Assembly: GCA_003225315.1 (NCBI GenBank)
Contig: QHZD01000027.1
Span: 1-64,000 of the forward strand
Reading direction: 5' to 3'
Length of the DNA stretch: 64,000 nt
Source of the DNA: Acidobacteriota bacterium
GTDB taxonomy: Bacteria; Acidobacteriota; Terriglobia; Acidiferrales; UBA7541
The position numbers and the translations under genes are program-made. Numbering within the stretch: the first letter of the stretch is position 1; each line of letters begins with the position of its first letter. Under the pieces are notes generated by a model. That model did no database searches. It was not told the origin of the DNA and was given only the letters and a program-made list of their open reading frames with translations. This document shows positions 1 to 64,000 of this stretch, piece by piece.

Positions 1-1151
1 CGGCGGATTTCTTCGCGCGAATACCCAGGTCCCCAGTAAGTGTGATCCATCACAAAAGAGCGCGGCTTGCCAAGTTTCTGGTGCCACACATAAAACGCGG
101 CACCCACTGCAAGCCCCGCGTCCCCCGCGGCTGGATGGACGTAGACCTGCTCAAACCCGGTGCGGTCGAAAATTTTGCCGTTAGCGACACAGTTGAAAGC
201 CACTCCACCGGCCAGACATACAGCCTTAAGGGGTGTGTGCAACCTCTTCAAGGTCAGCAGGCGAAAATAAACCTCCTCCAGCCGCGCCTGCAGTGATGCC
301 GCCAGGTTGCGATGACGCTGGTCGAGAGGTTCTTCCGGAGAGCGCGCGGGGCCCAGTCTGCGTGACATTTCCTCCGAGAACAGTTTCCCTAGCGCGGGCA
401 TTTTGTCGCTTTCGGCCCACACCATCTCCGGCCCGGTGCGGTGATGCGTGAAGTATTTGAGGCTCAAGTGGAAGCCGGTGAACTTGTGGTCTTGGCGCAG
501 AATGTCGCGAAATACTTCAAGTTGCTCCGGTTGACCGTACGCGGCCAGTCCCATCACTTTGTATTCGTCACCGAACTTCGGAAAGCCGAGATACTGTGTG
601 ACTGCCGTGTAGTACAGGCCGAGCGAGTGCGGGAATGGAATTGCGCCGTCAATCTCCATGCGGTTGCCGATCCCCAAGCCCCACATGGTGCTCGCAAAAT
701 CGCCGAGGCCGTCGGCCGAGAGCAGGAACGCATGCTCGAATGGTGAAACGAAGAACGCGCTTGCCAGGTGAGCCTGATGGTGCTCAATGCGGTGAAACTT
801 TGCCCCTAGCTTTTTGGGATCGGAATCAAATGCCGCGGCCAGCGCCTCCGGAATACCCGTGAATTTTGCAAGGACTTTGAGGCGTTCGCGCGCAAAGGAC
901 GGCATGCGCAGTGCATAGAAAAGTTTCGTGGCCAGCCTGGCGTATGGATTTCGCGGCACGGCGACGTGATCGATGTCCGAAAGTGTGAGGCCCGCTTCCT
1001 TCAGGCAATAGCGAATCGCTTGCGCGGGGAATCCCGCCGCGTATTTCACGCGATTGAAGCGTTCCTCCTCGACCGCGGCGATCAGTTGGCCGTCGCAGAC
1101 AATCGCCGCAGAAGCGTTCCCGTGGTACGCATTGATCCCCAGAATGTTCAT
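1..1151 (-). CDS. Carbamoyltransferase, NodU/TobZ family (3' end cut by window edge)
   Basis: The reading frame is open from the ATG at 1151 to the window edge, giving 383 codons; the C-terminus lies outside. The N-terminus MNILGINAYHGN and the early EEERFNR segment are typical of the Kae1-like domain of O-carbamoyltransferases. An EHHQAHLASAF segment supplies the metal-binding histidines, followed by SADGLGDF, a YKVMGLAAYG segment and the CLAGGVAFNCVANG segment seen in NodU/TobZ proteins. These enzymes transfer carbamoyl from carbamoyl phosphate, via carbamoyl-AMP, to a hydroxyl of a sugar or antibiotic. The gene lies 33 bp downstream of the AsnB-type gene, in the same direction, at the end of a glycosyltransferase cassette. 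A glycan acceptor is therefore likely but inferred. A second carbamoyltransferase lies at 27645-29321. Confidence 0.9.
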   Translation of the reverse strand, partial: MNILGINAYHGNASAAIVCDGQLIAAVEEERFNRVKYAAGFPAQAIRYCLKEAGLTLSDIDHVAVPRNPYARLATKLFYALRMPSFARERLKVLAKFTGIPEALAAAFDSDPKKLGAKFHRIEHHQAHLASAFFVSPFEHAFLLSADGLGDFASTMWGLGIGNRMEIDGAIPFPHSLGLYYTAVTQYLGFPKFGDEYKVMGLAAYGQPEQLEVFRDILRQDHKFTGFHLSLKYFTHHRTGPEMVWAESDKMPALGKLFSEEMSRRLGPARSPEEPLDQRHRNLAASLQARLEEVYFRLLTLKRLHTPLKAVCLAGGVAFNCVANGKIFDRTGFEQVYVHPAAGDAGLAVGAAFYVWHQKLGKPRSFVMDHTYWGPGYSREEIR

Positions 1152-1184
1152 CGCGTGATTTGGAAGTGTACCCCAGCCGGAAGA

Positions 1185-3143
1185 TTATGCCGCGAGGTGC
1201 CGGCGGCACCACTCATTCAGGACGTACAAGGACCAGGGGCGCGACCATGTGGTTTTTGCGGCAAGAAAATCCGTCCAAACGGAAGGAACGCCACCCTGGC
1301 GAAGATACGAGGCCAGCGGCGGCGCAGGGTCCGCGAAGCTTGCTTCGATGCGACCGCGCAACGGTCCGCGGAGCCATTCTTCCCACGGCAAAGTAAAGGT
1401 GCGTTTGCGCTGTGCAAGAATTTCCTGCGGGAGCAAATCGCCGAGGGCCTCCGCAAGCAATGCCTTTTGCGCACCGGGACGGCGGCGTGCCGTATCCGGC
1501 AGCGAGCCCACAAATTCAACCAACGGTGTGTCGAGGAGCGGCACCCGGACTTCAAGCGATCGCGCCATGCTCACCGTGTCCGTATCGCGCAGCAGCGTGC
1601 TTGCCATGTAGGTGCGCATCTCCAGCCAGGAAATTCCGCCGGCGGATTCGAGCTTTCGCGCTTCGTCCGCCGTGCGCTCCAGCCAGCCGAGCCAGGTCGG
1701 CTCCAGCGTCACGCCGTCAGCGCCCACCGTGCTCGGGCGAAACCGCGGTTCAATGACTCCTTCGAGCTGCCCAGGCGGGAAGAGCGTCCGCGCAAAATAA
1801 TAAGGATGTGGCAAAGCGTCCGGATACGCCCACGCAGCCGCGGTTTTGCGCGCCGCGTCGGGTGAACGGTGTCGCGATGCGAGAACGGCAACGAGCGGAG
1901 CCGTCATTCGTCGCACGGCCGCGGGCACGAACCATGCACAGCGGATCAGTCTCGCAAGCCGCGGAGTATCCACAAAAGTGGGATAGCCTGCAAACAGCTC
2001 GTCTCCGCCCAGCCCCGATAGCGCCACTTTCAGACCAATCTGTTTCGCGGCCCACGACACAAAGTATGTGTTGATTCCATTCATGGTCGGCTGGTCGAGA
2101 GCAGCAAGAGCTTCATCCAAACGCGAAAGGATCGACTCGCCGCTTAAAGGCACTTCCGTGTGCTTGGTTTTGAACCGCTTCGCTGCCAACGCTGCGAGCT
2201 CTGCTTCGTCAAACGCCGTACCCGGAAACGTCAGTGTAAAACTCTCGATTCCGTGCCGTGCTTGAGCCGCAAGCCCCGCGATTGCGCCGGAGTCCAGCCC
2301 GCTGGAAAGAAACAAACCCACTGGCACGTCGGCAATCAGGTGTTTGCGCACGGCATCTTCAAGAAGCGGCCGCAATTTCTTCGCCGCCGAAGAAAGATCG
2401 CGCGGCCTATGCATGTCCCGCGCCGCGGGAGAAATCGTAGGGTCCCACCAGGGACGCGCGCGCGGCGTGCGGCGCCGCTCCGGCACATGCAGCAGCATGC
2501 GATGCCCCGGCGGAAGAGAAAACACTCCTTCCACAAGCGTAACGGGTTCCGAGACGCTTCCAAAAAGCAGATAGGCGGTCACGGCATCTTGCGACAGGCG
2601 CTTGGGAACGGCACCCGACGCAAGCAGCGCTCGAACTTCCGAGGCAAAGGCGAATCCGTCCGGCGTTTGCGTGTAATAGAGCGGCTTGATACCCAACGGG
2701 TCGCGCGCCAGGAAGAGAATCGGAGCCGTGGCATACCGTTGGCGGAGATCAAGCAGCGCCAAAGCGAACATGCCCCGCAGTTCGGTCAAGGAATCCTCGC
2801 CCCACTCTTCCCATGCGTGAACGAGAATTTCCGTATCCGACTGCGTTGCGAAGCGGTGGCCGCAAAGCGACAAGCGCTCTCGCAGGTCGCGATAGTTGTA
2901 AAGCTCGCCGTTGAAGACCACCGCCACGTCTTTGGTTTCGTTCCAGATGGGCTGATGGCCGCCGGCCAGGTCGATGATGCTCAGCCTGCGCATCCCCAGT
3001 GCGAGCCCCGGCGCGCGCGGATTTCCCGCAAGAAAGCCCTCGTCATCGGGACCGCGCTGGCGCATCGCGGCGGTCATGGCGCGAACGCGCGATTCTGCTT
3101 CCCTAGTCCGCGAAGCAAACGCGACGCCGCATATACCGCACAC
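1185..3143 (-). CDS. asnB: Asparagine synthase (glutamine-hydrolysing)-type amidotransferase
   Basis: The 652-residue protein has two domains. The N-terminal class-II glutamine amidotransferase domain begins Met-Cys-Gly-Ile-Cys-Gly, with Cys2 as expected nucleophile, and contains the RGPDDEG and FNGELYNY motifs. The C-terminal synthetase domain has the PP-loop SSGLDS at about residue 280. An upstream in-frame start at 3188 would add 15 residues before the catalytic Cys. I chose the GTG at 3143 because it places the Cys at position 2, and because it sits 1 bp after the stop of the upstream gene. AsnB-like proteins in polysaccharide loci often amidate sugar acids or peptides rather than aspartate; here the neighbours (transglutaminase-like, carbamoyltransferase, glycosyltransferases) favour such a tailoring role, which is inference. 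Confidence 0.9.
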   Translation of the reverse strand: MCGICGVAFASRTREAESRVRAMTAAMRQRGPDDEGFLAGNPRAPGLALGMRRLSIIDLAGGHQPIWNETKDVAVVFNGELYNYRDLRERLSLCGHRFATQSDTEILVHAWEEWGEDSLTELRGMFALALLDLRQRYATAPILFLARDPLGIKPLYYTQTPDGFAFASEVRALLASGAVPKRLSQDAVTAYLLFGSVSEPVTLVEGVFSLPPGHRMLLHVPERRRTPRARPWWDPTISPAARDMHRPRDLSSAAKKLRPLLEDAVRKHLIADVPVGLFLSSGLDSGAIAGLAAQARHGIESFTLTFPGTAFDEAELAALAAKRFKTKHTEVPLSGESILSRLDEALAALDQPTMNGINTYFVSWAAKQIGLKVALSGLGGDELFAGYPTFVDTPRLARLIRCAWFVPAAVRRMTAPLVAVLASRHRSPDAARKTAAAWAYPDALPHPYYFARTLFPPGQLEGVIEPRFRPSTVGADGVTLEPTWLGWLERTADEARKLESAGGISWLEMRTYMASTLLRDTDTVSMARSLEVRVPLLDTPLVEFVGSLPDTARRRPGAQKALLAEALGDLLPQEILAQRKRTFTLPWEEWLRGPLRGRIEASFADPAPPLASYLRQGGVPSVWTDFLAAKTTWSRPWSLYVLNEWCRRHLAA

Positions 3144-3144
3144 G

Positions 3145-4005
3145 CTATTGTTTGATTTCCGGCGCCGAGAAGAAGGTGGCACCCGCACGGATGGCGTGCT
3201 CTCGCAAATGGAAGCGCGGGATTCTCAGGCGGTGGTCCGCATACCAGGCGAGCCCGGCTCGCAAGAGCAGGAAGAACATCGCCGCCACGGCGGAGAGCAC
3301 CAGATAGAAAAAAGATTCGCGCTCCAGCAGCAGGCTCCAGTCGACCGCTTCCTCCCAGCCCGGGTAGACCCTATCCATCAACGGTCGAAGATACAACCCG
3401 TTGAGGGGCAGCCGAGTCAGCCGAACATGTGCGAAGCGGTCGTAATTGTACTCGCGCGGATAGTTCGGGACGACGCTGATCGCCTCGGAAAACACGGCAG
3501 GATCCTGCAGTTCCTTGCGCGTTAAGTAATGGCCCTTGGCGTCCTTCATGATGACCCGGTAAGTCGGGTCCACGATGATCCAGCGATCGATAATCAGGAC
3601 TTCAGCAATCACATGCTTGGTGGTGTGCTCGGGAGACAAAAGGAGCAGGCGGCGCACTCGCAGATCGGAGCTTCGCGCGAGATTCAGGAAGGCGTTCGTC
3701 GCCGTGCCGCAGACGTTCAACAGTTGGCGGTAAGTAAGCGTCATTTCCGGATCGCGTGTAGCAAGCTTGTCCGGATTGTTCGTACTGGCTCGCGATGGGT
3801 CGGCACGCATCCAGTTCAGAATGGCTTGGACTTTTTGTTCCGCGGGCTGGCTATTGGGGACAATTGCGTCGGAGAATCCGTCGAGATACCGGCGCACGGA
3901 GTATTCCCGGACGCACGAGTAAACCATCGCTACGAGCGCAGTGGCCAGCAGCAGGTTGCTGCTCCACCAGATGACACGGAACGTCCTATGTTGGCCCCTT
4001 GGCAA
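3145..4005 (-). CDS. Membrane-anchored transglutaminase-like protein
   Basis: The protein has 286 residues. A transmembrane segment spans about residues 11-30 and a second one about 232-252. Between them lies a transglutaminase-core-like segment with a plausible Cys-His-Asp triad: Cys99 in LLNVCGTA, His131 in TTKHVIAEV and Asp146 in WIIVDPTYR. This order and spacing match transglutaminase-like thiol hydrolases/transferases, but the substrate is unknown. The start is TTG at 4005; a GGAG ribosome site lies about 7 bases upstream, around the stop of the preceding glycosyltransferase gene, and no ATG is better placed. It sits 4 bp after that gene and 1 bp before the AsnB start, so it is probably translated with them. 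It could act on a peptide or amide group outside the membrane; this is inferred from context. Confidence 0.75.
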   Translation of the reverse strand: MPRGQHRTFRVIWWSSNLLLATALVAMVYSCVREYSVRRYLDGFSDAIVPNSQPAEQKVQAILNWMRADPSRASTNNPDKLATRDPEMTLTYRQLLNVCGTATNAFLNLARSSDLRVRRLLLLSPEHTTKHVIAEVLIIDRWIIVDPTYRVIMKDAKGHYLTRKELQDPAVFSEAISVVPNYPREYNYDRFAHVRLTRLPLNGLYLRPLMDRVYPGWEEAVDWSLLLERESFFYLVLSAVAAMFFLLLRAGLAWYADHRLRIPRFHLREHAIRAGATFFSAPEIKQ

Positions 4006-4009
4006 GCCG

Positions 4010-5239
4010 CTACTCCATCCGTTCCGATTCTGCCTTCATCGCCTGACGCGAAGCAAGCGTGGCGTACAACGTTTCCATCTCGCGAACGGGTTCATCCCAT
4101 CCTAGTCGCGACGTGACCACCGCGCATCCAGCTGCCAGCCGCGCGCGAAGTTCCGTTTCATGCAGGATCCTCTCAATCGCGCCAGAAAGCGCCGCCGGGT
4201 CGTGGGGCACCACCAGCCCAGCCTCATCTGCTAGCAGTGGTGCAATCCCGCATTGCTCTGTCACGATCGCCGGAGTCCCTGCAGCTACCGCTTCCGCTGC
4301 TGTATTCCCGAAGTTTTCATTTTGCGACGGAAGCACGAAAACATCCGCATCCCGGTAAGCCGCCCACTTGGCCTCACCAAATACCGCACCCACGAATCGA
4401 ACCTTGCTTTGAACGCCCAGTTGGCTGGCGAGCTCGGACAGTTTTGCTTTTTCGCCGCTTTCGTCAGGTCCTGCGAAGACTAGCGTCATTGGTATTCCTG
4501 TGGAGCGGCTCGTGAGCTCCGCGAATGCCCGCAGAAGCAAGTCCGGACTTTTCTTGGCGGATAGCCGCCCCAGAAAAAGGATCAACTTTTCTTCTGGCGA
4601 AATTCCGCGTGCTTTCCGGAATGTGCCTCGCGGGGGCCAGGATGCGGGCACTTCCACGCCGTTCCGCCGCAATAGCACTTTCGAGTGCGCAATGCCTCCG
4701 TCGGCGAGTTCCTCGCCTTCCTGCTTCGAAGTGACGATTACCGCGCTTGCCCCTTCGAGTAGCCGCCTTCCCCAAATCGTATGATACATCCGTTTCAGCA
4801 AGAGACTTCGCACAATGGGCACGAACATCCCGATGGGCTCGAGCACGTACGGCAGACCTCCCTTGCGGCTAGCCGCCGCAACTGCCGGGCCGAGCAAATC
4901 GTAGAGCCCGAATATGTGCACGACATCGAAATTCTGCAGCCGCGCCCGGCAGTATCGCTTGACCGCAGGATTCCAGCTCACGCTCCGGTAGCGCAGCCAC
5001 GTTGGGATGTAGATTGCCTGCACGCCATTCTCATTCCGCCGCCAGCCAAACGGGGACCGTTCTGCCGTGATTTTTTCTTCCTGCGTTTCCACTCGTTTTT
5101 CCAGCCCCCAGTCCGCAGTAACGACGGTGACCTGATGGCCGCGTCTCGCCAAGCCTTCAGAGAGAGCGCGCACTTTCACCGGGGGACCGCCGAATTCCAG
5201 AAAGGGAGCGTACGTTTCCGTAACGTTCAGGATTCGCAT
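4010..5239 (-). CDS. Glycosyltransferase family 4
   Basis: The 409-residue GT-B protein begins MRILNVTETYAPFLEFGGP, the usual N-terminal start of GT4 enzymes with a glycine-rich loop. The C-terminal half has LFLGRLSAKKSPDLLLRAF and the FVLPSQNENFGNTAAEAVA region carrying the E-x7-E-like nucleotide-sugar site. It would transfer a sugar from a nucleotide donor to a growing lipid-linked glycan at the cytoplasmic face. A much longer frame continues upstream to 6154, but that part is antisense-frame shadow of the neighbouring transferase. The ATG at 5239 matches the family start and overlaps the upstream gene by 13 bp, suggesting translational coupling. Confidence 0.9.
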   Translation of the reverse strand: MRILNVTETYAPFLEFGGPPVKVRALSEGLARRGHQVTVVTADWGLEKRVETQEEKITAERSPFGWRRNENGVQAIYIPTWLRYRSVSWNPAVKRYCRARLQNFDVVHIFGLYDLLGPAVAAASRKGGLPYVLEPIGMFVPIVRSLLLKRMYHTIWGRRLLEGASAVIVTSKQEGEELADGGIAHSKVLLRRNGVEVPASWPPRGTFRKARGISPEEKLILFLGRLSAKKSPDLLLRAFAELTSRSTGIPMTLVFAGPDESGEKAKLSELASQLGVQSKVRFVGAVFGEAKWAAYRDADVFVLPSQNENFGNTAAEAVAAGTPAIVTEQCGIAPLLADEAGLVVPHDPAALSGAIERILHETELRARLAAGCAVVTSRLGWDEPVREMETLYATLASRQAMKAESERME

Positions 5240-6378
5240 TGTTCGCGGAGGATCTTTTTCAATGATTTCGCGAAGACGTTGAAGCGGAACTCGTGCTCCG
5301 CCCGCTGCTTCGCGCGCGCGCCCATCTCTTTCGCATGAACGGGGTCGGCTAGCAGGGTTTCCAGGCTTGTCGCAAGCTGGATCGGGTCGCCGTGCGGCAC
5401 CAGATAACCGGTGACGCCATCCTGAATCACCTCGGGCGCGCCCCCGTGCAGGCCCCCGATTACCGGCTTGCCGCACGCCATCGCCTCCAGATAGACCAGG
5501 CCGAATCCCTCTCCCCGGCTGGGCAACGCAAAAATCTCGCACGCGGCGTAGCATGCCGCAATCTCCGAATAGGTCAGTCCGGTCAGGAAATGCACGTGGC
5601 GGTTCATTCCGGTTTGCTCCGCCAGATCCTCCAGCCAAGCGCGGTCGTCGCCCGCGCCCACCAGCGCCAGTTGCACCTCCGGCCTTTGCGTCAGGAGCCG
5701 GGGCAGCGCGGTGATCAGTGTGTCCATGCCTTTGTACCGTTCTGACGCCAGCCAGCGTCCCACACTCAGAATCACTCGTCCCGAAGGGAAGTTTTCCGGC
5801 AGCACGGGATGCGAGCCCGGGCTGATCAGTGCTTCGAATTGCGGATCGAGCCCCCACGGCAGAACGCGTATCCGCTCTTCCGGTACGCCTTGTTCCTCGG
5901 CCACGTGCGCCGCCGTATCCTTGCTCGGAACGAGAACTAAACTCGAATGCTGCAGCGCCACGCGCTGCAAGATCCCTAGTGGTTCCCAGACGTCCGCGCC
6001 ATGCGCGCACACGATGCTTTTCATCCGTGGCGCGGCAATCCGCATCATTTGCACCACAGGAGCGAGATTTGGATGCGCGGCCAGGACTAGTTTTGCTTTG
6101 CGGCGCGCCGCGCGTAGCGCTGTCGCCGTGAATCGCCCTTTGGAGCGTTCGCACCCGGTGAACACAAATTCACGCCCCGCCAGTGTCATCCGGTGCAGCT
6201 CCGGGGAGTCATTCAAGGTGAGCAAGCGGCATTCCATGCCACGGCTGGCGGCAAATTCCGTCAGCACCGCCGCCAGGTGGCGGCCGGCTCGCTGCACCCC
6301 GCCGGGTGCGTCCAGTTCAGGGAAGAGGCCAATGACCACGGGCCGAGTCTGCCAAGCGCAGCGGCCAATGGCAAGCAC
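5227..6378 (-). CDS. Glycosyltransferase family 4
   Basis: The protein is about 383 residues with a GT-B fold pattern. The N-terminus VVIGLFPELDAPGGVQRAG contains the acceptor-side glycine loop. The C-terminal half contains VILSVGRWLASERYKGMD and FALPSRGEGFGLVYLEAMA, the E-x7-E motif. Only GTG codons serve as starts: 6378, used here, or codon 14 at 6339, just before the conserved strand; neither has a strong ribosome site, so the N-terminal 13 residues are uncertain. It is the first gene of the minus-strand cassette that runs through the second transferase, the transglutaminase-like gene, AsnB and the carbamoyltransferase. Confidence 0.88.
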   Translation of the reverse strand: MLAIGRCAWQTRPVVIGLFPELDAPGGVQRAGRHLAAVLTEFAASRGMECRLLTLNDSPELHRMTLAGREFVFTGCERSKGRFTATALRAARRKAKLVLAAHPNLAPVVQMMRIAAPRMKSIVCAHGADVWEPLGILQRVALQHSSLVLVPSKDTAAHVAEEQGVPEERIRVLPWGLDPQFEALISPGSHPVLPENFPSGRVILSVGRWLASERYKGMDTLITALPRLLTQRPEVQLALVGAGDDRAWLEDLAEQTGMNRHVHFLTGLTYSEIAACYAACEIFALPSRGEGFGLVYLEAMACGKPVIGGLHGGAPEVIQDGVTGYLVPHGDPIQLATSLETLLADPVHAKEMGARAKQRAEHEFRFNVFAKSLKKILREQCES

Positions 6379-6468
6379 GTATGCAAAACCTGTGTCGGAA
6401 AAGCCTAGCTAGGTCGCCAGGCTTGGTGGTCGGCAAATTCAGTGGATTACTGGCTGTCCGTCAAACTG

Positions 6469-7323
6469 TCAGAATTCGGGCGGCTGGGACGCTTTCTGAT
6501 CCGGGGACACGGGCGCGGCCCGGGAAGAATCCTTTTCGGCCTGAAATGCTGCTTTCTTCAGATGAACGTCGCCGTCAACGTATGCGGTAAATTCAGTCCC
6601 TTGCGTGACAACCACATCTTTACCGGAAGCCAGTGGAAGAGTCCCTCCACCCGATGAACTCTCTTGGAAAGAGCGCACTGCGGCCTTTTCGTTGTTCTTG
6701 AGGCGGACGAAGTCAATGCTGAAAGCCAATTTTCCGCCGTGTCCCAGGCGTTTCTTGGGTTCTGCTTCCTTCACGATACCGGTGGCTGCCGCATCCTTCG
6801 GAATCACCGCAAGGCCGTCAACACTCACCTCTTCGGTCACTTGCAGATCCACCGCGTCTCCAACGTGTGCGGTCGCGGAAGAAATGGTCTTGCCAAGTCT
6901 CACATGAATCGGAGTGCCGTTGCGCAAAGTAAATTCAGACGGATTGGGTGGAGCGCTCGGAGCAGTTCCCGCGGTCGATCCCGGCGCGTCATATTGAGTG
7001 CGCTCTCGTACCGTCGGCGCTGGCTTGGCCAGCGGGGCCTTGGCGCCCGGCTTGTCCTTCAAGAGCAGGAGACTCTCTACGGGGACGAAACCCACTTCGC
7101 CCTTGGCAGTGCGCACACCGAAGTACACATCGTATCGACCGGTGATTTGCACCTGCTCCCCACACTGCAGCGTCGTCCGCACATCCAGCGTGGTCATGGA
7201 GCTGTATAGATAGACGTAGTCGCCTGTGCGTGGGCACTCTACCTGGCCCACGCTTTGCGCTTGTGCAATTGCGGGGCAAAAAATGCTGAGGAATAGAGCG
7301 AAATACTTGGCGTCGAATTTCAT
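6469..7323 (-). CDS. Secreted SH3-like domain protein
   Basis: The protein has 284 residues. An N-terminal signal peptide ends near AQAQ (about residue 23). An SH3b-like segment follows (about 28-90), with YVYLYSSMTTLDVRTTL and GEVGFVPVESLLLL. A proline-rich linker leads to a second domain of about 130 residues starting FTLRNGTPIHVRLGKTISS, which has the look of the TrbI/VirB10-like or OB-like beta domains common in acidobacterial envelope proteins. The C-terminal tail is charged and disordered. An exported envelope role is likely; no enzymatic motif is visible. A CCCG-AAAA-CGGG inverted repeat lies at 7349-7360 in the leader. It is separated from the glycosyltransferase cassette by about 90 bp. 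Confidence 0.7.
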   Translation of the reverse strand: MKFDAKYFALFLSIFCPAIAQAQSVGQVECPRTGDYVYLYSSMTTLDVRTTLQCGEQVQITGRYDVYFGVRTAKGEVGFVPVESLLLLKDKPGAKAPLAKPAPTVRERTQYDAPGSTAGTAPSAPPNPSEFTLRNGTPIHVRLGKTISSATAHVGDAVDLQVTEEVSVDGLAVIPKDAAATGIVKEAEPKKRLGHGGKLAFSIDFVRLKNNEKAAVRSFQESSSGGGTLPLASGKDVVVTQGTEFTAYVDGDVHLKKAAFQAEKDSSRAAPVSPDQKASQPPEF

Positions 7324-7610
7324 CTTGTACCTGCTGGTCCCAAAGTTGCCCGAAAACGGGAAGATGCCACGCTTCTATCTCAACGCAAGATGGTTCTCTC
7401 TGACAAGAAGTGTAACTACCGCATTTATATAAAGAGATACCATGGGAAATCGGCCGGACATCAGGAATGCTAAGGATCATCGGCGCTCTTCGATTAGTGA
7501 ATCAGTTTCCGACTGCTCGACTCACCAGTCTCTGACAAGACTTGAGTGCGCTAACGCACGCGACCGCAAACTCGCGTTCCGCCTCAGGCGGCGACTTCAC
7601 CTGGAGTATC

Positions 7611-8834
7611 TTAATCAGCAGTCTTGAGGCTAGTCCTCTTCGCTAGCAAGGCCAATCGCTGGTTGTGATTCATGGGCTCCCACGGGACAAGTTTCTCGGC
7701 AAGTACATCCATTCTGCGCAAAAGAGTCAACTCCACGAAAAGTCCCATAAAATCCAAGTCTCGGAAGACCAACGAGCCAGCCTCTCTCATCTTGTCGCGA
7801 ATCCGCTCAAAATGAACTGGCATCTCGGTCCAGTGAAGGCTGGCACGGTGGTGATGGCAGAGGTGGTATCCTTCGTTCATGAAGTTCACCTCATCCACAA
7901 CGGTCACGGAATTGGTGAAATAATCTTCAGGACGTTCCGGGTCACAGAAGGCGTGCTGGACCCATGCGGTGATTGCGTTGATGAAATTCATGCAGAGAAG
8001 AGGAACCAGTACGAACATCGTCCCAATTCTCCAATCGTAAATAAAGACAGCTCCGAAATAAGCATAGTAGCGCGCCATTCCCCACAACATGCGCCTTCGG
8101 CTCTTTTCATCGCCTCTCGCTCTAAAGTAGGCGTAGGGAGCAAGCCCCAAAACCGTCCAACTGTTGTCCGAGAGATACCACAGGAAATCGAGCCGGCTGG
8201 TTCGATCGTAGCCCATCGTGTTGCGAGTGTCCTCGGGCCCACTGTTCTCTCTATGGTGGAGACACACATGAGCCGTCCGGCCCAGTTCCGGAATGTTCCC
8301 ATAGAAATACCCGAGGAAGAATTCGACGTAGCGGCCGAAGACTTTGTCGTATTTCTCCGAAAAGTAGCCCTGGCGCCTGTGTGCCTCCAAGTGGCTGGCG
8401 CTGAACATCCTCACAAACCGCTGGAACTTGGGACCGTAAAGAGAAAGATAGAAAGCGATCGCCAGCAGCAGCCGAGGTTTCCCTAAAACGAGTTGAATCA
8501 CGAAAATTGGCACGGCGGTAAGACTGAGAGACACCATCAGTCGTAACGCGGGCGTGTCTCGGGAGTCCCGCAGCACTCTTTGGCCCAGCCTGTCGAGGAC
8601 TCGTTCGTACGCCCGGGAAAGAAATCCATACGCGTCGCGTAACGGACGAATCCTTCCGAGGAACACGGCCGCCGCGTAGAATCCGAAAGAAAGCGCAGCC
8701 ACGGGCAACGCCGCCAAGGCGCTTGCCAAACCCATAAGGATTGCGAACCCTTGAAACAAGAATAGGAGTTTGGGTTTGGTTCCAAAACTCATCGTCATCG
8801 AGGAGGTGCCTAACTCGGGGTTATAGGTTTCCAT
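7611..8834 (-). CDS. Membrane fatty-acid desaturase/hydroxylase-like protein
   Basis: The protein is about 407 residues, with several hydrophobic segments (two in the first 90 residues, others around 110-150 and 245-300). Three histidine clusters are present: HLEAH, HVCLHH and a late YHLCHHH. This is the arrangement of membrane di-iron desaturases/hydroxylases, which oxidise lipid chains using O2. The final helix pair around WVQHAF and the NEGYH motif are also typical. A TTG start at 8852 is possible, but the ATG at 8834 is preferred. No electron-transfer partner is adjacent, so the substrate cannot be named. Confidence 0.8.
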   Translation of the reverse strand: METYNPELGTSSMTMSFGTKPKLLFLFQGFAILMGLASALAALPVAALSFGFYAAAVFLGRIRPLRDAYGFLSRAYERVLDRLGQRVLRDSRDTPALRLMVSLSLTAVPIFVIQLVLGKPRLLLAIAFYLSLYGPKFQRFVRMFSASHLEAHRRQGYFSEKYDKVFGRYVEFFLGYFYGNIPELGRTAHVCLHHRENSGPEDTRNTMGYDRTSRLDFLWYLSDNSWTVLGLAPYAYFRARGDEKSRRRMLWGMARYYAYFGAVFIYDWRIGTMFVLVPLLCMNFINAITAWVQHAFCDPERPEDYFTNSVTVVDEVNFMNEGYHLCHHHRASLHWTEMPVHFERIRDKMREAGSLVFRDLDFMGLFVELTLLRRMDVLAEKLVPWEPMNHNQRLALLAKRTSLKTAD

Positions 8835-9155
8835 TTCAGCACCGTGCGCCAAGATTTGGCTTATGCACCCGAGTGGTGATATTAGGCCGCGCTGCGAAAG
8901 CGAGTCAACATGGGCTCATGATGGGAATGCCCCTAACCCACCAGTTGCGAAAGACTGCCTAGCGGGATCGTCTCGCTTGCTTACGACTTACGGCAGAAGG
9001 TATCTGGCGAATGACAATGGCCGGCGCGCGCGGAAGCCGACGGCGCTCTTCTCAGGGCAAAAGCAGAACGACGTGACCGCGTCTCAATCGCCGAAGTTGT
9101 CGCCAATCGTCCTGGCTAGCTTCCTCGTCAAACCGTCCTGGGTTATCCTTCGGCG
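8835..9155. other. Noncoding gap between divergent genes
   Basis: About 320 bp separate the divergent desaturase-like gene and the VOC gene. It should hold both promoters. I see no RNA gene, repeat or convincing conserved ORF; the short frames here have no recognisable motif. Confidence 0.5.
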
Positions 9156-9527
9156 ATGGAACCGATCTTCAAAGGGGCGATACCCGTTCTTCCTGCCGCC
9201 GACATGACGGAATCCCTAAACTGGTGGACCGAGGTCTGCGGCTTCAAGGAAACCTTTCGTGATGCCTCCCCACCGAACTACGCGGGAATCAACCGCGGCG
9301 ACGCCTATTTGCACATAGCTGGCATGAGCGACAAGGAACTGGCGCGCAAGGTCGGAGACCAGACCATGGTGCGCATCGCCGTTCAAGGCATTGAGGCGAT
9401 GTATGCCGAATACCAGAAACACGGCGGAAAAGTGCACCCCAATGGCGCGCTACAAACCAAGCCCTGGGGCACGAAAGAGTTCGGCGCGATTGATCCCAAC
9501 GGCGTCTGCGTGACGTTTCAGGAATGA
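9156..9527 (+). CDS. VOC-family (glyoxalase/bleomycin-resistance-like) protein
   Basis: This 123-residue protein has the size and pattern of a single-unit VOC protein. It starts FKGAIPVLPAADMTESLNWW, the usual beta-alpha start of the first module. It ends with KEFGAIDPNGVCVTFQE, the conserved 'F..DP.G..+.F' closing motif. Relatives include small-molecule-binding resistance proteins and dioxygenase-like enzymes that work as dimers. Metal ligands are not all evident, so binding protein versus enzyme cannot be decided. It stands alone on the plus strand. Confidence 0.8.
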   Translation: MEPIFKGAIPVLPAADMTESLNWWTEVCGFKETFRDASPPNYAGINRGDAYLHIAGMSDKELARKVGDQTMVRIAVQGIEAMYAEYQKHGGKVHPNGALQTKPWGTKEFGAIDPNGVCVTFQE

Positions 9528-9750
9528 GTTCGATCCCGCTTGGCGGACCTTTCCCCTGACGCGGCTTATCGCCCGCGAACGCTTAGTGCGACCTCATCCT
9601 GTGAAATCCCGCCATGATTAAATCCACTCAAGATTTTCGGCGGATGGCAGGTACGTCGTTGACCAAAACAAGCCAGCCATTCCGCACATGTGTCTTCACA
9701 TTTCGGGTGAGCCGCCGAACGCGAGTAGAATGGCCGCACGAGGTGTTGCG

Positions 9751-9927
9751 ATGGGAGAAGAGGAAGCCGCGAGCGCCGACCTGGAACGGTTGTGTCAGGG
9801 CATCTCGCCCGGCGTTGCGGCGTGCACTTACCCGGCGACCGTACGGTGCACTTCTTGCCAGAAGTGGTTCTGTGATGCCCATGCTGAGGATGAGCAGTGG
9901 CATGCGTGCATGGTGTCCAACCAATGA
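9751..9927 (+). CDS. Small zinc-finger-like protein
   Basis: This is a 58-residue ORF starting MGEEEAASADLERL. The C-terminal half reads VRCTSCQKWFCDAHAEDEQW followed by HAC. The pattern C-x2-C-x4-C-x2-H with a trailing H-x-C looks like a B-box or AN1-type zinc site. Other in-frame starts lie at 9688 and 9730. The stop overlaps the ATG of the following CPBP fragment (ATGA at 9924-9927), which suggests coupling. I do not recognise a named family, and a chance ORF is not fully excluded; the ordered Cys/His ligands argue for a real protein. Confidence 0.55.
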   Translation: MGEEEAASADLERLCQGISPGVAACTYPATVRCTSCQKWFCDAHAEDEQWHACMVSNQ

Positions 9928-10041
9928 AGAGCGCTTACCTGATTAGCGCCCTCTTCGGTTTCTCTCATTACCAGCACGGGCTCACCGGCATCATCGAGGA
10001 GGGTTCTGACGGGCTGATTTTGGGATTGATGTATCTTGCCT

Positions 10042-10056
10042 GCCGCCGCAACCTCG
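10042..10056 (+). repeat. Target-site duplication, left copy (15 bp)
   Basis: The sequence gccgccgcaacctcg directly abuts the TGTC terminus of the element. An identical copy directly abuts the other end at 11476-11490. The match is perfect and bounded on both sides by the element ends. Confidence 0.93.
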
Positions 10057-11475
10057 TGTCGCTGCAAAATGAGAATGTCCTGTTTGTGCAAAGTAGAAAT
10101 GTCCGCTTTCATGGGTGGCCGAGGGGCCTATGGAAACGGAGCGGATCGCCTTGAGCCAACGAGAACGGGACCGATTACACGTGTTGCATGAGCTGCAGCA
10201 GGGGCGTTTCACGCAGTTTACGGCGGCCCAGCGAATGAAATTAACCGCCCGACAGGTGCGGCGGTTGCTGCTGCGCTTGCGAGAGGAAGGAGACCGGGCG
10301 GTGATGCACGGGTTGCGCGGGCGGCCATCGAATCGGAAGTTCGCTGTTTCCTTCGAGCGCCAGGTTTTGGCTCGCGTGGGTCAGCGCTATGCAGATTTCG
10401 GACCCACGCTGGCCGCCGAGCACTTAGCCAAGGAAGGGTTAGCGCTGAGCCGGGAGACTTTGCGGAAATGGATGAGCAAAGCGGCCTTCTGGCGTCCGCG
10501 CTGCCAGCGGGTGAAAAAGATCCACGTCTGGCGGGAGCGGCGAGCCAGTTTCGGAGAGTTGGTGATGCAGGATAGCTCCCCGTTTCGGTGGTTGGAGGAG
10601 CGTGGCCCGGTCTGTCAGTTGATTGCGGTGATCGATGACGCCACCAGCCGTTTCTATGCCCGGTTCACAGAACACGACACGACGGAGGAGAACTTGCGGA
10701 CTTTCGGGGAATGGGTGCGGCGCTACGGACGCCCTTTGGCGCATTACACCGATAAAAACAGCATCTTCCGGACGTCTGCTCCAGCGCCGCTCGGGGAACA
10801 GTTACGGGGAGAAAAAGCCTGCTCGCATTTCGGACGAGCACTCCGGGAGCTGGGGATCGAATGGATTGCGGCACACAGTCCGCAGGCGAAAGGACGGATC
10901 GAGCGACTGTTCGAAACGCTGCAGGATCGCTTGGTAAAGGAAATGCGTCTGGCGGGGATCGACAGCATCGCTGCCGCGAACCATTTTTTAGAGATGCGTT
11001 TTCTTCCGGAGTGGGAAGAGCGTTTCACGGTGGCACCTCGCAGGCCGCGCAACGCGCACCGACGGTTGGATCGAGACCAGCGGCTGGAGGAAATTCTCAG
11101 CGTGCGCGTGGAGCGCTAGGTAGCCGACGATCACACCATCAGCTGGGATGGCAACCGCTGGGGCGTGCCACGTGAAGAAGTCTGCGCGGGTCTGCGGGGT
11201 GCGCAAGTGGAAATCGAACGACGACTGGATGGTTCGCACTGGCTACGCTTCCGTGGCCGCTATCTCCGCCTGCGCCATTGCCCCGCATCCCTGCGACCGT
11301 CCGCAAGTCCTTCCGGCCTACGGCCTCCAGGACTCGCGGAACAAATAGCGAGACCCAAAAACAAAATCAAAATCAAACCAAAATACCATGTCCCTACTAA
11401 GCACCCCTGGAGGAAACCGTGGAACCGGACATTTCTATCTTGCGAAAAACCGGACATTTCTACTTTGCGTTGACA
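10057..11475 (+). mobile_element. Complete IS1202/ISNCY-like insertion sequence, 1419 bp
   Basis: The ends are defined by flanking perfect 15-bp duplications. The termini are inverted repeats starting TGTC; the outer 24 bases match at most positions, with the strongest block AATGTCC. Each terminus carries a second inner copy of the GTAGAAATGTCCG-type motif about 20-25 bases further in, so each end has two likely transposase-binding sites. A single transposase gene fills the interior. IS1202-family elements are known for long target duplications; from memory, a subgroup makes about 15-17 bp, which fits. Confidence 0.92.
10130..11473 (+). pseudogene. IS1202/ISNCY-type DDE transposase with in-frame TAG
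   Basis: The frame opens at the ATG at 10130, which has GAGGGG just upstream; a GTG at 10115 is possible. Residues 1-60 are a helix-turn-helix region. The DDE core shows Asp148 (VMQDSSPF), the VIDDATS strand (169-170), Asp208 (YTDKNS) and Glu258 (QAKGRIER). After 329 codons a TAG at 11117-11119 interrupts the frame. Beyond it the same frame encodes VADDHTISWDGNRW and a GLRGAQVEIERRLDGS segment, the normal C-terminal beta domain of this family. The likely ancestral codon is CAG or AAG. The frame ends at a TGA at 11471, inside the right terminal repeat. Unless the amber codon is suppressed, the element is probably inactive. Confidence 0.88.
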
Positions 11476-11490
11476 GCCGCCGCAACCTCG
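11476..11490 (+). repeat. Target-site duplication, right copy (15 bp)
   Basis: This is identical to 10042-10056 and begins at the first base after the ACA terminus of the element. Confidence 0.93.
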
Positions 11491-11833
11491 CCGTTCCCAT
11501 TATCGCCCACGGAGTCTGCGATACCATCGATATCGCTCTGCTTTTCTTGGGCAAGTATCCCGGCTTGTAGGGATGTGAGATCTCCAACCTTCTCCTCTCA
11601 CCCTTTCCCGCCCGGTGCTTCGCTCTGGGATCTTTCCGTCACCCCCGTTCTTGTTTCCAGTCCACGGACGAGTCCTCGAGAATCGTTTTCATCCACCCAC
11701 GGAAAGACAAGTGGTGTAGAATTCACGCCGTTTTCGATGGAATCCGGCAATCAACTTACGTCGGGTTCTGATAATTCGGTGGGTACCCAATAACGGCGGT
11801 CCCGCGACGAACAACGCCCGAAAGTGGAGGAAA

Positions 11834-13039
11834 ATGATGAAACACAAATCTCTTGTGGTTGCCGCCTTTCTCGCGCTTCTCACAGGGCTCGGCGTCGTCT
11901 CCGCCGTCTTCGAGAGGCGGGCCGCTGTCGCTGCCGCGGGCGTCGAGGCGCCTCAGTTTGAAGTGGACCCTCTGTGGCCAAAGCCGCTTCCGAACCATTG
12001 GATCCTGGGCATGACCGTTGGTGTGGCCGTGGACTCCCAGGACCACATCTGGATCGTGCATCGGACGAATACGTACGAGCCCATGGAAATTTACGCCACC
12101 GCGAAGCCGCCCGCGTCAGAGTGCTGCGTTCCGGCCCCGCCCGTTCTCGAGTTCGACGAAGATGGCAATCTCATCGGGCATTGGGGCGGCCCGGGAGCGG
12201 GTTACGATTGGCCGGATTCGAACCACGGCATTACCGTCGATTACAAAGGCAACGTTTGGATTGGCGGGAACAGCCGCGGCCCCGATCCCAAGGGATACCA
12301 CGACAACATGGTCCTGAAATTCACGCAGAGCGGCAAATTCCTCATGCAAATTGGCCATCCGAACAAGAGCCAGGGCAGCAATGACACCGAAAACTTGAAG
12401 GGTCCCGCCAAATTGTTCGTCGACAAGGCTTCCGATGAATTGTATGTCGCCGACGGCTATGGCAATCACCGCGTAATCGTCTACGATGCGGAAACCGGAA
12501 AGTATAAGCGCCACTGGGGTGCTTACGGCAAGAAGCCGGACGACACCGATCTCGGCAAGTACAATCCCGATGCGCCGCCCGCCCAGCAATTCCGCAATCC
12601 GGTGCACTGCGCCGAGCTTTCGAATGACGGCCTGCTCTACGTCTGCGACCGCCCCAACGACCGGATCCAGGTGTTCAAAAAGGACGGTACGTTCGTCAAA
12701 GAAGCATTCGTTGCCACAAAAACTCTGGGTGACGGATCGGTCTGGGACATCGCCTTTTCCAAGGATCCTCAGCAGACCTACATTTTTCTGGCTGATGGTT
12801 CGAATGAAAAAGTCTATGTCCTGCTACGCGATACGCTGGAAGTCCTGACGAGTTTCGGCGACGGCGGGCGCCAGCCCGGACAGTTCTATGCCGTGCATAG
12901 CATCGCTGCCGATTCGAAGGGCAACCTCTTCACCACCGAAACCTACCGCGGCCAGCGCGTCCAGAAATTCGTTTACAAAGGCATGGCCCCGGTCACGAAA
13001 AAAGATCAGGGCGTTCTGTGGCCGAAATCGAGTAAGTGA
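11834..13039 (+). CDS. Secreted NHL-repeat beta-propeller protein
   Basis: This is a 401-residue protein with a GGAGG site just upstream of ATGATG; the second ATG (11837) may be the real start. The N-terminus is a signal peptide (FLALLTGLGVVSAVF). Repeated strands of the NHL type follow: GVAVDSQDHIWIVHR, GITVDYKGNVWIGG, LFVDKASDELYVADGYGNHR, LLYVCDRPNDRIQVFKKDG and SIAADSKGNLFTTETYRGQR. The result is a six-blade-like propeller of the peptidylglycine-lyase/NHL type. Catalytic lyase residues cannot be assigned with confidence. It is followed by a secreted cupin 37 bp downstream, and the two may form an operon with the HupE-like gene. Confidence 0.85.
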   Translation: MMKHKSLVVAAFLALLTGLGVVSAVFERRAAVAAAGVEAPQFEVDPLWPKPLPNHWILGMTVGVAVDSQDHIWIVHRTNTYEPMEIYATAKPPASECCVPAPPVLEFDEDGNLIGHWGGPGAGYDWPDSNHGITVDYKGNVWIGGNSRGPDPKGYHDNMVLKFTQSGKFLMQIGHPNKSQGSNDTENLKGPAKLFVDKASDELYVADGYGNHRVIVYDAETGKYKRHWGAYGKKPDDTDLGKYNPDAPPAQQFRNPVHCAELSNDGLLYVCDRPNDRIQVFKKDGTFVKEAFVATKTLGDGSVWDIAFSKDPQQTYIFLADGSNEKVYVLLRDTLEVLTSFGDGGRQPGQFYAVHSIAADSKGNLFTTETYRGQRVQKFVYKGMAPVTKKDQGVLWPKSSK

Positions 13040-13076
13040 ATCGGCCAATCAATTTCATTCCTCGAAGGAGAGCGTC

Positions 13077-13667
13077 ATGCGCAAAGTGTTGCTCAGTTTT
13101 CTCGCGTTTGCCTTTGTGATCGCCATTGCCATTCCGAAAAATTTTCAAACGCAAACGCCCAGTCCGGCTTTGCACCTGCCACGTGGAACCGCCACGGACA
13201 TCAGCAGCGCGGAAGTGCAAGCGTTGGTGCAAAAGACAGCCGCCGACCGTGTCAGTGATCAAGCCATTCGCGTCGTTAATGTCAACGGCGAGTACAACGT
13301 CAGCATCGGCGTCGTCCATCGCGCTAAAACTTCCGGCAAAGAGGCTCCCAGCGGCATCGAACACGCCCAGATCACCGAGGTTTACCACGTGATTGAAGGG
13401 ACCGGGACACTCGTAACCGGCGGGACGCTGGACAATCCAAGGGAGATCCCTGCCGACAATCCCGTCGTGACCGTGCTCAATGGCCCCAGCACCGGTGGCT
13501 CCGGCATTCAAGGCGGTGTGAGCCGCAAGATCGCTCCCGGCGACGTCGTCATCATTCCGCCAAACACGCCGCACTGGTTCAGCGAAATTACTACCGATCA
13601 GATCGTCTATCTTGTCGTGCGAATCGATCCTCACAAAATATTGCCTGCGGGATACACCGCAAAGTAG
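13077..13667 (+). CDS. Secreted cupin-domain protein
   Basis: The protein has 196 residues. The ATG at 13077 is preceded by GAAGGAGAG; a longer in-frame extension to 12888 overlaps the previous gene and is rejected. The N-terminus is a signal peptide (VLLSFLAFAFVIAIAI). The cupin core includes EHAQITEVYHVIEGTGTLV and later GDVVIIPPNTPHWFSEI, whose histidine and glutamate residues resemble the metal ligands of cupin motifs 1 and 2. Periplasmic single-domain cupins bind small molecules or act as isomerases/oxygenases; the substrate is unknown. It is followed 11 bp later by the HupE-like gene. Confidence 0.85.
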   Translation: MRKVLLSFLAFAFVIAIAIPKNFQTQTPSPALHLPRGTATDISSAEVQALVQKTAADRVSDQAIRVVNVNGEYNVSIGVVHRAKTSGKEAPSGIEHAQITEVYHVIEGTGTLVTGGTLDNPREIPADNPVVTVLNGPSTGGSGIQGGVSRKIAPGDVVIIPPNTPHWFSEITTDQIVYLVVRIDPHKILPAGYTAK

Positions 13668-13678
13668 GCGGCACTCTC

Positions 13679-15085
13679 ATGCCTCGCATCTTAGTCGCGA
13701 TTCTGGCCGCCGCATATTTGTTCTTTCCGTGTGGCGCGGTTGCTCACGACATCCCCAACGATGTCGTCGTCCAGGCATTTGTCAAACCGCAAGGCGATCG
13801 CCTCCATCTTCTCGTTCGCGTTCCGCTCAAAGCCATGCGTGATATGAATTTTCCCGAACGCGGGCCCGGCTATTTGGACCTCGCGCGCGTGAGCGACGTG
13901 CTCCCCGGCGCCGCGACGCTTTGGATCGCGGATTTCATCGAAGTCGATGAAAACGATACTCATCTCTCGAAACCTCAAATCGTCGCGACACGCATCTCGC
14001 TCCCGTCCGATCGCTCTTTCGTTTCCTATGAGGATGCGATCGCCCACGTCAACGCTCCGCCCCTTTCGAATGACACAAACGTCTACTGGGACCAAACCCT
14101 GCTAGACGTGTTGTTCGAATACCCAATTCAATCGGAGCAATCCCGTTTTTGCATTCATCCGGCGCTCGCGCGCCTGGGTTTGCGCGTCGTAACCGTCCTT
14201 CGGTTTCTGCCGGCCAGCGGAGAAGTGCGTGCATTCGAATTCACCGGCGATCCCGGCATCGTCCGTCTCGACCCGCGGTGGCATCAAGCCGCCCTCCGTT
14301 TTGTCGACCTGGGTTTCTTCCACATTCTTGACGGTAACGACCATCTTCTGTTCTTGCTTTGTCTTGTAATCCCGTTCCGTAGCCTCGGCGCGCTCATTCC
14401 CGTCATCACCGCATTCACCATCGCGCATTCCATTACGCTGATTGCTTCCGCCTACAACCTCGCGCCAAATGTTCTTTGGTTTCCTCCGCTCATCGAAACG
14501 CTCATCGTCATTTCCATCGTTTATATGGCGCTCGAAAACATCGTTGGTGGCAGCAGCTTGCAGCGCCGCTGGATGATGGCCTTCGGCTTCGGCCTCGTAC
14601 ATGGATTTGGCTTCTCGTTCGCCCTGCGGCAATCGTTGCAGTTCGCCGGCTCCCACTTGCTCACCTCGCTTCTTTCCTTCAACGTCGGCGTCGAGCTTGG
14701 CCAACTTCTCGTGCTCATTCTGCTGATCCCGGCGCTCCAGCTCCTTTTCCGCTATGCCGTCGCGGAGCGCATGGGCGTCATCATTCTGTCCGCAATCGTC
14801 GCGCATACCAGCTGGCACTGGATGCTGGACCGCGGACATGTTCTTGCCCAGTTCCGCTTCGAATGGCCGGCACTTACCGCTGCATCGCTGGCGAGTGCCG
14901 CGCGCTGGCTGATGGCGTTCTTGCTCCTCGGAGGCGTGCTCTGGTTTTTGCAAAAAACATTTCAGCGCTGGGCGGAACGCGGATTCGATTGGAAAGCCTT
15001 CGGGGGAAAATTTCACATTGGCGTCAGCGCCATCGCCAGATCGGCGCTCAGCGATGGTTCCCAAGAAGCGGGACGAGATCGGTGA
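13679..15085 (+). CDS. HupE/UreJ-like integral membrane protein
   Basis: The 468-residue protein has a signal peptide ending near GAVAHD, a soluble N-terminal domain of about 185 residues, and then about seven membrane segments. The membrane part contains the family's histidine motifs: FFHILDGNDHLLFLL, FTIAHSITL, FGLVHGFGFSFA and SFNVGVELGQL. These motifs define the HupE/UreJ_2 family, related to nickel/cobalt-type metal permeases, and a metal-transport role is plausible but unproven. The 3' end overlaps the convergent HAD gene by 38 bp. Confidence 0.85.
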   Translation: MPRILVAILAAAYLFFPCGAVAHDIPNDVVVQAFVKPQGDRLHLLVRVPLKAMRDMNFPERGPGYLDLARVSDVLPGAATLWIADFIEVDENDTHLSKPQIVATRISLPSDRSFVSYEDAIAHVNAPPLSNDTNVYWDQTLLDVLFEYPIQSEQSRFCIHPALARLGLRVVTVLRFLPASGEVRAFEFTGDPGIVRLDPRWHQAALRFVDLGFFHILDGNDHLLFLLCLVIPFRSLGALIPVITAFTIAHSITLIASAYNLAPNVLWFPPLIETLIVISIVYMALENIVGGSSLQRRWMMAFGFGLVHGFGFSFALRQSLQFAGSHLLTSLLSFNVGVELGQLLVLILLIPALQLLFRYAVAERMGVIILSAIVAHTSWHWMLDRGHVLAQFRFEWPALTAASLASAARWLMAFLLLGGVLWFLQKTFQRWAERGFDWKAFGGKFHIGVSAIARSALSDGSQEAGRDR

Positions 15086-15716
15086 GGCGGTCGAGATAAA
15101 CATCCGCGGGGTGCGTGGCGCGGTCGTGCGCGCCGAAGCCGTAATTCACCGTGGCCGCAAAAGTGCCTGCGTTGCGCGCGGTTTGCACATCCACTTCGGA
15201 ATCGCCGATCAACAGGGCTTCGGCGGGGGCGGCGCCGAATTCGCGAAGAATGGTTTTCGCGCCAAGCGGATCGGGCTTTTTCGTTTCAAAACTGTTGCCG
15301 CCATAGACGGCGCGAAAATATTTCGCCAGCCCGAGCGCTTCCAGAATGCGCACACTGATCCGCACCGGCTTGTTCGTGAGAATCGCCATCGGAAACGCGG
15401 CAAGTTGTTCGAGTGCTTCCGGAACTCCCACGTACGCGCAAGTTGAATCCATTTTGTGATTTTCGTAATACGCGAGAAAAAACTTCAGCGCGCGCTCGAG
15501 TTCGGTTTCCGTGGCGCTGTTGCCTAAAGCCTGGCCGACGAGTTGCGGCGCGCCGTGGCCGATGTAGCCGGAGATGGTGTCTTCGTGGAGTGGCTCGCGC
15601 CCCATTTCCACCAGCATGGCGTTGACGGAGCGGATCAAGTCCAGCTTGGAATCGATGAGCGTGCCGTCCAGATCAAAAATCAGCACACGCACGGAAGGAA
15701 AAGTCGGAGCAGCCAT
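15048..15716 (-). CDS. HAD-superfamily hydrolase, phosphoglycolate phosphatase-like
   Basis: The 222-residue protein starts at the ATG at 15716. The family motifs are in order: LIFDLDGTLIDS (nucleophile Asp15, acid Asp17), MAILTNKP (motif II Thr), the Lys in KKPDPLGAK (motif III), and LLIGDSEVDVQTARNAG (motif IV). The alpha-helical cap between motifs I and II fits the Gph/PGP subfamily, which removes phosphate from 2-phosphoglycolate or similar small metabolites. A longer frame to 17132 is shadow of the DUF1015 gene. The last 38 bp overlap the convergent HupE-like gene. Confidence 0.9.
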   Translation of the reverse strand: MAAPTFPSVRVLIFDLDGTLIDSKLDLIRSVNAMLVEMGREPLHEDTISGYIGHGAPQLVGQALGNSATETELERALKFFLAYYENHKMDSTCAYVGVPEALEQLAAFPMAILTNKPVRISVRILEALGLAKYFRAVYGGNSFETKKPDPLGAKTILREFGAAPAEALLIGDSEVDVQTARNAGTFAATVNYGFGAHDRATHPADVYLDRLTDLVPLLGNHR

Positions 15717-15872
15717 AAGCAGATAATTGTAATATGAGCGCGCTTTTTCGGCAGTCACGCATGTCGCGCCAAATTCCAATTGAAAATTAACGTCGCGCCC
15801 TTTTCGGATTTCCGGCGTATTCGCGTAAAATAAACAATTCGGCTGGCGGCACAAGACGATTCCGGAGAATTC

Positions 15873-17234
15873 ATGGCCCAGGTTTATCCCTTTCGTGCTT
15901 TTCGCTACAACCCCAAGCAAGCGCCGTTCGACCGCGTCCTGACGCAGCCTTACGACAAAATTTCTCCGGCAATGCAGGAAAAATATTACGCTGCGGATCC
16001 CCACAACCTCATCGCCGTGGAAAAAGGACGCGCCTATCCCAGCGACACGCCGCAAAATAATGTTTACACGCGCGCGGCCTCCGCGATCGACGATTGGACT
16101 CGCACCAACATCGTGCTGCAGGATCCCACGCCTTCTTTCTATGCCTATACGCAGGAATACACCGTGCCGGACACCGAAGAGCGACGCACACGCCGTGGCT
16201 TCATCGGTGCGGGAAAACTTGAAGAATATTCCGCGGGCGTAGTTTTCCGGCACGAGCACACGCTTTCCGGTCCGAAGGCGGACCGGCTGGAACTTCTTCG
16301 GCACACCAAAACGCACACCGGTCAACTTTTCATGCTGTATTCGGACGCGGAGAAACGCATTGACGCGCTTCTCGCGGAAGCCGAAGCGGCCGCGGTGCCG
16401 GCGACGGAGATGCGCGACGAGTACGGCGTGATGCACCGCCTTTGGGTAATTGCCGAGCCGCAGCGCGTGGCGGCGATCCAGAAGGCAATGCAAAACCAGA
16501 AGCTGGTGATTGCCGACGGGCACCACCGCTACGAGACGGCGCTGAATTATAGGAACGAGCGCCGAGTCGCTTCGGGGCTCAGGGCAAACGCCGGAAAAAT
16601 CGATTCGGAAGCGCCGTACGAGCGCGTGATGATGACGTTCATCAACACGAAGAGCGAAGGGCTGACGATTTTGCCGACGCACCGCCTGGCGGCAAACGTC
16701 CACGATTTTTCCTGGAGCGGCGTGCGGCGGCATCTGGAGCCGTGGTTCACGGCGGAGGAATTTCCGTTCTCGGGCAGCGCGGAGAGGTCCGAGGTGAAAA
16801 AGAAATTTCTCGCGAAGCTCACGGAGGCGCGCGCGAAGCGGGCCATCGGCGTTTATCCCTCGGGCTTGCCGAAGCGCGCGTTTTACGTTCTGACGCTGCG
16901 CGAGGGCGCCAACCTGACGCAGCTTCTGCCGAGCGTTTCGCCGCTGCAGCGCGAACTTGACGTGGTGCTGCTCCACGAAGGAATCCTGGAGCCGGCGCTG
17001 GGCATCACGCCGCAAGCGGTGACGGCGGAGGCGAACTTGACGTACGAGCGGGAAGCGCTCGCGGCGCTCGACGCCGTGGACAGCGGGCGCGCGCAAATTT
17101 CGTTCCTGCTGAATCCCTGCGACGTCGACCAAGTGATGAAAATTGCGACGTCCGGCGAAGTCATGCCGCAGAAGTCCACCGATTTTTTCCCTAAGCTGAT
17201 GAGCGGCATCACCATGTACCGAATAGAAAACTGA
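15873..17234 (+). CDS. DUF1015 family protein
   Basis: The protein has 453 residues with GGAG upstream of the start. The first lines match the DUF1015 signature: VYPFRAFRYNPKQ, then QPYDKISP and later VIADGHHRYETAL, a strictly conserved DGHHRYE motif. VFRHEHTLSGPKADRLELLR is another typical segment. The biochemical role is not something I can state from the sequence; the Asp-Gly-His-His cluster suggests a catalytic or metal site. It is divergent from the HAD gene, with about 155 bp between. Confidence 0.88.
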   Translation: MAQVYPFRAFRYNPKQAPFDRVLTQPYDKISPAMQEKYYAADPHNLIAVEKGRAYPSDTPQNNVYTRAASAIDDWTRTNIVLQDPTPSFYAYTQEYTVPDTEERRTRRGFIGAGKLEEYSAGVVFRHEHTLSGPKADRLELLRHTKTHTGQLFMLYSDAEKRIDALLAEAEAAAVPATEMRDEYGVMHRLWVIAEPQRVAAIQKAMQNQKLVIADGHHRYETALNYRNERRVASGLRANAGKIDSEAPYERVMMTFINTKSEGLTILPTHRLAANVHDFSWSGVRRHLEPWFTAEEFPFSGSAERSEVKKKFLAKLTEARAKRAIGVYPSGLPKRAFYVLTLREGANLTQLLPSVSPLQRELDVVLLHEGILEPALGITPQAVTAEANLTYEREALAALDAVDSGRAQISFLLNPCDVDQVMKIATSGEVMPQKSTDFFPKLMSGITMYRIEN

Positions 17235-17266
17235 GACCCTCTTCTTTACATCCTCGCTGAATTAGC

Positions 17267-17274
17267 GTATATAC
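17267..17274. promoter_or_regulatory. Palindrome upstream of brnT, candidate BrnA operator
   Basis: The palindrome gtatatac ends 6 bases before the GTG start of brnT. BrnA antitoxins are known to repress their own operon from a site at the promoter. The position suits an operator, but the base-level assignment is inferred. Confidence 0.4.
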
Positions 17275-17280
17275 AGTAAT

Positions 17281-17562
17281 GTGTTCTCTTGGGACGCCCG
17301 GAAAGCCCTGAGCAACCTGAAGAAACACGGCGTGTCCTTCGAGGAGGCGGCCACTGTTTTCGGCGACCCCGAAGCCCTCGACTGGGACGATCCCGAGCAC
17401 TCCGACGCTGAGTTTCGCTCCAAGCGTCTGGGAGCCTCGGTCACTGGCCGGATTCTGATTGTCGTTTACACGCCTAGGAGGCTGAAAGATGACAAAGAAA
17501 TCATTCGCATCATCAGCGCGCGCCAGGCGACCCGCAAAGAACGCCAAGCCTATGCCGGATAG
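17281..17562 (+). CDS. brnT: BrnT-type ribonuclease toxin
   Basis: This is a 93-residue protein starting at GTG (MFSWDARKALSNLKKHGVSF). It carries the BrnT pattern: an N-terminal W-D-x-x-K-A, the N-x-x-K-H-G-V-S-F-E-E-A stretch, and the C-terminal RIISARQATRKERQAY segment, whose R-x-x-x-x-x-E-R is the conserved catalytic end. BrnT is a RelE-fold RNase that arrests translation. It overlaps the antitoxin gene by 74 bp and comes first, the usual BrnT-BrnA order. An ATG at 17279 is out of frame, so GTG decides the start. Confidence 0.9.
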   Translation: MFSWDARKALSNLKKHGVSFEEAATVFGDPEALDWDDPEHSDAEFRSKRLGASVTGRILIVVYTPRRLKDDKEIIRIISARQATRKERQAYAG

Positions 17563-17773
17563 CAAGCTCGACCTCTCCGACATCCCGGAATCGACTGATG
17601 CCGAATTGCGCCGCGCCCGCAGAGTCGGCCGCCCTGTTTCGGGAAACGCAAAACAGCTCATCGCCATTCGCATCGCCCCGCAATTGCTTCGCCAGCTCCG
17701 CCGCATGGCCGCCAAGCAATCCAAACCCTACCAAACCCTCATCCACGAACTCCTCGAAAAATCCGCTCGCTGA
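17489..17773 (+). CDS. brnA: BrnA-type antitoxin
   Basis: The protein has 94 residues. The first 21 are basic and low-complexity; an internal Met at 17552 (MPDSKLDLSDIPE) may be the real start, which would cut the overlap with brnT to 11 bp. The C-terminus QLIAIRIAPQLLRQLRRMA plus KPYQTLIHELLEK is the ribbon-helix-helix DNA-binding region of BrnA. It should neutralise BrnT and repress the operon. The pair sits between the DUF1015 gene and a noncoding gap. Confidence 0.85.
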   Translation: MTKKSFASSARARRPAKNAKPMPDSKLDLSDIPESTDAELRRARRVGRPVSGNAKQLIAIRIAPQLLRQLRRMAAKQSKPYQTLIHELLEKSAR

Positions 17774-18089
17774 GTCGCCTAACCACTCTTTGTACCGGGA
17801 CCATTCGAATCACTAACAAGTTATCATTGACAACGTATTACTATCGTGCTACCATAATCTTTGAACTCGACGATCCATCCCCGTCTGTGGAGTGCGGTGG
17901 CTTGCCACCGCTTTTCCTTCTGCCCCGACTCACAACCTACTTCTCCCCCGAATCTCCGCGCCCGGAGTCTACGTCGACCGGGCCGGGGCGGACTCTGTGT
18001 AAAATCCGATCTTGCTCTTCGCTAACTCCCTAACTCCTTGGCTCTCTACACAATCTCTCTATACAGAGACTCTCCTCTGCGCAGAGGCT
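17774..18089. other. Noncoding gap after brnTA
   Basis: There are about 316 bp between brnA and the convergent YdeI-like gene. Apart from the GC-rich hairpin at 17894-17915, I see short direct repeats of ctctctacac/ctctctatac type near 18048-18064 but no gene. Confidence 0.5.
17894..17915 (+). terminator. GC-rich hairpin with T-run, terminator- or REP-like
   Basis: A perfect 7-bp stem, gcggtgg/ccaccgc, with a cttg loop is followed by tttt. It lies about 120 bp after brnA, in a gap between convergent genes. It could end transcription from either side or be a dispersed palindromic repeat. Confidence 0.5.
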
Positions 18090-18815
18090 CTACTCAAGTT
18101 CTTCGGGGGCGAATTCTTCGGGGGCGGACTTGGTTCTTGGTTTGCTGCCGGTGCGGGCGAGGGCGTCTTCCATCATTTTGGCGATGCGGCGGTCGCGGGA
18201 TTCGGGAGTACGGCAATAGAAGATGCCGAGCAACTGGTAGCGGCGCTGCAGCGGAGTCATGGACTGCCAGCCTTCGTAGGCGCGGGGATCCGTGGCGAAA
18301 GCCCGCTTGAGGATGGGAGGCAAGTCGAGTTCGGCTTCCATGGTGGACAGCAATTGTTCAGCAATTCGCTCGGCGCGGCGGACGCGGGCTTCGGGACTCT
18401 TTACGGCGACGATCCAATCGCAAATCCATTTGCGCATGGAAAAGCCGAGTGCGTCGAACCAGCGGCGGAACCCGCGGTCTTGCTTGAGGATGCGCTCGAA
18501 CTCGGCGGGGATGATGGCGACGCGTTTTGCGGTGTCCGGTTCGAGGCGAAAGTGCGCGGTGTCGCCGACGGAGACGTTGCCGCCGGTCTGCAAACTTTTT
18601 TTGATGAGCATGCACTGGTAGCCCTTGCTGGTGGGGAAGACCCAAGCGCGAAGCGGAAAGCCGTTGATTTCGCCTTTGACGCGGACTTTGGCGCGCGTTC
18701 CCCAAACTTTAGTGACGTCGAACGGGATGCGAATAAGAACAAAGTTGAAGCGTGAAGGGGGGCGCTCGAGGGTGGCTTTGAAGGATTTTGCAACGAGTTT
18801 GGGCTTCGACTTCAT
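18090..18815 (-). CDS. YdeI/OmpD-associated family protein with DUF1905 domain
   Basis: The protein has 241 residues. Residues about 15-100 have the DUF1905 beta-barrel pattern (FNFVLIRIPFDVTKVWG, GEINGFPLRAWVFPTSKGYQ and GDTAHFRLEPDT). The C-terminal third fits the YdeI-type 'bacteriocin-protection' segment, with LPPILKRAFATDPRAYEGWQ, MTPLQRRYQLLGIFYCRTPE and SRDRRIAKMMEDAL. The function is not established; relatives are small, soluble and widely distributed. It stands alone on the minus strand. Confidence 0.8.
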   Translation of the reverse strand: MKSKPKLVAKSFKATLERPPSRFNFVLIRIPFDVTKVWGTRAKVRVKGEINGFPLRAWVFPTSKGYQCMLIKKSLQTGGNVSVGDTAHFRLEPDTAKRVAIIPAEFERILKQDRGFRRWFDALGFSMRKWICDWIVAVKSPEARVRRAERIAEQLLSTMEAELDLPPILKRAFATDPRAYEGWQSMTPLQRRYQLLGIFYCRTPESRDRRIAKMMEDALARTGSKPRTKSAPEEFAPEELE

Positions 18816-19006
18816 GTGGAAGATGGAAAAGCGAAATTGGAAACTCCGAAATTAGAAATTGGGAAGAAAAAGATTCCGCGCTTCGACGCAGATTTTGCGC
18901 CTACTTTGCTTCTAAACAAAGGACAAGGTCAAGCACGAGCAGGCCCTCCGGCAAGGGCACACGCGCAAAACCAGCGTGCGCGGCACTCTTCATACGGCCT
19001 GGACGC

Positions 19007-19366
19007 TTAGGCTCCGGCGCCCTTGGAGAAGCTGGCGACGGCTTCCGCTTCGGTCTTGTACACATCGAAGACGGTCAGCAACTTGGTGATTTGCAGGACT
19101 TCCTGGAACTTGCTGCCCAAGTGGCAGAGCCGAAGCGAGGCGCCCTGCGTCTTCACGGTGTGATGCGAGGCGACCAGCGTGCCGAGGCCGGCGCTGTCAA
19201 TGAAGGTTACGTTGTCCATGTTGAGGACAATTTTCTTTTTTCCTTCGGCGAGCAGGCTTTTTACTTTCTCGCGCAAGGCATTGCTTTCCTCGCCGAGCAC
19301 AATGCGGCCGTCCAGCGCGACCACAGCCACGCCGTCCACTTCGCGGTTCGTCATCTTCAAAGCCAC
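19007..19366 (-). CDS. STAS-domain anti-sigma-factor antagonist
   Basis: This single-domain STAS protein has about 119 residues. The phosphorylatable serine is Ser58 in VTFIDSAGLGTLVASH, the motif typical of SpoIIAA/RsbV. It would bind and sequester an anti-sigma kinase when unphosphorylated. I use the GTG at 19366 because GAGGAGG lies 8 bases upstream; the ATG at 19354 and an upstream ATG at 19405 are less well placed. No partner kinase or sigma factor is in the window. Confidence 0.88.
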   Translation of the reverse strand: MALKMTNREVDGVAVVALDGRIVLGEESNALREKVKSLLAEGKKKIVLNMDNVTFIDSAGLGTLVASHHTVKTQGASLRLCHLGSKFQEVLQITKLLTVFDVYKTEAEAVASFSKGAGA

Positions 19367-19500
19367 GGTATTTTCCTCCTCATCGGAAAGCGGTTCCGGT
19401 GGCAACCCGCGCCGGAGCCGTAAAGCTTATCAAAACAGGATGTTCCCTGGAGCGTTGCATCGTAAGTCGAAGACCGGGCAACGGTCAAATCACCAGGCGG

Positions 19501-19722
19501 CTAATAGTAGTCCGCGCAGGACATGTAATAGCCGCATACCGGACAGATCAACTTACAGCGACGGGACTCCAACCGCTGCGAGCAAACGGGACAGTACCGC
19601 GAAGGATCTTCGGCAGGACAGGCGGGACTCGGGCTGCTCTGCGAGGCTCCAGAAGATGGAGCTACAGACTGTGCCGGCTCGGCCCGGACCTGCGCTGATT
19701 CCCACTTCGCGGCGCGTTCCAC
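19501..19722 (-). CDS. Small zinc-ribbon protein
   Basis: This is a 73-residue ORF with a GTG start. The N-terminal 40 residues are Ala/Ser/Pro-rich. The C-terminus has CPVC, then ICPVCGYYMSCADYY, giving two CxxC pairs of a zinc ribbon. I do not know a function. The dense, ordered Cys pairs and the strong Tyr-rich tail argue for a real gene despite its size. Confidence 0.6.
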   Translation of the reverse strand: MERAAKWESAQVRAEPAQSVAPSSGASQSSPSPACPAEDPSRYCPVCSQRLESRRCKLICPVCGYYMSCADYY

Positions 19723-19951
19723 GGCTGGACGGTTATAACACAGTGAAGGGAATAGGGGATAGGGAATAGGGAGCGAGGAAGGGGAGCGGACTGCACGGAG
19801 CCGAGGGGACGGGCGTACGGGCGCGAGAATTCAGAGGAAGAGACGAATTGGATTGAAACCCATGGCGTGGCGGGCGCATCCTTAGTTAGTGGCGATGGGC
19901 TCTTGATGATGGCTCATTGCCGGAAGGCCCAGAAGGCCGGGTGTTCAGGTG

Positions 19952-20746
19952 ATGACTATGGTGCGCCAAATTCTCCTCGCAGGTTTTGCCGCTTTTCTTC
20001 CCGTGGGCGTGCAAGCGCAAGAGCGCGGTGCGATGGCGCCGGTTTCGCATGCTGCGGCGGTTGCGCCGAGAGTGGCGATGGCGGCTCCGCACGCGGGCGT
20101 TTCGCAGATGGTGGGAGTGCCGCGGACGGTGGCAAGGGGCGGAATGGTTCGTCCGCGAACGGCGATGCCGATAGTGAGAACCCCCCGCCGGCCGGTCACA
20201 ACAGGAAGGCGCTTTGATCGATTTGGCAGAGAGGATATTGGCCGAAGACCGGGTTGCAACTCGGCGCCGGGATTGGGATTTGACGCGGTACACCAGGCAG
20301 CGGTGTGCGGATCAGGAATCGTGGGATCGCGTGGCCGCGGGGTGATTCCCGCTTTCTTTCCCTTTTTTGATGGCGGATTTTTTCTTCCAGGTTCGCAGGC
20401 GGCGGTAGAGGAAACTTCGAGGGCGGATGACGCAGCGGCGGAAGAGTCAGACATTGAAGCTCGGGAGACGAGCCGGCGTCACAGAGTCAGCGATGCGGTG
20501 GCGAATCCAGCGCCGGCGTCGACGAATGAAGCGGCCAGCGTCACATCGTCGGACAATGATGAATTTGTTTTTGTGCGGCGCGATGGGACGATATTTTTTG
20601 CGGTGGCCTATTCGTGGGAAAACGGAACGCTGCGCTACGTTACCAGCCAGGGATTGCGTCATACGGTCACGCAGGATGCGCTGGATCTGGACGCCACGAG
20701 GCAGTTCAACGAACAACGCGGATTGAATTTCCGATTGCCGGCGTAA
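19952..20746 (+). CDS. Secreted hypothetical protein
   Basis: The protein has about 264 residues. The N-terminus QILLAGFAAFLPVGVQAQ is a signal peptide. An Ala/Arg/Pro-rich low-complexity stretch follows (about 25-90), then a Gly/Phe-rich segment. The C-terminal 75 residues are conserved-looking: FVFVRRDGTIFFAVAYSWEN and LRYVTSQGLRHTVTQDALDL. I do not recognise the family. Several starts are possible (GTG 19949, ATG 19952, ATG 19958). Confidence 0.6.
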   Translation: MTMVRQILLAGFAAFLPVGVQAQERGAMAPVSHAAAVAPRVAMAAPHAGVSQMVGVPRTVARGGMVRPRTAMPIVRTPRRPVTTGRRFDRFGREDIGRRPGCNSAPGLGFDAVHQAAVCGSGIVGSRGRGVIPAFFPFFDGGFFLPGSQAAVEETSRADDAAAEESDIEARETSRRHRVSDAVANPAPASTNEAASVTSSDNDEFVFVRRDGTIFFAVAYSWENGTLRYVTSQGLRHTVTQDALDLDATRQFNEQRGLNFRLPA

Positions 20747-20749
20747 AGA

Positions 20750-21715
20750 CTAGTTTTTCGCAGGCTCCGGCATGACGTAGCCGGATTGTGCCGGAAGACC
20801 TGCGCGCTCCAACTGCACGGTGGTGTGTTCCACGCCAAATTCCTTCGAGGCTAGCTGCTTAATCGAGGCGAGAAGCCGCTCGCATTCGTCGAGATGCATA
20901 TCCGGAACGCGCGCGTGAAGACTGAGCGCGTGGTGGCCGCCGCCGAGGGACCACAAATGAACGTCATGCACTTCCTGCACGCCTTCGATCTTCAACATAG
21001 CGCGAGCGACGTCTTCCACTCGCAGATCAGGCGGGCGGCCCTCGAGAAGAATGTGCGAGGACTCGCGCAGGATGCCGACGCTGGACCACAGAACGAGCAA
21101 ACCGATGGCGAGGCCGAGAAGGGGATCGATCCAACGCGCGCCGGTCGCATGGATGATTAGCGCGCCGCCGATGATAGCGATGTTCGAAAGGGCATCACCG
21201 AAATTGTGAATGAGGATGCTGCGGAGGTTGAGATCGAGGCGTCCGCGGACGAGAGCGAGCGTGATGCCACCATTCACGGCGAGCGCGGCAACAGAAGTCC
21301 AAATCATCCAGCTTTCGACGACTTCCACGGGGGAGCGCAAGCGTTCGAAAGCTTCGTAACCGAGCCAGAGCGAAAGCAGGACTAAGACAAACGCGTTGGT
21401 ATACGCAGCGAGCGTGCCTGCGCGGTGATAGCCGTAGGTTTTTTCGGTGTCGGCGGGCCGTTCGGCCCAACGCATCGCAAGATAAGAAATACCCAGCGCG
21501 GGAATATCAGAGAGATTGTGGACGGCGTCGTTCAGAAGGGCAACGCTGCGTCCGAGAATGCCGCCAAAAACTTCCGCTAGCACGAGGCCAAGCGTGGCAA
21601 CCATGGCCCAGCCAAGCACCGAAGGGCGGAGCGTGGGGTGAACATGGCAGGCGTGAGCGTGGCCGGAGGAACGCGAATGCCCGGCGTGGCTATGGTCGTG
21701 GGAATGAGCGGCCAT
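20750..21715 (-). CDS. Cation diffusion facilitator (CDF) heavy-metal exporter
   Basis: The protein has 321 residues from the ATG at 21715, chosen over a GTG at 21733. A His-rich N-terminus (HSHDHSHAGH) leads into six membrane segments. The metal-site motifs are LLNDAVHNLSD in helix 2 and HNFGDALSN in helix 5, the H/D-xxx-D pairs of Zn/Cd/Co-exporting CDF proteins. The soluble C-terminal domain contains VHDVHLWSLGGGHHALSLHA, also typical. It ends 3 bp after the stop of the convergent secreted-protein gene. It would export Zn2+ or a similar ion by proton antiport. Confidence 0.92.
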   Translation of the reverse strand: MAAHSHDHSHAGHSRSSGHAHACHVHPTLRPSVLGWAMVATLGLVLAEVFGGILGRSVALLNDAVHNLSDIPALGISYLAMRWAERPADTEKTYGYHRAGTLAAYTNAFVLVLLSLWLGYEAFERLRSPVEVVESWMIWTSVAALAVNGGITLALVRGRLDLNLRSILIHNFGDALSNIAIIGGALIIHATGARWIDPLLGLAIGLLVLWSSVGILRESSHILLEGRPPDLRVEDVARAMLKIEGVQEVHDVHLWSLGGGHHALSLHARVPDMHLDECERLLASIKQLASKEFGVEHTTVQLERAGLPAQSGYVMPEPAKN

Positions 21716-21937
21716 CCGCCTTATTCTACTCACACGATGGCAGGGTGAGACATTATTTCATAGCATGGAGGGCCGCATTACAAACGAACGATTCTCCGTA
21801 CCGCGTCCAAGTCGCACGGCGAGAGATAGAGCAACGATTCAAGCGAGCGACAATGTGGTAGACCGCCCAAGTCGTTAAGACACTCCTTTTTTTGGGGAGC
21901 AAAGCTCTAAGTAGCAGAATGCGCTAGAATTACAAAC

Positions 21938-22027
21938 GGAGGAGTGGGTGAGTGGTTGAAACCGGCGGTCTTGAAAACCGTTAGACTCGAAAGGGTCTCG
22001 GGGGTTCGAATCCCTCCTCCTCCGCCA
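21938..22027 (+). tRNA. tRNA-Ser: tRNA-Ser(UGA), class II, CCA encoded
   Basis: The acceptor stem ggaggag pairs with ctcctcc, followed by a discriminator G and an encoded CCA. The anticodon loop is ctTGAaa (21970-21976), giving UGA for UCA codons. There is a long variable arm, and the T loop ttcgaat is intact. All arms fold by eye. No integrase or att-like repeat was seen next to it. Confidence 0.95.
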
Positions 22028-22153
22028 TAATTTGAGGCTTGAGTCGCGCCTTATCCAGTAGTGGGTCGCGTTTCGTTTATCTTTAGGCCATGCCGGAGAG
22101 ATTGTCCGCCCCGCATCCCTGCCCTCCGCGCCTAAACTGGAAATGCTCAGAGT

Positions 22154-23965
22154 ATGTCTTCCTCCCGCAGAATCGCCTGGATGTTGGGAACCTGGATCTT
22201 GATCCTCGTTATCTACTCGGCCGTGTCGCTTTTGCTAAGGCGCGGCTCGGATTCGCTCACCGCCTTCGGCAACATCGTGCAATGCGTCGTGCCGCTTTTC
22301 GCCAACGCGGGCCTGCTTTTGAATGCGGGAACGCCCCACTGGCGGAGAAATATCTTCTGGATGTTGCTCGCCATGAGCTGCACTCTCTGGATGATCGGAC
22401 AGTTTGAGTGGACTTACTATGAGGTTTACCTCCACCGGCCGCTCCCCGAGATGTACCCGGGAGACATCCTGTTTTTTCTGCGCGGAATCCCCATGATGGC
22501 AGCGATTGCCTTGCGTCCCCACCGCAAACGAGGGGAGATTCAGCTGCGTTTTGGTTACCTGGATTTTGTTTTGCTCTTGATCTGGTGGACCTTTCTTTAT
22601 GTTTTTGTGGTTCTGCCATGGTTGTATGCTGCGCCGTCTCTCGGCCAGTACAATCACACTTTCAATTTAGTCACCAACATCCAGAACATGGTGATCGTCG
22701 TCGGATGGGCCATTCTATGGCTGCAATCGAGCGGGGCGTGGCGGATTGTCTACGCTAATCTCTTCGGCACTTCGACAGTCTATATGTTTTCCTCGTTGAC
22801 CATCAATGTTGCCATCGACAGTCACAAGTATTACACGGGAAGTTTGTACGATCTCCAGCTCCTGTCAACTTTCCTGTGGTTTGCTCTTGCCGGCGTCATC
22901 GCTCATCAGAATCAAGACAGGCTGGATGCGCCCTCTGAAAACGCGTACGACTCGGATCCTGATTCAACTTCGGAAGAGAGTGTCTGGCCGGCCCGCCTGG
23001 CGATGGCCGCGGTGATTTCGCTTCCTCTATTCGCCATCTACACGCTGCGATTCAGCCAAGATGACGCCCAAGTTCGTGATTTCCGTCTCATGGCTACCCT
23101 GCTTGCCTCCGTTCCCCTCGCGTTGTTGATCTTTGTGCGGACACATCTGGCAGACCGGGACCGTTCGCGGTTGCTTGCGCAATCGGAACAATCCATCGAA
23201 AATCTGAAACGGCTGCAAGCCCAGATCGTACAATCCGAGAAGCTGGTCTCCCTGGGCCAGCTCGCCGCTGGGGCGGCGCACGAAATCAACAATCCGCTCG
23301 CCGCCATACTTGGCTTTTCCGATCTGCTTGCCGATGACCCGGCAATCCCGGAGAAGGCTCGCACAACCGCCTCAAAAATCAGAGATCAGGCGCGCCGCAC
23401 AAAGACTCTGGTCGGCAATCTCCTTAGTTTCGCCCGCCAGGTGCCCGCTGAACGCACGCTCCTTGATATCAACACGGTGGTCAACAATGCCGTGCAGCTT
23501 CGCGCACTTAATTTGCGCTCCGGGACAACGCGCGTTGAATTGCAGCTCGAATCCGTACTCCCGGGCGTTCGTGGGGACGGGAATCAATTGATGCAGGTTT
23601 TCTTCAACATTATCAGCAACGCGCTGGAAGCCATGGAGGCGGCTAACGGCGGGGTTCTGACAATCAAGACGATCCGCGACCGGGGAAACGTGGTGATTCT
23701 TTTCTCTGACACCGGCCCCGGCCTCAAGGACCCCCAACGCGTTTTCGATCCCTTCTATACGACTAAACCCGTTGGCAAGGGCACCGGCTTAGGTCTCAGC
23801 ATTTGCTTCGGGATCGTTCAGGAGCATGGCGGAAAAATTCTTTCCTATAACCGGCAGGAAGGCGGAGCCGTGTTCCGTGTTGAACTACCCGCGGTCTTGG
23901 CAGCCCTGCCGGCGAAGGAGTTGCAGCTCAGCACCGCATCGGCCACACGTCAAAAGCCTTCCTGA
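22154..23965 (+). CDS. Membrane sensor histidine kinase
   Basis: The protein has 603 residues. The N-terminal 330 residues hold about eight hydrophobic segments forming a membrane sensor, with no recognisable extracytoplasmic domain. A short coiled region (SEQSIENLKRLQAQIVQSEK) leads to the HisKA motif GAAHEINNPLAAIL with the phospho-His. The ATPase domain follows: N-box NIISNALEAM, G1 DTGPGL, F-box FDPFYTTKP and G2 GKGTGLGLSI. This is an NtrB-like class. No response regulator lies next to it; the signal is unknown. It is downstream of tRNA-Ser. Confidence 0.9.
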   Translation: MSSSRRIAWMLGTWILILVIYSAVSLLLRRGSDSLTAFGNIVQCVVPLFANAGLLLNAGTPHWRRNIFWMLLAMSCTLWMIGQFEWTYYEVYLHRPLPEMYPGDILFFLRGIPMMAAIALRPHRKRGEIQLRFGYLDFVLLLIWWTFLYVFVVLPWLYAAPSLGQYNHTFNLVTNIQNMVIVVGWAILWLQSSGAWRIVYANLFGTSTVYMFSSLTINVAIDSHKYYTGSLYDLQLLSTFLWFALAGVIAHQNQDRLDAPSENAYDSDPDSTSEESVWPARLAMAAVISLPLFAIYTLRFSQDDAQVRDFRLMATLLASVPLALLIFVRTHLADRDRSRLLAQSEQSIENLKRLQAQIVQSEKLVSLGQLAAGAAHEINNPLAAILGFSDLLADDPAIPEKARTTASKIRDQARRTKTLVGNLLSFARQVPAERTLLDINTVVNNAVQLRALNLRSGTTRVELQLESVLPGVRGDGNQLMQVFFNIISNALEAMEAANGGVLTIKTIRDRGNVVILFSDTGPGLKDPQRVFDPFYTTKPVGKGTGLGLSICFGIVQEHGGKILSYNRQEGGAVFRVELPAVLAALPAKELQLSTASATRQKPS

Positions 23966-24068
23966 CACTGTTCCAGTGTTGTGATATCTATCCGCTCTTT
24001 GTCCGGGAATCAACTTGAGTCGTGCTAGAGTTTTGCATTCCGTTTTCTAGGCCAGAATGGGAGCCGCG

Positions 24069-24857
24069 ATGACCGAAATGGCCATTCAGACGCAAAAACT
24101 GACCCGGACATTCGGGAATCTTACTGCGGTCGACGGTATCGATCTTCAAGTGACTGCGGGACAATTTTTCGGCTTTCTGGGGCCGAACGGCGCGGGAAAA
24201 TCGACGACCATCAAAATTCTGACCGGCTTGCTTGCGGCGACTTCTGGGAGCATGCAGGTTCTCGGCATGGACTTTGCCGCGAATCCTGTCGAGGTAAAGC
24301 GCCAGATCGGCGTTGTACCTGAAGGTATGGGCCTTTTCGAGCGCTTGACGGGTTCCGAGTATTTGAAATTTGTAGGCCGGATGTACGGCCTGGATCGCAC
24401 GACAACTCAGCACCGTTCGGAGGAGTTGCTGGATTTTATGCAGCTCGCTGATCGCCCCAAGACCATGATTGCGGATTACTCGCACGGAATGCAGAAGAAA
24501 CTTGCTCTCGCTGCCGCCGTGATTCACGGACCACGCGTTCTGTTTCTTGACGAGCCGTTCGAAGGCGTGGATGCCCTGGCGGCGGGGGCTCTGAAGGCGC
24601 TGCTGGCGCGCATGACGGAACGCGGTACAACCATCTTCTTGACGTCGCACGTCCTGGAAATCGTCGAGCGGCTGTGCAGCCACGTGGCCATCATCCATAA
24701 AGGCAAGCTTGTCGCGCAGGGTTCTCTGGAAGAGTTGCGCGCAGGAATATCGGGCGAGGCTGGGACCAAGACCACCCTCGAACAGATTTTCCTTTCAATT
24801 GTTGGTCAGGATGGCACGGAACGCCCGCAACTCGAGGAACTTTCATGGCTGATGTGA
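24069..24857 (+). CDS. ABC transporter ATP-binding protein (ABC-2 type)
   Basis: The protein has 262 residues from the ATG at 24069, which has GGGAG five bases upstream; an ATG at 24057 is possible. The Walker A is GPNGAGKST, the signature is YSHGMQKKLAL, the Walker B is VLFLDEPFEGVD, and the switch histidine is in LTSHVLE. The C-terminal tail fits drug/lipid/Na+ exporters of the CcmA/NatA class. It overlaps the permease gene by 13 bp, so the pair is one transcript. Confidence 0.92.
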   Translation: MTEMAIQTQKLTRTFGNLTAVDGIDLQVTAGQFFGFLGPNGAGKSTTIKILTGLLAATSGSMQVLGMDFAANPVEVKRQIGVVPEGMGLFERLTGSEYLKFVGRMYGLDRTTTQHRSEELLDFMQLADRPKTMIADYSHGMQKKLALAAAVIHGPRVLFLDEPFEGVDALAAGALKALLARMTERGTTIFLTSHVLEIVERLCSHVAIIHKGKLVAQGSLEELRAGISGEAGTKTTLEQIFLSIVGQDGTERPQLEELSWLM

Positions 24858-26497
24858 CGCAGTCCGTCGGCGTCTTCGAGCAAATCCGGCTGATCGCCGG
24901 ACTGCGCTGGCGAATTCTGCGGAACAGCCTGCGCAAGAGAAATAATCGCCTCGATCTGATGGGCTTGATTTTCACGGGCATCTTCAGCGGCATCCTGGTG
25001 ATTGGATTCTGTTTTGCATTTTACTCGGGCGCCTATGCCTTTGTTTCCCAAGGCCGTCTGGAGTGGATGGCATTGCTATTCTGGGGCATTTTCATTTTCT
25101 GGCAGGTTTTCCCGGTTTTTGTGGCGGGATTCGGGGCGAATTTCGAGTTTTGCATGCTCCTGCGTTTTCCGCTGAGCCTTCGCGCGTTTTACATCATTGG
25201 ATTGGCCTATGGGTTCGCCGATTTCTCGGCGCTCGCGTCGGTCATCTGGCTTCTGGCGATGACTGCCGGAGCCACGGTCGCCAAACCGGGCGTGGTGCCG
25301 GCCATGCTGTTGATCGTTGCTGCGTTTATGCTGCTCAACGTAACGCTGGAACGGCTCATTGGTTCCTGGCTGGAGCGCTTGCTGGCCCGCCGCCGCACGC
25401 GGGAACTTTTCTTCGGCTTGTTTATTCTCTCCATGGTTTCGTTGAATTTTATTTCGCCCCTAATGCAGCGCTACGGCGCTTCGGCGCGGCCGGTCTTTCT
25501 GCGCCTGCTTCCTTACTTTGCATGGTTTCCGCCCTCGCTTGCAGGCCGCGCCTTGGCTGAAATTGCCCGTCTTCAAGCGGCCGGTTTTCTATTGCATTTC
25601 GCGCTCCTTCTCCTGTACGTGATTCTGTTCAGCGCTTTCTTGTGGCGACGGTTTGCCGCGCAATACCGTGGGGAAGAGCTCAGCGAAACTGCGGCGCCGG
25701 TGCTCGCGGCCGCCCGCCCAATCGCAGAAAGGGACGACGCTCACGATCATTTAAGCTTGCTTTCGCCTATTGTGGCAGCGATCCTTCGCAAGGAGTTCCG
25801 CTATCTTACTCGCAACAGTTTTGCGTATTTCACGCTCCTGTTGCCGCCGTTGCTCATACTGATCTTTAGTATGAATTCTGCCGGGTGGCATCTAACGGTT
25901 GGCGGCAAAGGCATTTCCGCGGATATGTTTTTCCCCGGCATGATGGCCTATCTCATCCTGATTCTGATGGCGCCGGCCTACAACACCTTTGCCTACGAAG
26001 GCCGTGGAATTCAAACCTACTTCACCGCCCCGCTGCGCTTCCGAGATGTTTTACTGGGTAAGAATCTTATGCTCGTTCTGGTGCTCTCCGTGGAAATCTT
26101 GCTTTCCCTCGCCATGCTCGCATGGCGCGTCGGTCTGCCTTCACCCCCTATGCTCACAGCTACGTGCGCCGCGATCATTTTTACGATCGTGGGTCAGCTC
26201 AGCGTCGCCAACTGGTCCTCGATCACCTTCCCACGCAAGATGGAATTCGGACAGATGCGTGGCCAGCGGCAATCCGGAATGGCCGTGCTGGTTGCGTTTG
26301 GCTCGCAGATATTGATGGGTGGTATTTCGGCGGCGATTCTCTTCACCGGAAATTTGACCGGTAACCGCTGGCTTCCCGCTGAAGCGTTCGTATTACTTGC
26401 AGTCATGGCGGTGGGTGGCTACTTCGCGTCGCTTGACGCACTGACGCAACTCGCGGAGAAAAGGAAAGAAACCTTGATCGAAGCGCTGTGCCGGTAA
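24845..26497 (+). CDS. ABC-2-type transporter permease
   Basis: This is a 550-residue protein with about twelve hydrophobic segments, twice the size of a simple six-helix ABC-2 subunit, so it may act alone with a dimeric ATPase. It starts MADVTQSVGVFEQIRLIAGL and has a cytoplasmic loop around residues 270-310. The ATG overlaps the ATPase gene, with GAGGAAC upstream. The substrate is unknown; the neighbours are not obviously related to it. Confidence 0.88.
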   Translation: MADVTQSVGVFEQIRLIAGLRWRILRNSLRKRNNRLDLMGLIFTGIFSGILVIGFCFAFYSGAYAFVSQGRLEWMALLFWGIFIFWQVFPVFVAGFGANFEFCMLLRFPLSLRAFYIIGLAYGFADFSALASVIWLLAMTAGATVAKPGVVPAMLLIVAAFMLLNVTLERLIGSWLERLLARRRTRELFFGLFILSMVSLNFISPLMQRYGASARPVFLRLLPYFAWFPPSLAGRALAEIARLQAAGFLLHFALLLLYVILFSAFLWRRFAAQYRGEELSETAAPVLAAARPIAERDDAHDHLSLLSPIVAAILRKEFRYLTRNSFAYFTLLLPPLLILIFSMNSAGWHLTVGGKGISADMFFPGMMAYLILILMAPAYNTFAYEGRGIQTYFTAPLRFRDVLLGKNLMLVLVLSVEILLSLAMLAWRVGLPSPPMLTATCAAIIFTIVGQLSVANWSSITFPRKMEFGQMRGQRQSGMAVLVAFGSQILMGGISAAILFTGNLTGNRWLPAEAFVLLAVMAVGGYFASLDALTQLAEKRKETLIEALCR

Positions 26498-26536
26498 TGC
26501 CCTGGATTTTCCATTGTTACTTGCAAAACGCACTGC

Positions 26537-27634
26537 CTATTTCAAACTCCGCATGAATTCCCCGTAGCGCGCCGCAATCGCGGGCCATGAAAAATACTGC
26601 TGCTGTGCCACCCAGCTTTGCTGTGCAAGCGAAGCGCGATAGTGCTCGTCCTCCAAAACGCGGAGCAGGACGTCTCCCAGGTCGCCCTTCCTCTGCGGGG
26701 AAAAGAGTGCCAGTCCCGCTTCGGTGATCGGCGCCGCCGTTTCCGATCCAGCGGACGCGACCACCGGCAGGCCGCAGGCAATCCCAGCGATTGCGCTGCC
26801 GCGCCGCGTGGAAATATGTCCGCGCACAAACAGCAGAACGTCGGAAATGGAAAGGCTGCGCACTACGTCTTCTCCGGGCAAGACGCCCATCACGTGGAGT
26901 TCAACACCTCCATCTTGAAACCGCTGCCGCAATTCCGCCTCGGCCCTCTGCGCATTACGGCCAAAAACAATCAGCCGCAGATTTCCAACACGCGAGGCGG
27001 CGAATTGGACGGCATCAACGATTTGGTCAATTTCCCCTCGTCCCGCTTCCCCGCCGGTGATGCCAAAGACCGCGACGCTCAGCTTTCCGCGGGTGAGAAT
27101 ACCCTTTCTCGAGTTGGCCTTGCTGGCCGTGGGCAGATTGGCTCCGACGGGAATGAAGCATCCTTTGCCAAGCTGGTTCTTGAGCCAGGAAATTTTCTCC
27201 ATCGGAACCGTGAAAATAGCAGCGTCGCAAACGCGCAGCGCCTTGAGCATGGCGTGCAGTTGCGCACGACGGCGCAGCCGATCGATCGCCCGTGTTCCAC
27301 CGTAGGGTTCGACGTCGTGAAACACGACCCCAACGCGGACTTGAGCGGCTTTCAGTATGCTAAGAAGCCGAGGGAATCGCAGCGGAAAGCCACGCGCTGA
27401 CCACGCCAGTGCCGTGTATTGAACGAGGACCCACGCTCCGCGCCATCTTTTTGCCCGCCGTCGAAGTCCTTTCGCTGCGCGCGTCCACCCGTCTTGTGGC
27501 CACGCGACTCGCTCGATGATCAATTCGAAGCCTTCCGCCGTCATAGCCTCGCCGAGGTAGCGGCAATACTCTTCAACCGCGTCGGTGGGGGCGTCAGGCC
27601 GTCCGAGGAGCGCGATGACGCGCTGTCCGCTCAT
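26537..27634 (-). CDS. Glycosyltransferase family 4-like
   Basis: The 365-residue GT-B-like protein begins RVIALLGRPDAPTDAVEEYC. The C-terminal half has LSVAVFGITGGEAGRGEIDQ and a weak nucleotide-sugar site: DVLLFVRGHISTRRGSAIAG and ACGLPVVASAG. The E-x7-E motif is degenerate (the first Glu is replaced near RRGSAIAG), so activity or donor may differ from standard GT4. It is the last gene of the large minus-strand glycan locus, 10 bp from the carbamoyltransferase. Confidence 0.75.
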   Translation of the reverse strand: MSGQRVIALLGRPDAPTDAVEEYCRYLGEAMTAEGFELIIERVAWPQDGWTRAAKGLRRRAKRWRGAWVLVQYTALAWSARGFPLRFPRLLSILKAAQVRVGVVFHDVEPYGGTRAIDRLRRRAQLHAMLKALRVCDAAIFTVPMEKISWLKNQLGKGCFIPVGANLPTASKANSRKGILTRGKLSVAVFGITGGEAGRGEIDQIVDAVQFAASRVGNLRLIVFGRNAQRAEAELRQRFQDGGVELHVMGVLPGEDVVRSLSISDVLLFVRGHISTRRGSAIAGIACGLPVVASAGSETAAPITEAGLALFSPQRKGDLGDVLLRVLEDEHYRASLAQQSWVAQQQYFSWPAIAARYGEFMRSLK

Positions 27635-27644
27635 GGCAAGATGC

Positions 27645-29321
27645 TCATTTTTCGACGAGAAAGCTTCCGATCACCAGCGCGTCCATGCCGGAACTGAAAA
27701 ATGTCCGTATTGCATCAGTCGGCGTGTGCACAATGGCTTCGCCGCGCAGATTAAAGGATGTGTTCATGATGACGGGCACGCTCGTGCGTTTCTCGAATTC
27801 ATCGATCAGCCGCCAATAGAGCGGATTGATTTCTTTCTCTACCGTTTGCGGGCGCGCGCTTCCATCCACATGGGTAACCGACGGAATTATGCTCCGTTTT
27901 TCCGGGCGCACCTGCGCCGTCAGAATCATAAACGGTGAATCCGTCGCGCTCTCCAAGTATTTGTCGGCTGCTTCCTTCTTGATCGATGGCGCAAACGGCC
28001 GCCACCACTCACGGAATTTCACCGCATTGTTGACCTTGGCGTTCATTTCCGGATCGCGGGGATCCGCAAGAATCGAGCGGCTCCCGAGCGCACGTGGACC
28101 AAATTCCATGCGTCCTTGAAACCAGCCGAGAATCTTCCCCTGCGCAAGCAGTTCAGCCGCCGTGGGCGCGGGATCCGACAGTTTCGTGTAATGTAATTTG
28201 TACGTGCGTAGCGCGCTTTCTATAGCTTCGTCGTCAAAACATGGCCCCCAATACGCGTGCCGCATCGTCTTGTTCGGCAATTTTCCGTTGCCGTCAAGAT
28301 AGTGAGCAAGCGCCGCGCCAAGCGCTACTCCATCATCCGAGGCCGCGGGCTGCACAAACAATTTATCCACAAGACCGGATGCCACGATTTTTCCATTGGC
28401 TTTCGAATTCAGCGCCACGCCTCCGGCAAGACAAACTTTCCGGCACCCTGTTTTCTCGATGGCCATCCGCACTACATTCATCATCGCTGTTTCGCAAGCG
28501 TCCTGCACGGCGTAAGCGGTGTCTTTGTGACGTCCGTCGATGTCGCTCTCTGGAATACGCGGCGGGCCAAGAAGCGCAGCCATGCCGGCAATCGGCGTCG
28601 CGCCGTTGGTGATCAGTTGCCTAGTGTGGATACGATACGGCGACGCCCTCACATCGATGAAGGCGGACAAATCCACGCCGGGCTTCCCGTAGGGCGCAAG
28701 TCCCATCACTTTCCATTCGTCGCTGTTGCGCTGAAAGCCGAGAAACTCGGTAAATTCGCTATAGAAATGTCCCACGGAATCGGGAAAGGGAATCATGAGC
28801 ACGGGGTCGAGCCTGCCGTTGTGGGCTTGCCAGATGGTCGTCGCTTCCCACGCGCCGCGGCCATCCATTACCACGACGGCGGCATCTTCAAATCCCGAGT
28901 ACGCATAAGCGCTGATGGCATGCGCCAGGTGATGATCAACAAACCGCATTTTCGCTTTTGTCGGCCCGAATTGTTGCGCGAATTTCTTCGCTCCGCTTTC
29001 CTGGTGCCACATGCTCAAGAAGTGCAGCGTCGAATTCAGCCCATTCAGGTAGGTCAGAGGCATTTTCCCTGTGGCGTAACATTTCAGATCATGCCGGAAG
29101 ACCGGCCCCGCCGTCTGCCACCCAAAACACACTTCATCCAACTGCTCCGCTCGCGCATTTGCGAAATCGAGACATGCTCGAATGGCATTCTTGGGGAAGC
29201 TGGCATCGTGCTTCAATCGGCTGATGCGCTCTTCCGCCACAGCGAACAAGAGCTCGCCGTCGCGCACGATGCACGCCGACGAGTCATGCATCTGCGAATA
29301 ATTAATCCCTAGCGTGACCAT
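27645..29321 (-). CDS. Carbamoyltransferase, NodU/TobZ family
   Basis: The full-length protein has 558 residues from the ATG at 29321 (MVTLGINYSQMHDSSACIVR). I reject an extension to 29393. The Kae1-like domain shows EERISRLKHD, FVDHHLAHAISAYAYSG (metal His residues), VVMDGRGAWE and VCLAGGVALNSKANG. The C-terminal YrdC-like and carbamoyl-transfer half includes GWFQGRMEFGPRALGSRSIL and NTSFNLRGEAIVHTPTDAI, both diagnostic. It should O-carbamoylate a sugar in the glycan made by this locus. It overlaps the upstream transferase gene by 13 bp. Confidence 0.93.
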   Translation of the reverse strand: MVTLGINYSQMHDSSACIVRDGELLFAVAEERISRLKHDASFPKNAIRACLDFANARAEQLDEVCFGWQTAGPVFRHDLKCYATGKMPLTYLNGLNSTLHFLSMWHQESGAKKFAQQFGPTKAKMRFVDHHLAHAISAYAYSGFEDAAVVVMDGRGAWEATTIWQAHNGRLDPVLMIPFPDSVGHFYSEFTEFLGFQRNSDEWKVMGLAPYGKPGVDLSAFIDVRASPYRIHTRQLITNGATPIAGMAALLGPPRIPESDIDGRHKDTAYAVQDACETAMMNVVRMAIEKTGCRKVCLAGGVALNSKANGKIVASGLVDKLFVQPAASDDGVALGAALAHYLDGNGKLPNKTMRHAYWGPCFDDEAIESALRTYKLHYTKLSDPAPTAAELLAQGKILGWFQGRMEFGPRALGSRSILADPRDPEMNAKVNNAVKFREWWRPFAPSIKKEAADKYLESATDSPFMILTAQVRPEKRSIIPSVTHVDGSARPQTVEKEINPLYWRLIDEFEKRTSVPVIMNTSFNLRGEAIVHTPTDAIRTFFSSGMDALVIGSFLVEK

Positions 29322-30496
29322 CCCTTGGCTTGGCCTTCCAGTTCGAGGACATGCATGTACAAGGCTTCGAGTTGCTTCGCGGCGCGCTCCCAAGTATATC
29401 GTTTCATTGTCTCGCGGGCGGCGACGCCGAGTCTCCCGCGTAATTCAACCGATCCGGCGAGACGCAGAATGGCTTCTTCGATCGCCCTGGCATCGGCCGG
29501 CCGTATTAATAATCCGTTGTAATCGTTTTCCACCACATCTGGCATCCCGCATGTCTCCGTCGTGATCACCGGCATTCCCGTCGCCATGGCTTCAAGCAGC
29601 ACAGATGGCAATCCCTCCATCAGGGAGGGAAAGACAAAGACGTCATGCTCGGAATAGAGTTCTTGCATTTGCTCCGCCGCAACGACAGGACGGATTGAGA
29701 TTCGGCCTGCCAGTTCTGCTCCAAAGAATCGCTGGATTTCCTCCGGTGGGACGCCACACCCTGCAAAGGTCATCGTAAACCGAGGAAGACGCGCCGCTAG
29801 ATTTCTCATCGCATCGCGAATGTAAAAGATGCCGCGCTGATCGAGCCACGTACCTGCATAGAGCAGCTGCAGCGAATCGCCATCTCGATACTCCCGAGAA
29901 ATGAAGAATCGGGGTTCTACACCGTTAGGGATGTACGCGACACGATCTGAATCCATGTCATATTTGAGCTGCAGCATCGACCAGACATCGCGACTATACG
30001 CGTGCGCTCCGTCCGCGGTGCGAATCGACCATCGAAAACGTGGCTGATGGTAAAAGCGGTGCCAGAGGCGGTTTCTCAATGAAAAATTCCAGGCGCGGCT
30101 CTTTTTCACTTCGCGGCTCATTACATGCACGCGGCGCTCTTCGATGCCGTGAAGTGTCATCACGTAGGGTGGATAGCCTGCTCCGTAGCGCCAGCGGCGG
30201 CGAACGCCATAGGGAAAACCTGTAGGAGCGTGCAGATTCACAATCGAGAACTTTTCGCGGTTTCCCGCGATGTAGCGGCTCAGCCGTAACGAAAAGACGA
30301 GCTCATTCCACCGTGGCGAGACACTCCCGGGATCGACCAGATCTTCTTGAAAAATGTAGGTGAGATGATGACCCAGCCGTTCGAGCTCGCGGCCCAGGTT
30401 ATAGATGATTGTCGCCACGCCGCCCTCGCGACGCCTCGGCACTCCCGATCCCATTAAGATGTGCAGCGGTTGCTGCTGCCAAGCGTTCGGCTCCAT
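29309..30496 (-). CDS. Glycosyltransferase family 4
   Basis: The 395-residue protein begins with a short polar tail, then LHILMGSGVPRRREGGVATI, the glycine-rich N-terminal loop of GT4. The donor site is DVFVFPSLMEGLPSVLLEAM, with E-x7-E intact, followed by GMPVITTETCGMPDVV. It starts at ATG and lies 3 bp after the family-2 transferase upstream. It adds one sugar in the polysaccharide repeat; donor and acceptor are not readable. Confidence 0.9.
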   Translation of the reverse strand: MEPNAWQQQPLHILMGSGVPRRREGGVATIIYNLGRELERLGHHLTYIFQEDLVDPGSVSPRWNELVFSLRLSRYIAGNREKFSIVNLHAPTGFPYGVRRRWRYGAGYPPYVMTLHGIEERRVHVMSREVKKSRAWNFSLRNRLWHRFYHQPRFRWSIRTADGAHAYSRDVWSMLQLKYDMDSDRVAYIPNGVEPRFFISREYRDGDSLQLLYAGTWLDQRGIFYIRDAMRNLAARLPRFTMTFAGCGVPPEEIQRFFGAELAGRISIRPVVAAEQMQELYSEHDVFVFPSLMEGLPSVLLEAMATGMPVITTETCGMPDVVENDYNGLLIRPADARAIEEAILRLAGSVELRGRLGVAARETMKRYTWERAAKQLEALYMHVLELEGQAKGWSR

Positions 30497-30499
30497 CCG

Positions 30500-31567
30500 T
30501 CAGGGCCTCGTCGTCCGGTAACGGTCCACGTGCGCGGGCTGCTGGAATGGCAGCCATCTCTGTCGTGCCTTTCGGTAAATATTGTTCTGTGCCAAGCTTT
30601 GACGCAATGAATAGTAGAGCCGTGAACTCATAATGCAAGCGGGAATCAGGGTCAGCCCCTTGAACGCCCAATCGGCAGTTGAAGCATTTTCATGCATGAT
30701 TCGATAGTTCCTCAGTTCCGTCCGTATCGTCTCCCACGGGAACCCGTTATTTATCGATAGCCGCATCAGACTCGCCTCGGTTTCAAGCGACTCGACGACC
30801 GCGCTCACAACGGGTCCAGGTAATTGCAGTTCCTCAAGTTTTTTCCTAAGCGACTTCGCCAGCGCATCAAGTACTTGGTGCTTCTTGCGAATGGCAAGCG
30901 TGTTCCCTCTTGATATATGGAATGCATTCGATTCGTGTACACGGTAGAACGTCAGTGATTCGCGCAAGATCAATACATCTGAGTACAATCCGGCGAGCGT
31001 GAACAAATATTCGTCTGCCTCTATCCGGAGTCTTTCGGGCACCGCACCGATTCCCCTGAGTACCTCGGAGCGAAACGTCATCCGGCTGGTGCCAAGAAAA
31101 CTTTTTCTCAACCGGAAGGTGCGCGCACCTTCCACCGAATCAAGGCGGAATCGGGGAACTTCGCGAAGCAACTCAGTGTGTTGCCGGCCGTCTGGAAAGA
31201 CTTCGGTGATTCCGTGTCCTATCAGGCCAATTGACATATCGCTGGCGAGCGCGTCAGCGACGGCTTGCAGTTTCCCCGGCGCCCACCAATCATCCCCGTC
31301 CAGGAACGCGATGATCTCTCCCCGGCATTCCGGAATGCCCGCATTAAACGCTGAAGCCTGCCCGCCGTTCTCTTTGCGCAGCAATCGCACGCGCGGCTGG
31401 AATTTCTTCACAATCTCCGGTGTGCGATCCGTCGAGCCGTCATCGACGACGATGATCTCACGCTCCGCTGCTGGAGAATCCTGCTCCAGCACGCTCACGA
31501 TCGCCTGCTCGATGAAGCGCTCGTGGTTGTACGTGTCAATCAGTACGCTGACAAAGCTCCTTGGCAA
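30500..31567 (-). CDS. Glycosyltransferase family 2
   Basis: The protein is about 355 residues from the TTG at 31567, which has GGGGAG six bases upstream. That start gives PRSFVSVLIDTYNHERF, matching the N-terminus of the neighbouring paralogue. A longer TTG start at 31606 adds 13 residues without support. The GT-A motifs are VVDDGSTDRTP and the DXD-like FLDGDDWW, with KENGGQASAFNAG between them. It is inverting and cytoplasmic. It shares order and motifs with the next upstream gene, so the pair probably arose by duplication. Confidence 0.9.
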   Translation of the reverse strand: MPRSFVSVLIDTYNHERFIEQAIVSVLEQDSPAAEREIIVVDDGSTDRTPEIVKKFQPRVRLLRKENGGQASAFNAGIPECRGEIIAFLDGDDWWAPGKLQAVADALASDMSIGLIGHGITEVFPDGRQHTELLREVPRFRLDSVEGARTFRLRKSFLGTSRMTFRSEVLRGIGAVPERLRIEADEYLFTLAGLYSDVLILRESLTFYRVHESNAFHISRGNTLAIRKKHQVLDALAKSLRKKLEELQLPGPVVSAVVESLETEASLMRLSINNGFPWETIRTELRNYRIMHENASTADWAFKGLTLIPACIMSSRLYYSLRQSLAQNNIYRKARQRWLPFQQPAHVDRYRTTRP

Positions 31568-31614
31568 ATTCGCGCTCCCCAAAATCCTCAATCCCGCATG
31601 CAGCAAGGATCATT

Positions 31615-32676
31615 TCAACTCTTGGCAGCCAGTGTTCTTGCCTTTTCCGCCGCCCCGCTCTTCTTTGCGGAAGAATTGAACAGCCGCTTGCGCTTCATCC
31701 GAACGTCATCCAGCACATACAGATGATGATAGCCCAGGAACAGCGCCGCAAGTGCACGCAGATAACTGTAAGCCCGGTGCCGCGGCGTCATGATCTCGCC
31801 GTACGTCGGGAGAAAATCAAGCAAATGGCGAAAATATTTCCATCGGCCCGGCGCCCTCAGCACAAACCCATCGCTCTCCTGGGCTTTTACCCATTGCTTC
31901 AAGTAAGCGCGAATATTCCTGGAGCTGATATCCTGACCGTATTTTTGCAGCCAATGCCGGAGCTCCCTGAGCAGCGCCTCGCGCGTGGCCATCCTGCCTT
32001 CGATTTGGCTGCGAGAAGGTCTTTCGGCGTTTACCTGAAACAGGTTTGCGCCATGCAGCCGGTACTTCCCCAGAAATCTCGGCAAGGCCACAACCGGCGC
32101 AACAAATATCACCAGCGCCGTGAGATAGGCATCGGCCTGAAATCGCAGCGACTCGGGCACCGGCAATAGTTTCTGAAGCGCTTCGCGCCGGAACGCCAGG
32201 CACGATGTGCCCATCATGGGGTATCGCAGAAGCGCGCGCCGGCTTTCCGTTACGTGCCCCGAAACAGGTATGAAATAGGTGTCTTCAGAAAGGTGTGCCC
32301 TGCCATCCCACAAATACAGGCGGTGGTAGACCATCCCCGCGGCAGGATGGCGTTCGAACTCTTCGTAGACTTGCCCCAGTTTCTCCGGAAGCCAGACATC
32401 GTCCGCATCCAGCAGCGCGAGCACTTCGCCCCGAGCATGCTCGAAACCGAAATTGAAGGCCGAAGCCTGCCCGCCGTTCTTCTTTCGGAAATAGCGGATC
32501 TTCTCCCCGAACTTCCGCAAACGCTCTTCCGTATCGTCGGTCGAACCGTCGTCCACGACCAGAATTTCCCGCTCCTCAGCCGGAAAATCCTGCGCCAGCA
32601 CGCTCGAAACAGCGTCTTCGACGAATTCACCGTGGTTGTAGGTATCGATCAGAACGGTGAAAAAAGGGGCTTTCAT
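31615..32676 (-). CDS. Glycosyltransferase family 2
   Basis: The protein has 353 residues. The GT-A core shows TVLIDTYNHGEFVE, VVDDGSTDDTE, KNGGQASAFNFG and LLDADDVWLPEK. The paralogy with the downstream transferase is clear over the first 110 residues. The C-terminal 130 residues are more divergent and end in a basic tail. It lies 15 bp after the epimerase gene in the same direction. Confidence 0.9.
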   Translation of the reverse strand: MKAPFFTVLIDTYNHGEFVEDAVSSVLAQDFPAEEREILVVDDGSTDDTEERLRKFGEKIRYFRKKNGGQASAFNFGFEHARGEVLALLDADDVWLPEKLGQVYEEFERHPAAGMVYHRLYLWDGRAHLSEDTYFIPVSGHVTESRRALLRYPMMGTSCLAFRREALQKLLPVPESLRFQADAYLTALVIFVAPVVALPRFLGKYRLHGANLFQVNAERPSRSQIEGRMATREALLRELRHWLQKYGQDISSRNIRAYLKQWVKAQESDGFVLRAPGRWKYFRHLLDFLPTYGEIMTPRHRAYSYLRALAALFLGYHHLYVLDDVRMKRKRLFNSSAKKSGAAEKARTLAAKS

Positions 32677-32691
32677 TCGTGCCTTCTTGGT

Positions 32692-33756
32692 TTATTTCGC
32701 CATGGTCCGCGCCAACTGTGTTCGTTGTACCGCAATAATCTCTTCGAAAATGACGTCCAATCCGCGTGTGATTTTCCAATTCGGATAATGGCTCAGGAAC
32801 TTTCGCGTGTTTGAGATATAGCAGATGTGGTCGCCTTTCCTCGCCTCATCCACGTAGCGCCAGTCCAGCTTGCGTCCGGTCATCTGTTCAATGTGGTCGA
32901 TGGCTTCCAGCATCGACACGCTGTTCGCGCGGCCACCTCCCAGGTTGTATACCTCGCCGGGCCGCGGATTTGCCGTATATTCCTCGATAGCTCGCACCAC
33001 GTCATGGCTGTGAATGTTGTCGCGCACCTGCTTGCCTTTGTAGCCAAAAATGGAATACTTCCCTCCGCTGAGCGCCACCTTCACCAAATAGGACAAAAAA
33101 CCGTGCAACTCTACGCCGGAGTGGGACGGCCCCGTCAGGCAGCCACCGCGAAAGATTCCCACCTTCATTCCGAAGTAGAGCCCATATTCTTGCGCGGCAA
33201 GGTCCGCTGCCGCTTTCGAGGCGCCAAAAAGCGAATGCAGCGTTTGATCGATCCGGCAGGTTTCCCTGATACCCTCAAAGTCCTCGGCCCGCGCGTAATC
33301 GTACCGCTTCTCCAACTCTTTCAGCGGGATCTCATTGGGCGCATCTCCATAAACCTTGTTGGTGCTAAGAAAAACGAACACCGCGTCGGGCGAATGCTGG
33401 CGCGTGGCTTCGAGAAGGTTCACTGTCCCAAGCGCATTCACTTCGAAATCAAGAAGCGGAATCTCCCGCGCTTTATCGTGTGAAGGTTGCGCTGCGCAGT
33501 GGACAATCAAATCGAAACGTTGCGTTCGAAAGAGTTCTTCCATCGCCGTCCGGTCGCGGATATCCAGCGCCGCGTGTGTGAATCGCTTCGTCACACCCTT
33601 GAGCCGCTCCAGATTCCACAGCGTGTCGCCCGCCGGACCGAAGAACACCCGGCGCATGTTGTTGTCCACGCCGACGACTTCGTGCCCCTGGCGGTCGAAA
33701 TGCTCGGCAGCTTCCGAACCAATCAGTCCGCTGCTGCCCGTGACCAGAACTTTCAT
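32692..33756 (-). CDS. NAD-dependent epimerase, CDP-paratose 2-epimerase-like
   Basis: The protein is about 354 residues from the ATG at 33756; a GTG at 33777 is possible. The Rossmann start is [18 protein letters not shown]. The [15 protein letters not shown] segment, [32 protein letters not shown] and [14 protein letters not shown] match tyvelose/CDP-paratose epimerases closely. The usual SDR catalytic Tyr position reads Phe here, which I believe is shared with that subfamily, but this should be checked. It makes a sugar nucleotide (possibly dideoxyhexose) for the locus. Confidence 0.85.
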
Positions 33757-33935
33757 GCGTTCGAATCCAATCCTCACCTCGTGGGGCCCAAACCGTGGAA
33801 GAGCGGCGCAATTTCACACATCGCTTTCCTAAAATGATTGAGATCAAAGACGAGAGGCCGCTCCCTCACCAAAAGAGTACCAGCAGTCGCCCGCAATTTG
33901 ACTGCCTCGAGATAAGGCCAAAGCCGGGCATTCAC

Positions 33936-35582
33936 CTACTGCCACCCGAGAAGACTGAGAAACTCCTCCACGCGCTCCACGGGAAGGGCAACCAGATTGG
34001 CGTCATACGATGCCTGGTCGCAGGAAATCGGCACCAACGCTCCCTTTGCGGCAATGGCGAACCAGCGGTAGTCCATTCGAACCAGGAATTGGAGGATTTC
34101 TCGTGCCGCATAGCCCCATGGCTGCGTCCGAGTGTCCCGCACCTCCGCCAGTATCGCCGGTCGCGATTCCCGGTGTAGCAACTTCATCGCGCTGTATAAG
34201 ACGGAGAGTTCCGCCCCTTCTACGTCCAGCTTGACAAAATCAACTTTGCTCACGCCTGATTCGGCAAGCACATCGTCCAGTCGTCGGACCGGGACCCGCA
34301 CTGTGTGGATGGGTTCGCTGACAGCTGGCCGCCGCAGGCTGTTGCACCAATCTTGCTCTCCGTCCACGAGATAAAGGTCTTCCTCCCCAGGATTCTCTCC
34401 CAGCGCGCAAGGCACCAGTTCGGTGTTCGAACAACGGTTCATCCTCAGGTGTTTTTCCAGCCGTACGCACTCCCGCGGTGAAGGCTCGATCGCAATAACG
34501 TGTCCATCCCATCCGACGCGCTTCGATGCCAGCAACGTGTACAACCCGTGATGCGCCCCGGCATCAACGACAGTCATGTCCCTCCGTAGCAATCGCATTA
34601 CAAATTCCGTTTCCATCCGTTCAAACTCGTTATAAATCAATTCTTGATCCAGGGCGCTCTTCTCTGCCAGCCACCACGCGCCGAAGGGCAGCCGTAAGGG
34701 AATAGGCATCCCGGGGAAAACCCGTCGCGCTCGGTTCACCAGCGTAATGTACTTCCTTCGTGGAGGTGCGGCCAGGAATCGTCCGATTCGTTGTGGCAGT
34801 GTGGCTGCTACCGCCGGCTTTTTAGACCAGGGATCTTCTGCTTCATGCGGCTCGGGGATTAGCCGGAATCCCGCCAAATCGATCGACATGGTGGAGGCCA
34901 GCAAGACCGTGCGCCGCCGGGTGTGTTCCGCTGTCTCGCGAAAATCCTCGTGCTCCGGCAGGGGCACTACGCGGTAGACCATCCCGAAACCCGCGCGGTA
35001 CAGCATCTTCACCAAGCCAGCCTCGCTCGCATAGCAAGCTACCTCGGTCAAGCTCTGATCGCGCTCATGCGGTTCCTTGCGCAACAACATCGAGGGCTCT
35101 TCTCCCGGCAGGCACATGCTTTCCAGCAGCAGGCATTTCTTCGTCAGTACGCGAAGGTTGCGAATCGCGAGCAATGGATTCTCCAGGTGATAAAGAAGTC
35201 CGAAGCATAGAACCAGATCAAATTCGCCCAGTTGCAGGATTGCACGTTCCACAATATCGCCCTTTTCGAACGGAATGTGCGGGAATCGCCGCCGTGCCTC
35301 CGCCACGTTTTCTCCGCGCGCGTCGAACCCACGCACTTTCAGGCCACACTCCACAAGAGTTTGTGAGAAAAATCCCACGCCGCAGCCTGCGTCCACGGCA
35401 TTTGAAAGCTCCAGCGCGGGTTTCAGCTTGGCGACGATTCGCCGTATTGTTTCGCCTCGCGCATCAATCAGTTCCCTGTACTCTTTCCGGTCGAACGGCG
35501 TCAAATGCATGGTCATTTCCGCCGTTGGCCGGATGGGCTCGACCTCTCGGATCTGTGAAATTCTTGGTGTGTTGGTATTCAT
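33936..35582 (-). CDS. Fused class-I SAM methyltransferase / FkbM-family methyltransferase
   Basis: The protein has 548 residues from the ATG at 35582, which has AAGGAAG eight bases upstream; a GTG at 35606 is also open. The N-terminal domain (about 35-240) has the SAM loop AVDAGCGVGFFSQTLVECG and CFGLLYHLENPL. A linker of about 100 residues leads to a second methyltransferase of the FkbM type: VVDAGAHHGLYTLLAS, VIAIEPSPRECVRLEKHL and VDFVKLDVEGAELSVL. FkbM proteins O-methylate sugar or polyketide hydroxyls. The two domains could act on two positions of one sugar. The fusion is unusual to me. Confidence 0.87.
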   Translation of the reverse strand: MNTNTPRISQIREVEPIRPTAEMTMHLTPFDRKEYRELIDARGETIRRIVAKLKPALELSNAVDAGCGVGFFSQTLVECGLKVRGFDARGENVAEARRRFPHIPFEKGDIVERAILQLGEFDLVLCFGLLYHLENPLLAIRNLRVLTKKCLLLESMCLPGEEPSMLLRKEPHERDQSLTEVACYASEAGLVKMLYRAGFGMVYRVVPLPEHEDFRETAEHTRRRTVLLASTMSIDLAGFRLIPEPHEAEDPWSKKPAVAATLPQRIGRFLAAPPRRKYITLVNRARRVFPGMPIPLRLPFGAWWLAEKSALDQELIYNEFERMETEFVMRLLRRDMTVVDAGAHHGLYTLLASKRVGWDGHVIAIEPSPRECVRLEKHLRMNRCSNTELVPCALGENPGEEDLYLVDGEQDWCNSLRRPAVSEPIHTVRVPVRRLDDVLAESGVSKVDFVKLDVEGAELSVLYSAMKLLHRESRPAILAEVRDTRTQPWGYAAREILQFLVRMDYRWFAIAAKGALVPISCDQASYDANLVALPVERVEEFLSLLGWQ

Positions 35583-35839
35583 CCGTCGGCTTCCTTGCCG
35601 CAGCACTCTTCCGGAGTCGGGCTCGGCGTGGCGGAACGCACCCGCTGCCGCAGAAGCCGACGTGTCACCGCATCAGGCAGCTCGGCTGCCAGCGCGAGCG
35701 ACGGAAAATACTTGGGAACAGAAGGACGATGGTACTTACTGCTTATGGTATGCGGATACTAATTACGACACGCTAATAATGCAACATATTTCTTTTGTAG
35801 TAACAAGCTGAAAACATGTCTTTCCGGCCTCCAAGCAGA

Positions 35840-36745
35840 CTAAAACTTGTGGCCGAGGGACCGTCGGACAGGGCGGATGAGATCTAGAACCGCGAACCAA
35901 ATAGTGTGCCAAACGTCGTTCCGCAGCACACGTCCCGCTTGCCTCGCGTAGCGCCTCGCTGCGAACCAGTGGCGCAGCACATTAGACTTCAGCCCCTCCG
36001 GCGTGAGCACTTCCGCGGCATCGGCGATGGTGCGAAGATGGCGCCAACCACCCGCAAGCTGCGCGTTCCGGCCTGCTTCTTCTCCGTTCCAGACTCCGGC
36101 TTTCCCTTGTGGATGGTAGCTGTAATCGTGATTTTGGTGTACGGCCATCACCACGCGCGATGCATCGATGACTGGCTTCCCCGAATCCAGCGCTTTCCAA
36201 ACAAGCCAGTTATCCCAGAAGACGCGCAGCACAAACGGGGGTATGTCCGGTCCATAAAGGCCTCGTGTAAACGCGAAGTAATCGATCCATTCGGAGGTGC
36301 ACCGCTTGCCCAGGCGCAATGCGACACTTCGCAGTTCCGTTTGCCATTCATAGCGCTCGAACGCCAGCGGTTCTGTAATCCCCGTATCCCAGCGGTGGCC
36401 AACCATTAGAAATTCCCGGTGCATCGCATGGACACGCTCGATCGCACGACGCAAATCCTGCATCAGGATAATGTCGCAATTGACGTAGCAGAGGACGTCG
36501 TGCTTCGCGATGAGCTGCGCTCGCGCGAACAAATAGTCCAGCCGCTTGGTGCCGTGCTCGTTGCGCTCCACGTGCGGTTCGTGGTGAAGTCCTAATTCTT
36601 GCGCGGCATGGGCCGCCCCTTCATCGGCGCCAAAGAGGATGATCTCTACGGCCGGATGAAGGGCCTTCCACGATTGCAGCGCGTTGCGCTGAATGATCCC
36701 GATGTGCCCGCGGAAGGGTTTTGCAGTCGTGAATATAGTTAGCAC
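35840..36745 (-). CDS. Unclassified glycosyltransferase-like protein (paralogue A)
   Basis: This is a 301-residue protein with a GTG start (MLTIFTTAKPFRGHIGIIQR). The segment DVLCYVNCDIILMQDLRRAI looks like the strand and DXD region of a GT-A enzyme, although the motif here is N-C-D. The late segment VHQNHDYSYHPQGKAGVWNG is shared with the protein at 38606-39502. The two align over their whole length. Related proteins are found in polysaccharide loci but I cannot name a GT family. It lies between the nucleotide-sugar dehydrogenase gene and the fused methyltransferase gene. Confidence 0.7.
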   Translation of the reverse strand: MLTIFTTAKPFRGHIGIIQRNALQSWKALHPAVEIILFGADEGAAHAAQELGLHHEPHVERNEHGTKRLDYLFARAQLIAKHDVLCYVNCDIILMQDLRRAIERVHAMHREFLMVGHRWDTGITEPLAFERYEWQTELRSVALRLGKRCTSEWIDYFAFTRGLYGPDIPPFVLRVFWDNWLVWKALDSGKPVIDASRVVMAVHQNHDYSYHPQGKAGVWNGEEAGRNAQLAGGWRHLRTIADAAEVLTPEGLKSNVLRHWFAARRYARQAGRVLRNDVWHTIWFAVLDLIRPVRRSLGHKF

Positions 36746-36879
36746 AGGCGTTATATTCTTATATTAGATAATTCTGTGGCGGCATGTTACACCGTATTAG
36801 CGAAATGACAATAGCAATTCCCGGGATGACCGCTGCCACCTGGCTGGTGGACGGGTTCCGTCACGGCGAAATCCCGCGT

Positions 36880-38262
36880 CTAGTCCGCTGAAATGGTGGC
36901 GGTCGCGAAATGCGGTGCGGGGGCTGGCGCCCCCAGGCGGATGTAGTGAACGTTTTGCGAGCCTTCCAGGTGCGGAAGAGCGCGCCAGCAATCGATGACC
37001 ACGCGCCGCGTGGCATGAAAACTCGGGCCCGAGCGGAACGGCTGCATCCATGCCGAACTGGCGAGATCGCAGAACTGCTGCCAGGGAGTAGCAAGAACGA
37101 CGATGCCGGATTGCGCGATGCAGTCCTCCGCGGAAGTCGCAATGCGCACGGATTTATGCGCGGCGAAAGCACGAGGCAAGTCGGCGGAAGGGTCGAAGAC
37201 CACGATCGGGAGATTGGCGGACGCCAGCTCAAGGGCAAGCAGCAGCCCAAAGGATTCTTCGATTACGTCCGTGTCTGGTTTGTACGTAAGGCCAAGAATT
37301 CCAACCGGAAGGCTCCCGGATTGATGGGATTTTACAAGCCCGGCCAGAGCCGCGATCTGGGCGCGGTTGAAACGATCCGTGGCTTCGGCAAGATCGGAGA
37401 AGGCGCCGCTACGCGCGGCCAGCGCTGCAAAGGCCCGATTGTCGCGAGGAAAACAGGGGCCGCCATAGCTGACCGCGCCCTTCAAGTATTTGGACCCGAT
37501 CCGCGAATCGAGTCCCAGCGCGTAGGTAACCACGCTGACGTCGGCTTCGGGAAGTTTCTCGCACAGCCGGGCAAGCATATTGGCATAGCTGATTTTGGTC
37601 GTGATGTACGTATTGACGGCCAGCTTGGTGATTTCCGCGTTAATGAAATTCATGCGCGCTATCGTGGGAGAGTTCTTGCAAGTCCGCGCGTAGACATCCG
37701 AAAGAAGGTCCCCAGCGCGAGGATCGGACTCGCCGATCAAAAGAAAATCGGGATAATAGAAATCGCGGATCACCGTCCCGAGCGCGATAAATTCGGGACT
37801 GTAACACAGCCCGAAGTCCTGGCCGCAGCGCTTGCCGCTGGCGCGTTTGAGCGCCGACTTGATTTCGCCGCCGGTGGAACCGGGCATCACCGTGCTGGTA
37901 AGCACCACGAGATGATAGGAATCTTTGTTGCGCAACGCGCGGCCGATGGCTTCGCAAGTGGGAATGGCATACCGAAGTGAAAACCCGCCGTCCGCTTCGC
38001 TGGGAGTGCTGACGACAATGAACGTGGCCTCGGAATCTCGGACTGCCGCTTCGGTGTCCTGCGTCGCGAGAAGGCGCCCTTTGGATTCCTGGAGAAGCTC
38101 CGCGAGTCCGGGCTCGTGCACGGGAGGCACCCCGCGGCCGATGGCGTCCACTTTCTGTGCATCTATATCTACCGCGATGACTTGAAAACCGCGCGCCGCA
38201 AAACAAGCTGCGATCGGCGAGCCGAGTTTGCCCAAACCAATAACCGATATTGTCGAGACCAT
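36880..38262 (-). CDS. Nucleotide-sugar (UDP-glucose/GDP-mannose-type) dehydrogenase
   Basis: The protein has 460 residues with GGAGG ahead of the ATG. The N-terminal NAD fold reads ISVIGLGKLGSPIAACF. The central helix INAEITKLAVNTYITTKISY holds Lys213 and Asn217, and the catalytic Cys270 is in SYGGPCFPRDN. The C-terminal domain has GILGLTYKPDTDVIEES. It oxidises C6 of a nucleotide sugar twice to the uronic acid, using NAD+. The donor is not certain from sequence alone. It feeds uronic acids to the glycan made by this locus. Confidence 0.9.
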   Translation of the reverse strand: MVSTISVIGLGKLGSPIAACFAARGFQVIAVDIDAQKVDAIGRGVPPVHEPGLAELLQESKGRLLATQDTEAAVRDSEATFIVVSTPSEADGGFSLRYAIPTCEAIGRALRNKDSYHLVVLTSTVMPGSTGGEIKSALKRASGKRCGQDFGLCYSPEFIALGTVIRDFYYPDFLLIGESDPRAGDLLSDVYARTCKNSPTIARMNFINAEITKLAVNTYITTKISYANMLARLCEKLPEADVSVVTYALGLDSRIGSKYLKGAVSYGGPCFPRDNRAFAALAARSGAFSDLAEATDRFNRAQIAALAGLVKSHQSGSLPVGILGLTYKPDTDVIEESFGLLLALELASANLPIVVFDPSADLPRAFAAHKSVRIATSAEDCIAQSGIVVLATPWQQFCDLASSAWMQPFRSGPSFHATRRVVIDCWRALPHLEGSQNVHYIRLGAPAPAPHFATATISAD

Positions 38263-38332
38263 GCGCCTCCTGAGAGAGGCCCTAAGTTTAACGTGAGAAA
38301 GTGCCGGCAGGAAGCCTGCGATCAGCGAAACG

Positions 38333-38530
38333 TCAGACTTTGTCGGTGGGAGGACTTGCAGCGAGATCGCCTCCGCCGGAGCGCCGCAGACCTCTCAATT
38401 CCTGCTCCGCCCGAAAACGTTCCTTCGAGATCTCGCGGTCGATACCTTCGTCCGCGGATGCCCAACGCAACAAGCCATATAGAAGGAAAGGAGTCGCGAG
38501 AACAACCAGGACCAGACCCCACCAAAACAT
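38333..38530 (-). CDS. Small single-pass membrane protein
   Basis: This is a 65-residue ORF starting MFWWGLVLVVLATPFLLYGL with an AAGGAAGG ribosome site upstream. It has one N-terminal membrane helix and a charged cytoplasmic tail rich in Glu/Arg. It lies between glycan genes on the same strand. I know no family, but the ribosome site and position support it. Confidence 0.5.
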   Translation of the reverse strand: MFWWGLVLVVLATPFLLYGLLRWASADEGIDREISKERFRAEQELRGLRRSGGGDLAASPPTDKV

Positions 38531-38605
38531 GACGCCGCCTTCCTTCGGTTTCCTTAAGACTCTTCAGCAACGGCAAGGCCAAGCCACAAAATCCACTAGC
38601 GATGT

Positions 38606-39502
38606 TCAGGAGCTCTGATCGTTCGCTGTCTGTCTGAATCCCCTGCGCAGCCCCAGCACTTTCCGAAGCGCCGCTGTTCGCCGCACGAAAATATCCCACG
38701 CGAATCGCCTCATCTTGAACAACGGCTTGCGCAAGCGCACCCTTCGTAATGCCCCGCCCGGCGTAAGCTTGTGCGTCACATCCAACAGCGTGTACGAGTC
38801 CTTCACCCTGCCATAAAGCTGATAATTCCGTTCCTGTTCTTCACCGTTCCACACTTGTTCCTTGCCGCCCGCGACGTGATTGTAATCATGATTTTGGTGC
38901 AGCACCGTCGCCGCTAGCGACGCATCCACCACCGGCAGATTTTGCTCCCGCACAGCTTTGATCAGCCAGTGATCAAACCACAGCCGCCCGATTGCGAAAT
39001 CCGGCACATGGGCATACATGCCTTTCGGGAAAACGAAAACATCTATGAACTTGTGGTCCCCGGCGACACCATCCGAGTTTCTCCGCGTTTTCATACGCGA
39101 TTCCCAGCCCGCCTCAAAAGTCAGCGTCTCTGCAATGTCAATGTTGACGCGTTTAGAAACCATGAGGGACTTCGGAACTTGCCGCCGCACCTTTTCGAAC
39201 GCCCGCGCAAAATCACTCAAAAGCACAATGTCCGCGTTGACGTAGCACATCCATTCGAAACTCGCCGCCGCCTCCGCCTGCCGGAACATATCGCTCAGCA
39301 GCGGCGTGCCGTGTTCGTTCGTCGCCACGTTCGGCAAGTGTCGCAAGCCAAATTCCTGCGCCACCTCCATCGTTCCCTCATCATTTCCCAGAAGGATGAT
39401 ATCCGGACGCGGCTCCAGCTTCGTCCAGCTCTCAATGGCATTGTGCTGGATAACCCCAATGTGCCCTTTGAACACCTTCGGGATCGTGAAAATTGTCAGC
39501 AC
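38606..39502 (-). CDS. Unclassified glycosyltransferase-like protein (paralogue B)
   Basis: This is a 298-residue protein with a GTG start (MLTIFTIPKVFKGHIGVIQH). It shares with the protein at 35840-36745 the N-terminal strand, the EFGLRHLPNVATNEHGTP segment, WMCYVNADIVLLSDF (a likely metal/nucleotide site), and TVLHQNHDYNHVAGGKEQVW with NGEE following. The C-terminal 70 residues are basic. Both copies are in the same locus but not adjacent, so the duplication is old. Confidence 0.7.
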   Translation of the reverse strand: MLTIFTIPKVFKGHIGVIQHNAIESWTKLEPRPDIILLGNDEGTMEVAQEFGLRHLPNVATNEHGTPLLSDMFRQAEAAASFEWMCYVNADIVLLSDFARAFEKVRRQVPKSLMVSKRVNIDIAETLTFEAGWESRMKTRRNSDGVAGDHKFIDVFVFPKGMYAHVPDFAIGRLWFDHWLIKAVREQNLPVVDASLAATVLHQNHDYNHVAGGKEQVWNGEEQERNYQLYGRVKDSYTLLDVTHKLTPGGALRRVRLRKPLFKMRRFAWDIFVRRTAALRKVLGLRRGFRQTANDQSS

Positions 39503-39570
39503 ACTTCAAGCATAGCGAAAATAGCGTTCGCAACAAGTGAGTAGACCAGCCGCCAATTAAACACGTAATA

Positions 39571-40401
39571 CTAGGCCTGCGCGGTCAGCAGAAGATGCCA
39601 GCCCCAGCGGCGCTCCAGCAATCGAAAAAACGGCCGCGGCATCCAGCGGAAATACCATTCCTTGACGTACCGATACTTCACGTAGTCCGCGATGCGGTAA
39701 GGAAAGATGTGCTCGGCCTGCACGTCCGTCACGCGGAAGCCGTGCCGTTCCAAGAGTTGCCGCCCTTCTCGCCGCGTGTAGGTGTACGTCACCGGGCATC
39801 CCGTTTGCGCTTCGGAGTTTTTCGCCACTACGTCCTGCAATTTCCAGAACTGGCCTTTGCCCTCCGTCGCCAAAATCCACGCAACTTTCCACGACCGCCG
39901 GTGATAGACCATGATCTTGACCGTTGTTCCCGGCCGCGTGTACTTCCGAAGCTGCTCCAGCACCGCCTCAGGATTCGGCGTGTGGTGGATTACGCCGAAG
40001 GAGTAAATCAAGTCATACGGCTCCGGCGGCACGAAAGCGCTGAGCTGTTCCGCATTCCCCGCGCAGAAACGAATGTGGTCTTCCAATCCGAACACCGCGG
40101 CACGCTGGCGGGCCAGCTCCATGGACTTTTCCGAAAGGTCTACCGTCGTGACTTGCGCTCCCGCGCGCGCAAAATTGATCGTGTCCGTGCCAATCCCGCA
40201 CCCGATTTCCAGCACCTTCTTCCCGCGCCACAGCGCGAACTCCGCGAATCCCGGTATGTGATATTCCACAAAGTATTTTCGCGCCTCTACCTCGTCGAAG
40301 TATTCCTTCGTACCCACCGTCGCCGTCGAATGCCGTATGTTGCAGGGACGATCATTCCAATAATCCCTCACGCGAGAAATTTCGACATTGGCGAATGACA
40401 T
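39571..40401 (-). CDS. Class-I SAM-dependent methyltransferase
   Basis: The protein is about 276 residues from the ATG at 40401; TTG at 40407 is possible. The SAM loop VLEIGCGIGTDTINFARAGA, the post-II acidic residue in VTTVDLSEKSMELAR and the SFGVIHHTPNP motif IV are clear. It starts SRVRDYWNDRPCNIRHSTA, a segment common in methyltransferases of glycan loci. It has a C-terminal aromatic, basic extension that may bind membrane or substrate. Confidence 0.88.
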   Translation of the reverse strand: MSFANVEISRVRDYWNDRPCNIRHSTATVGTKEYFDEVEARKYFVEYHIPGFAEFALWRGKKVLEIGCGIGTDTINFARAGAQVTTVDLSEKSMELARQRAAVFGLEDHIRFCAGNAEQLSAFVPPEPYDLIYSFGVIHHTPNPEAVLEQLRKYTRPGTTVKIMVYHRRSWKVAWILATEGKGQFWKLQDVVAKNSEAQTGCPVTYTYTRREGRQLLERHGFRVTDVQAEHIFPYRIADYVKYRYVKEWYFRWMPRPFFRLLERRWGWHLLLTAQA

Positions 40402-40420
40402 GGACAACTATTCTCCCAAG

Positions 40421-41575
40421 CTAGCGGGGGTCTTTCATCTGTATCGCGCTTTGCAAATGATTCAGTGGCCGGACGTGGAAGTGCTCAAGTAACTCTGCGT
40501 CTTGAAAGGCAAGAACCTCGTGTTGGAGTTCTGGATTCTCCCGAAGCGCGCGGAGCCGCCTGGGCATATCGGCCATACCCTTGCAAAGGCACAAGGGATG
40601 ACAAAGCAACCGGTGGTAAGGCTTGTCCTTTTGGCCAATGCAAAGGCAGCCAAGCGCGGCAGCGTCGGCGAGGGCCTGGCCCGCGCCAGCGATACGTCCC
40701 ACTGCAACATAATAGCGACATTCAGCTAGCTCGCGGAAGTAGTGGGCCGCGTCTCCCCATTGCGGGCTATCGGAGATTCCATAAGTCTTCGCTTGGTTAC
40801 TTGTGCGGCAGCGAATCTCAATTCCGAGGGAGTCTTGGAGTCGATAGAGCTCGGCTTGGGCCTCAGGGCACCATGCCTCGCCGAGTTGCTTCATCGCTAG
40901 CGTCATTAGTGTGCGCCAGTCGACCCAAGCGGCCTCCTGCTGGGATGACCCGAACAGGCTGCGCATAAGACGGTGGTCGTGTATATACGGGAATGAGACA
41001 GGCTGCGGAAGGGCCCGGAGTCGGTTCGGTGCAGCCATCATGTGGTCGAGAAAGAGGTCGTAGTTGGGAGCCGGTTTTCTTAGGGATTGCGCGTAGATAC
41101 CATCCCAGTGTTCCTGCACGTAATATGCGTACAGGATCCTTGAGAGTTTGGGAGGGCTGAGGATGGGGTCGAATGTGATGACCACATCATAGTCAGAGAA
41201 TGGAATGTCCTCAGGTGGCGTAATGTTTTTCACGTGTTTCTCGGTGAGTTCCGCACGTCCAGCAACACGACGGATAGCGTCTCGGGTGTAGTCCGTCTCC
41301 AGCGTTTGCGGGATAATATACCAGTCGGCTTTGAGGACGCAGGTAAGTTCCCAATAGACGGCTTTACCGGGCCACATGTCAAAGAGACGCTCGGGAGATG
41401 TGTCCTTCCATAGCACTCCAGACCAAGGGCCAAATACGTCCAAGGCCTGTTTGACAAGGGCAGTTTTGAAGGGACGTTTTGTGACAGCATCGCCGGTCTG
41501 CCTGCGTGCCGAACGGAGGCGGGGGTAAGTTTTGCGCGCGACTCGTCGTGCCAGATCCTTAACCCAATTGCTCAT
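40421..41575 (-). CDS. Uncharacterised glycan-locus protein, possibly GT-B-like
   Basis: This is a 384-residue protein whose ATG overlaps the stop of the ABC ATPase gene (ATGA at 41572-41575). There is a cationic N-terminus, then a segment DYDVVITFDPILSPPKLSRI. The C-terminal third, CRYYVAVGRIAGAGQALADA and AALGCLCIGQKDKP, resembles the donor-binding end of GT-B enzymes, but the E-x7-E motif is not clear. No family name is certain. Its place right after Wzt suggests a sugar transferase or chain-modifying enzyme. Confidence 0.6.
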   Translation of the reverse strand: MSNWVKDLARRVARKTYPRLRSARRQTGDAVTKRPFKTALVKQALDVFGPWSGVLWKDTSPERLFDMWPGKAVYWELTCVLKADWYIIPQTLETDYTRDAIRRVAGRAELTEKHVKNITPPEDIPFSDYDVVITFDPILSPPKLSRILYAYYVQEHWDGIYAQSLRKPAPNYDLFLDHMMAAPNRLRALPQPVSFPYIHDHRLMRSLFGSSQQEAAWVDWRTLMTLAMKQLGEAWCPEAQAELYRLQDSLGIEIRCRTSNQAKTYGISDSPQWGDAAHYFRELAECRYYVAVGRIAGAGQALADAAALGCLCIGQKDKPYHRLLCHPLCLCKGMADMPRRLRALRENPELQHEVLAFQDAELLEHFHVRPLNHLQSAIQMKDPR

Positions 41576-42801
41576 TTCTCTTTCGTAGCTGGGGAGGATG
41601 AGACTGAGAATTCATCGGGCAAGTTGAGCATTCCGTTCCATTCGTCGCTTGGATGTTGGTAATTCTCGGTTGCTACCGTAAGCTCGGGGAGACAATCCCA
41701 GAGATCCAGAAGCTCGTCCATGTTATACAAACTCAAGTGCCAGTAGTAAGGACCAGGCTTCAGCGGAAGCATCGGGAAGTTGTGACGGAATTCATGCTCT
41801 CCGACAGCGAGGTCTGCGAAAGCAACGTCCGTAGCCCACACGAGGTGCTGATCTGGATTAAATAGTGCGATCCCATGGTGACCTTTGCGGATGGGTTCAT
41901 GGAGTTGAAGCGTGAACTGGATCGTCGTTCTGCCAACACTTGCAAGGGTATGAGGGTCGTCGCCGTCGGGCTCAATGATTTGCCATTTAGTGAAATGGCC
42001 TTTGGAATTGACCGGCCGCTCTTGGGAATGTCCATTTGAGTCTCCACGAGCCATCGCAGATTCGTAAGCGGAGACAACTTCATGCGTGGAGCCATTCTGG
42101 CGAACAGACCCGTCATCGATCCACACCACGCGATGGCACAGCCGCCGAATCTGGTTGAGCTGATGCGAAACGAGGACCACCGTGCGCCCCGCTCGCGCCA
42201 CATCTCCCATTTTCCCCAGGCACTTCTTCTGGAAGTTGATGTCGCCCACCGCCAGCACTTCATCGACTAGCAGAATCTCCGGCTCCAGGTGCGCCGCCAC
42301 GGCGAATGCCAGCCGCACGTACATGCCGGAGGAATAATGCTTTACGGGCGTATCGATGAATTTTTCCAATTCCGCGAAGGCCACGATTTCATCGAACTTC
42401 CGCTCGATCTCCGCTTTGCTCATCCCCAGGATCGCCCCGGAAAGAAACGTGTTCTCGCGACCCGTCAGCTCCGGGTGAAATCCTGTCCCCACTTCCAGTA
42501 ACGAGCCGACTCGCCCGTGAATCTCCGCCCAGCCTTCCGTGGGCCTCGTGATCCGCGACAGAATCTTCAGCAACGTCGTCTTTCCCGCCCCATTGCGCCC
42601 GATCAATCCAAGAACTTCCCCTTCTTTCACTTCCAGCGAAACGTCTTTCAGCGCCCAGAACGTCTCTTCCTTTTTCCTGCGTAGCGAAGCAATCGGCGAC
42701 CGCACGAAATCTTCCAGCGCATGCCGCAGCCCGTCGTCCACCTGCAGCCCCCGCCTGTACCGCTTCCCCAGCCCTTCGCCATGGATCACCACGGTGCTCA
42801 T
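41572..42801 (-). CDS. wzt: O-antigen/capsule ABC exporter ATPase with C-terminal Wzt-like domain
   Basis: The protein has 409 residues. The ATPase half has Walker A GLIGRNGAGKTTLLK, signature YSSGMYVRLAFA, Walker B ILLVDEVLAVGD and the H-switch VLVSHQLNQI. The C-terminal 150 residues (from about residue 255) form a beta-rich domain ending GPYYWHLSLYNMDELLDLWD. This is the type of domain that recognises the glycan terminus in Wzt proteins. The length of that domain suggests end-cap recognition before export. It pairs with the permease at 45300-46169; two genes lie between them. Confidence 0.93.
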   Translation of the reverse strand: MSTVVIHGEGLGKRYRRGLQVDDGLRHALEDFVRSPIASLRRKKEETFWALKDVSLEVKEGEVLGLIGRNGAGKTTLLKILSRITRPTEGWAEIHGRVGSLLEVGTGFHPELTGRENTFLSGAILGMSKAEIERKFDEIVAFAELEKFIDTPVKHYSSGMYVRLAFAVAAHLEPEILLVDEVLAVGDINFQKKCLGKMGDVARAGRTVVLVSHQLNQIRRLCHRVVWIDDGSVRQNGSTHEVVSAYESAMARGDSNGHSQERPVNSKGHFTKWQIIEPDGDDPHTLASVGRTTIQFTLQLHEPIRKGHHGIALFNPDQHLVWATDVAFADLAVGEHEFRHNFPMLPLKPGPYYWHLSLYNMDELLDLWDCLPELTVATENYQHPSDEWNGMLNLPDEFSVSSSPATKEK

Positions 42802-44030
42802 GGATACGCCGCCTCCGCCGATGGCCGAGGAACAGCCTTTGCCGATGGTTCAGCGAACGTATAACTGGAACGGTGGCCTAACCGTATCAGTGGGCTCTCG
42901 AAATACCGCCAGGAGAGGCGCGCGGCCACCAGAGTCAGTGCGAGCGCAGTGAGCGCGGTCAAGAAAGCAAGAGCGTTTGTTATCTGCGGGAAGTGTCCCC
43001 AGAAATAGCGAAAAAGGAATCCTACTATCGCTTGATGAAGAAGATAGGTGCCGTAGGCGATCCCGCCCAGCCAGCCGAGCCACTTAAATCTCAGCGCGCG
43101 GCTGATAAAACTATTCGGTCTGGTCACCGAGAAGAGAAGCACGCTGACATAAAAAAGAGCCAACCAAGTGTAACCAAACGTCCGCATTATGGAATCTGTA
43201 AAGGCGGGCGATTTCCAGCCTAGAAAACCGATACCGATTAAGAGAATGGGCATCAAAATGGCGAAAAATAGATTATTACTCCGGATTCGATCTCTCCATG
43301 CGTCATCCCGAATCAGAATTGCCGCTAGGACGCCAAGCAGCAGAGCGTCTGCGCGGCATGGCATAAGGACGAAACCAGCTATCCAATTATGCGGCCAGAT
43401 CAGCCGGATAGCGACACGCGCCAAAGGTGCCATGCAAATCCCGCCGAGGACCCACGCCCAAAGCTTGCGGCCGGTGAAGAACCGGACGATCAGCGGCAGC
43501 GTGAGATAAAACTGCTCTTCGATCGCCAGCGACCACGTGACCCCCAAAGCGTTGCCGCCAAAGTCCATCGCGCGGACCATCCAGAAATTCTGTGTGAAAG
43601 TCCAAAAAAAGTACCACGGCGGATGTGCCGGAGTCAGCCACGTGCCGTGATGCGTGCGCTGCGCCAAAAGCAGGAACGTCGGAACGATGAGGAGGACAGC
43701 AGCATAAATAGGGACGATCCGGAAAAAACGGCGTGTGTAGAAGACTTGGAAATAGTTGCTGGCCTTGCGCGCATCCAGGAGGATTCCACCGATGAGGAAG
43801 CCGGACAATACAAAAAACAGATCCACGCCGCTCCAAGTTAGCCGCCCGAAGACTAAGGCGTACGAAAGCGGTGTGCCAGGAGCGGTTACTGTAGGAACCA
43901 TAAAGTAGTGCCAAATCAATACGCTGCCGATGGCTAGCCCACGCAGGCCGTCCAGCTCCGGGATCCGGCCGGAAAGATTGAGCGGGGCCGCATTCCCGAT
44001 CTTTTCTCCGTGAATGACTGCTTCCCTCAT
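42798..44030 (-). CDS. Acyltransferase-3 (OafA-like) membrane O-acyltransferase
   Basis: The protein has 410 residues from the ATG at 44030, which overlaps the FkbM gene by 4 bp (ATGA). A longer frame to 44225 is rejected. After a short cytoplasmic lead it has about ten membrane helices. The family motifs are RIPELDGLRGLAIGSVLIWH (RxxxDGLRG, catalytic-His region), DLFFVLSGFLIGGILLDAR and TWSLAIEEQFYLTLPLI. These enzymes acetylate sugar hydroxyls of O-antigen at the membrane. The last 4 bases overlap the ABC ATPase start. Confidence 0.92.
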   Translation of the reverse strand: MREAVIHGEKIGNAAPLNLSGRIPELDGLRGLAIGSVLIWHYFMVPTVTAPGTPLSYALVFGRLTWSGVDLFFVLSGFLIGGILLDARKASNYFQVFYTRRFFRIVPIYAAVLLIVPTFLLLAQRTHHGTWLTPAHPPWYFFWTFTQNFWMVRAMDFGGNALGVTWSLAIEEQFYLTLPLIVRFFTGRKLWAWVLGGICMAPLARVAIRLIWPHNWIAGFVLMPCRADALLLGVLAAILIRDDAWRDRIRSNNLFFAILMPILLIGIGFLGWKSPAFTDSIMRTFGYTWLALFYVSVLLFSVTRPNSFISRALRFKWLGWLGGIAYGTYLLHQAIVGFLFRYFWGHFPQITNALAFLTALTALALTLVAARLSWRYFESPLIRLGHRSSYTFAEPSAKAVPRPSAEAAYP

Positions 44031-44842
44031 GAGAGCTTCTTGGCCTGCTCCGCGAACTGCGCTTTCATTTCGCGGGTTGAAGCTTCGCGCTGCTCGGGAG
44101 TGGCGAAGGCGTGAGATCGACGGAAGGGACCATCCTCGCGGACGAAGATCATGTCTACCTGGGCCAGTGCGCCGTCGAGTGGACGATAGTTGACGCCAAA
44201 TATGTCGTAGGCAACGAAGCCGCATTGCTTCATGAAGTGGACAATGTCATAGAACTGTGGCCCTCCGATCATGGTGCCGAAAAAAGTGACTTCGATGATT
44301 ACGGCCTCGGTCTTCTGGAGCGTGCGTGTAGCGCCTGCGAGGATTTGGAGCTCCGCGCCCTGTACGTCGACTTTGATGAGATACGGGCCCAGGAGTTTCC
44401 TTTCGGCGCACTGCTGGTCGATGGTCACGACGGGCACCGTACGGGGAGTTCCGTCGACGGAGGCGCCTTCGACTTCTCTAAGAAGGCTGGAACCGACTTT
44501 GTCGGCATGGACGTTGAGAGTGGCGGAGCCCGGCGCTTGGCCAGCGGCGGCGAGAACATATTGGGCGTTATACCCCGAACAGATTTTCTGGAGAAAGGGC
44601 TCGAACTCGGCTAGTGGCTCGATGAGGAGGATGGAGGCGGAGGGGAAGGTGGAGTAAAGCTCAGGAGTGGCGCTGGCTACGCCGGCGTCAATGACGGTGC
44701 GGGGCTGGAAGCCGAGGCGCGCAAGCTGGGCGAGCCCGCCGGCCATACTGGCGCGCTCGGGCGTCGCGGGACGGCGGCGCCGGATGTCTAGGCCGAAGGC
44801 GTTGAAGAGACGGACAACGAGATGCTTCACGGATGCAGTCAT
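44027..44842 (-). CDS. FkbM-family methyltransferase
   Basis: The protein has 271 residues. The motif order fits FkbM: TVIDAGVASATPELYSTFPS, ILLIEPLAEFEPFLQ, YLIKVDVQGAELQILAGATR, then a C-terminal lid. The second segment KVDVQGAE replaces the common KLDVEGAE but keeps Asp. It is predicted to O-methylate a sugar hydroxyl. It overlaps the acyltransferase gene by 4 bp, so both tailoring enzymes are made together. Confidence 0.88.
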   Translation of the reverse strand: MTASVKHLVVRLFNAFGLDIRRRRPATPERASMAGGLAQLARLGFQPRTVIDAGVASATPELYSTFPSASILLIEPLAEFEPFLQKICSGYNAQYVLAAAGQAPGSATLNVHADKVGSSLLREVEGASVDGTPRTVPVVTIDQQCAERKLLGPYLIKVDVQGAELQILAGATRTLQKTEAVIIEVTFFGTMIGGPQFYDIVHFMKQCGFVAYDIFGVNYRPLDGALAQVDMIFVREDGPFRRSHAFATPEQREASTREMKAQFAEQAKKLS

Positions 44843-45158
44843 ACCGTGCTACCGCACCGCTGTTTCGTGAGGATGACCGCCTGATTCACTGTTCTAAGTC
44901 GCTCTTTCTGAATAGTTTATGTTTTGCTTGACGAGACGTTACCTTCATGCTATCATTCCCCGTGAATTGGCCTTCCCATCCCCGCTGCGAAGCATCCGTT
45001 AGCGCCTACACTACCGTGGGCGCTTTCTCCTCTCTTCATCCGTCTCCCTTTTTTAGTTTCAGCTGTTCATTCTCCGGTTCCTTCACGGGCCCCAAGACCT
45101 CCGTGGCCTCAGTGCCAATGTTTAGTTCCCCCTCGCCAAGCCTTCACGCTTCGTCCCA

Positions 45159-45252
45159 TAAGTCCTTTAACTGCAACACTTATGGGCCTTCCCCGTAAGT
45201 GCTGCAAACAAAAGACTTACAGGCAGGCCAAACCCTTTAGATGCAACACTTA
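45159..45252. repeat. Cluster of three 24-bp TAAGT...ACTTA repeat units
   Basis: The units are 45159-45182, 45196-45219 and 45229-45252. Units 1 and 2 begin TAAGT and end ACTTA (inverted ends) with 14 bases between. Unit 3 has a degenerate left end, but its 14-base core matches unit 1 at 12 of 14 positions. A further 8-bp inverted repeat, cccataag/cttatggg, brackets unit 1. I see no coding sense in it. I believe similar short elements occur in acidobacterial intergenic DNA but cannot verify that here. Confidence 0.65.
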
Positions 45253-45261
45253 CAAAAAACT

Positions 45262-45278
45262 GGGGGGAGGGTACCCCC
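45262..45278. terminator. Strong G/C hairpin, terminator-like
   Basis: A run of six G pairs with a run of five C across a short loop (agggta). It lies about 20 bp past the stop of the permease gene, on the downstream side of that minus-strand gene. It lacks a clear T-run in the minus orientation. Confidence 0.4.
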
Positions 45279-45299
45279 AACTCAACATGGGGATCCGCG

Positions 45300-46169
45300 T
45301 CACACGCGATCCGCAACGGAAGTCTCCATGCGGTTGAAAAAAACCAGCCCACCAAGAACAACCAGCGCCACCGCGAAAGCCGAAGCCAGCAGCAGCAGGC
45401 TAGGCGCTTGCCCGCGCCCGGTAATGGCCCAGCGGAAACCGTCAATCACTCCCGCCATGGGGTTGAGCCCGTACAGCCACCGCCAGCGCACCGGAACGAG
45501 CGAGGAAGGGTACGCCACCGGAGAAGCGAACATCCAGAACTGGATCAGAAATGGAATCACGTACCGCACGTCGCGGTACAGAGCATTTAGAGCCGATAGC
45601 CACAATCCCACGCCCAGCGCGGTGAAAAAAGCGAGCGCCAGCAGCGCCGGCAGCCACAGCGCGGCAAGCGTGGGGCGGATTCCATAAGCCAAAGTGAAAA
45701 TCGCCAGCACCACGAAGCCGATCGCGAAATCCACCAGGCCGGAAAGCGCCGCGGAGATGGGAAGAATGAGGCGCGGGAAGTACACTTTGGTGATCAGCCG
45801 CTGGTTGTCCACGACGACGTTGGTGGTCATTTGCAGGGCGTAGGAAAAATAAGTCCAGGGAACGAGCGCCGCAAAATAAAAAATGGGATACGGCAATCCC
45901 TCCGACGGCAGCTTCGCGAGGCGCCCGAAAAATAATGTAAACGCCAGCATGGTGAGCACCGGTTGCAAAACAACCCAAAGGACGCCGATGGCGGTTTGTT
46001 TGTAGCGGATCTTGACGTCGCGCCAGACAAAAAAATAAAGCAGCTCGCGGTAGGCCCAGACTTCGCGGAGACGCAGCTCGAGGAGGCCGCGGGGGGGCTC
46101 GATCCGAATGGTGGCGGAGAAACCGGAGTGCAACGGAAGAGCGGCGCTCGATTGAGGGACGGAAGCCAT
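45300..46169 (-). CDS. wzm: O-antigen/capsule ABC exporter permease
   Basis: This 289-residue ABC-2 permease has six membrane helices. A typical short cytoplasmic start (RIEPPRGLLELRLREVWAYR) is followed by YFFVWRDVKIRYKQTAIGVL, a signature of Wzm/TagG proteins. LPYPIFYFAALVPWTYFS and NQRLITKVYFPRLILPIS are the other family landmarks. The final loop WLYGLNPMAGVIDGFRWAI is also typical. With the Wzt-like ATPase it moves lipid-linked glycan across the inner membrane. Confidence 0.93.
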   Translation of the reverse strand: MASVPQSSAALPLHSGFSATIRIEPPRGLLELRLREVWAYRELLYFFVWRDVKIRYKQTAIGVLWVVLQPVLTMLAFTLFFGRLAKLPSEGLPYPIFYFAALVPWTYFSYALQMTTNVVVDNQRLITKVYFPRLILPISAALSGLVDFAIGFVVLAIFTLAYGIRPTLAALWLPALLALAFFTALGVGLWLSALNALYRDVRYVIPFLIQFWMFASPVAYPSSLVPVRWRWLYGLNPMAGVIDGFRWAITGRGQAPSLLLLASAFAVALVVLGGLVFFNRMETSVADRV

Positions 46170-46264
46170 GCGAGAATCGAAAACTCCTGAGAGCGAAATG
46201 AACCCTTCGCTAGAGTATCAAAGAAAAGAGTCGAGAAAGAACGTATTGCACGGCAACAAATGTT

Positions 46265-47731
46265 TCAGGGAGCTGGAGGATTTTTTTTGAGCTGCTGGAT
46301 GTCCCGGTCCTCGATCTGCTGCATGAGGGCTTTGCGGCGGAAGATGTAGGCGCGAAGCTGGGTGGAGAGCTGTCGGGGGACAACGAAGAATTGGTTACGG
46401 GCAACTTCCGAAAAAGAGACCGGGCCCCGCGCTGGGATCAGATGCGCGCCCCACTGAAAAATGAAACCGGCATTCCACGCCACCAGGAAAAAACAGAGCG
46501 CCGCGGAGATAGCGAAAGCACGGCCCGCGGAACGAAACAATATGCCGAATCGCTGGAGCAGCATCGCAAAGCCAAAAATAAAGACGGACGTGAGCGGGAT
46601 GAAGTACCGGTTTCCGAAGGAGGCCGTGCCATGCCAATAGGGATAACTGGAAATCAGGTAGTAATAAGCGGCTGCGCCAACGCCGAGATATAAGGTGATG
46701 GATTTCGCCGCGCGCGGCGCGAAAAAAAGGCCTGCGACGGACAGCGCAAGAATCGGAGTCCAGGTGAAAAGCCCGTGTTCGGCGGAGAAGAGAATGGAGC
46801 GCCAGTAGGGCGCGGTCCAGTCCCACGCCAGTTCGCTGTAAGTGCCGAAGCGAAATATTCCTCCAAAAATGATCCAGCGCGTGACCAGTGTGGGGATAAA
46901 CACCATAATCGCTACAACTAAGAAGGATGCGTTTGCCGTAAAGAGCTGCGCTGCTTTGCGAAAGTTTTTCTCTTTCCAGGAGCTCCAATACGCAAGTAGG
47001 GACTCGATCAGAGGGAGAAGAAGAAAAACACCGTTGGGGAAATAGACATCGACCAACAAGCCGGCGAGAAGCCCGAGAAGAATCCATTGAAAAGTAGTGC
47101 GGCAATCACGCGTGCGATCCCAATACCAGAGAAAGAGGGCCACAGCGAATGCAGAATGCGCGTGGGACCAGGCAGGATTGAAATACATGTAGACGGGAAG
47201 CGAACTGGCGCCCCAGATGGCAACAGTGGAAAGGAGGGCCCAGCGCTCTTCGATATACTTTCTGGCAAGCAAATAGGAAAAAAGCAAGCCAAGGAAACCA
47301 TAGGTCGAGGTGCCAAGCGCCATGGCCAGGAGATAAGGGGTAGAAAAACCATTAGCGGGGATATGCGCACCAAGCGCGTTTGCAACAAGCACAAAAGAGT
47401 GCGCTGCCAGCAGGAACGGACTCCAAAGGATGGCCGGTCCAATGGTGAAGAGGTTAGCGACGTACCCGGTCCCCGTGTACTCGTTAGGACTAAGCTGACC
47501 GTTGGGGAGAGTTCGCGCCTGCGAAAAATAAAGGTTCGCGTGCCTCCAGTCTTCCTCGAATCGCAGATTGTGCTGGATGAGAAGCGCGCGAGCGTAAGCG
47601 TAGTATCCGACGCCGTCCCCGTGCACGATCGGATTGAGCAAGAGAAGCGAGAGAATCCAGAGAAGGAGAAGCAGCCGCTCCGATTGGCGCGGAGACCACG
47701 CGGGCGATGACCTGAAGTCTTGTTGGTTCAC
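46265..47731 (-). CDS. GT-C-type membrane glycosyltransferase-like protein
   Basis: This is a 488-residue protein with about eleven membrane helices. The first periplasmic loop has HGDGVGYYAYARALLIQHNL, whose Asp is positioned like the catalytic acid of GT-C enzymes. The loop between helices has PNGQLSPNEYTGTGYVANLF. Such enzymes take sugars from polyprenyl-phosphate donors at the outer face of the inner membrane. It is the first gene of the minus-strand locus; its ATG is about 280 bp from the divergent padR gene. Confidence 0.75.
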   Translation of the reverse strand: MNQQDFRSSPAWSPRQSERLLLLLWILSLLLLNPIVHGDGVGYYAYARALLIQHNLRFEEDWRHANLYFSQARTLPNGQLSPNEYTGTGYVANLFTIGPAILWSPFLLAAHSFVLVANALGAHIPANGFSTPYLLAMALGTSTYGFLGLLFSYLLARKYIEERWALLSTVAIWGASSLPVYMYFNPAWSHAHSAFAVALFLWYWDRTRDCRTTFQWILLGLLAGLLVDVYFPNGVFLLLPLIESLLAYWSSWKEKNFRKAAQLFTANASFLVVAIMVFIPTLVTRWIIFGGIFRFGTYSELAWDWTAPYWRSILFSAEHGLFTWTPILALSVAGLFFAPRAAKSITLYLGVGAAAYYYLISSYPYWHGTASFGNRYFIPLTSVFIFGFAMLLQRFGILFRSAGRAFAISAALCFFLVAWNAGFIFQWGAHLIPARGPVSFSEVARNQFFVVPRQLSTQLRAYIFRRKALMQQIEDRDIQQLKKNPPAP

Positions 47732-47974
47732 GAACGATTTTACCTGCCGAAACTTTTTCGTAATTCCGGCTACCTTTGTTACAGGGCAGCGTAATGACGT
47801 GGAACTAATTCCGCAAGGCCGCTGAAAGGAACCTGGTAAATGCCAGAAATCGTGGCGATATTGTACCGCACGATTTTATTTTGTGAGTCAAATATCCGTG
47901 AGCCGGGATGAGGTTGGATCTGCTCTGACATCAGTCATGTAGCCTGAGTGGGACATCTCTGGAGTTGGCTCACC

Positions 47975-48003
47975 TTGACATTCTACTGAAAGCGAACTAC
48001 GCT
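47975..48003 (+). promoter_or_regulatory. Predicted promoter of first padR gene
   Basis: A -35-like TTGACA at 47975 sits 17 bp ahead of a weak TA-x3-T hexamer, 9 bp before the padR ATG. The 11-mer TTGACATTCTA is repeated exactly ahead of the second padR gene. Confidence 0.5.
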
Positions 48004-48011
48004 CCCCTAGA

Positions 48012-48374
48012 ATGACTACCAAAGAAGAAAAAGAGCGCATTGAACTGCTGCAAGGGACATTGGACCTGCTGATTCTCCGCACCCTGCTGCTGGGGCCCGA
48101 GCACGGCCACGCCATCGCCAAAGCCATCGAATTCAATTCCGACGACGTCTTGCAGGTGGAACAGGGTTCTCTTTATCCAGCGCTGCACCGGCTCATCAAG
48201 CGGGGATGGATTTCGTTCGAAGAAGGCACTTCAGAGAACAATCGCCGGGCCAAGTTTTACCGTCTAACTGCCAAAGGCAGGAAGCAACTGACGCTTGAGA
48301 CCGGCAAATGGGACAAATTAGCCGGAGCGATCGCGCGCATTCTCCGCCCGGCAAAGCAGGGAGGCAAATCATGA
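48012..48374 (+). CDS. PadR-family transcriptional regulator
   Basis: The protein has 120 residues. The winged helix reads [30 protein letters not shown], and the [16 protein letters not shown] wing contact typical of PadR subfamily 2. The C-terminal helix ends in a basic tail. The stop overlaps the start of the following permease gene (ATGA), so it likely regulates that ABC gene. That permease is now broken, so the regulator may be an orphan. Confidence 0.9.
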
Positions 48375-50999
48375 GCCGCCGCAAACGCGTGTTGGAAGAC
48401 CTCGATCAGGATATCCGCGACCACATTGAAAGAGAGACCCAGGACAACATCGAGCGCGGCATGCCGCCGGAGGAAGCGCGTTACGCGGCCGTGAGGAAGT
48501 TTGGGAACGTAACGCTCGTCAAAGAAGAGACTCGGGAGGTGTGGATCAGCGTTTGGCTTGAGCAGCTCTGGCAGGACATTCGCTACGGGCTTCGCATGCT
48601 TAGGAAATCTCCGGGCTTTGCGGCCGTTGCGATTCTGACACTGGCACTCGGCATTGGCGCCAACACCGCAATTTTCAGCGTGGTGAACGCCGTCTTGCTG
48701 CAGCCACTTCCCTTATCCAAATGCAAAGCGTCTGGCCATGATCTGGTCGACATGGGGGAACGAGACGCGCGGGCCAGCTTCCGGTCCGGAGCTGATTGAG
48801 TTACGCAGTCGCAGCCACGCATTTGAGGAAATTGCCGGAATATGGGTAACCAGCGGCACGATTACAGGAACGGCCGAGCCGGAGCAAGTGCGACTGGCTA
48901 TGACGACCGCGAATTTTCTGCCGTTGCTGGCCGAGAAGCAGCAACTCGGACGCTTTTTTGCGCCCGGAGAAGACCGCCGAGGCGCGGCTCCTCTCCTCAT
49001 CTTGACTGACGGCTTATGGCGGCGGCAATTCGGCGCGAATCCGGCCATCGTTGGGCAAACGACGCGGTTGAACGGAAATGACTTCACGGTTGTTGGCGTG
49101 CTGCCGTGAGAATTCAAGCTGCTGTTTCCCGATAGCAGGATGGCAGAAGTGCAGGTCTTCATTCCGTTTTTGAACGACCTGGAGAAACAGAGCCGCGACA
49201 CGGGCTACATTAGAATGGTTGGCAGGCTGCGCCGGGGCTTTACAGTGGCGCAGGCACAGGGTGAAGCGGAAACCATCGCCTCCCAACTTCGCAGGGAGGC
49301 GAAGGAATACGCAGAGCAGTCGCTGCACTTGAGCGTATTGTCGCTTCAGGAGGACGACGTAAGGCCGGTACAGCCGGCATTGGTTTCCCTGTTCGCCGCC
49401 GTTGTGCTGGTGCTGCTCGTGACTTGCGCGAATGTCGCTAATCTATTGCTGTCCCGCTCAGGCGGCAGAAGGCATGAAACTGCTCTTCGCTCGGCCATGG
49501 GCGCGGAGAGAAGGCGCATTGTCCGTCAATTTCTCACAGAAAACATACTCCTTGGATGCCTTGGAGGAACAGCCGCGCTGGGGATTGGATGGGCGGCTCT
49601 GAAGTGGATTCTCTCCCTTCAGCCGGAAGGAATTTATCTGCTGGTGGCCGCTAAATTGGACGGATGGGTCTTGGCATTCACGCTCATGCTTTCGATCTTG
49701 ACGGGCATTATGTTTGGCTTGGCGCCCGCTTTGTCGGTCGCTCGGGGGGATTTGGTTGAAATATTGAAGGAAAGCGGGAAAGCCACAACGACGGGAAAAC
49801 CATGGCTACGGCAGTCGCTGATTGTGAGCGAAGTAAGCCTCAGCTGCATTCTTTTGGTGGGAACCGGCTTGATGATTCGAACGTTTACGAGCCTGCTGCG
49901 CGTAGATCCGGGCTTTCATGCGGAGAACGTCTTAACGTTTCAACTGTCTTTTCCCTGGTCGCGCTATGGCACCGTGGAGTCCGTAACTAATTTTCTAAAG
50001 GATTTGCGAACGAATCTTGCGGCTATGCCTGGTGCGGAATCTGTTGGCGGCGTTTCTCATCTCCCGCTGGATGAAGGACTCGGAAACTGGTACAGCTACT
50101 ATTGGGCCGAAGGCGCGCCTATCCAGCAGCAAAACACAGTGATGGCGGACCACAGGTCGACGCTCCCAGGGTATTTCCGGGCCATCGGCGCGACGCTGCT
50201 GACGGGCCGCGAATTTGAGGACGCAGACGACGCCGTCCACACGCACGTTGCCATTGTGGATGACACGGTGGCCGAACAGACTTGGCCCGGGCAGGACGCG
50301 ATCGGCAAAAAGCTGAGTGTCGAAGATTCACCCGCCGGCGCCTTCCAATTTATTCGTGAGCCTGTCGTGGTGGTTGGAGTGGTGAAGCACATCCAGGCGC
50401 ACTCCTTGACGAGCAAGGGGCGCGGGCAAATTTATTTGCCTGTGTCGCTGGCACCGCGGCCGGCGTATTCGCTGGTCGTTCGGACTACAGCGCCGATGCA
50501 GACGTTTGCCGCCTATGTGCAGCAGGCCGTGAAGAAGCTTGACAAGGAGATGCCGGTTTCGAATCTGCGCCCGCAGATGGACTACGTCGAAAAGGCCCGC
50601 GCGCAAACGCGATTCGTCACCGTGCTTGCAGGAGCGCTCGCCGCGCTAGCGCTCTTCCTGGCATGCATCGGCATTTACGGTGTGACATCCTATTCAGTAG
50701 CCCAACGAAAGCGGGAGATTGCAATTCGGATCGCTGTCGGCGCCAATTTGGGTGACGTGGGGAGGATGATATTGCGCCAGAGCGGGCCGCCGGTAATCGT
50801 GGGGGTGGTGACAGGCCTGGCGACGGCTCTCGCTCTAACGCCGCTGCTGTCCGGGCGCCTTTATGGCGTGCGTCCGAGTGATCCGCTGACTTACGCTGCG
50901 ATTTCTCTTGTGCTGGGCGCCGTCGGCGTCTTCGCATGCTACATCCCAGCGCGCAGCGCCACTAAAGTCGATCCGATGATCGTGTTGCGTAGTGAATAG
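48371..50999 (+). pseudogene. ADOP/MacB-FtsX-type permease, frameshifted and with a stop
   Basis: The frame starts at 48371 ([20 protein letters not shown]). It reads through the N-terminal prefix and the first membrane helix ([20 protein letters not shown]) up to LLQPLP. A +1 shift at the run ccc at 48710-48712 then moves the frame: removing one C gives [24 protein letters not shown] at 49107-49109 then stops the second frame, between VVGVLP and EFKLLFPDSRMAEV. From there the rest is intact to 50999: the FtsX domains, VLLVTCANVANLLLSRSGGR, and the C-terminal VGAVSRK-like cluster. Total length is 3n+1, consistent with exactly one extra base. Confidence 0.9.
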
Positions 51000-51053
51000 C
51001 TATCCTTCGATTTCTTTGTACTGCGCTTTCCGCCCGGAGCCGCTCGTTTCCTA

Positions 51054-51091
51054 TTGACATTCTATAGGTATCCCTATAGGGTGCCGATAGG
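51054..51091 (+). promoter_or_regulatory. Promoter and palindromic operator of second padR gene
   Basis: A TTGACA at 51054 is followed by an inverted repeat ctatagg/cctatag at 51062-51068 and 51073-51079. This overlaps the predicted -35/-10 spacer, the position where a PadR autorepressor would sit. TTGACATTCTA is identical to the 11-mer upstream of the first padR gene. Confidence 0.6.
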
Positions 51092-51100
51092 AGACATGCC

Positions 51101-51433
51101 TTGAACTCTGAACCGACAACGCTTTTGCAGGGGACTTTGGACCTGCTGATCCTAAAATCGCTTCTTGCCGGCGAAATGCATGGTTTGGGAATCTCGCGCA
51201 GAATCCAGCAGATCACCGGCGGCACTTTTGTTGTTAAGCCCGGCTCGTTGTTTCCGGCACTGCACCGAATGGAGGAAGAGGGCTGGATTTCCTCTTTTTG
51301 GGGAGACTCCGAGAACAACCGCCGCGCGAAATACTACCGCTTGACCAAGCCTGGACGGAAGCAACTCGAAACCGAGACCAAGCGATGGGGCCGCATCTCG
51401 TGGGCTATCGCCCAAGCTTTGGAAGCCTCGTAA
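51101..51433 (+). CDS. PadR-family transcriptional regulator
   Basis: The protein has 110 residues. It begins with TTG (GATAGGAG lies about 11 bases upstream); the nearby ATG at 51096 runs into a stop after one codon. The DNA-binding part is [30 protein letters not shown], and GSLFPALHRMEEEGWI. It probably represses the permease gene that follows 13 bp after its stop, and itself. Confidence 0.9.
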   Translation: MNSEPTTLLQGTLDLLILKSLLAGEMHGLGISRRIQQITGGTFVVKPGSLFPALHRMEEEGWISSFWGDSENNRRAKYYRLTKPGRKQLETETKRWGRISWAIAQALEAS

Positions 51434-51446
51434 AGAGGAGTTCACC

Positions 51447-54122
51447 ATGCCGCTCTTTGTGAAAGCGCAAAGGTTTCTGCGAAATCTTTTCTCGTCGCGC
51501 CGAATGGAAATGGACCTCGACGAGGAAGTTCATGCCCACCTCGAACTGCTAACCGAGGAAAACATTCGTGCGGGCATGCCGACCGGGGAAGCGCGACGTG
51601 CCGCGCAAATCGAACTTGGCGGGATCGAACAGGTGAAAGAACAGGTTCGCGAAGAACGGCTTGGCAACTGGCTCCACTCCCTGCTCTCCGATTGCCGGTA
51701 CGGCCTCCGGCAACTCAAGAAAAATCCCGGAGCGACTGCCGTCATGGTGTTCACGCTCGCGCTAGGCATTGGCGCGACGACAGCAATCTTCAGCGTTGTC
51801 TACGGCGTGTTGCTGCGGCCGCTGCCGTACACCGATGCGAACCGGATCATGGCCGTCTTTGAGGTCAACTCGAACGGCGGATGGTCGCATCTTGCCAACC
51901 CGAACTTTGACGACTTTCGCGATCAAAACCGCAGCTTCCAAGCGATTACAAAGTACAATTCCAACATCGTGTCCGTTTCGGGTGCTTCGCAGCCTTCGCG
52001 CACGATGGTGGCGGGCGTCTCCCCAGACTTTCTCAAGGTCTTCGGAGTTCAGCCGATCCTCGGGCGGGACTTCACCGCCAGCGACGCGAAAAAAGGGGCC
52101 GGCCCCACCGTTCTAGTCAGCTATGGATACTGGAGGCAGCAACTCGGATCGTCGCTGGACTTCTCGCAGTTGCATCTGAAGATTGATGGCGCGGTGTACT
52201 CCGTTATCGGCGTGCTCCCGGACGGATTTCGTTTTCCAGCAGACGTGGATCTGTGGCTGCCGGCCGATTTGAACGGCGAAAATCCAAGCAGGACGGCGCA
52301 CAACTACTATGCAGTCGGGCGCCTCCGCGATGGAGTGACCGTCGATCTGGCGAACCAAGACATTAGCGCGATCGCGCGCCGCATTCACGATACCTCGAGC
52401 GAGCAAGGCGATTACCTGCTCAAAGATGGGATTGTCCTTCCGCTACAGGACTCGATCACGGGCAAAGCCCGCCCGGCGCTGCTGGTCCTGTTGGGCGCGG
52501 TGGGATTTCTGCTGTTGGTGGCCTGCGCGAACGTGGCGAACTTGCTGCTGGCGCAAACCTCGGTGAGAGAGCGCGAGCTCGCCATTCGCAGCGCGCTTGG
52601 TGCGGCACGCGGGCGGCTCATCCGTCAATTTCTTACCGAAGCCTTTCTGCTTTCGCTCGTTGGCGGAGGCCTTGGCGTGCTTGGTGCGTTCTGGGGTGTG
52701 GCGGCATTAGTTGGGCTGGCGCCGCAAAATCTGCCGCGGCTGGACAGCGTCTCGATCAGTATTCCAGTGCTGGTGTTCGCGTTCCTGCTTTCCACTGCGG
52801 TTGCCACCGGGCTCGGAGCGTTCACGGCCGCGCGGGCGACTTCAGGGGACTTGCGCAAGGGCCTCGAAGAAGGCGGGCGTGGGCAAGCGGGTTCGCAAGG
52901 CAGCCAACGCGTTGGCCGGGCAATCGTGGCGGCGCAGATTGCCATTACCTTGGTTCTCGTTGTCGGAGCGGGATTGCTCGGGCGCAGCTTGATGAAAGTG
53001 CTTGAAGTGAATCCCGGGTTCCGGGTGGACAAGGTTATCGCCATGGACGTCTCGCTTCCCTGGGTGGAGGACCCGAAAGCAAAAGCAGGGCAGGGGATTT
53101 TCTTTTCACGTTTAATTGAACGGCTCAAACAAATCCCGGGCGTGCACAAGGTTGGTGCGGCTACCGCGTTGCCGATGGAGGGCGGCTTTCCGGACGGAAT
53201 GTTCGCGCTAATAACGCAGAATGAGCTCCCCAAGACCGTAGATGGTTTTGGTCCACTGTTGCAGCAAAAAGAGCGCCTTGGCATCGCGGATTTCTGCGTC
53301 GCCACTGACGGATACTTCCAGGCGCTGGGAATTCCGCTGATTCGAGGACGAATCTTTGACGAGCGCGACGGCGCGGACGCTCCGCACGTTGCCGTGATCA
53401 GCGAATCGCTGGCGCGCGACCGTTGGCCAAATCAGGACCCCATCGGCCATACCATCGAGTTTGGGAATATGGATGGCGACGTGCGTTTGCTGACTATCGT
53501 TGGAATCGTGGGCGACATTCACGATTACGGGCTCGATGCGCCGCCGCGTCCCACCGTGTATGTGAATTTGTTTCAGCGGCCGCGCTCGGCGATCACCTTG
53601 ACGATGCTGAGTGACGCCGACACGCGCCTGGTCACGTCCTCGGCGCGAGGAATTTTGCAGGACCTCGACGCGGAGATTCCGGCGAAGTTCCGGACGTTTT
53701 CGCAAGTCTATTCAGCCTCGCTGGGCTCGCGGAGATTCAACGTCATTCTCGTGGGATTCTTCGGAATCACCGCGCTGCTGCTCGCTACGGCTGGCGTGTT
53801 TGGCGTGATGGCGTATTCCGTCAGCCGCCGCACGCGCGAGATTGGCGTGCGTGTCGCTCTCGGCGCGGGTTCCGGCGACGTTCTGAGGATGATCTTGAGC
53901 CAGGGACTGCGCACGATCTTCATTGGTGTGGCGATTGGAATTGCCGGTTCGCTGGCGCTGACGCGCACCGTGGAGTCGCTGCTTTTTGGAGTGACGGCCA
54001 CCGATCCGCTGACTTTCGGCGGCGTGACATTGCTCCTCGTTGGGGCGGCGCTGCTGGCTTGCTTCATTCCGGCGCGGCGGGCCACGAAAGTAGACCCAAT
54101 GGTGGCGTTGCGTTACGAATGA
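51447..54122 (+). CDS. ADOP-family ABC permease (MacB/FtsX-like)
   Basis: The protein has 891 residues and GAGGAG upstream. An N-terminal prefix of about 80 residues (DLDEEVHAHLELLTEENIRA) is followed by helix 1 at LKKNPGATAVMVFTLALGIG. Two MacB-like periplasmic domains and two FtsX-like membrane units follow: LLLVACANVANLLLAQTSVR around residue 350, and LLATAGVFGVMAYSVSRRTR near the C-terminus. The protein ends TKVDPMVALRYE, the ADOP signature. The ATPase partner is not next to it. It is likely a tandem-duplicated permease involved in lipid or peptide export. Confidence 0.92.
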   Translation: MPLFVKAQRFLRNLFSSRRMEMDLDEEVHAHLELLTEENIRAGMPTGEARRAAQIELGGIEQVKEQVREERLGNWLHSLLSDCRYGLRQLKKNPGATAVMVFTLALGIGATTAIFSVVYGVLLRPLPYTDANRIMAVFEVNSNGGWSHLANPNFDDFRDQNRSFQAITKYNSNIVSVSGASQPSRTMVAGVSPDFLKVFGVQPILGRDFTASDAKKGAGPTVLVSYGYWRQQLGSSLDFSQLHLKIDGAVYSVIGVLPDGFRFPADVDLWLPADLNGENPSRTAHNYYAVGRLRDGVTVDLANQDISAIARRIHDTSSEQGDYLLKDGIVLPLQDSITGKARPALLVLLGAVGFLLLVACANVANLLLAQTSVRERELAIRSALGAARGRLIRQFLTEAFLLSLVGGGLGVLGAFWGVAALVGLAPQNLPRLDSVSISIPVLVFAFLLSTAVATGLGAFTAARATSGDLRKGLEEGGRGQAGSQGSQRVGRAIVAAQIAITLVLVVGAGLLGRSLMKVLEVNPGFRVDKVIAMDVSLPWVEDPKAKAGQGIFFSRLIERLKQIPGVHKVGAATALPMEGGFPDGMFALITQNELPKTVDGFGPLLQQKERLGIADFCVATDGYFQALGIPLIRGRIFDERDGADAPHVAVISESLARDRWPNQDPIGHTIEFGNMDGDVRLLTIVGIVGDIHDYGLDAPPRPTVYVNLFQRPRSAITLTMLSDADTRLVTSSARGILQDLDAEIPAKFRTFSQVYSASLGSRRFNVILVGFFGITALLLATAGVFGVMAYSVSRRTREIGVRVALGAGSGDVLRMILSQGLRTIFIGVAIGIAGSLALTRTVESLLFGVTATDPLTFGGVTLLLVGAALLACFIPARRATKVDPMVALRYE

Positions 54123-54277
54123 AATTACGTTTCCGGCCGTTTCGATTCTTTCGGCGGCGCTTAGCCGCATGCCGATCCTGCTGGCGCGTGCTGCACGCCG
54201 ACCCGGCGACCTTGCTTCGCGAACAATAGTTCTTGAAGAGAGATTGAGCTTCCTACGCGTTGTTGGAAGGATCGGAA

Positions 54278-56872
54278 TTACTCATAGCGCAGGGCGGCCA
54301 TGGGATCGAGGCGGCTGGCGCGGAGGGCGGGGACGTATCCAGCGGCGCAGGCGACGATGGCAAGTGTGGCGGTGGCCAGGCCGAGCGTTAACGGATCGTG
54401 CGGGGTCAGGCCAAAGAGCTGGCTCTGCACAACGCGAGTGAGCGCGAGGGAAGCAGTGACTCCCGCGACAACACCAATGGCGACGAGCAAGAGAACTTCA
54501 CGCATGACCAGCCAGATGACATTGCCGCGGGCAGCGCCGAGTGCGATGCGAATGCCGACTTCACGAGTGCGCTGGGCGACAGTGTAAGCCATGACGCCGT
54601 AGAGGCCGATAACGGCAAGCAGGGTGGCGAGAAAACCAAAGACGGCAGAGAGACTGGCGATCATGCGCTCACTGGATAGGGAGTTGTTGATCTGCACTTC
54701 AGTGGTCCGCATGTTGAAGATGGGGAGATTGGAATCCATGTCGCGGACTTTCGAACGCGCGGCGGACATCAACTGATTGGGATCGGCGTCAGTGCGCAGG
54801 TACACGGTCATTTCGCCGAGGAAACGGCCGCCAAGATAGGGAACGAAAGCCTGCTCGGGAATTTCATCGCGGAGGCTGGTGTACTTGAAATCCTTGACGA
54901 CGCCGATGACTTCCATGTCGGTGGGCGTACCGGGATCGGTGCCGAAACCGAGGTGGAGGCCGATGGGATTTCGTCCGGGGAAATATTTCTTGGCAAACTT
55001 CTCGTTGATCATGACGGTGGTGGGAACCCAGTTCCAGACTTCAGGACCGTGCTTAACTTCGTGATTGTCATTGATGGTGAAGTCGCGCCCCGCGACGATG
55101 GGCACACCGAGAGTGGTGAAATAGTTTGGGCCGATGGCGTTCATGAAAGGCTGAGCATGCTCACCGGGCTTGGCGGGCGTGAAGCCCTCAACGGACGTGC
55201 CACTGTCCCATTCATTGTCTTCGAGGATGCGCACGGAAGCGAGGCTGACGGATTTAACGCCGGGAATGGAGCTGAGAGCGTCGGAGAGTTGCGGATAGAA
55301 AACTTTCATGCGTTCGATGCTGTAGTCGTTGAGCGAAGGATCGATTTGAAAGCCAACGAGTTTCTCCGCGGAAAAGCCGGGGCCCAAACCGCGGAGGTTC
55401 GCGAGACTGCGGACAAAAAGACCTGCGCCTACCAGGAGCAAAAGCGAAAGAGTGACTTGCGCGACGACAAGGCCTTTTCTCAGGCGATGATGGCCACCGC
55501 CGCCCACGACGGCTCCGGCCTGATCTTTTAATGTTCCGGCGATATTGGGCTTGGTGGTTTGGAAGGCAGGCACGAGACCGAAGATGACGCCGGTGAGAAC
55601 GGTGACAGCGAGATTGAAGAGAAGAATGCGGAGATCGGGAGCGCTGGAAATGTTCATGCCACCGGAATCGGACGGCAGATAAATCTTCATGAGCGCGCGG
55701 TCGGCCCAAAACGCCACAGCCAGGCCGGCGAGGTCACCAAGCGCGGAGAGAGAAAGGCTCTCGATCAAGAGTTGCCCGATGATGCATGGGCGCGTAGCAC
55801 CCATGGCCAAACGAACGGCGATTTCCTTGAGACGGCTGGAACCGCGAACGAGCATGAGGTTGGCAAGGTTGGCGCACGCGATGAGCAAGACGACGCCGGT
55901 GGTGGCCATCAAGACCCAAAGCGGAGTGGTAAGCTGGCGGCGCGTGTACGAACGGCCCTGGGAGCCGGGCAAAACGTCAACCCAACATTTGAGAAATTCG
56001 TCGCGGTCGTATTTTGAGGCGCGGCTGAATGCCGGGAGCTGCACCTCCGACTCCAGCATGGAGTGCATGAAGGGCTGGAGAGCGGCCTTGGCCTGCTGCT
56101 GCGAGACGCCGGGCTTCAAGCGGCCGAAGGCGTTCACCCAGCGATTGCGGCGCTCTTTCAGCATGTCTTCGGGTGCGCCGATGATGATCTGCCGCTGCAT
56201 CATGATGGGGACGAAGATTTTGGGCGAGAAGCCGAGTTCCACGCCATCAAAGTCTGCCTGAGCAACGCCGACGACGGTCATTTTGTAATTATTCAGAGTG
56301 AGAGTTTTACCGACGATTTGGGGATCACCGGCGAAACGCGTCTTCCAGAAGTTGTAATTGAGAACAACGAAAGGATGACCGCTGGGGACTTGATCGTCTT
56401 CGGGAGAGAGGATGCGGCCAATCGCTGGGACGATGCCAAGCGTGGAGAAGTAGGTGCCGGAAACGAGTTCCACGGAGACGCGTTCGGCTTGCTGGCCAAT
56501 GGAAAGGCTCGCCGAAGTCGGGAAGCGGCAAAACATGTCCGAGAAGACATCGTTGTGGTCGCGAAAATCACGGAACATGGGGTGGGAAATGGCGTTGCCG
56601 CCCCAGTTGTTACCGTAATGGCGCCCGCGCATGGTGAGGAGGACGAGTTGCTGCGGGTCCTTGACAGGCAGGAGACGCAATAAAACCTGGTCGAGGAGGG
56701 TAAAAATCGCGGTGTTGGCGCCGATGCCGAGGGCCAGAGTCAGAACGGCCACGGCCGTGAAGCCAGGAGTGCGTGCGAGCATGCGGAAGGTGTACTTCAG
56801 GTCGCGCAGGATGGTGTCAAGCCAGCCGCCGAAATTCATAGGTCGAGTGGCCACAGTGGCAGTTTTGGTCAC
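54278..56872 (-). CDS. ADOP-family ABC permease (MacB/FtsX-like), without prefix domain
   Basis: The protein is 864 residues with a GTG start. It begins MTKTATVATRPMNFGGWLDT, then DLKYTFRMLARTPGFTAVAV, so it lacks the 80-residue prefix of the neighbour at 51447. It has the same domain plan: ANLANLMLVRGSSRLKEIAV, YGVMAYTVAQRTREVGIRIA, and ends RLDPMAALRYE. It is convergent with the 51447 gene, about 155 bp apart. No PadR gene precedes it. Confidence 0.92.
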   Translation of the reverse strand: MTKTATVATRPMNFGGWLDTILRDLKYTFRMLARTPGFTAVAVLTLALGIGANTAIFTLLDQVLLRLLPVKDPQQLVLLTMRGRHYGNNWGGNAISHPMFRDFRDHNDVFSDMFCRFPTSASLSIGQQAERVSVELVSGTYFSTLGIVPAIGRILSPEDDQVPSGHPFVVLNYNFWKTRFAGDPQIVGKTLTLNNYKMTVVGVAQADFDGVELGFSPKIFVPIMMQRQIIIGAPEDMLKERRNRWVNAFGRLKPGVSQQQAKAALQPFMHSMLESEVQLPAFSRASKYDRDEFLKCWVDVLPGSQGRSYTRRQLTTPLWVLMATTGVVLLIACANLANLMLVRGSSRLKEIAVRLAMGATRPCIIGQLLIESLSLSALGDLAGLAVAFWADRALMKIYLPSDSGGMNISSAPDLRILLFNLAVTVLTGVIFGLVPAFQTTKPNIAGTLKDQAGAVVGGGGHHRLRKGLVVAQVTLSLLLLVGAGLFVRSLANLRGLGPGFSAEKLVGFQIDPSLNDYSIERMKVFYPQLSDALSSIPGVKSVSLASVRILEDNEWDSGTSVEGFTPAKPGEHAQPFMNAIGPNYFTTLGVPIVAGRDFTINDNHEVKHGPEVWNWVPTTVMINEKFAKKYFPGRNPIGLHLGFGTDPGTPTDMEVIGVVKDFKYTSLRDEIPEQAFVPYLGGRFLGEMTVYLRTDADPNQLMSAARSKVRDMDSNLPIFNMRTTEVQINNSLSSERMIASLSAVFGFLATLLAVIGLYGVMAYTVAQRTREVGIRIALGAARGNVIWLVMREVLLLVAIGVVAGVTASLALTRVVQSQLFGLTPHDPLTLGLATATLAIVACAAGYVPALRASRLDPMAALRYE

Positions 56873-57018
56873 AGGAATACCCTCGTGAAGCTAGAGGTAA
56901 AGACGAAAAAGCTTACCAAAAGTTTGATGAAAGTACGAAGAGATTCGTGGACTAGAGGCTATGCCAAGAGGCAGCGAAAGGCAGGAGAAGATGGCGGTCC
57001 CTGGGCGAGGGGCCGAAG

Positions 57019-58026
57019 TTAGTCGGCGCTGGTTGTAGCCACCTTGTGAGCCTGCAGACTTTCTGCCTTTTGCTGAAAAAAGGCGGCGACGCGGTCAATA
57101 ATCTCATTCAATGGAGTTTGCGGGCGGAAGCCGGTGAGAGCGTGTAGCTTTTCGACGGAGGGCACGCGGCGCATCATGTCTTCGAAGCCGGGCTCGTAGG
57201 CCTGATCGTAAGGCACGTACTCGACGGGAGACGAGCTGCCGGTGCGCTCTTTCACCCTGTGCGCCAATCCTTCGATGGTGATTTCCTCGGTGTTACCAAC
57301 ATTGACGACTTCTCCGACGGAGCAGTCCAAGTCCATGAGGCGGATGAGAGCTTCCACAGTGTCGCGGACATCGCAGAAGCAGCGCGATTGCTTTCCGCTG
57401 CCATAGATGCTGATGGGGGAGTTGTCCAAGGCAGACTTGACGAAGTTGGGGAGCACCATGCCGTAGCGGCCGGTTTGCCGCGGACCTACGGTATTGAACA
57501 AGCGAGCTACGATGATGGGCAGCTTCTTTTCCCTCCAGTAGGAAAGAGCGAGAAACTCATCGAGTGCCTTGGAGGCCGCGTAGCTCCAGCGGCCTTTTGT
57601 TGTAGGGCCAAGGACGAGGTCGGCGTCCTCGCGGAATGGCACGTCGGTATTTTTTCCGTAGACCTCGGAGGTGGATGCGGTGAGGACAAGTTTCTTTTTT
57701 TTGCAGGCGGCTTCAAGGATCCGCTGCGTGCCGTTGACATTGGTCTCGATGGTCTTGACAGGGCTCTCGACAATGAGCTTGACGCCGACCGCCGCGGCCA
57801 GATGGACGATGACATCGGCATCATCCACAAGTTCAGCGAGCAACTGGCGATTCTCGATGCTGTCCAGATGGTATTGCATTTGGGTGGAGGATTTGAGATG
57901 GCGGATATTTTCGACGCTGCCCGTCGAAAGATTATCCAGCAAAACGACGCGGTCGCCGCGATCGAGAAGGCGCTCCGCCAAGTGCGAACCAATGAAGCCA
58001 GCTCCACCGGTAATCAAGTAACGCAA
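57019..58026 (-). CDS. NAD-dependent epimerase/dehydratase, UXS/GalE-like
   Basis: The protein has 335 residues from a TTG start with AAGGAG five to six bases upstream. The Rossmann loop is YLITGGAGFIGSHLAERLL. The catalytic residues are STSEVYG and YAASK. LFNTVGPRQTGRYGMVLPNF places it near UDP-glucuronate decarboxylase/dTDP-glucose dehydratase relatives. It probably makes a sugar nucleotide for the EPS genes upstream. It lies 9 bp from the BY-kinase gene. Confidence 0.88.
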   Translation of the reverse strand: MRYLITGGAGFIGSHLAERLLDRGDRVVLLDNLSTGSVENIRHLKSSTQMQYHLDSIENRQLLAELVDDADVIVHLAAAVGVKLIVESPVKTIETNVNGTQRILEAACKKKKLVLTASTSEVYGKNTDVPFREDADLVLGPTTKGRWSYAASKALDEFLALSYWREKKLPIIVARLFNTVGPRQTGRYGMVLPNFVKSALDNSPISIYGSGKQSRCFCDVRDTVEALIRLMDLDCSVGEVVNVGNTEEITIEGLAHRVKERTGSSSPVEYVPYDQAYEPGFEDMMRRVPSVEKLHALTGFRPQTPLNEIIDRVAAFFQQKAESLQAHKVATTSAD

Positions 58027-58035
58027 AGGGTCTCC

Positions 58036-60369
58036 TTAAAGGGCCTCGGAGTCATCATCGCGATCGCGGGAGACGCGATGAGCAATGGCATCGGACTCAT
58101 TTTCATGCGGAGCTTCAAGAGCTTCCTGGGGACCATATCCATACGAATAGGGATAATACCGGTAGGAGTAGTAGTAGTCCGGCGCGCTGGCATCCACGGC
58201 GTTGAGAACGACGCCGAGGATGTGGCACTTGACGCTGCTTAGCAGGTCGCGCGTGCGAGTGAAGGCTTCCTTGGGTGTTTCGCCGCTGCGAACGACGAGG
58301 AGCACGCCATCGGCCTGCACGGAAAGAATCACGGCATCGGTAGCGGCCATAATGGGAGGCGAGTCGATGACAATGAATTTGAATTTGGCGCGGAGCTCGG
58401 CGATGGCGTCTGCGAGCTTGTGGGAGGAAAGCAAATCCGCGGGATTCGGAGGAAGAGGTCCCGTAGGAATGGCAACGAGATTGGGAATTGCGGGATGCGG
58501 GACGGACACGAAATCAAGACTGGAAACACCCGCGAGATAGGAACTCAGCCCCGCGTATTTTCCAGCGGCTAAATTGAGGAGACGGCCGATGCCGGGTTTG
58601 CGAAGGTCTGCATCCACCAGCACCGTGCTGTCTCCCAACTGCGCGAGCGTGACAGCAAGATTCGCGGCAGCAGTGGTCTTGCCTTCGCGTGGAAGAGCAC
58701 TGGTGACCAGAATGACTTGAGGCGGATGGTCGGCCTGCGAGAGCAGAATGGAAGTTCGCAAAGCACGAAACGCTTCCGACATCTGCGATTTGGGCAAGTG
58801 CTGGGCAACCAGCTCGATGCGTGCATCATGTCCGTTGGACGAGAGGCCTTGAAAGAAGCCGTGGCGCTTGCTGCTGCCGTTCGAGCTGGCAAATTGCGGA
58901 ACGACGGCGAGGGAAGGCAGCCGCGAGAGGGTTTCAACGTCATCCGGGGACTTCACGGTGTTGTCGAGGTACTCGCGCATCAGAGCCAAACCGATGCCGC
59001 CGACCAAACCCACGAGAAAAGCGAGCGCAATGTTGCGAGTCTTGGCAGGACGCGCGGGTGTGGAAGGAATCATAGCGGGGTCCACGACACGGATGTTGGA
59101 AGAGCGCAGTCCCTGGGAAATGGCGGTTTCCTTCAGCTTGGTCATGAGGCCTTCGTAGAGAGTCTTGTTGGCTTCCGCCTCGCGCTTAAGGATGTTGTAC
59201 TCGACAAGTTTTCCCGCCATCTGATTGGTGTCCGCTTTTTGCTGGTCGAGGGCCCGCGTGAGCAGCGCTTCACGCTGCTGCGCTTCGTGGTAATCGCTCT
59301 CGAGGACGTCCAGGATTTTCTGTTTCTCTTTTTCGATGGTTTGGTCAAATTCCTTTATTTGAGCCTGGAGGCGCTGCACCTTGGGGAAATTGGGACCGTA
59401 TTGGGCCAAGGCGTCGGTGTACTGGGAGGCGGCATCGCTACGCTTCTTGAACAAATCGCCGAGTGCCGAGTTGTTTTGAACTTCTGGTACGGCGTCGAGA
59501 TTGCCGGCTTTGGCAAACTGGTAGAGCGATTCCTTCTTCAGGCGTTCGCTCTGCGCGTCGGTCAACTGCTTGTTGATGTCCGAGAGCCGCTGCGTAGTGA
59601 TGTTCTGCTTGTCGTCGAGCGTCCAAATCTGGTTTTGGCGTTCGTAAGCGATGCGGGTGTCCTCGGACTTCTGCACCCTGATCTTCAACTCACCGAGCTG
59701 GTCGGCGAGCCAAGTGGAAGCCTGAGTGGTGGCCTCGTACTTACTCCGGAAATTCTGCTCGATGTAGGAAGCTATATGGGCGTTTACGATGCGCGCCGCG
59801 AGCCGGGGATCAGTAGATTCAAAACTGACGTCCATCAGGCGGCTGTTAGGAACCCGTTTCACACTGAGACTTCCCAAGAATTCAGCGAGCTCGGGCGGAC
59901 GCTTCTGGTTCGCGAGGCTGCCGCTGGCGACGGCTTCCGATGGCCCGTTTGGTGAAGAAAACTCCGGTCGCGTGGAGAGAGCATTATTACGAATGGTTAG
60001 GAGGGCGAGTGTTTCGCTTGTGAGGATCTTGGATTGCGTCTCAATGTAGTTTTCGAGATCCATCATGTATTCGTAGGACTCGGCACCCTGGAAGGGAAGA
60101 ATGTTGGCGTTCTCGCGATCAATCTCAATGCGGGCCGTGCCCACGTAGACGGGCTGCATGCGGAAAGTGGCGATGGCCACAATGGTGACGACGGCAAGCA
60201 TGAAAGAGAGAATCAACCACTGGTGTTTCCGCAAGATCAGCAGATAGTCGTAAAGGTGGGGTTCGCGTGGGGAAAGTTCAAAGCTGGGAACGCGACTCTG
60301 CAAGGAGACAAGCTCGACGGCGCCGTTGGAGCCGTTCTCACGCGGCACGAGTTTGTTTTCGTCGGCCAT
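58036..60369 (-). CDS. Wzz chain-length domain fused to BY-type tyrosine kinase
   Basis: The protein has 777 residues. The N-terminal Wzz part has helix 1 around residues 50-70 and a long coiled coil (about 200-420, rich in E/K/Q). A second membrane helix is near NIALAFLVGLVGGIGLAL. The kinase has Walker A TSALPREGKTTAAANLAVTL, A' TVLVDADLRKP and Walker B FIVIDSPPIMAATDAV. The C-terminal tail is a tyrosine cluster (DYYYSYRYYPYSYGYG). It controls polymer length and EPS export by autophosphorylation. No phosphatase partner is next to it. Confidence 0.95.
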   Translation of the reverse strand: MADENKLVPRENGSNGAVELVSLQSRVPSFELSPREPHLYDYLLILRKHQWLILSFMLAVVTIVAIATFRMQPVYVGTARIEIDRENANILPFQGAESYEYMMDLENYIETQSKILTSETLALLTIRNNALSTRPEFSSPNGPSEAVASGSLANQKRPPELAEFLGSLSVKRVPNSRLMDVSFESTDPRLAARIVNAHIASYIEQNFRSKYEATTQASTWLADQLGELKIRVQKSEDTRIAYERQNQIWTLDDKQNITTQRLSDINKQLTDAQSERLKKESLYQFAKAGNLDAVPEVQNNSALGDLFKKRSDAASQYTDALAQYGPNFPKVQRLQAQIKEFDQTIEKEKQKILDVLESDYHEAQQREALLTRALDQQKADTNQMAGKLVEYNILKREAEANKTLYEGLMTKLKETAISQGLRSSNIRVVDPAMIPSTPARPAKTRNIALAFLVGLVGGIGLALMREYLDNTVKSPDDVETLSRLPSLAVVPQFASSNGSSKRHGFFQGLSSNGHDARIELVAQHLPKSQMSEAFRALRTSILLSQADHPPQVILVTSALPREGKTTAAANLAVTLAQLGDSTVLVDADLRKPGIGRLLNLAAGKYAGLSSYLAGVSSLDFVSVPHPAIPNLVAIPTGPLPPNPADLLSSHKLADAIAELRAKFKFIVIDSPPIMAATDAVILSVQADGVLLVVRSGETPKEAFTRTRDLLSSVKCHILGVVLNAVDASAPDYYYSYRYYPYSYGYGPQEALEAPHENESDAIAHRVSRDRDDDSEAL

Positions 60370-60371
60370 TG

Positions 60372-61505
60372 TTAGCGGTACGCGACTCGATAGAGAGCAA
60401 TGCCGGTCCCCAGAGCAATTCCCAATTCCACGGTGCGCAGCATAGCCTTCCTCGCGGCACTGTCCGGGACGTACAAAATGTCGCTGGGCTGCAGCTGAAC
60501 GTCCTCCGCCTGGCGCGCCATCACCTTCTTAAGATCGACAACAACTTCATGCTGCTGCCCCTGAGCGTCTTTGCGGACGATAACGGCATGATCCTTTTTC
60601 GCGGTGGAGTTCAAACCACCGGCCAGAGCCAAAACTTTCAACGTAGTCATCTGCCCGCGGTCATTGGCAAGAACGAATCCGCCAGGCCTGCTGACGGCGC
60701 CCAAAACATAGACGATTCCGGAGTGAGGGACCGTAACGATGTCGCCGGCCTGAAGAATAATATTGTTGGCAGCGTCGCCGCTTTCCATCAGCTCGTTTAG
60801 ATTAATCGTGATGGTATTGGACAAAGCAGGAGGATCAGCCGGCGCAGCAGGGTTTGCGGAGGACTTGGAGACCGCTGTGTCGGAAGGCGCGGCCACGGGG
60901 GCAGAACCCTCCGGGCCAATTGCTGGAGGCTCCAATGGATCGGACGACGCTTCCTGAGAAGGCCGATTCACAATCACCGTGTCGCCGGCGTCATTGGCAA
61001 CGCCTCCCGCTTCCGCCAGGACTTCCAGAAGCGTGACGGGTCGGTCGGCTTGGTAAACCATGGGATGTGAGACGGCCCCAACGACAGTGATGGGCTTGCT
61101 CTTTCTCTCTTTGACTGCGACGCTTACTTCGGCATGAGAAACCAGGCCACTGGATTCGAGGACTTCAGCAATCTTCTGTTCGGCCTGGACTTCCGTCAGT
61201 CCGGCAACGTGCAAGCGAACAGGGACAAGAGGAATGCCAATGGACCCGGTCTGGCTAACGCGCACTTCCCGGCTAAGCTCTTTTACATCGAAGACTTCGA
61301 GGTCCAGCAGGTCGCCATTGCCAATGACATAGTCATGCGGCATGACCCGCGCGGCGGCAGACATCGAACGTATACGGTCGTTGACTTGTTGAGGCGTCTC
61401 GAGAACGGCCTGCTGAGCGCCACTGGATGGGGGCAGAACCAGAGACACTAGAAGGACAGCCGAAGCGCAAAACGACACCAACGCACCCAGTCTGACTGGC
61501 TGCAT
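60372..61505 (-). CDS. Wza-like polysaccharide export protein
   Basis: The protein has 377 residues. The signal peptide ends near SSGAQQ; no lipobox Cys follows, so it is probably not a standard lipoprotein. The Poly_export domain begins HDYVIGNGDLLDLEVFDVKE. Two SLBB-like units follow: ITVVGAVSHPMVYQADRPVT and VYVLGAVSRPGGFVLAND, separated by a Pro/Ala-rich stretch of about 60 residues. The C-terminal helix VELGIALGTGIALYRV resembles the outer-membrane helix of Wza. It lies 2 bp from the kinase gene. Confidence 0.93.
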   Translation of the reverse strand: MQPVRLGALVSFCASAVLLVSLVLPPSSGAQQAVLETPQQVNDRIRSMSAAARVMPHDYVIGNGDLLDLEVFDVKELSREVRVSQTGSIGIPLVPVRLHVAGLTEVQAEQKIAEVLESSGLVSHAEVSVAVKERKSKPITVVGAVSHPMVYQADRPVTLLEVLAEAGGVANDAGDTVIVNRPSQEASSDPLEPPAIGPEGSAPVAAPSDTAVSKSSANPAAPADPPALSNTITINLNELMESGDAANNIILQAGDIVTVPHSGIVYVLGAVSRPGGFVLANDRGQMTTLKVLALAGGLNSTAKKDHAVIVRKDAQGQQHEVVVDLKKVMARQAEDVQLQPSDILYVPDSAARKAMLRTVELGIALGTGIALYRVAYR

Positions 61506-61554
61506 GAGATAGATGACCCCGCCGTTGATTATACAGCGACAAGGCTCAATTCAA

Positions 61555-62823
61555 TCAGTGATTTGCGGGATCTCGATGGCGCGGGCGTCCGGGAGCGGGC
61601 AACGGAGGCGTAGACGCCATCTCCGTGGTTGCCAAGTGGGCCATAAGAAAGAACAGAAGAGCATTCGATGGGATATGTAAGTTGAAATCGACCAGGCTAT
61701 GCACGAGAAAGCCGACGCAAGCCACCAGGCCGCAGAGCTGCAAAGCTCCGGCAAAGGAGTTGTGCAACTGAAGTAGTCGCTTCAGAGATTCTCTGAACAA
61801 AACGCCCAGAAACCAAGCGCAACAAAGTCCTCCGAGAACTCCAGTTTCGGCGAGGGCCTCGAGGTAGTCGTTGTGTGTGTGGTTGACGATTCTACCATCG
61901 TAGAGCGATTCGTAAGGCGGATAGACGATCTGGAGAGTGCCGAGTCCCGTTCCGGCAAAGGGGTGATGGAGGAAGATTTGCCACGTGTCCCGCCGCATGG
62001 AAGCGCGCTTCCCAGCGGTGACCTCGAGCGACTGAAACGAGGAAAAGCGCTGCAAGACCTGATCGACGCCGAGCCAGGAAACCATCATCAACGCAAGCAG
62101 TAGAACGGTGGCACCGGCAAACAATTGCTTTCCCTTCGCGCGTCGCTGAATGATTGCCAGAGCCAACACGGCCAGCTCGACGCCAAAACTGACGATGCCC
62201 CCCCGCGAAGCAGAGAGGAAAAGCGCGCCGATGGGGATAATTGCGAATAGACCGACGACAGGCCAGCGTTCCCGTCGAACTCTGCCCAAGACAAGGGGAA
62301 CGAGAGACAGCGGGAGAATTAATTCTACGAAGCCTGCGAAGTGATTGCGATTCACGTAGGGCCCGAATGGAATCCCGCCGTATTCCATCTCGCGAAACCA
62401 ATAGAGCTTTCCATTAAAGGTAAGGTGCTGGAGAACGCCAAAAAGGCTGACTAGGAATCCAAAAAACATCCCGAACCAAATGAACCCTCGCCAGTCCTGA
62501 AGGGCGCGGAAAGCTTGGACGGCAAGAAAGAGGAGGACGAGGTCCGAGACGAGGAGAAGAAGTTCCATCCGCGTGCTGTAAGAAGAAGCGGTGCCATGAA
62601 AAGCCAACTGTCCCAATACAATCAACGAAAGAGCTGCGAGGGGAGGGAGAAGAGGAGAAATAATAACCTCGTCTTCTTGCGTGAAATAGATCCACACAGC
62701 CCAGGCGAGAAACAGCAATCCGGCGCCGGTTTCAAAGACGGCTCGCGCCCAATCCTCCACACCTCCGTGCGCAGCAACGGCAAACACGGCCAGCGCGCAA
62801 ATGCCAAAACGCAGCAACCTCAT
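61555..62823 (-). CDS. O-antigen-ligase/polymerase-like membrane protein
   Basis: The protein has 422 residues and about eleven membrane helices. The large loop contains the landmarks FAGTGLGTLQIVYPPYESLY and HTHNDYLEALAETGVLGGLC, the H-x-N-x-x-L motif of WaaL/Wzy proteins. NRNHFAGFVELILPLSL is another typical segment. It would join or polymerise undecaprenyl-linked units at the periplasmic face. The ATG overlaps the stop of the upstream TPR gene by 4 bp, so the two are coupled. Confidence 0.9.
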   Translation of the reverse strand: MRLLRFGICALAVFAVAAHGGVEDWARAVFETGAGLLFLAWAVWIYFTQEDEVIISPLLPPLAALSLIVLGQLAFHGTASSYSTRMELLLLVSDLVLLFLAVQAFRALQDWRGFIWFGMFFGFLVSLFGVLQHLTFNGKLYWFREMEYGGIPFGPYVNRNHFAGFVELILPLSLVPLVLGRVRRERWPVVGLFAIIPIGALFLSASRGGIVSFGVELAVLALAIIQRRAKGKQLFAGATVLLLALMMVSWLGVDQVLQRFSSFQSLEVTAGKRASMRRDTWQIFLHHPFAGTGLGTLQIVYPPYESLYDGRIVNHTHNDYLEALAETGVLGGLCCAWFLGVLFRESLKRLLQLHNSFAGALQLCGLVACVGFLVHSLVDFNLHIPSNALLFFLMAHLATTEMASTPPLPAPGRPRHRDPANH

Positions 62824-64000
62824 GGTTTGGGATACTCCGCAAGCTCCGGAACCAAGGCGACGTCATCCACCCAGGCCGTTCCTTGAATCTTGTTGTCGGC
62901 TTCCTCACTGGGAGAACGGACCAAGCAAACTTGCAATTCCTGAACATCCTTTCCTGAGGACCAAGGCAACTGGACAAGTGTCCAAGGAGTAGTTCCGTGA
63001 CCTTCCGCTGTGGCGGCGTAGGACGTGTCCTGGATTCCGATTGGATGAAGCTGGAAACGGATTCCCTGATCAGAAGTGAGTGCTCTGGTTCTGACCCAGG
63101 CGGAGAAACGATAAGTGGCGAAAGGCTGCACCGGGATGTTATGGCAAACGCCGGCGAAATTAATATTGGAGTTCCCTTCAAAGATCAAACGCAAGGAGCG
63201 CTTGCCGGAATGTTTCTCTTGAGTGTCGAGGCCGATTTGGACACCGCGAGATGCTTCGGAAATCAGCCAGGAGAAACCGCCATTCTTGACATTTGATTCG
63301 AATCCGCCGTCCCACAAAACCGAGCCCGGGGGTCCTTGCAAATCAGCCAGGCCGGCAAAAAGGACCGCCTGGTCCCAGACTCGGCTGGCTTCCGCGATGC
63401 GGCGTTCCATCATCAGCGCGCTGACGACGGGAAAAGATTCGGGCAAGGAAATGCGGGGGCGCAGGAAGACGAGCCGGTCCCAAACTTTAAGCGCATTTTG
63501 GGTGTGGCCGTCTTCCGATTGCTCCCGAATCACATCGATATATGCATCGCTGATGGGCGGCAGGACACTATCCAGCGCGATCTCGAAGCTGGAACCGGCG
63601 TGCAGGGAGCGTGAGAAGGCTTCCGCAGCGCGCCTGGGATCAGCTTCGACAGCAAGACGCATTTCCGCGAATGCCGGCTCAAGCTCTTCCTGCCGCAACA
63701 GGAAATTTCCGTAGCTCCAAGAAACCTCGGCAGAAAGCGGATAAACCTTCTTGGCGTGCAGATAGGCGTCACGCGCCGCAGCGAGGTTGTCGTCGGATTC
63801 GTAGGAGGCGGCAAGATCCAGCCACGATTGCCAGGACGCCGGATTCAACGAGAGCGCCGAAAGGTAGGAACGAATGGCACGCGCGACGTCTGGATCTGCG
63901 GGGTTGTACTGCCAATAGCGGCCGAGGAGATACCAGTTGCGCGGATCGACGGGCTCGAGGCGTGTGGCGCGTTCAATGGCTTCAGCAGTTTGCAAACCAG
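62820..64000 (-). CDS. TPR-repeat protein with C-terminal carbohydrate-binding-like domain (N-terminus cut)
   Basis: The frame is open to the window edge; a TTG at 63995 is the first start seen, but it lies inside a TPR and the true start is beyond the edge. TPR-like helices run over the first 140 residues (AIRSYLSALSLNPASWQSWL and AAARDAYLHAKKVYPLSAEV). The C-terminal 170 residues, from about VLWDGGFESNVKNGGFSWLI, form a beta-sandwich pattern (FATYRFSAWVRTRA, LQVCLVRSPSEEAD, AWVDDVALVPE) of the carbohydrate-binding type seen in secreted proteins. It is likely a periplasmic or membrane partner of the O-antigen-ligase-like gene that follows. Confidence 0.82.
   Translation of the reverse strand, partial: GLQTAEAIERATRLEPVDPRNWYLLGRYWQYNPADPDVARAIRSYLSALSLNPASWQSWLDLAASYESDDNLAAARDAYLHAKKVYPLSAEVSWSYGNFLLRQEELEPAFAEMRLAVEADPRRAAEAFSRSLHAGSSFEIALDSVLPPISDAYIDVIREQSEDGHTQNALKVWDRLVFLRPRISLPESFPVVSALMMERRIAEASRVWDQAVLFAGLADLQGPPGSVLWDGGFESNVKNGGFSWLISEASRGVQIGLDTQEKHSGKRSLRLIFEGNSNINFAGVCHNIPVQPFATYRFSAWVRTRALTSDQGIRFQLHPIGIQDTSYAATAEGHGTTPWTLVQLPWSSGKDVQELQVCLVRSPSEEADNKIQGTAWVDDVALVPELAEYPKP

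Follow-up and report, generated by a model that had tools for sequence, protein, structure and literature searches.

The question raised by this locus is what interrupts a CPBP protease gene remnant in an Acidobacteriota contig, exactly where it entered, and whether the element responsible is of a kind that chooses its targets. We refer to the whole stretch of 64,000 nucleotides that was analyzed as the window. The insertion lies between two 15-base copies of GCCGCCGCAACCTCG (10042–10056 and 11476–11490), which are identical at 15/15 positions, differ in the base on either side, and abut exactly at TGT and ACA an element of 1,419 bp (10057–11475, forward strand); the chance of a 15-base match flush with one given TGT...ACA pair is about 1e-9. 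In a relative of the same genus (locus L010, G017:C120) the CPBP gene is uninterrupted, with an open frame of 246 aa, and the window flanks, joined through one copy, give a 201-nt alignment to it that is 94% identical and has no gap, the join included. The empty site shares 13 of the 15 duplicated bases, the first two being different. The ungapped alignment identifies the 15-bp repeat as a target site duplication and delimits the element to 10057–11475; as a sequence comparison, the empty site proves both the insertion point and the nature of the repeat, and fixes the duplication at exactly 15 bp, with 15–18 bp in relatives. A sequence-only reading of this DNA had described a perfect 15-bp duplication, flanks that join into one gene, and a precise insertion point with both element ends, and had looked to an element-free relative for comparison; all of this is borne out by the single uninterrupted site in G017. 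It had also called the insertion sequence complete, which holds for the two ends, both of which are present, but not for the transposase gene, which carries an in-frame stop.

The interrupted gene codes for an Rce1-like CPBP protease. Its 5' part (9938–10056, forward strand) ends in the left 15-bp copy and is 95% identical in DNA over 119 nt to the intact G017 gene; the 3' part (11476–11570, forward strand) runs to the stop codon and is 93% identical over 95 nt. Homology to the intact gene starts at about 9930–9938, with about 178 of the 246 residues absent, and the gene was already a C-terminal stub before the insertion. The Pfam model PF02517 matches the 5' part with an E value of 0.0059 and a score of 17.3 bits, short of the model's cut-off (22.4). 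Two other loci, L018 (G000:C40) and L014 (G013:C184), each in a different genome, retain an 80-bp piece from the 3' end of this CPBP gene; these fragments were considered as a second insertion at the same target and rejected, as no insertion sequence was seen adjoining them.

The element matches the IS1202-family model and has the termini TGT...ACA with imperfect terminal repeats of about 26 bp, the left (10057–10082, forward) being identical to the right (11450–11475, reverse) at 18 of 26 positions; the tip of the right repeat reads TTGACA outwards. Inner repeats D1, I1 and I2, putative transposase-binding sites, are present inside the ends. One near the left end (10088–10109, forward) is 95% complementary to 11447–11468 and is probably a second transposase-binding site, a role suggested by the portions of PMC10132070 that describe such repeats, and one near the right end (11423–11444, reverse) is a 91% direct repeat of 11448–11469. 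The transposase frame (10115–11119, forward) begins with GTG and extends for 334 aa to an in-frame TAG (11117–11119, forward) that is a sense codon in close relatives; in the two closest relatives the frames are open and of 447 and 446 aa. The truncated frame keeps the helix-turn-helix region and the D, D and E residues. The stop thus spares the catalytic residues and cuts off about a quarter of the protein, the remainder of the frame running on to the next stop (11120–11473, forward), and because of this loss the window copy is probably inactive and immobile. That remainder corresponds to the strand-rich part of an AlphaFold2 model of the transposase from relative L005, a model with a mean pLDDT of 49.7 that is too poor for a fold and shows just this strand-rich C-terminal region. 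As regards the TnsB-like fold with a beta barrel that is expected of the IS1202 family, a profile search of solved structures gave TnsB at an E value of 0.0091, over the N-terminal part only. The element is the sole DNA match to itself in its own genome, where the only other match to the family model, at 26.5 bits, falls below the cut-off.

Membership of an IS1202-like group, which the sequence-only reading had proposed from the length of the duplication, agrees with several features. The transposase scores 362.9 bits against the NCBIfam model ISNCY_2 (NF033594; cut-off 250), a model that matches 13 of 13 members of set A1 and 6 of 6 of set A3, and 88.3 bits against the IS481 model (cut-off 224). 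E269 and Q276 are invariant in set A1, and the window protein reads IERLFETLQD, with Q seven residues after the catalytic E; the termini, the inner repeats and the duplication length also fit. In a tree of 82 transposases, built by a quick method with SH-aLRT support only, the window protein groups with L191, L189, L190 and L198 (support 100), within a clade of 16 rows (support 100) that all come from the window's phylum and among which the five duplications found are of 15 or 16 bp. All 11 rows labelled 5 bp fall in one separate clade of 31 rows (support 99) with the window outside it, and the 13 rows labelled 15–17 bp lie outside the 5-bp clade, spread over several branches rather than forming one clade. 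The tree agrees with the published split by duplication length, and these sequence relationships support placing the window element in the long-duplication part of the family.

Harmer et al. 2023 (PMC10132070) describe dif-like targets for members with 3–5 bp duplications and, as far as the main text goes, no target for the longer ones; the word 'promoter' is absent from that main text. Sites were called by their duplications alone, whatever motif lay beside them: a TGT...ACA element had to stand between two copies of a sequence, either identical over 14 bp or more, or 16 bp long with a single mismatch. Of 39 sites called, L216 was removed before counting, being of the short-duplication clade with a 24-bp match containing one mismatch and poor end repeats. 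The final set of 38 comprises 37 sites from the window's phylum, in genomes that are mostly in many contigs, and L117 from outside it. L117 scores 468 bits with the short-duplication model and 425 with the long one, yet it falls outside the 5-bp clade and was kept. Duplications are of 15 bp at eight sites, 16 bp at 19, 17 bp at ten and 18 bp at one.

At 30 of these 38 sites a TTG abuts the duplication (offset 0) on at least one side, with no other offset from -14 to +39 reaching more than four; at the rate of TTG measured in the flanks, this count has a binomial probability of about 8e-37. TTGAC stands at offset 0 in 14 of 38 sites and at any other offset at most once. The abutting TTG is followed by TA---T 17 or 18 bp on at 22 of the 38 sites, the spacing being 17 bp in 16 and 18 bp in six of 31 sides. 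A bipartite consensus score of at least 9 is reached at 21/38 sites; no control offset among those tried reached it. The promoter stands on the right at 13 sites, on the left at 16, on both sides at one and on neither at eight; three of the eight without TTG at offset 0 (L226, L241 and L285) keep -10-like hexamers. At L117, the only proven site outside the phylum sample, the hexamer is TTGACT. As a pattern in the aligned sites, the register of the TTG is exact, the -10 hexamer lies mostly 17–18 bp on, and the distal cut would be variable: the duplication edge at the -35 hexamer is fixed, and the distal edge varies by up to three bases. The exact TTG register together with the -10 spacing leads us to conclude that long-duplication elements of this kind appear to insert one duplication length upstream of sigma70 promoters.

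The pattern emerged with the first 14 distinct long duplications, six of which have TTGAC directly after the right copy. It is present in 11 of these 14 discovery sites and in 19 of the 24 sites called afterwards, some of which lay in loci already collected at discovery; of further sites in loci added later, three of three agree (L321, L324 and L329), with L374, which matches the short-duplication model, left out of the count. Information content aligned on the centers of the first 14 duplications showed no strong column, the best one being reached by 59% of null draws and the sum over columns by 1.4%; it was at the edges of the duplications, in the flanks, that the signal became visible. Counts of downstream frames, 25 of 29 on the promoter side and 21 of 29 on the other, do not separate the two sides.

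A wider count of flanks covered elements whose ends are clear (17 or more of 26 positions matching) and for which the long model gives the higher score, a set that includes distant viral elements with doubtful ends. At a distance of 15–18 bp, TTGAC is present outside the right end of 19 of 89 elements and outside the left end of 11 of 86, compared with five and six for the remaining offsets between 0 and 40 combined. Among 26 elements assigned to the short model, TTGAC is found at 15–18 bp on none of the right flanks and on one of the left; that single match, at 17, belongs to L117, whose own duplication is 17 bp long, and one more left TTGAC lies at 27. Plasmid elements were taken as an outside test, and the short-duplication model gives the higher score for every one of their frames but one; the exception is one of two frames in L373, an element with indistinct ends.

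Many copies lack a duplication. Of the long-group copies, 53 have clear ends, score at least 380 bits and retain both flanks; a duplication is present in 20 of these and missing from 33 (e.g. L191, L190, L007 and L202). The 33 duplication-less copies include 15 with TTGAC 15–18 bp from one end, 20 with TTG there, and 13 with neither. The copies that lack a duplication and keep the TTG or TTGAC would be accounted for if recombination or a deletion had removed one flank, and deletions next to copies, or recombination of one copy with another, may be common. ISEsa1 is reported to lack a duplication, and its copies here share contexts and have ends that are not clearly delimited. Short element fragments in other genomes were considered as MITEs and set aside; they are largely copies cut by contig ends (e.g. 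L076, L077, L080 and L083), and none proved to be an internal deletion.

The abundance of TTG beside the duplications could be accounted for in other ways. Insertion might be untargeted, with selection keeping only those copies that do no harm because they lie between genes, near promoters; copies that land in genes are often lost, and intergenic sites are rich in promoters. Selection of this sort cannot fix an exact cut register such as the concentration of TTG at offset 0, and it leaves the absence of the pattern from the short-duplication group unaccounted for, such that we find this explanation scarcely credible. A reading that deserves more weight, although we still think it unlikely, is that the transposase recognizes a -35-like hexamer directly as a pseudo-end, and that promoters are hit merely because they contain it. 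The right terminus reads TTGACA outwards in 21 of the 38 proven elements, as it does in the window (11470–11475), and the left terminus does so in none of the 38. Against this reading stands the -10 hexamer, which at the insertion sites is found (as TA---T) after 8 of 14 TTGAC and 14 of 17 other TTG hexamers. These are far above the local rates in the same loci, where with insertion sites excluded TA---T at N16–18 follows 7 of 259 TTGAC and 54 of 4,600 TTG (15 of 273 and 76 of 4,631 with insertion sites counted). At insertion sites the -10 hexamer is at least as frequent where the -35 hexamer is imperfect, the difference between TTGAC and other TTG hexamers being not significant (Fisher p 0.23).

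The window copy itself lies at a site that does not resemble a promoter. The hexamers abutting the duplication read CCGTTC on the right and, reversed, AGGCAA on the left, with no motif and a score of 5 that is reached by 43% of control positions; by eye, no promoter boxes are present at the G017 empty site and no dif-like site at the window insertion, which lies in a coding remnant. The window might accordingly be seen on its own as an ordinary, dying copy at a random site and nothing more, a view favored by its single copy, its in-frame stop and the missing promoter signature. This is a fair description of the window copy, but its nearest relatives (L004, L005, L009, L022 and others) target precisely, and as a full account we judge it improbable. 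The ends of L004, L005 and L006 are similar to those of the window element, and L005 and L006 have exact duplications of their own (16 and 15 bp), with none found in the other four of the six relatives scanned. Of the 16 flanks of the window and its nearest kin (a set that excludes L041, with its short flank), 14 have TTG at a distance of exactly 15 or 16 bp outwards from the left end, the misses being the window and L084, and several flanks read TTGACT, N17, TAAGAT or similar. A scan with the branch's left-end sequence, allowing two substitutions, found 29 distinct flanks, including two whose length does not permit a judgement; 19 of the 29 have TTG at 15 or 16 bp from that end. The 14 of 16 left flanks with TTG indicate that in the window's branch the left end faces the promoter, and by comparison with these kin the window copy is an off-target insertion of a targeting element.

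Our preferred reading, which we hold with considerable confidence, is that the window contains a long-duplication IS1202-family copy inserted off-target in a CPBP stub, and that such elements select sigma70 promoters. The element would have entered the stub by DDE transposition, duplicating 15 bp, and the transposase stop would have been acquired on arrival or after it. At a typical target, the pattern suggests that the cut on one strand falls right at the upstream border of the -35 hexamer and that on the other strand 15–18 bp further upstream, so that the duplicated stretch would separate the element from an intact promoter directed away from it; this promoter would face the left end in the window's nearest kin and either end elsewhere. 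The simplest reading, we infer, is that the transposase meets the RNA polymerase holoenzyme at its upstream edge, recognizing promoter-bound polymerase, perhaps through sigma region 4 or alpha, rather than bare DNA, as has been proposed for TnGBS.

Several known systems resemble this one in part. The closest are the long-duplication members of the family (IS1202, ISTde1, ISCARN53/62/63 and ISHahy13), which in the account of PMC10132070 share with the window element a DDE transposase with Q seven residues after the E, TGT...ACA termini, imperfect repeats and an inner binding site, and range from 1,327 to 1,747 bp, compared with 1,419 bp here. Their duplications are of 16–28 bp in the table of that paper, and one ISfinder range given in PMC10045372 is 15–17 bp, compared with 15 bp in the window. 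They differ in that PMC10132070, in its main text, gives them no target, whereas the elements here would have sigma70 promoters as targets and the window copy carries a transposase stop. The ISAjo2 short-duplication group is of the same family and likewise inserts at a fixed distance from the site of a host protein, XerC/D at dif, but has 3–5 bp duplications and dif-like sites, unlike the 15–18 bp duplications and promoters of the window's kind. The IS481 and IS481EU elements, as described in part of PMC10045372, have related transposases, TG...CA ends and some duplications of about 15 bp, but the window transposase lies below the IS481 cut-off.

Promoter targeting of similar geometry is known in the Mutator superfamily. 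TnGBS, ISLre2 and part of ISKra4 (p-MULT 3 and 4) insert 15–17 bp upstream of the sigmaA -35 hexamer, with 8–9 bp repeats, a proposed contact with RNA polymerase and, in p-MULT 3, a right end that mostly faces the promoter, according to the sections of Guerillot et al. 2014 (PMC3942029) on these groups. Those elements differ in having a transposase of another superfamily, a terminal C and direct repeats of 8–9 bp, and, unlike in them, the duplication here fills the entire gap to the -35 hexamer. The window element cannot be placed in p-MULT 3 or 4, having 15-bp repeats and TGT termini, and no IS256/Mutator-type model is among the NCBIfam matches listed for it and its relatives. Among the matches listed in a search of titles and abstract openings of open-licence papers, we found no report of promoter targets for the IS1202 family.

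The promoter register would answer the question of the target for this branch of the family, for which none is reported in the main text of PMC10132070, and would explain the odd length of the duplication as the distance from the -35 edge to the distal cut. It would also add a case of promoter-directed insertion outside the Mutator superfamily of transposases, and suggests a simple system of one protein in which the choice of target is set by the host transcription machinery; copies of such elements may mark promoters in unannotated genomes. A broader reading, to which we give even chances, is that the whole IS1202 family lands beside DNA-bound host proteins, XerC/D at dif for the short branch and promoter-bound holoenzyme for the long members, with the duplication length being the distance from the polymerase edge to the distal cut. 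Under the same broad reading, promoter targeting at 15–17 bp would have arisen separately in two DDE superfamilies with no relation to each other, since in both the geometry is dictated by the polymerase's upstream edge.

Some observations were made on elements further afield. L374, on Vibrio harveyi plasmid pvh3, and L375, on pvh2, perhaps the products of one insertion event, are IS1202-family elements of the short model with a 16-bp duplication that, by eye, abuts a dif-like site; if L374 is real, a long duplication and dif targeting can be combined. A scan of viral contigs with L054 gave no relative, and 26 of the 29 matches in the phage collection are from Vibrio. In many Vibrio cyclitrophicus inovirus records, including PQ189311 (L107), an IS1202-like match stops 16–25 bp short of the record's end, which is what one would expect of a phage that integrates at dif next to a dif-targeting insertion sequence.
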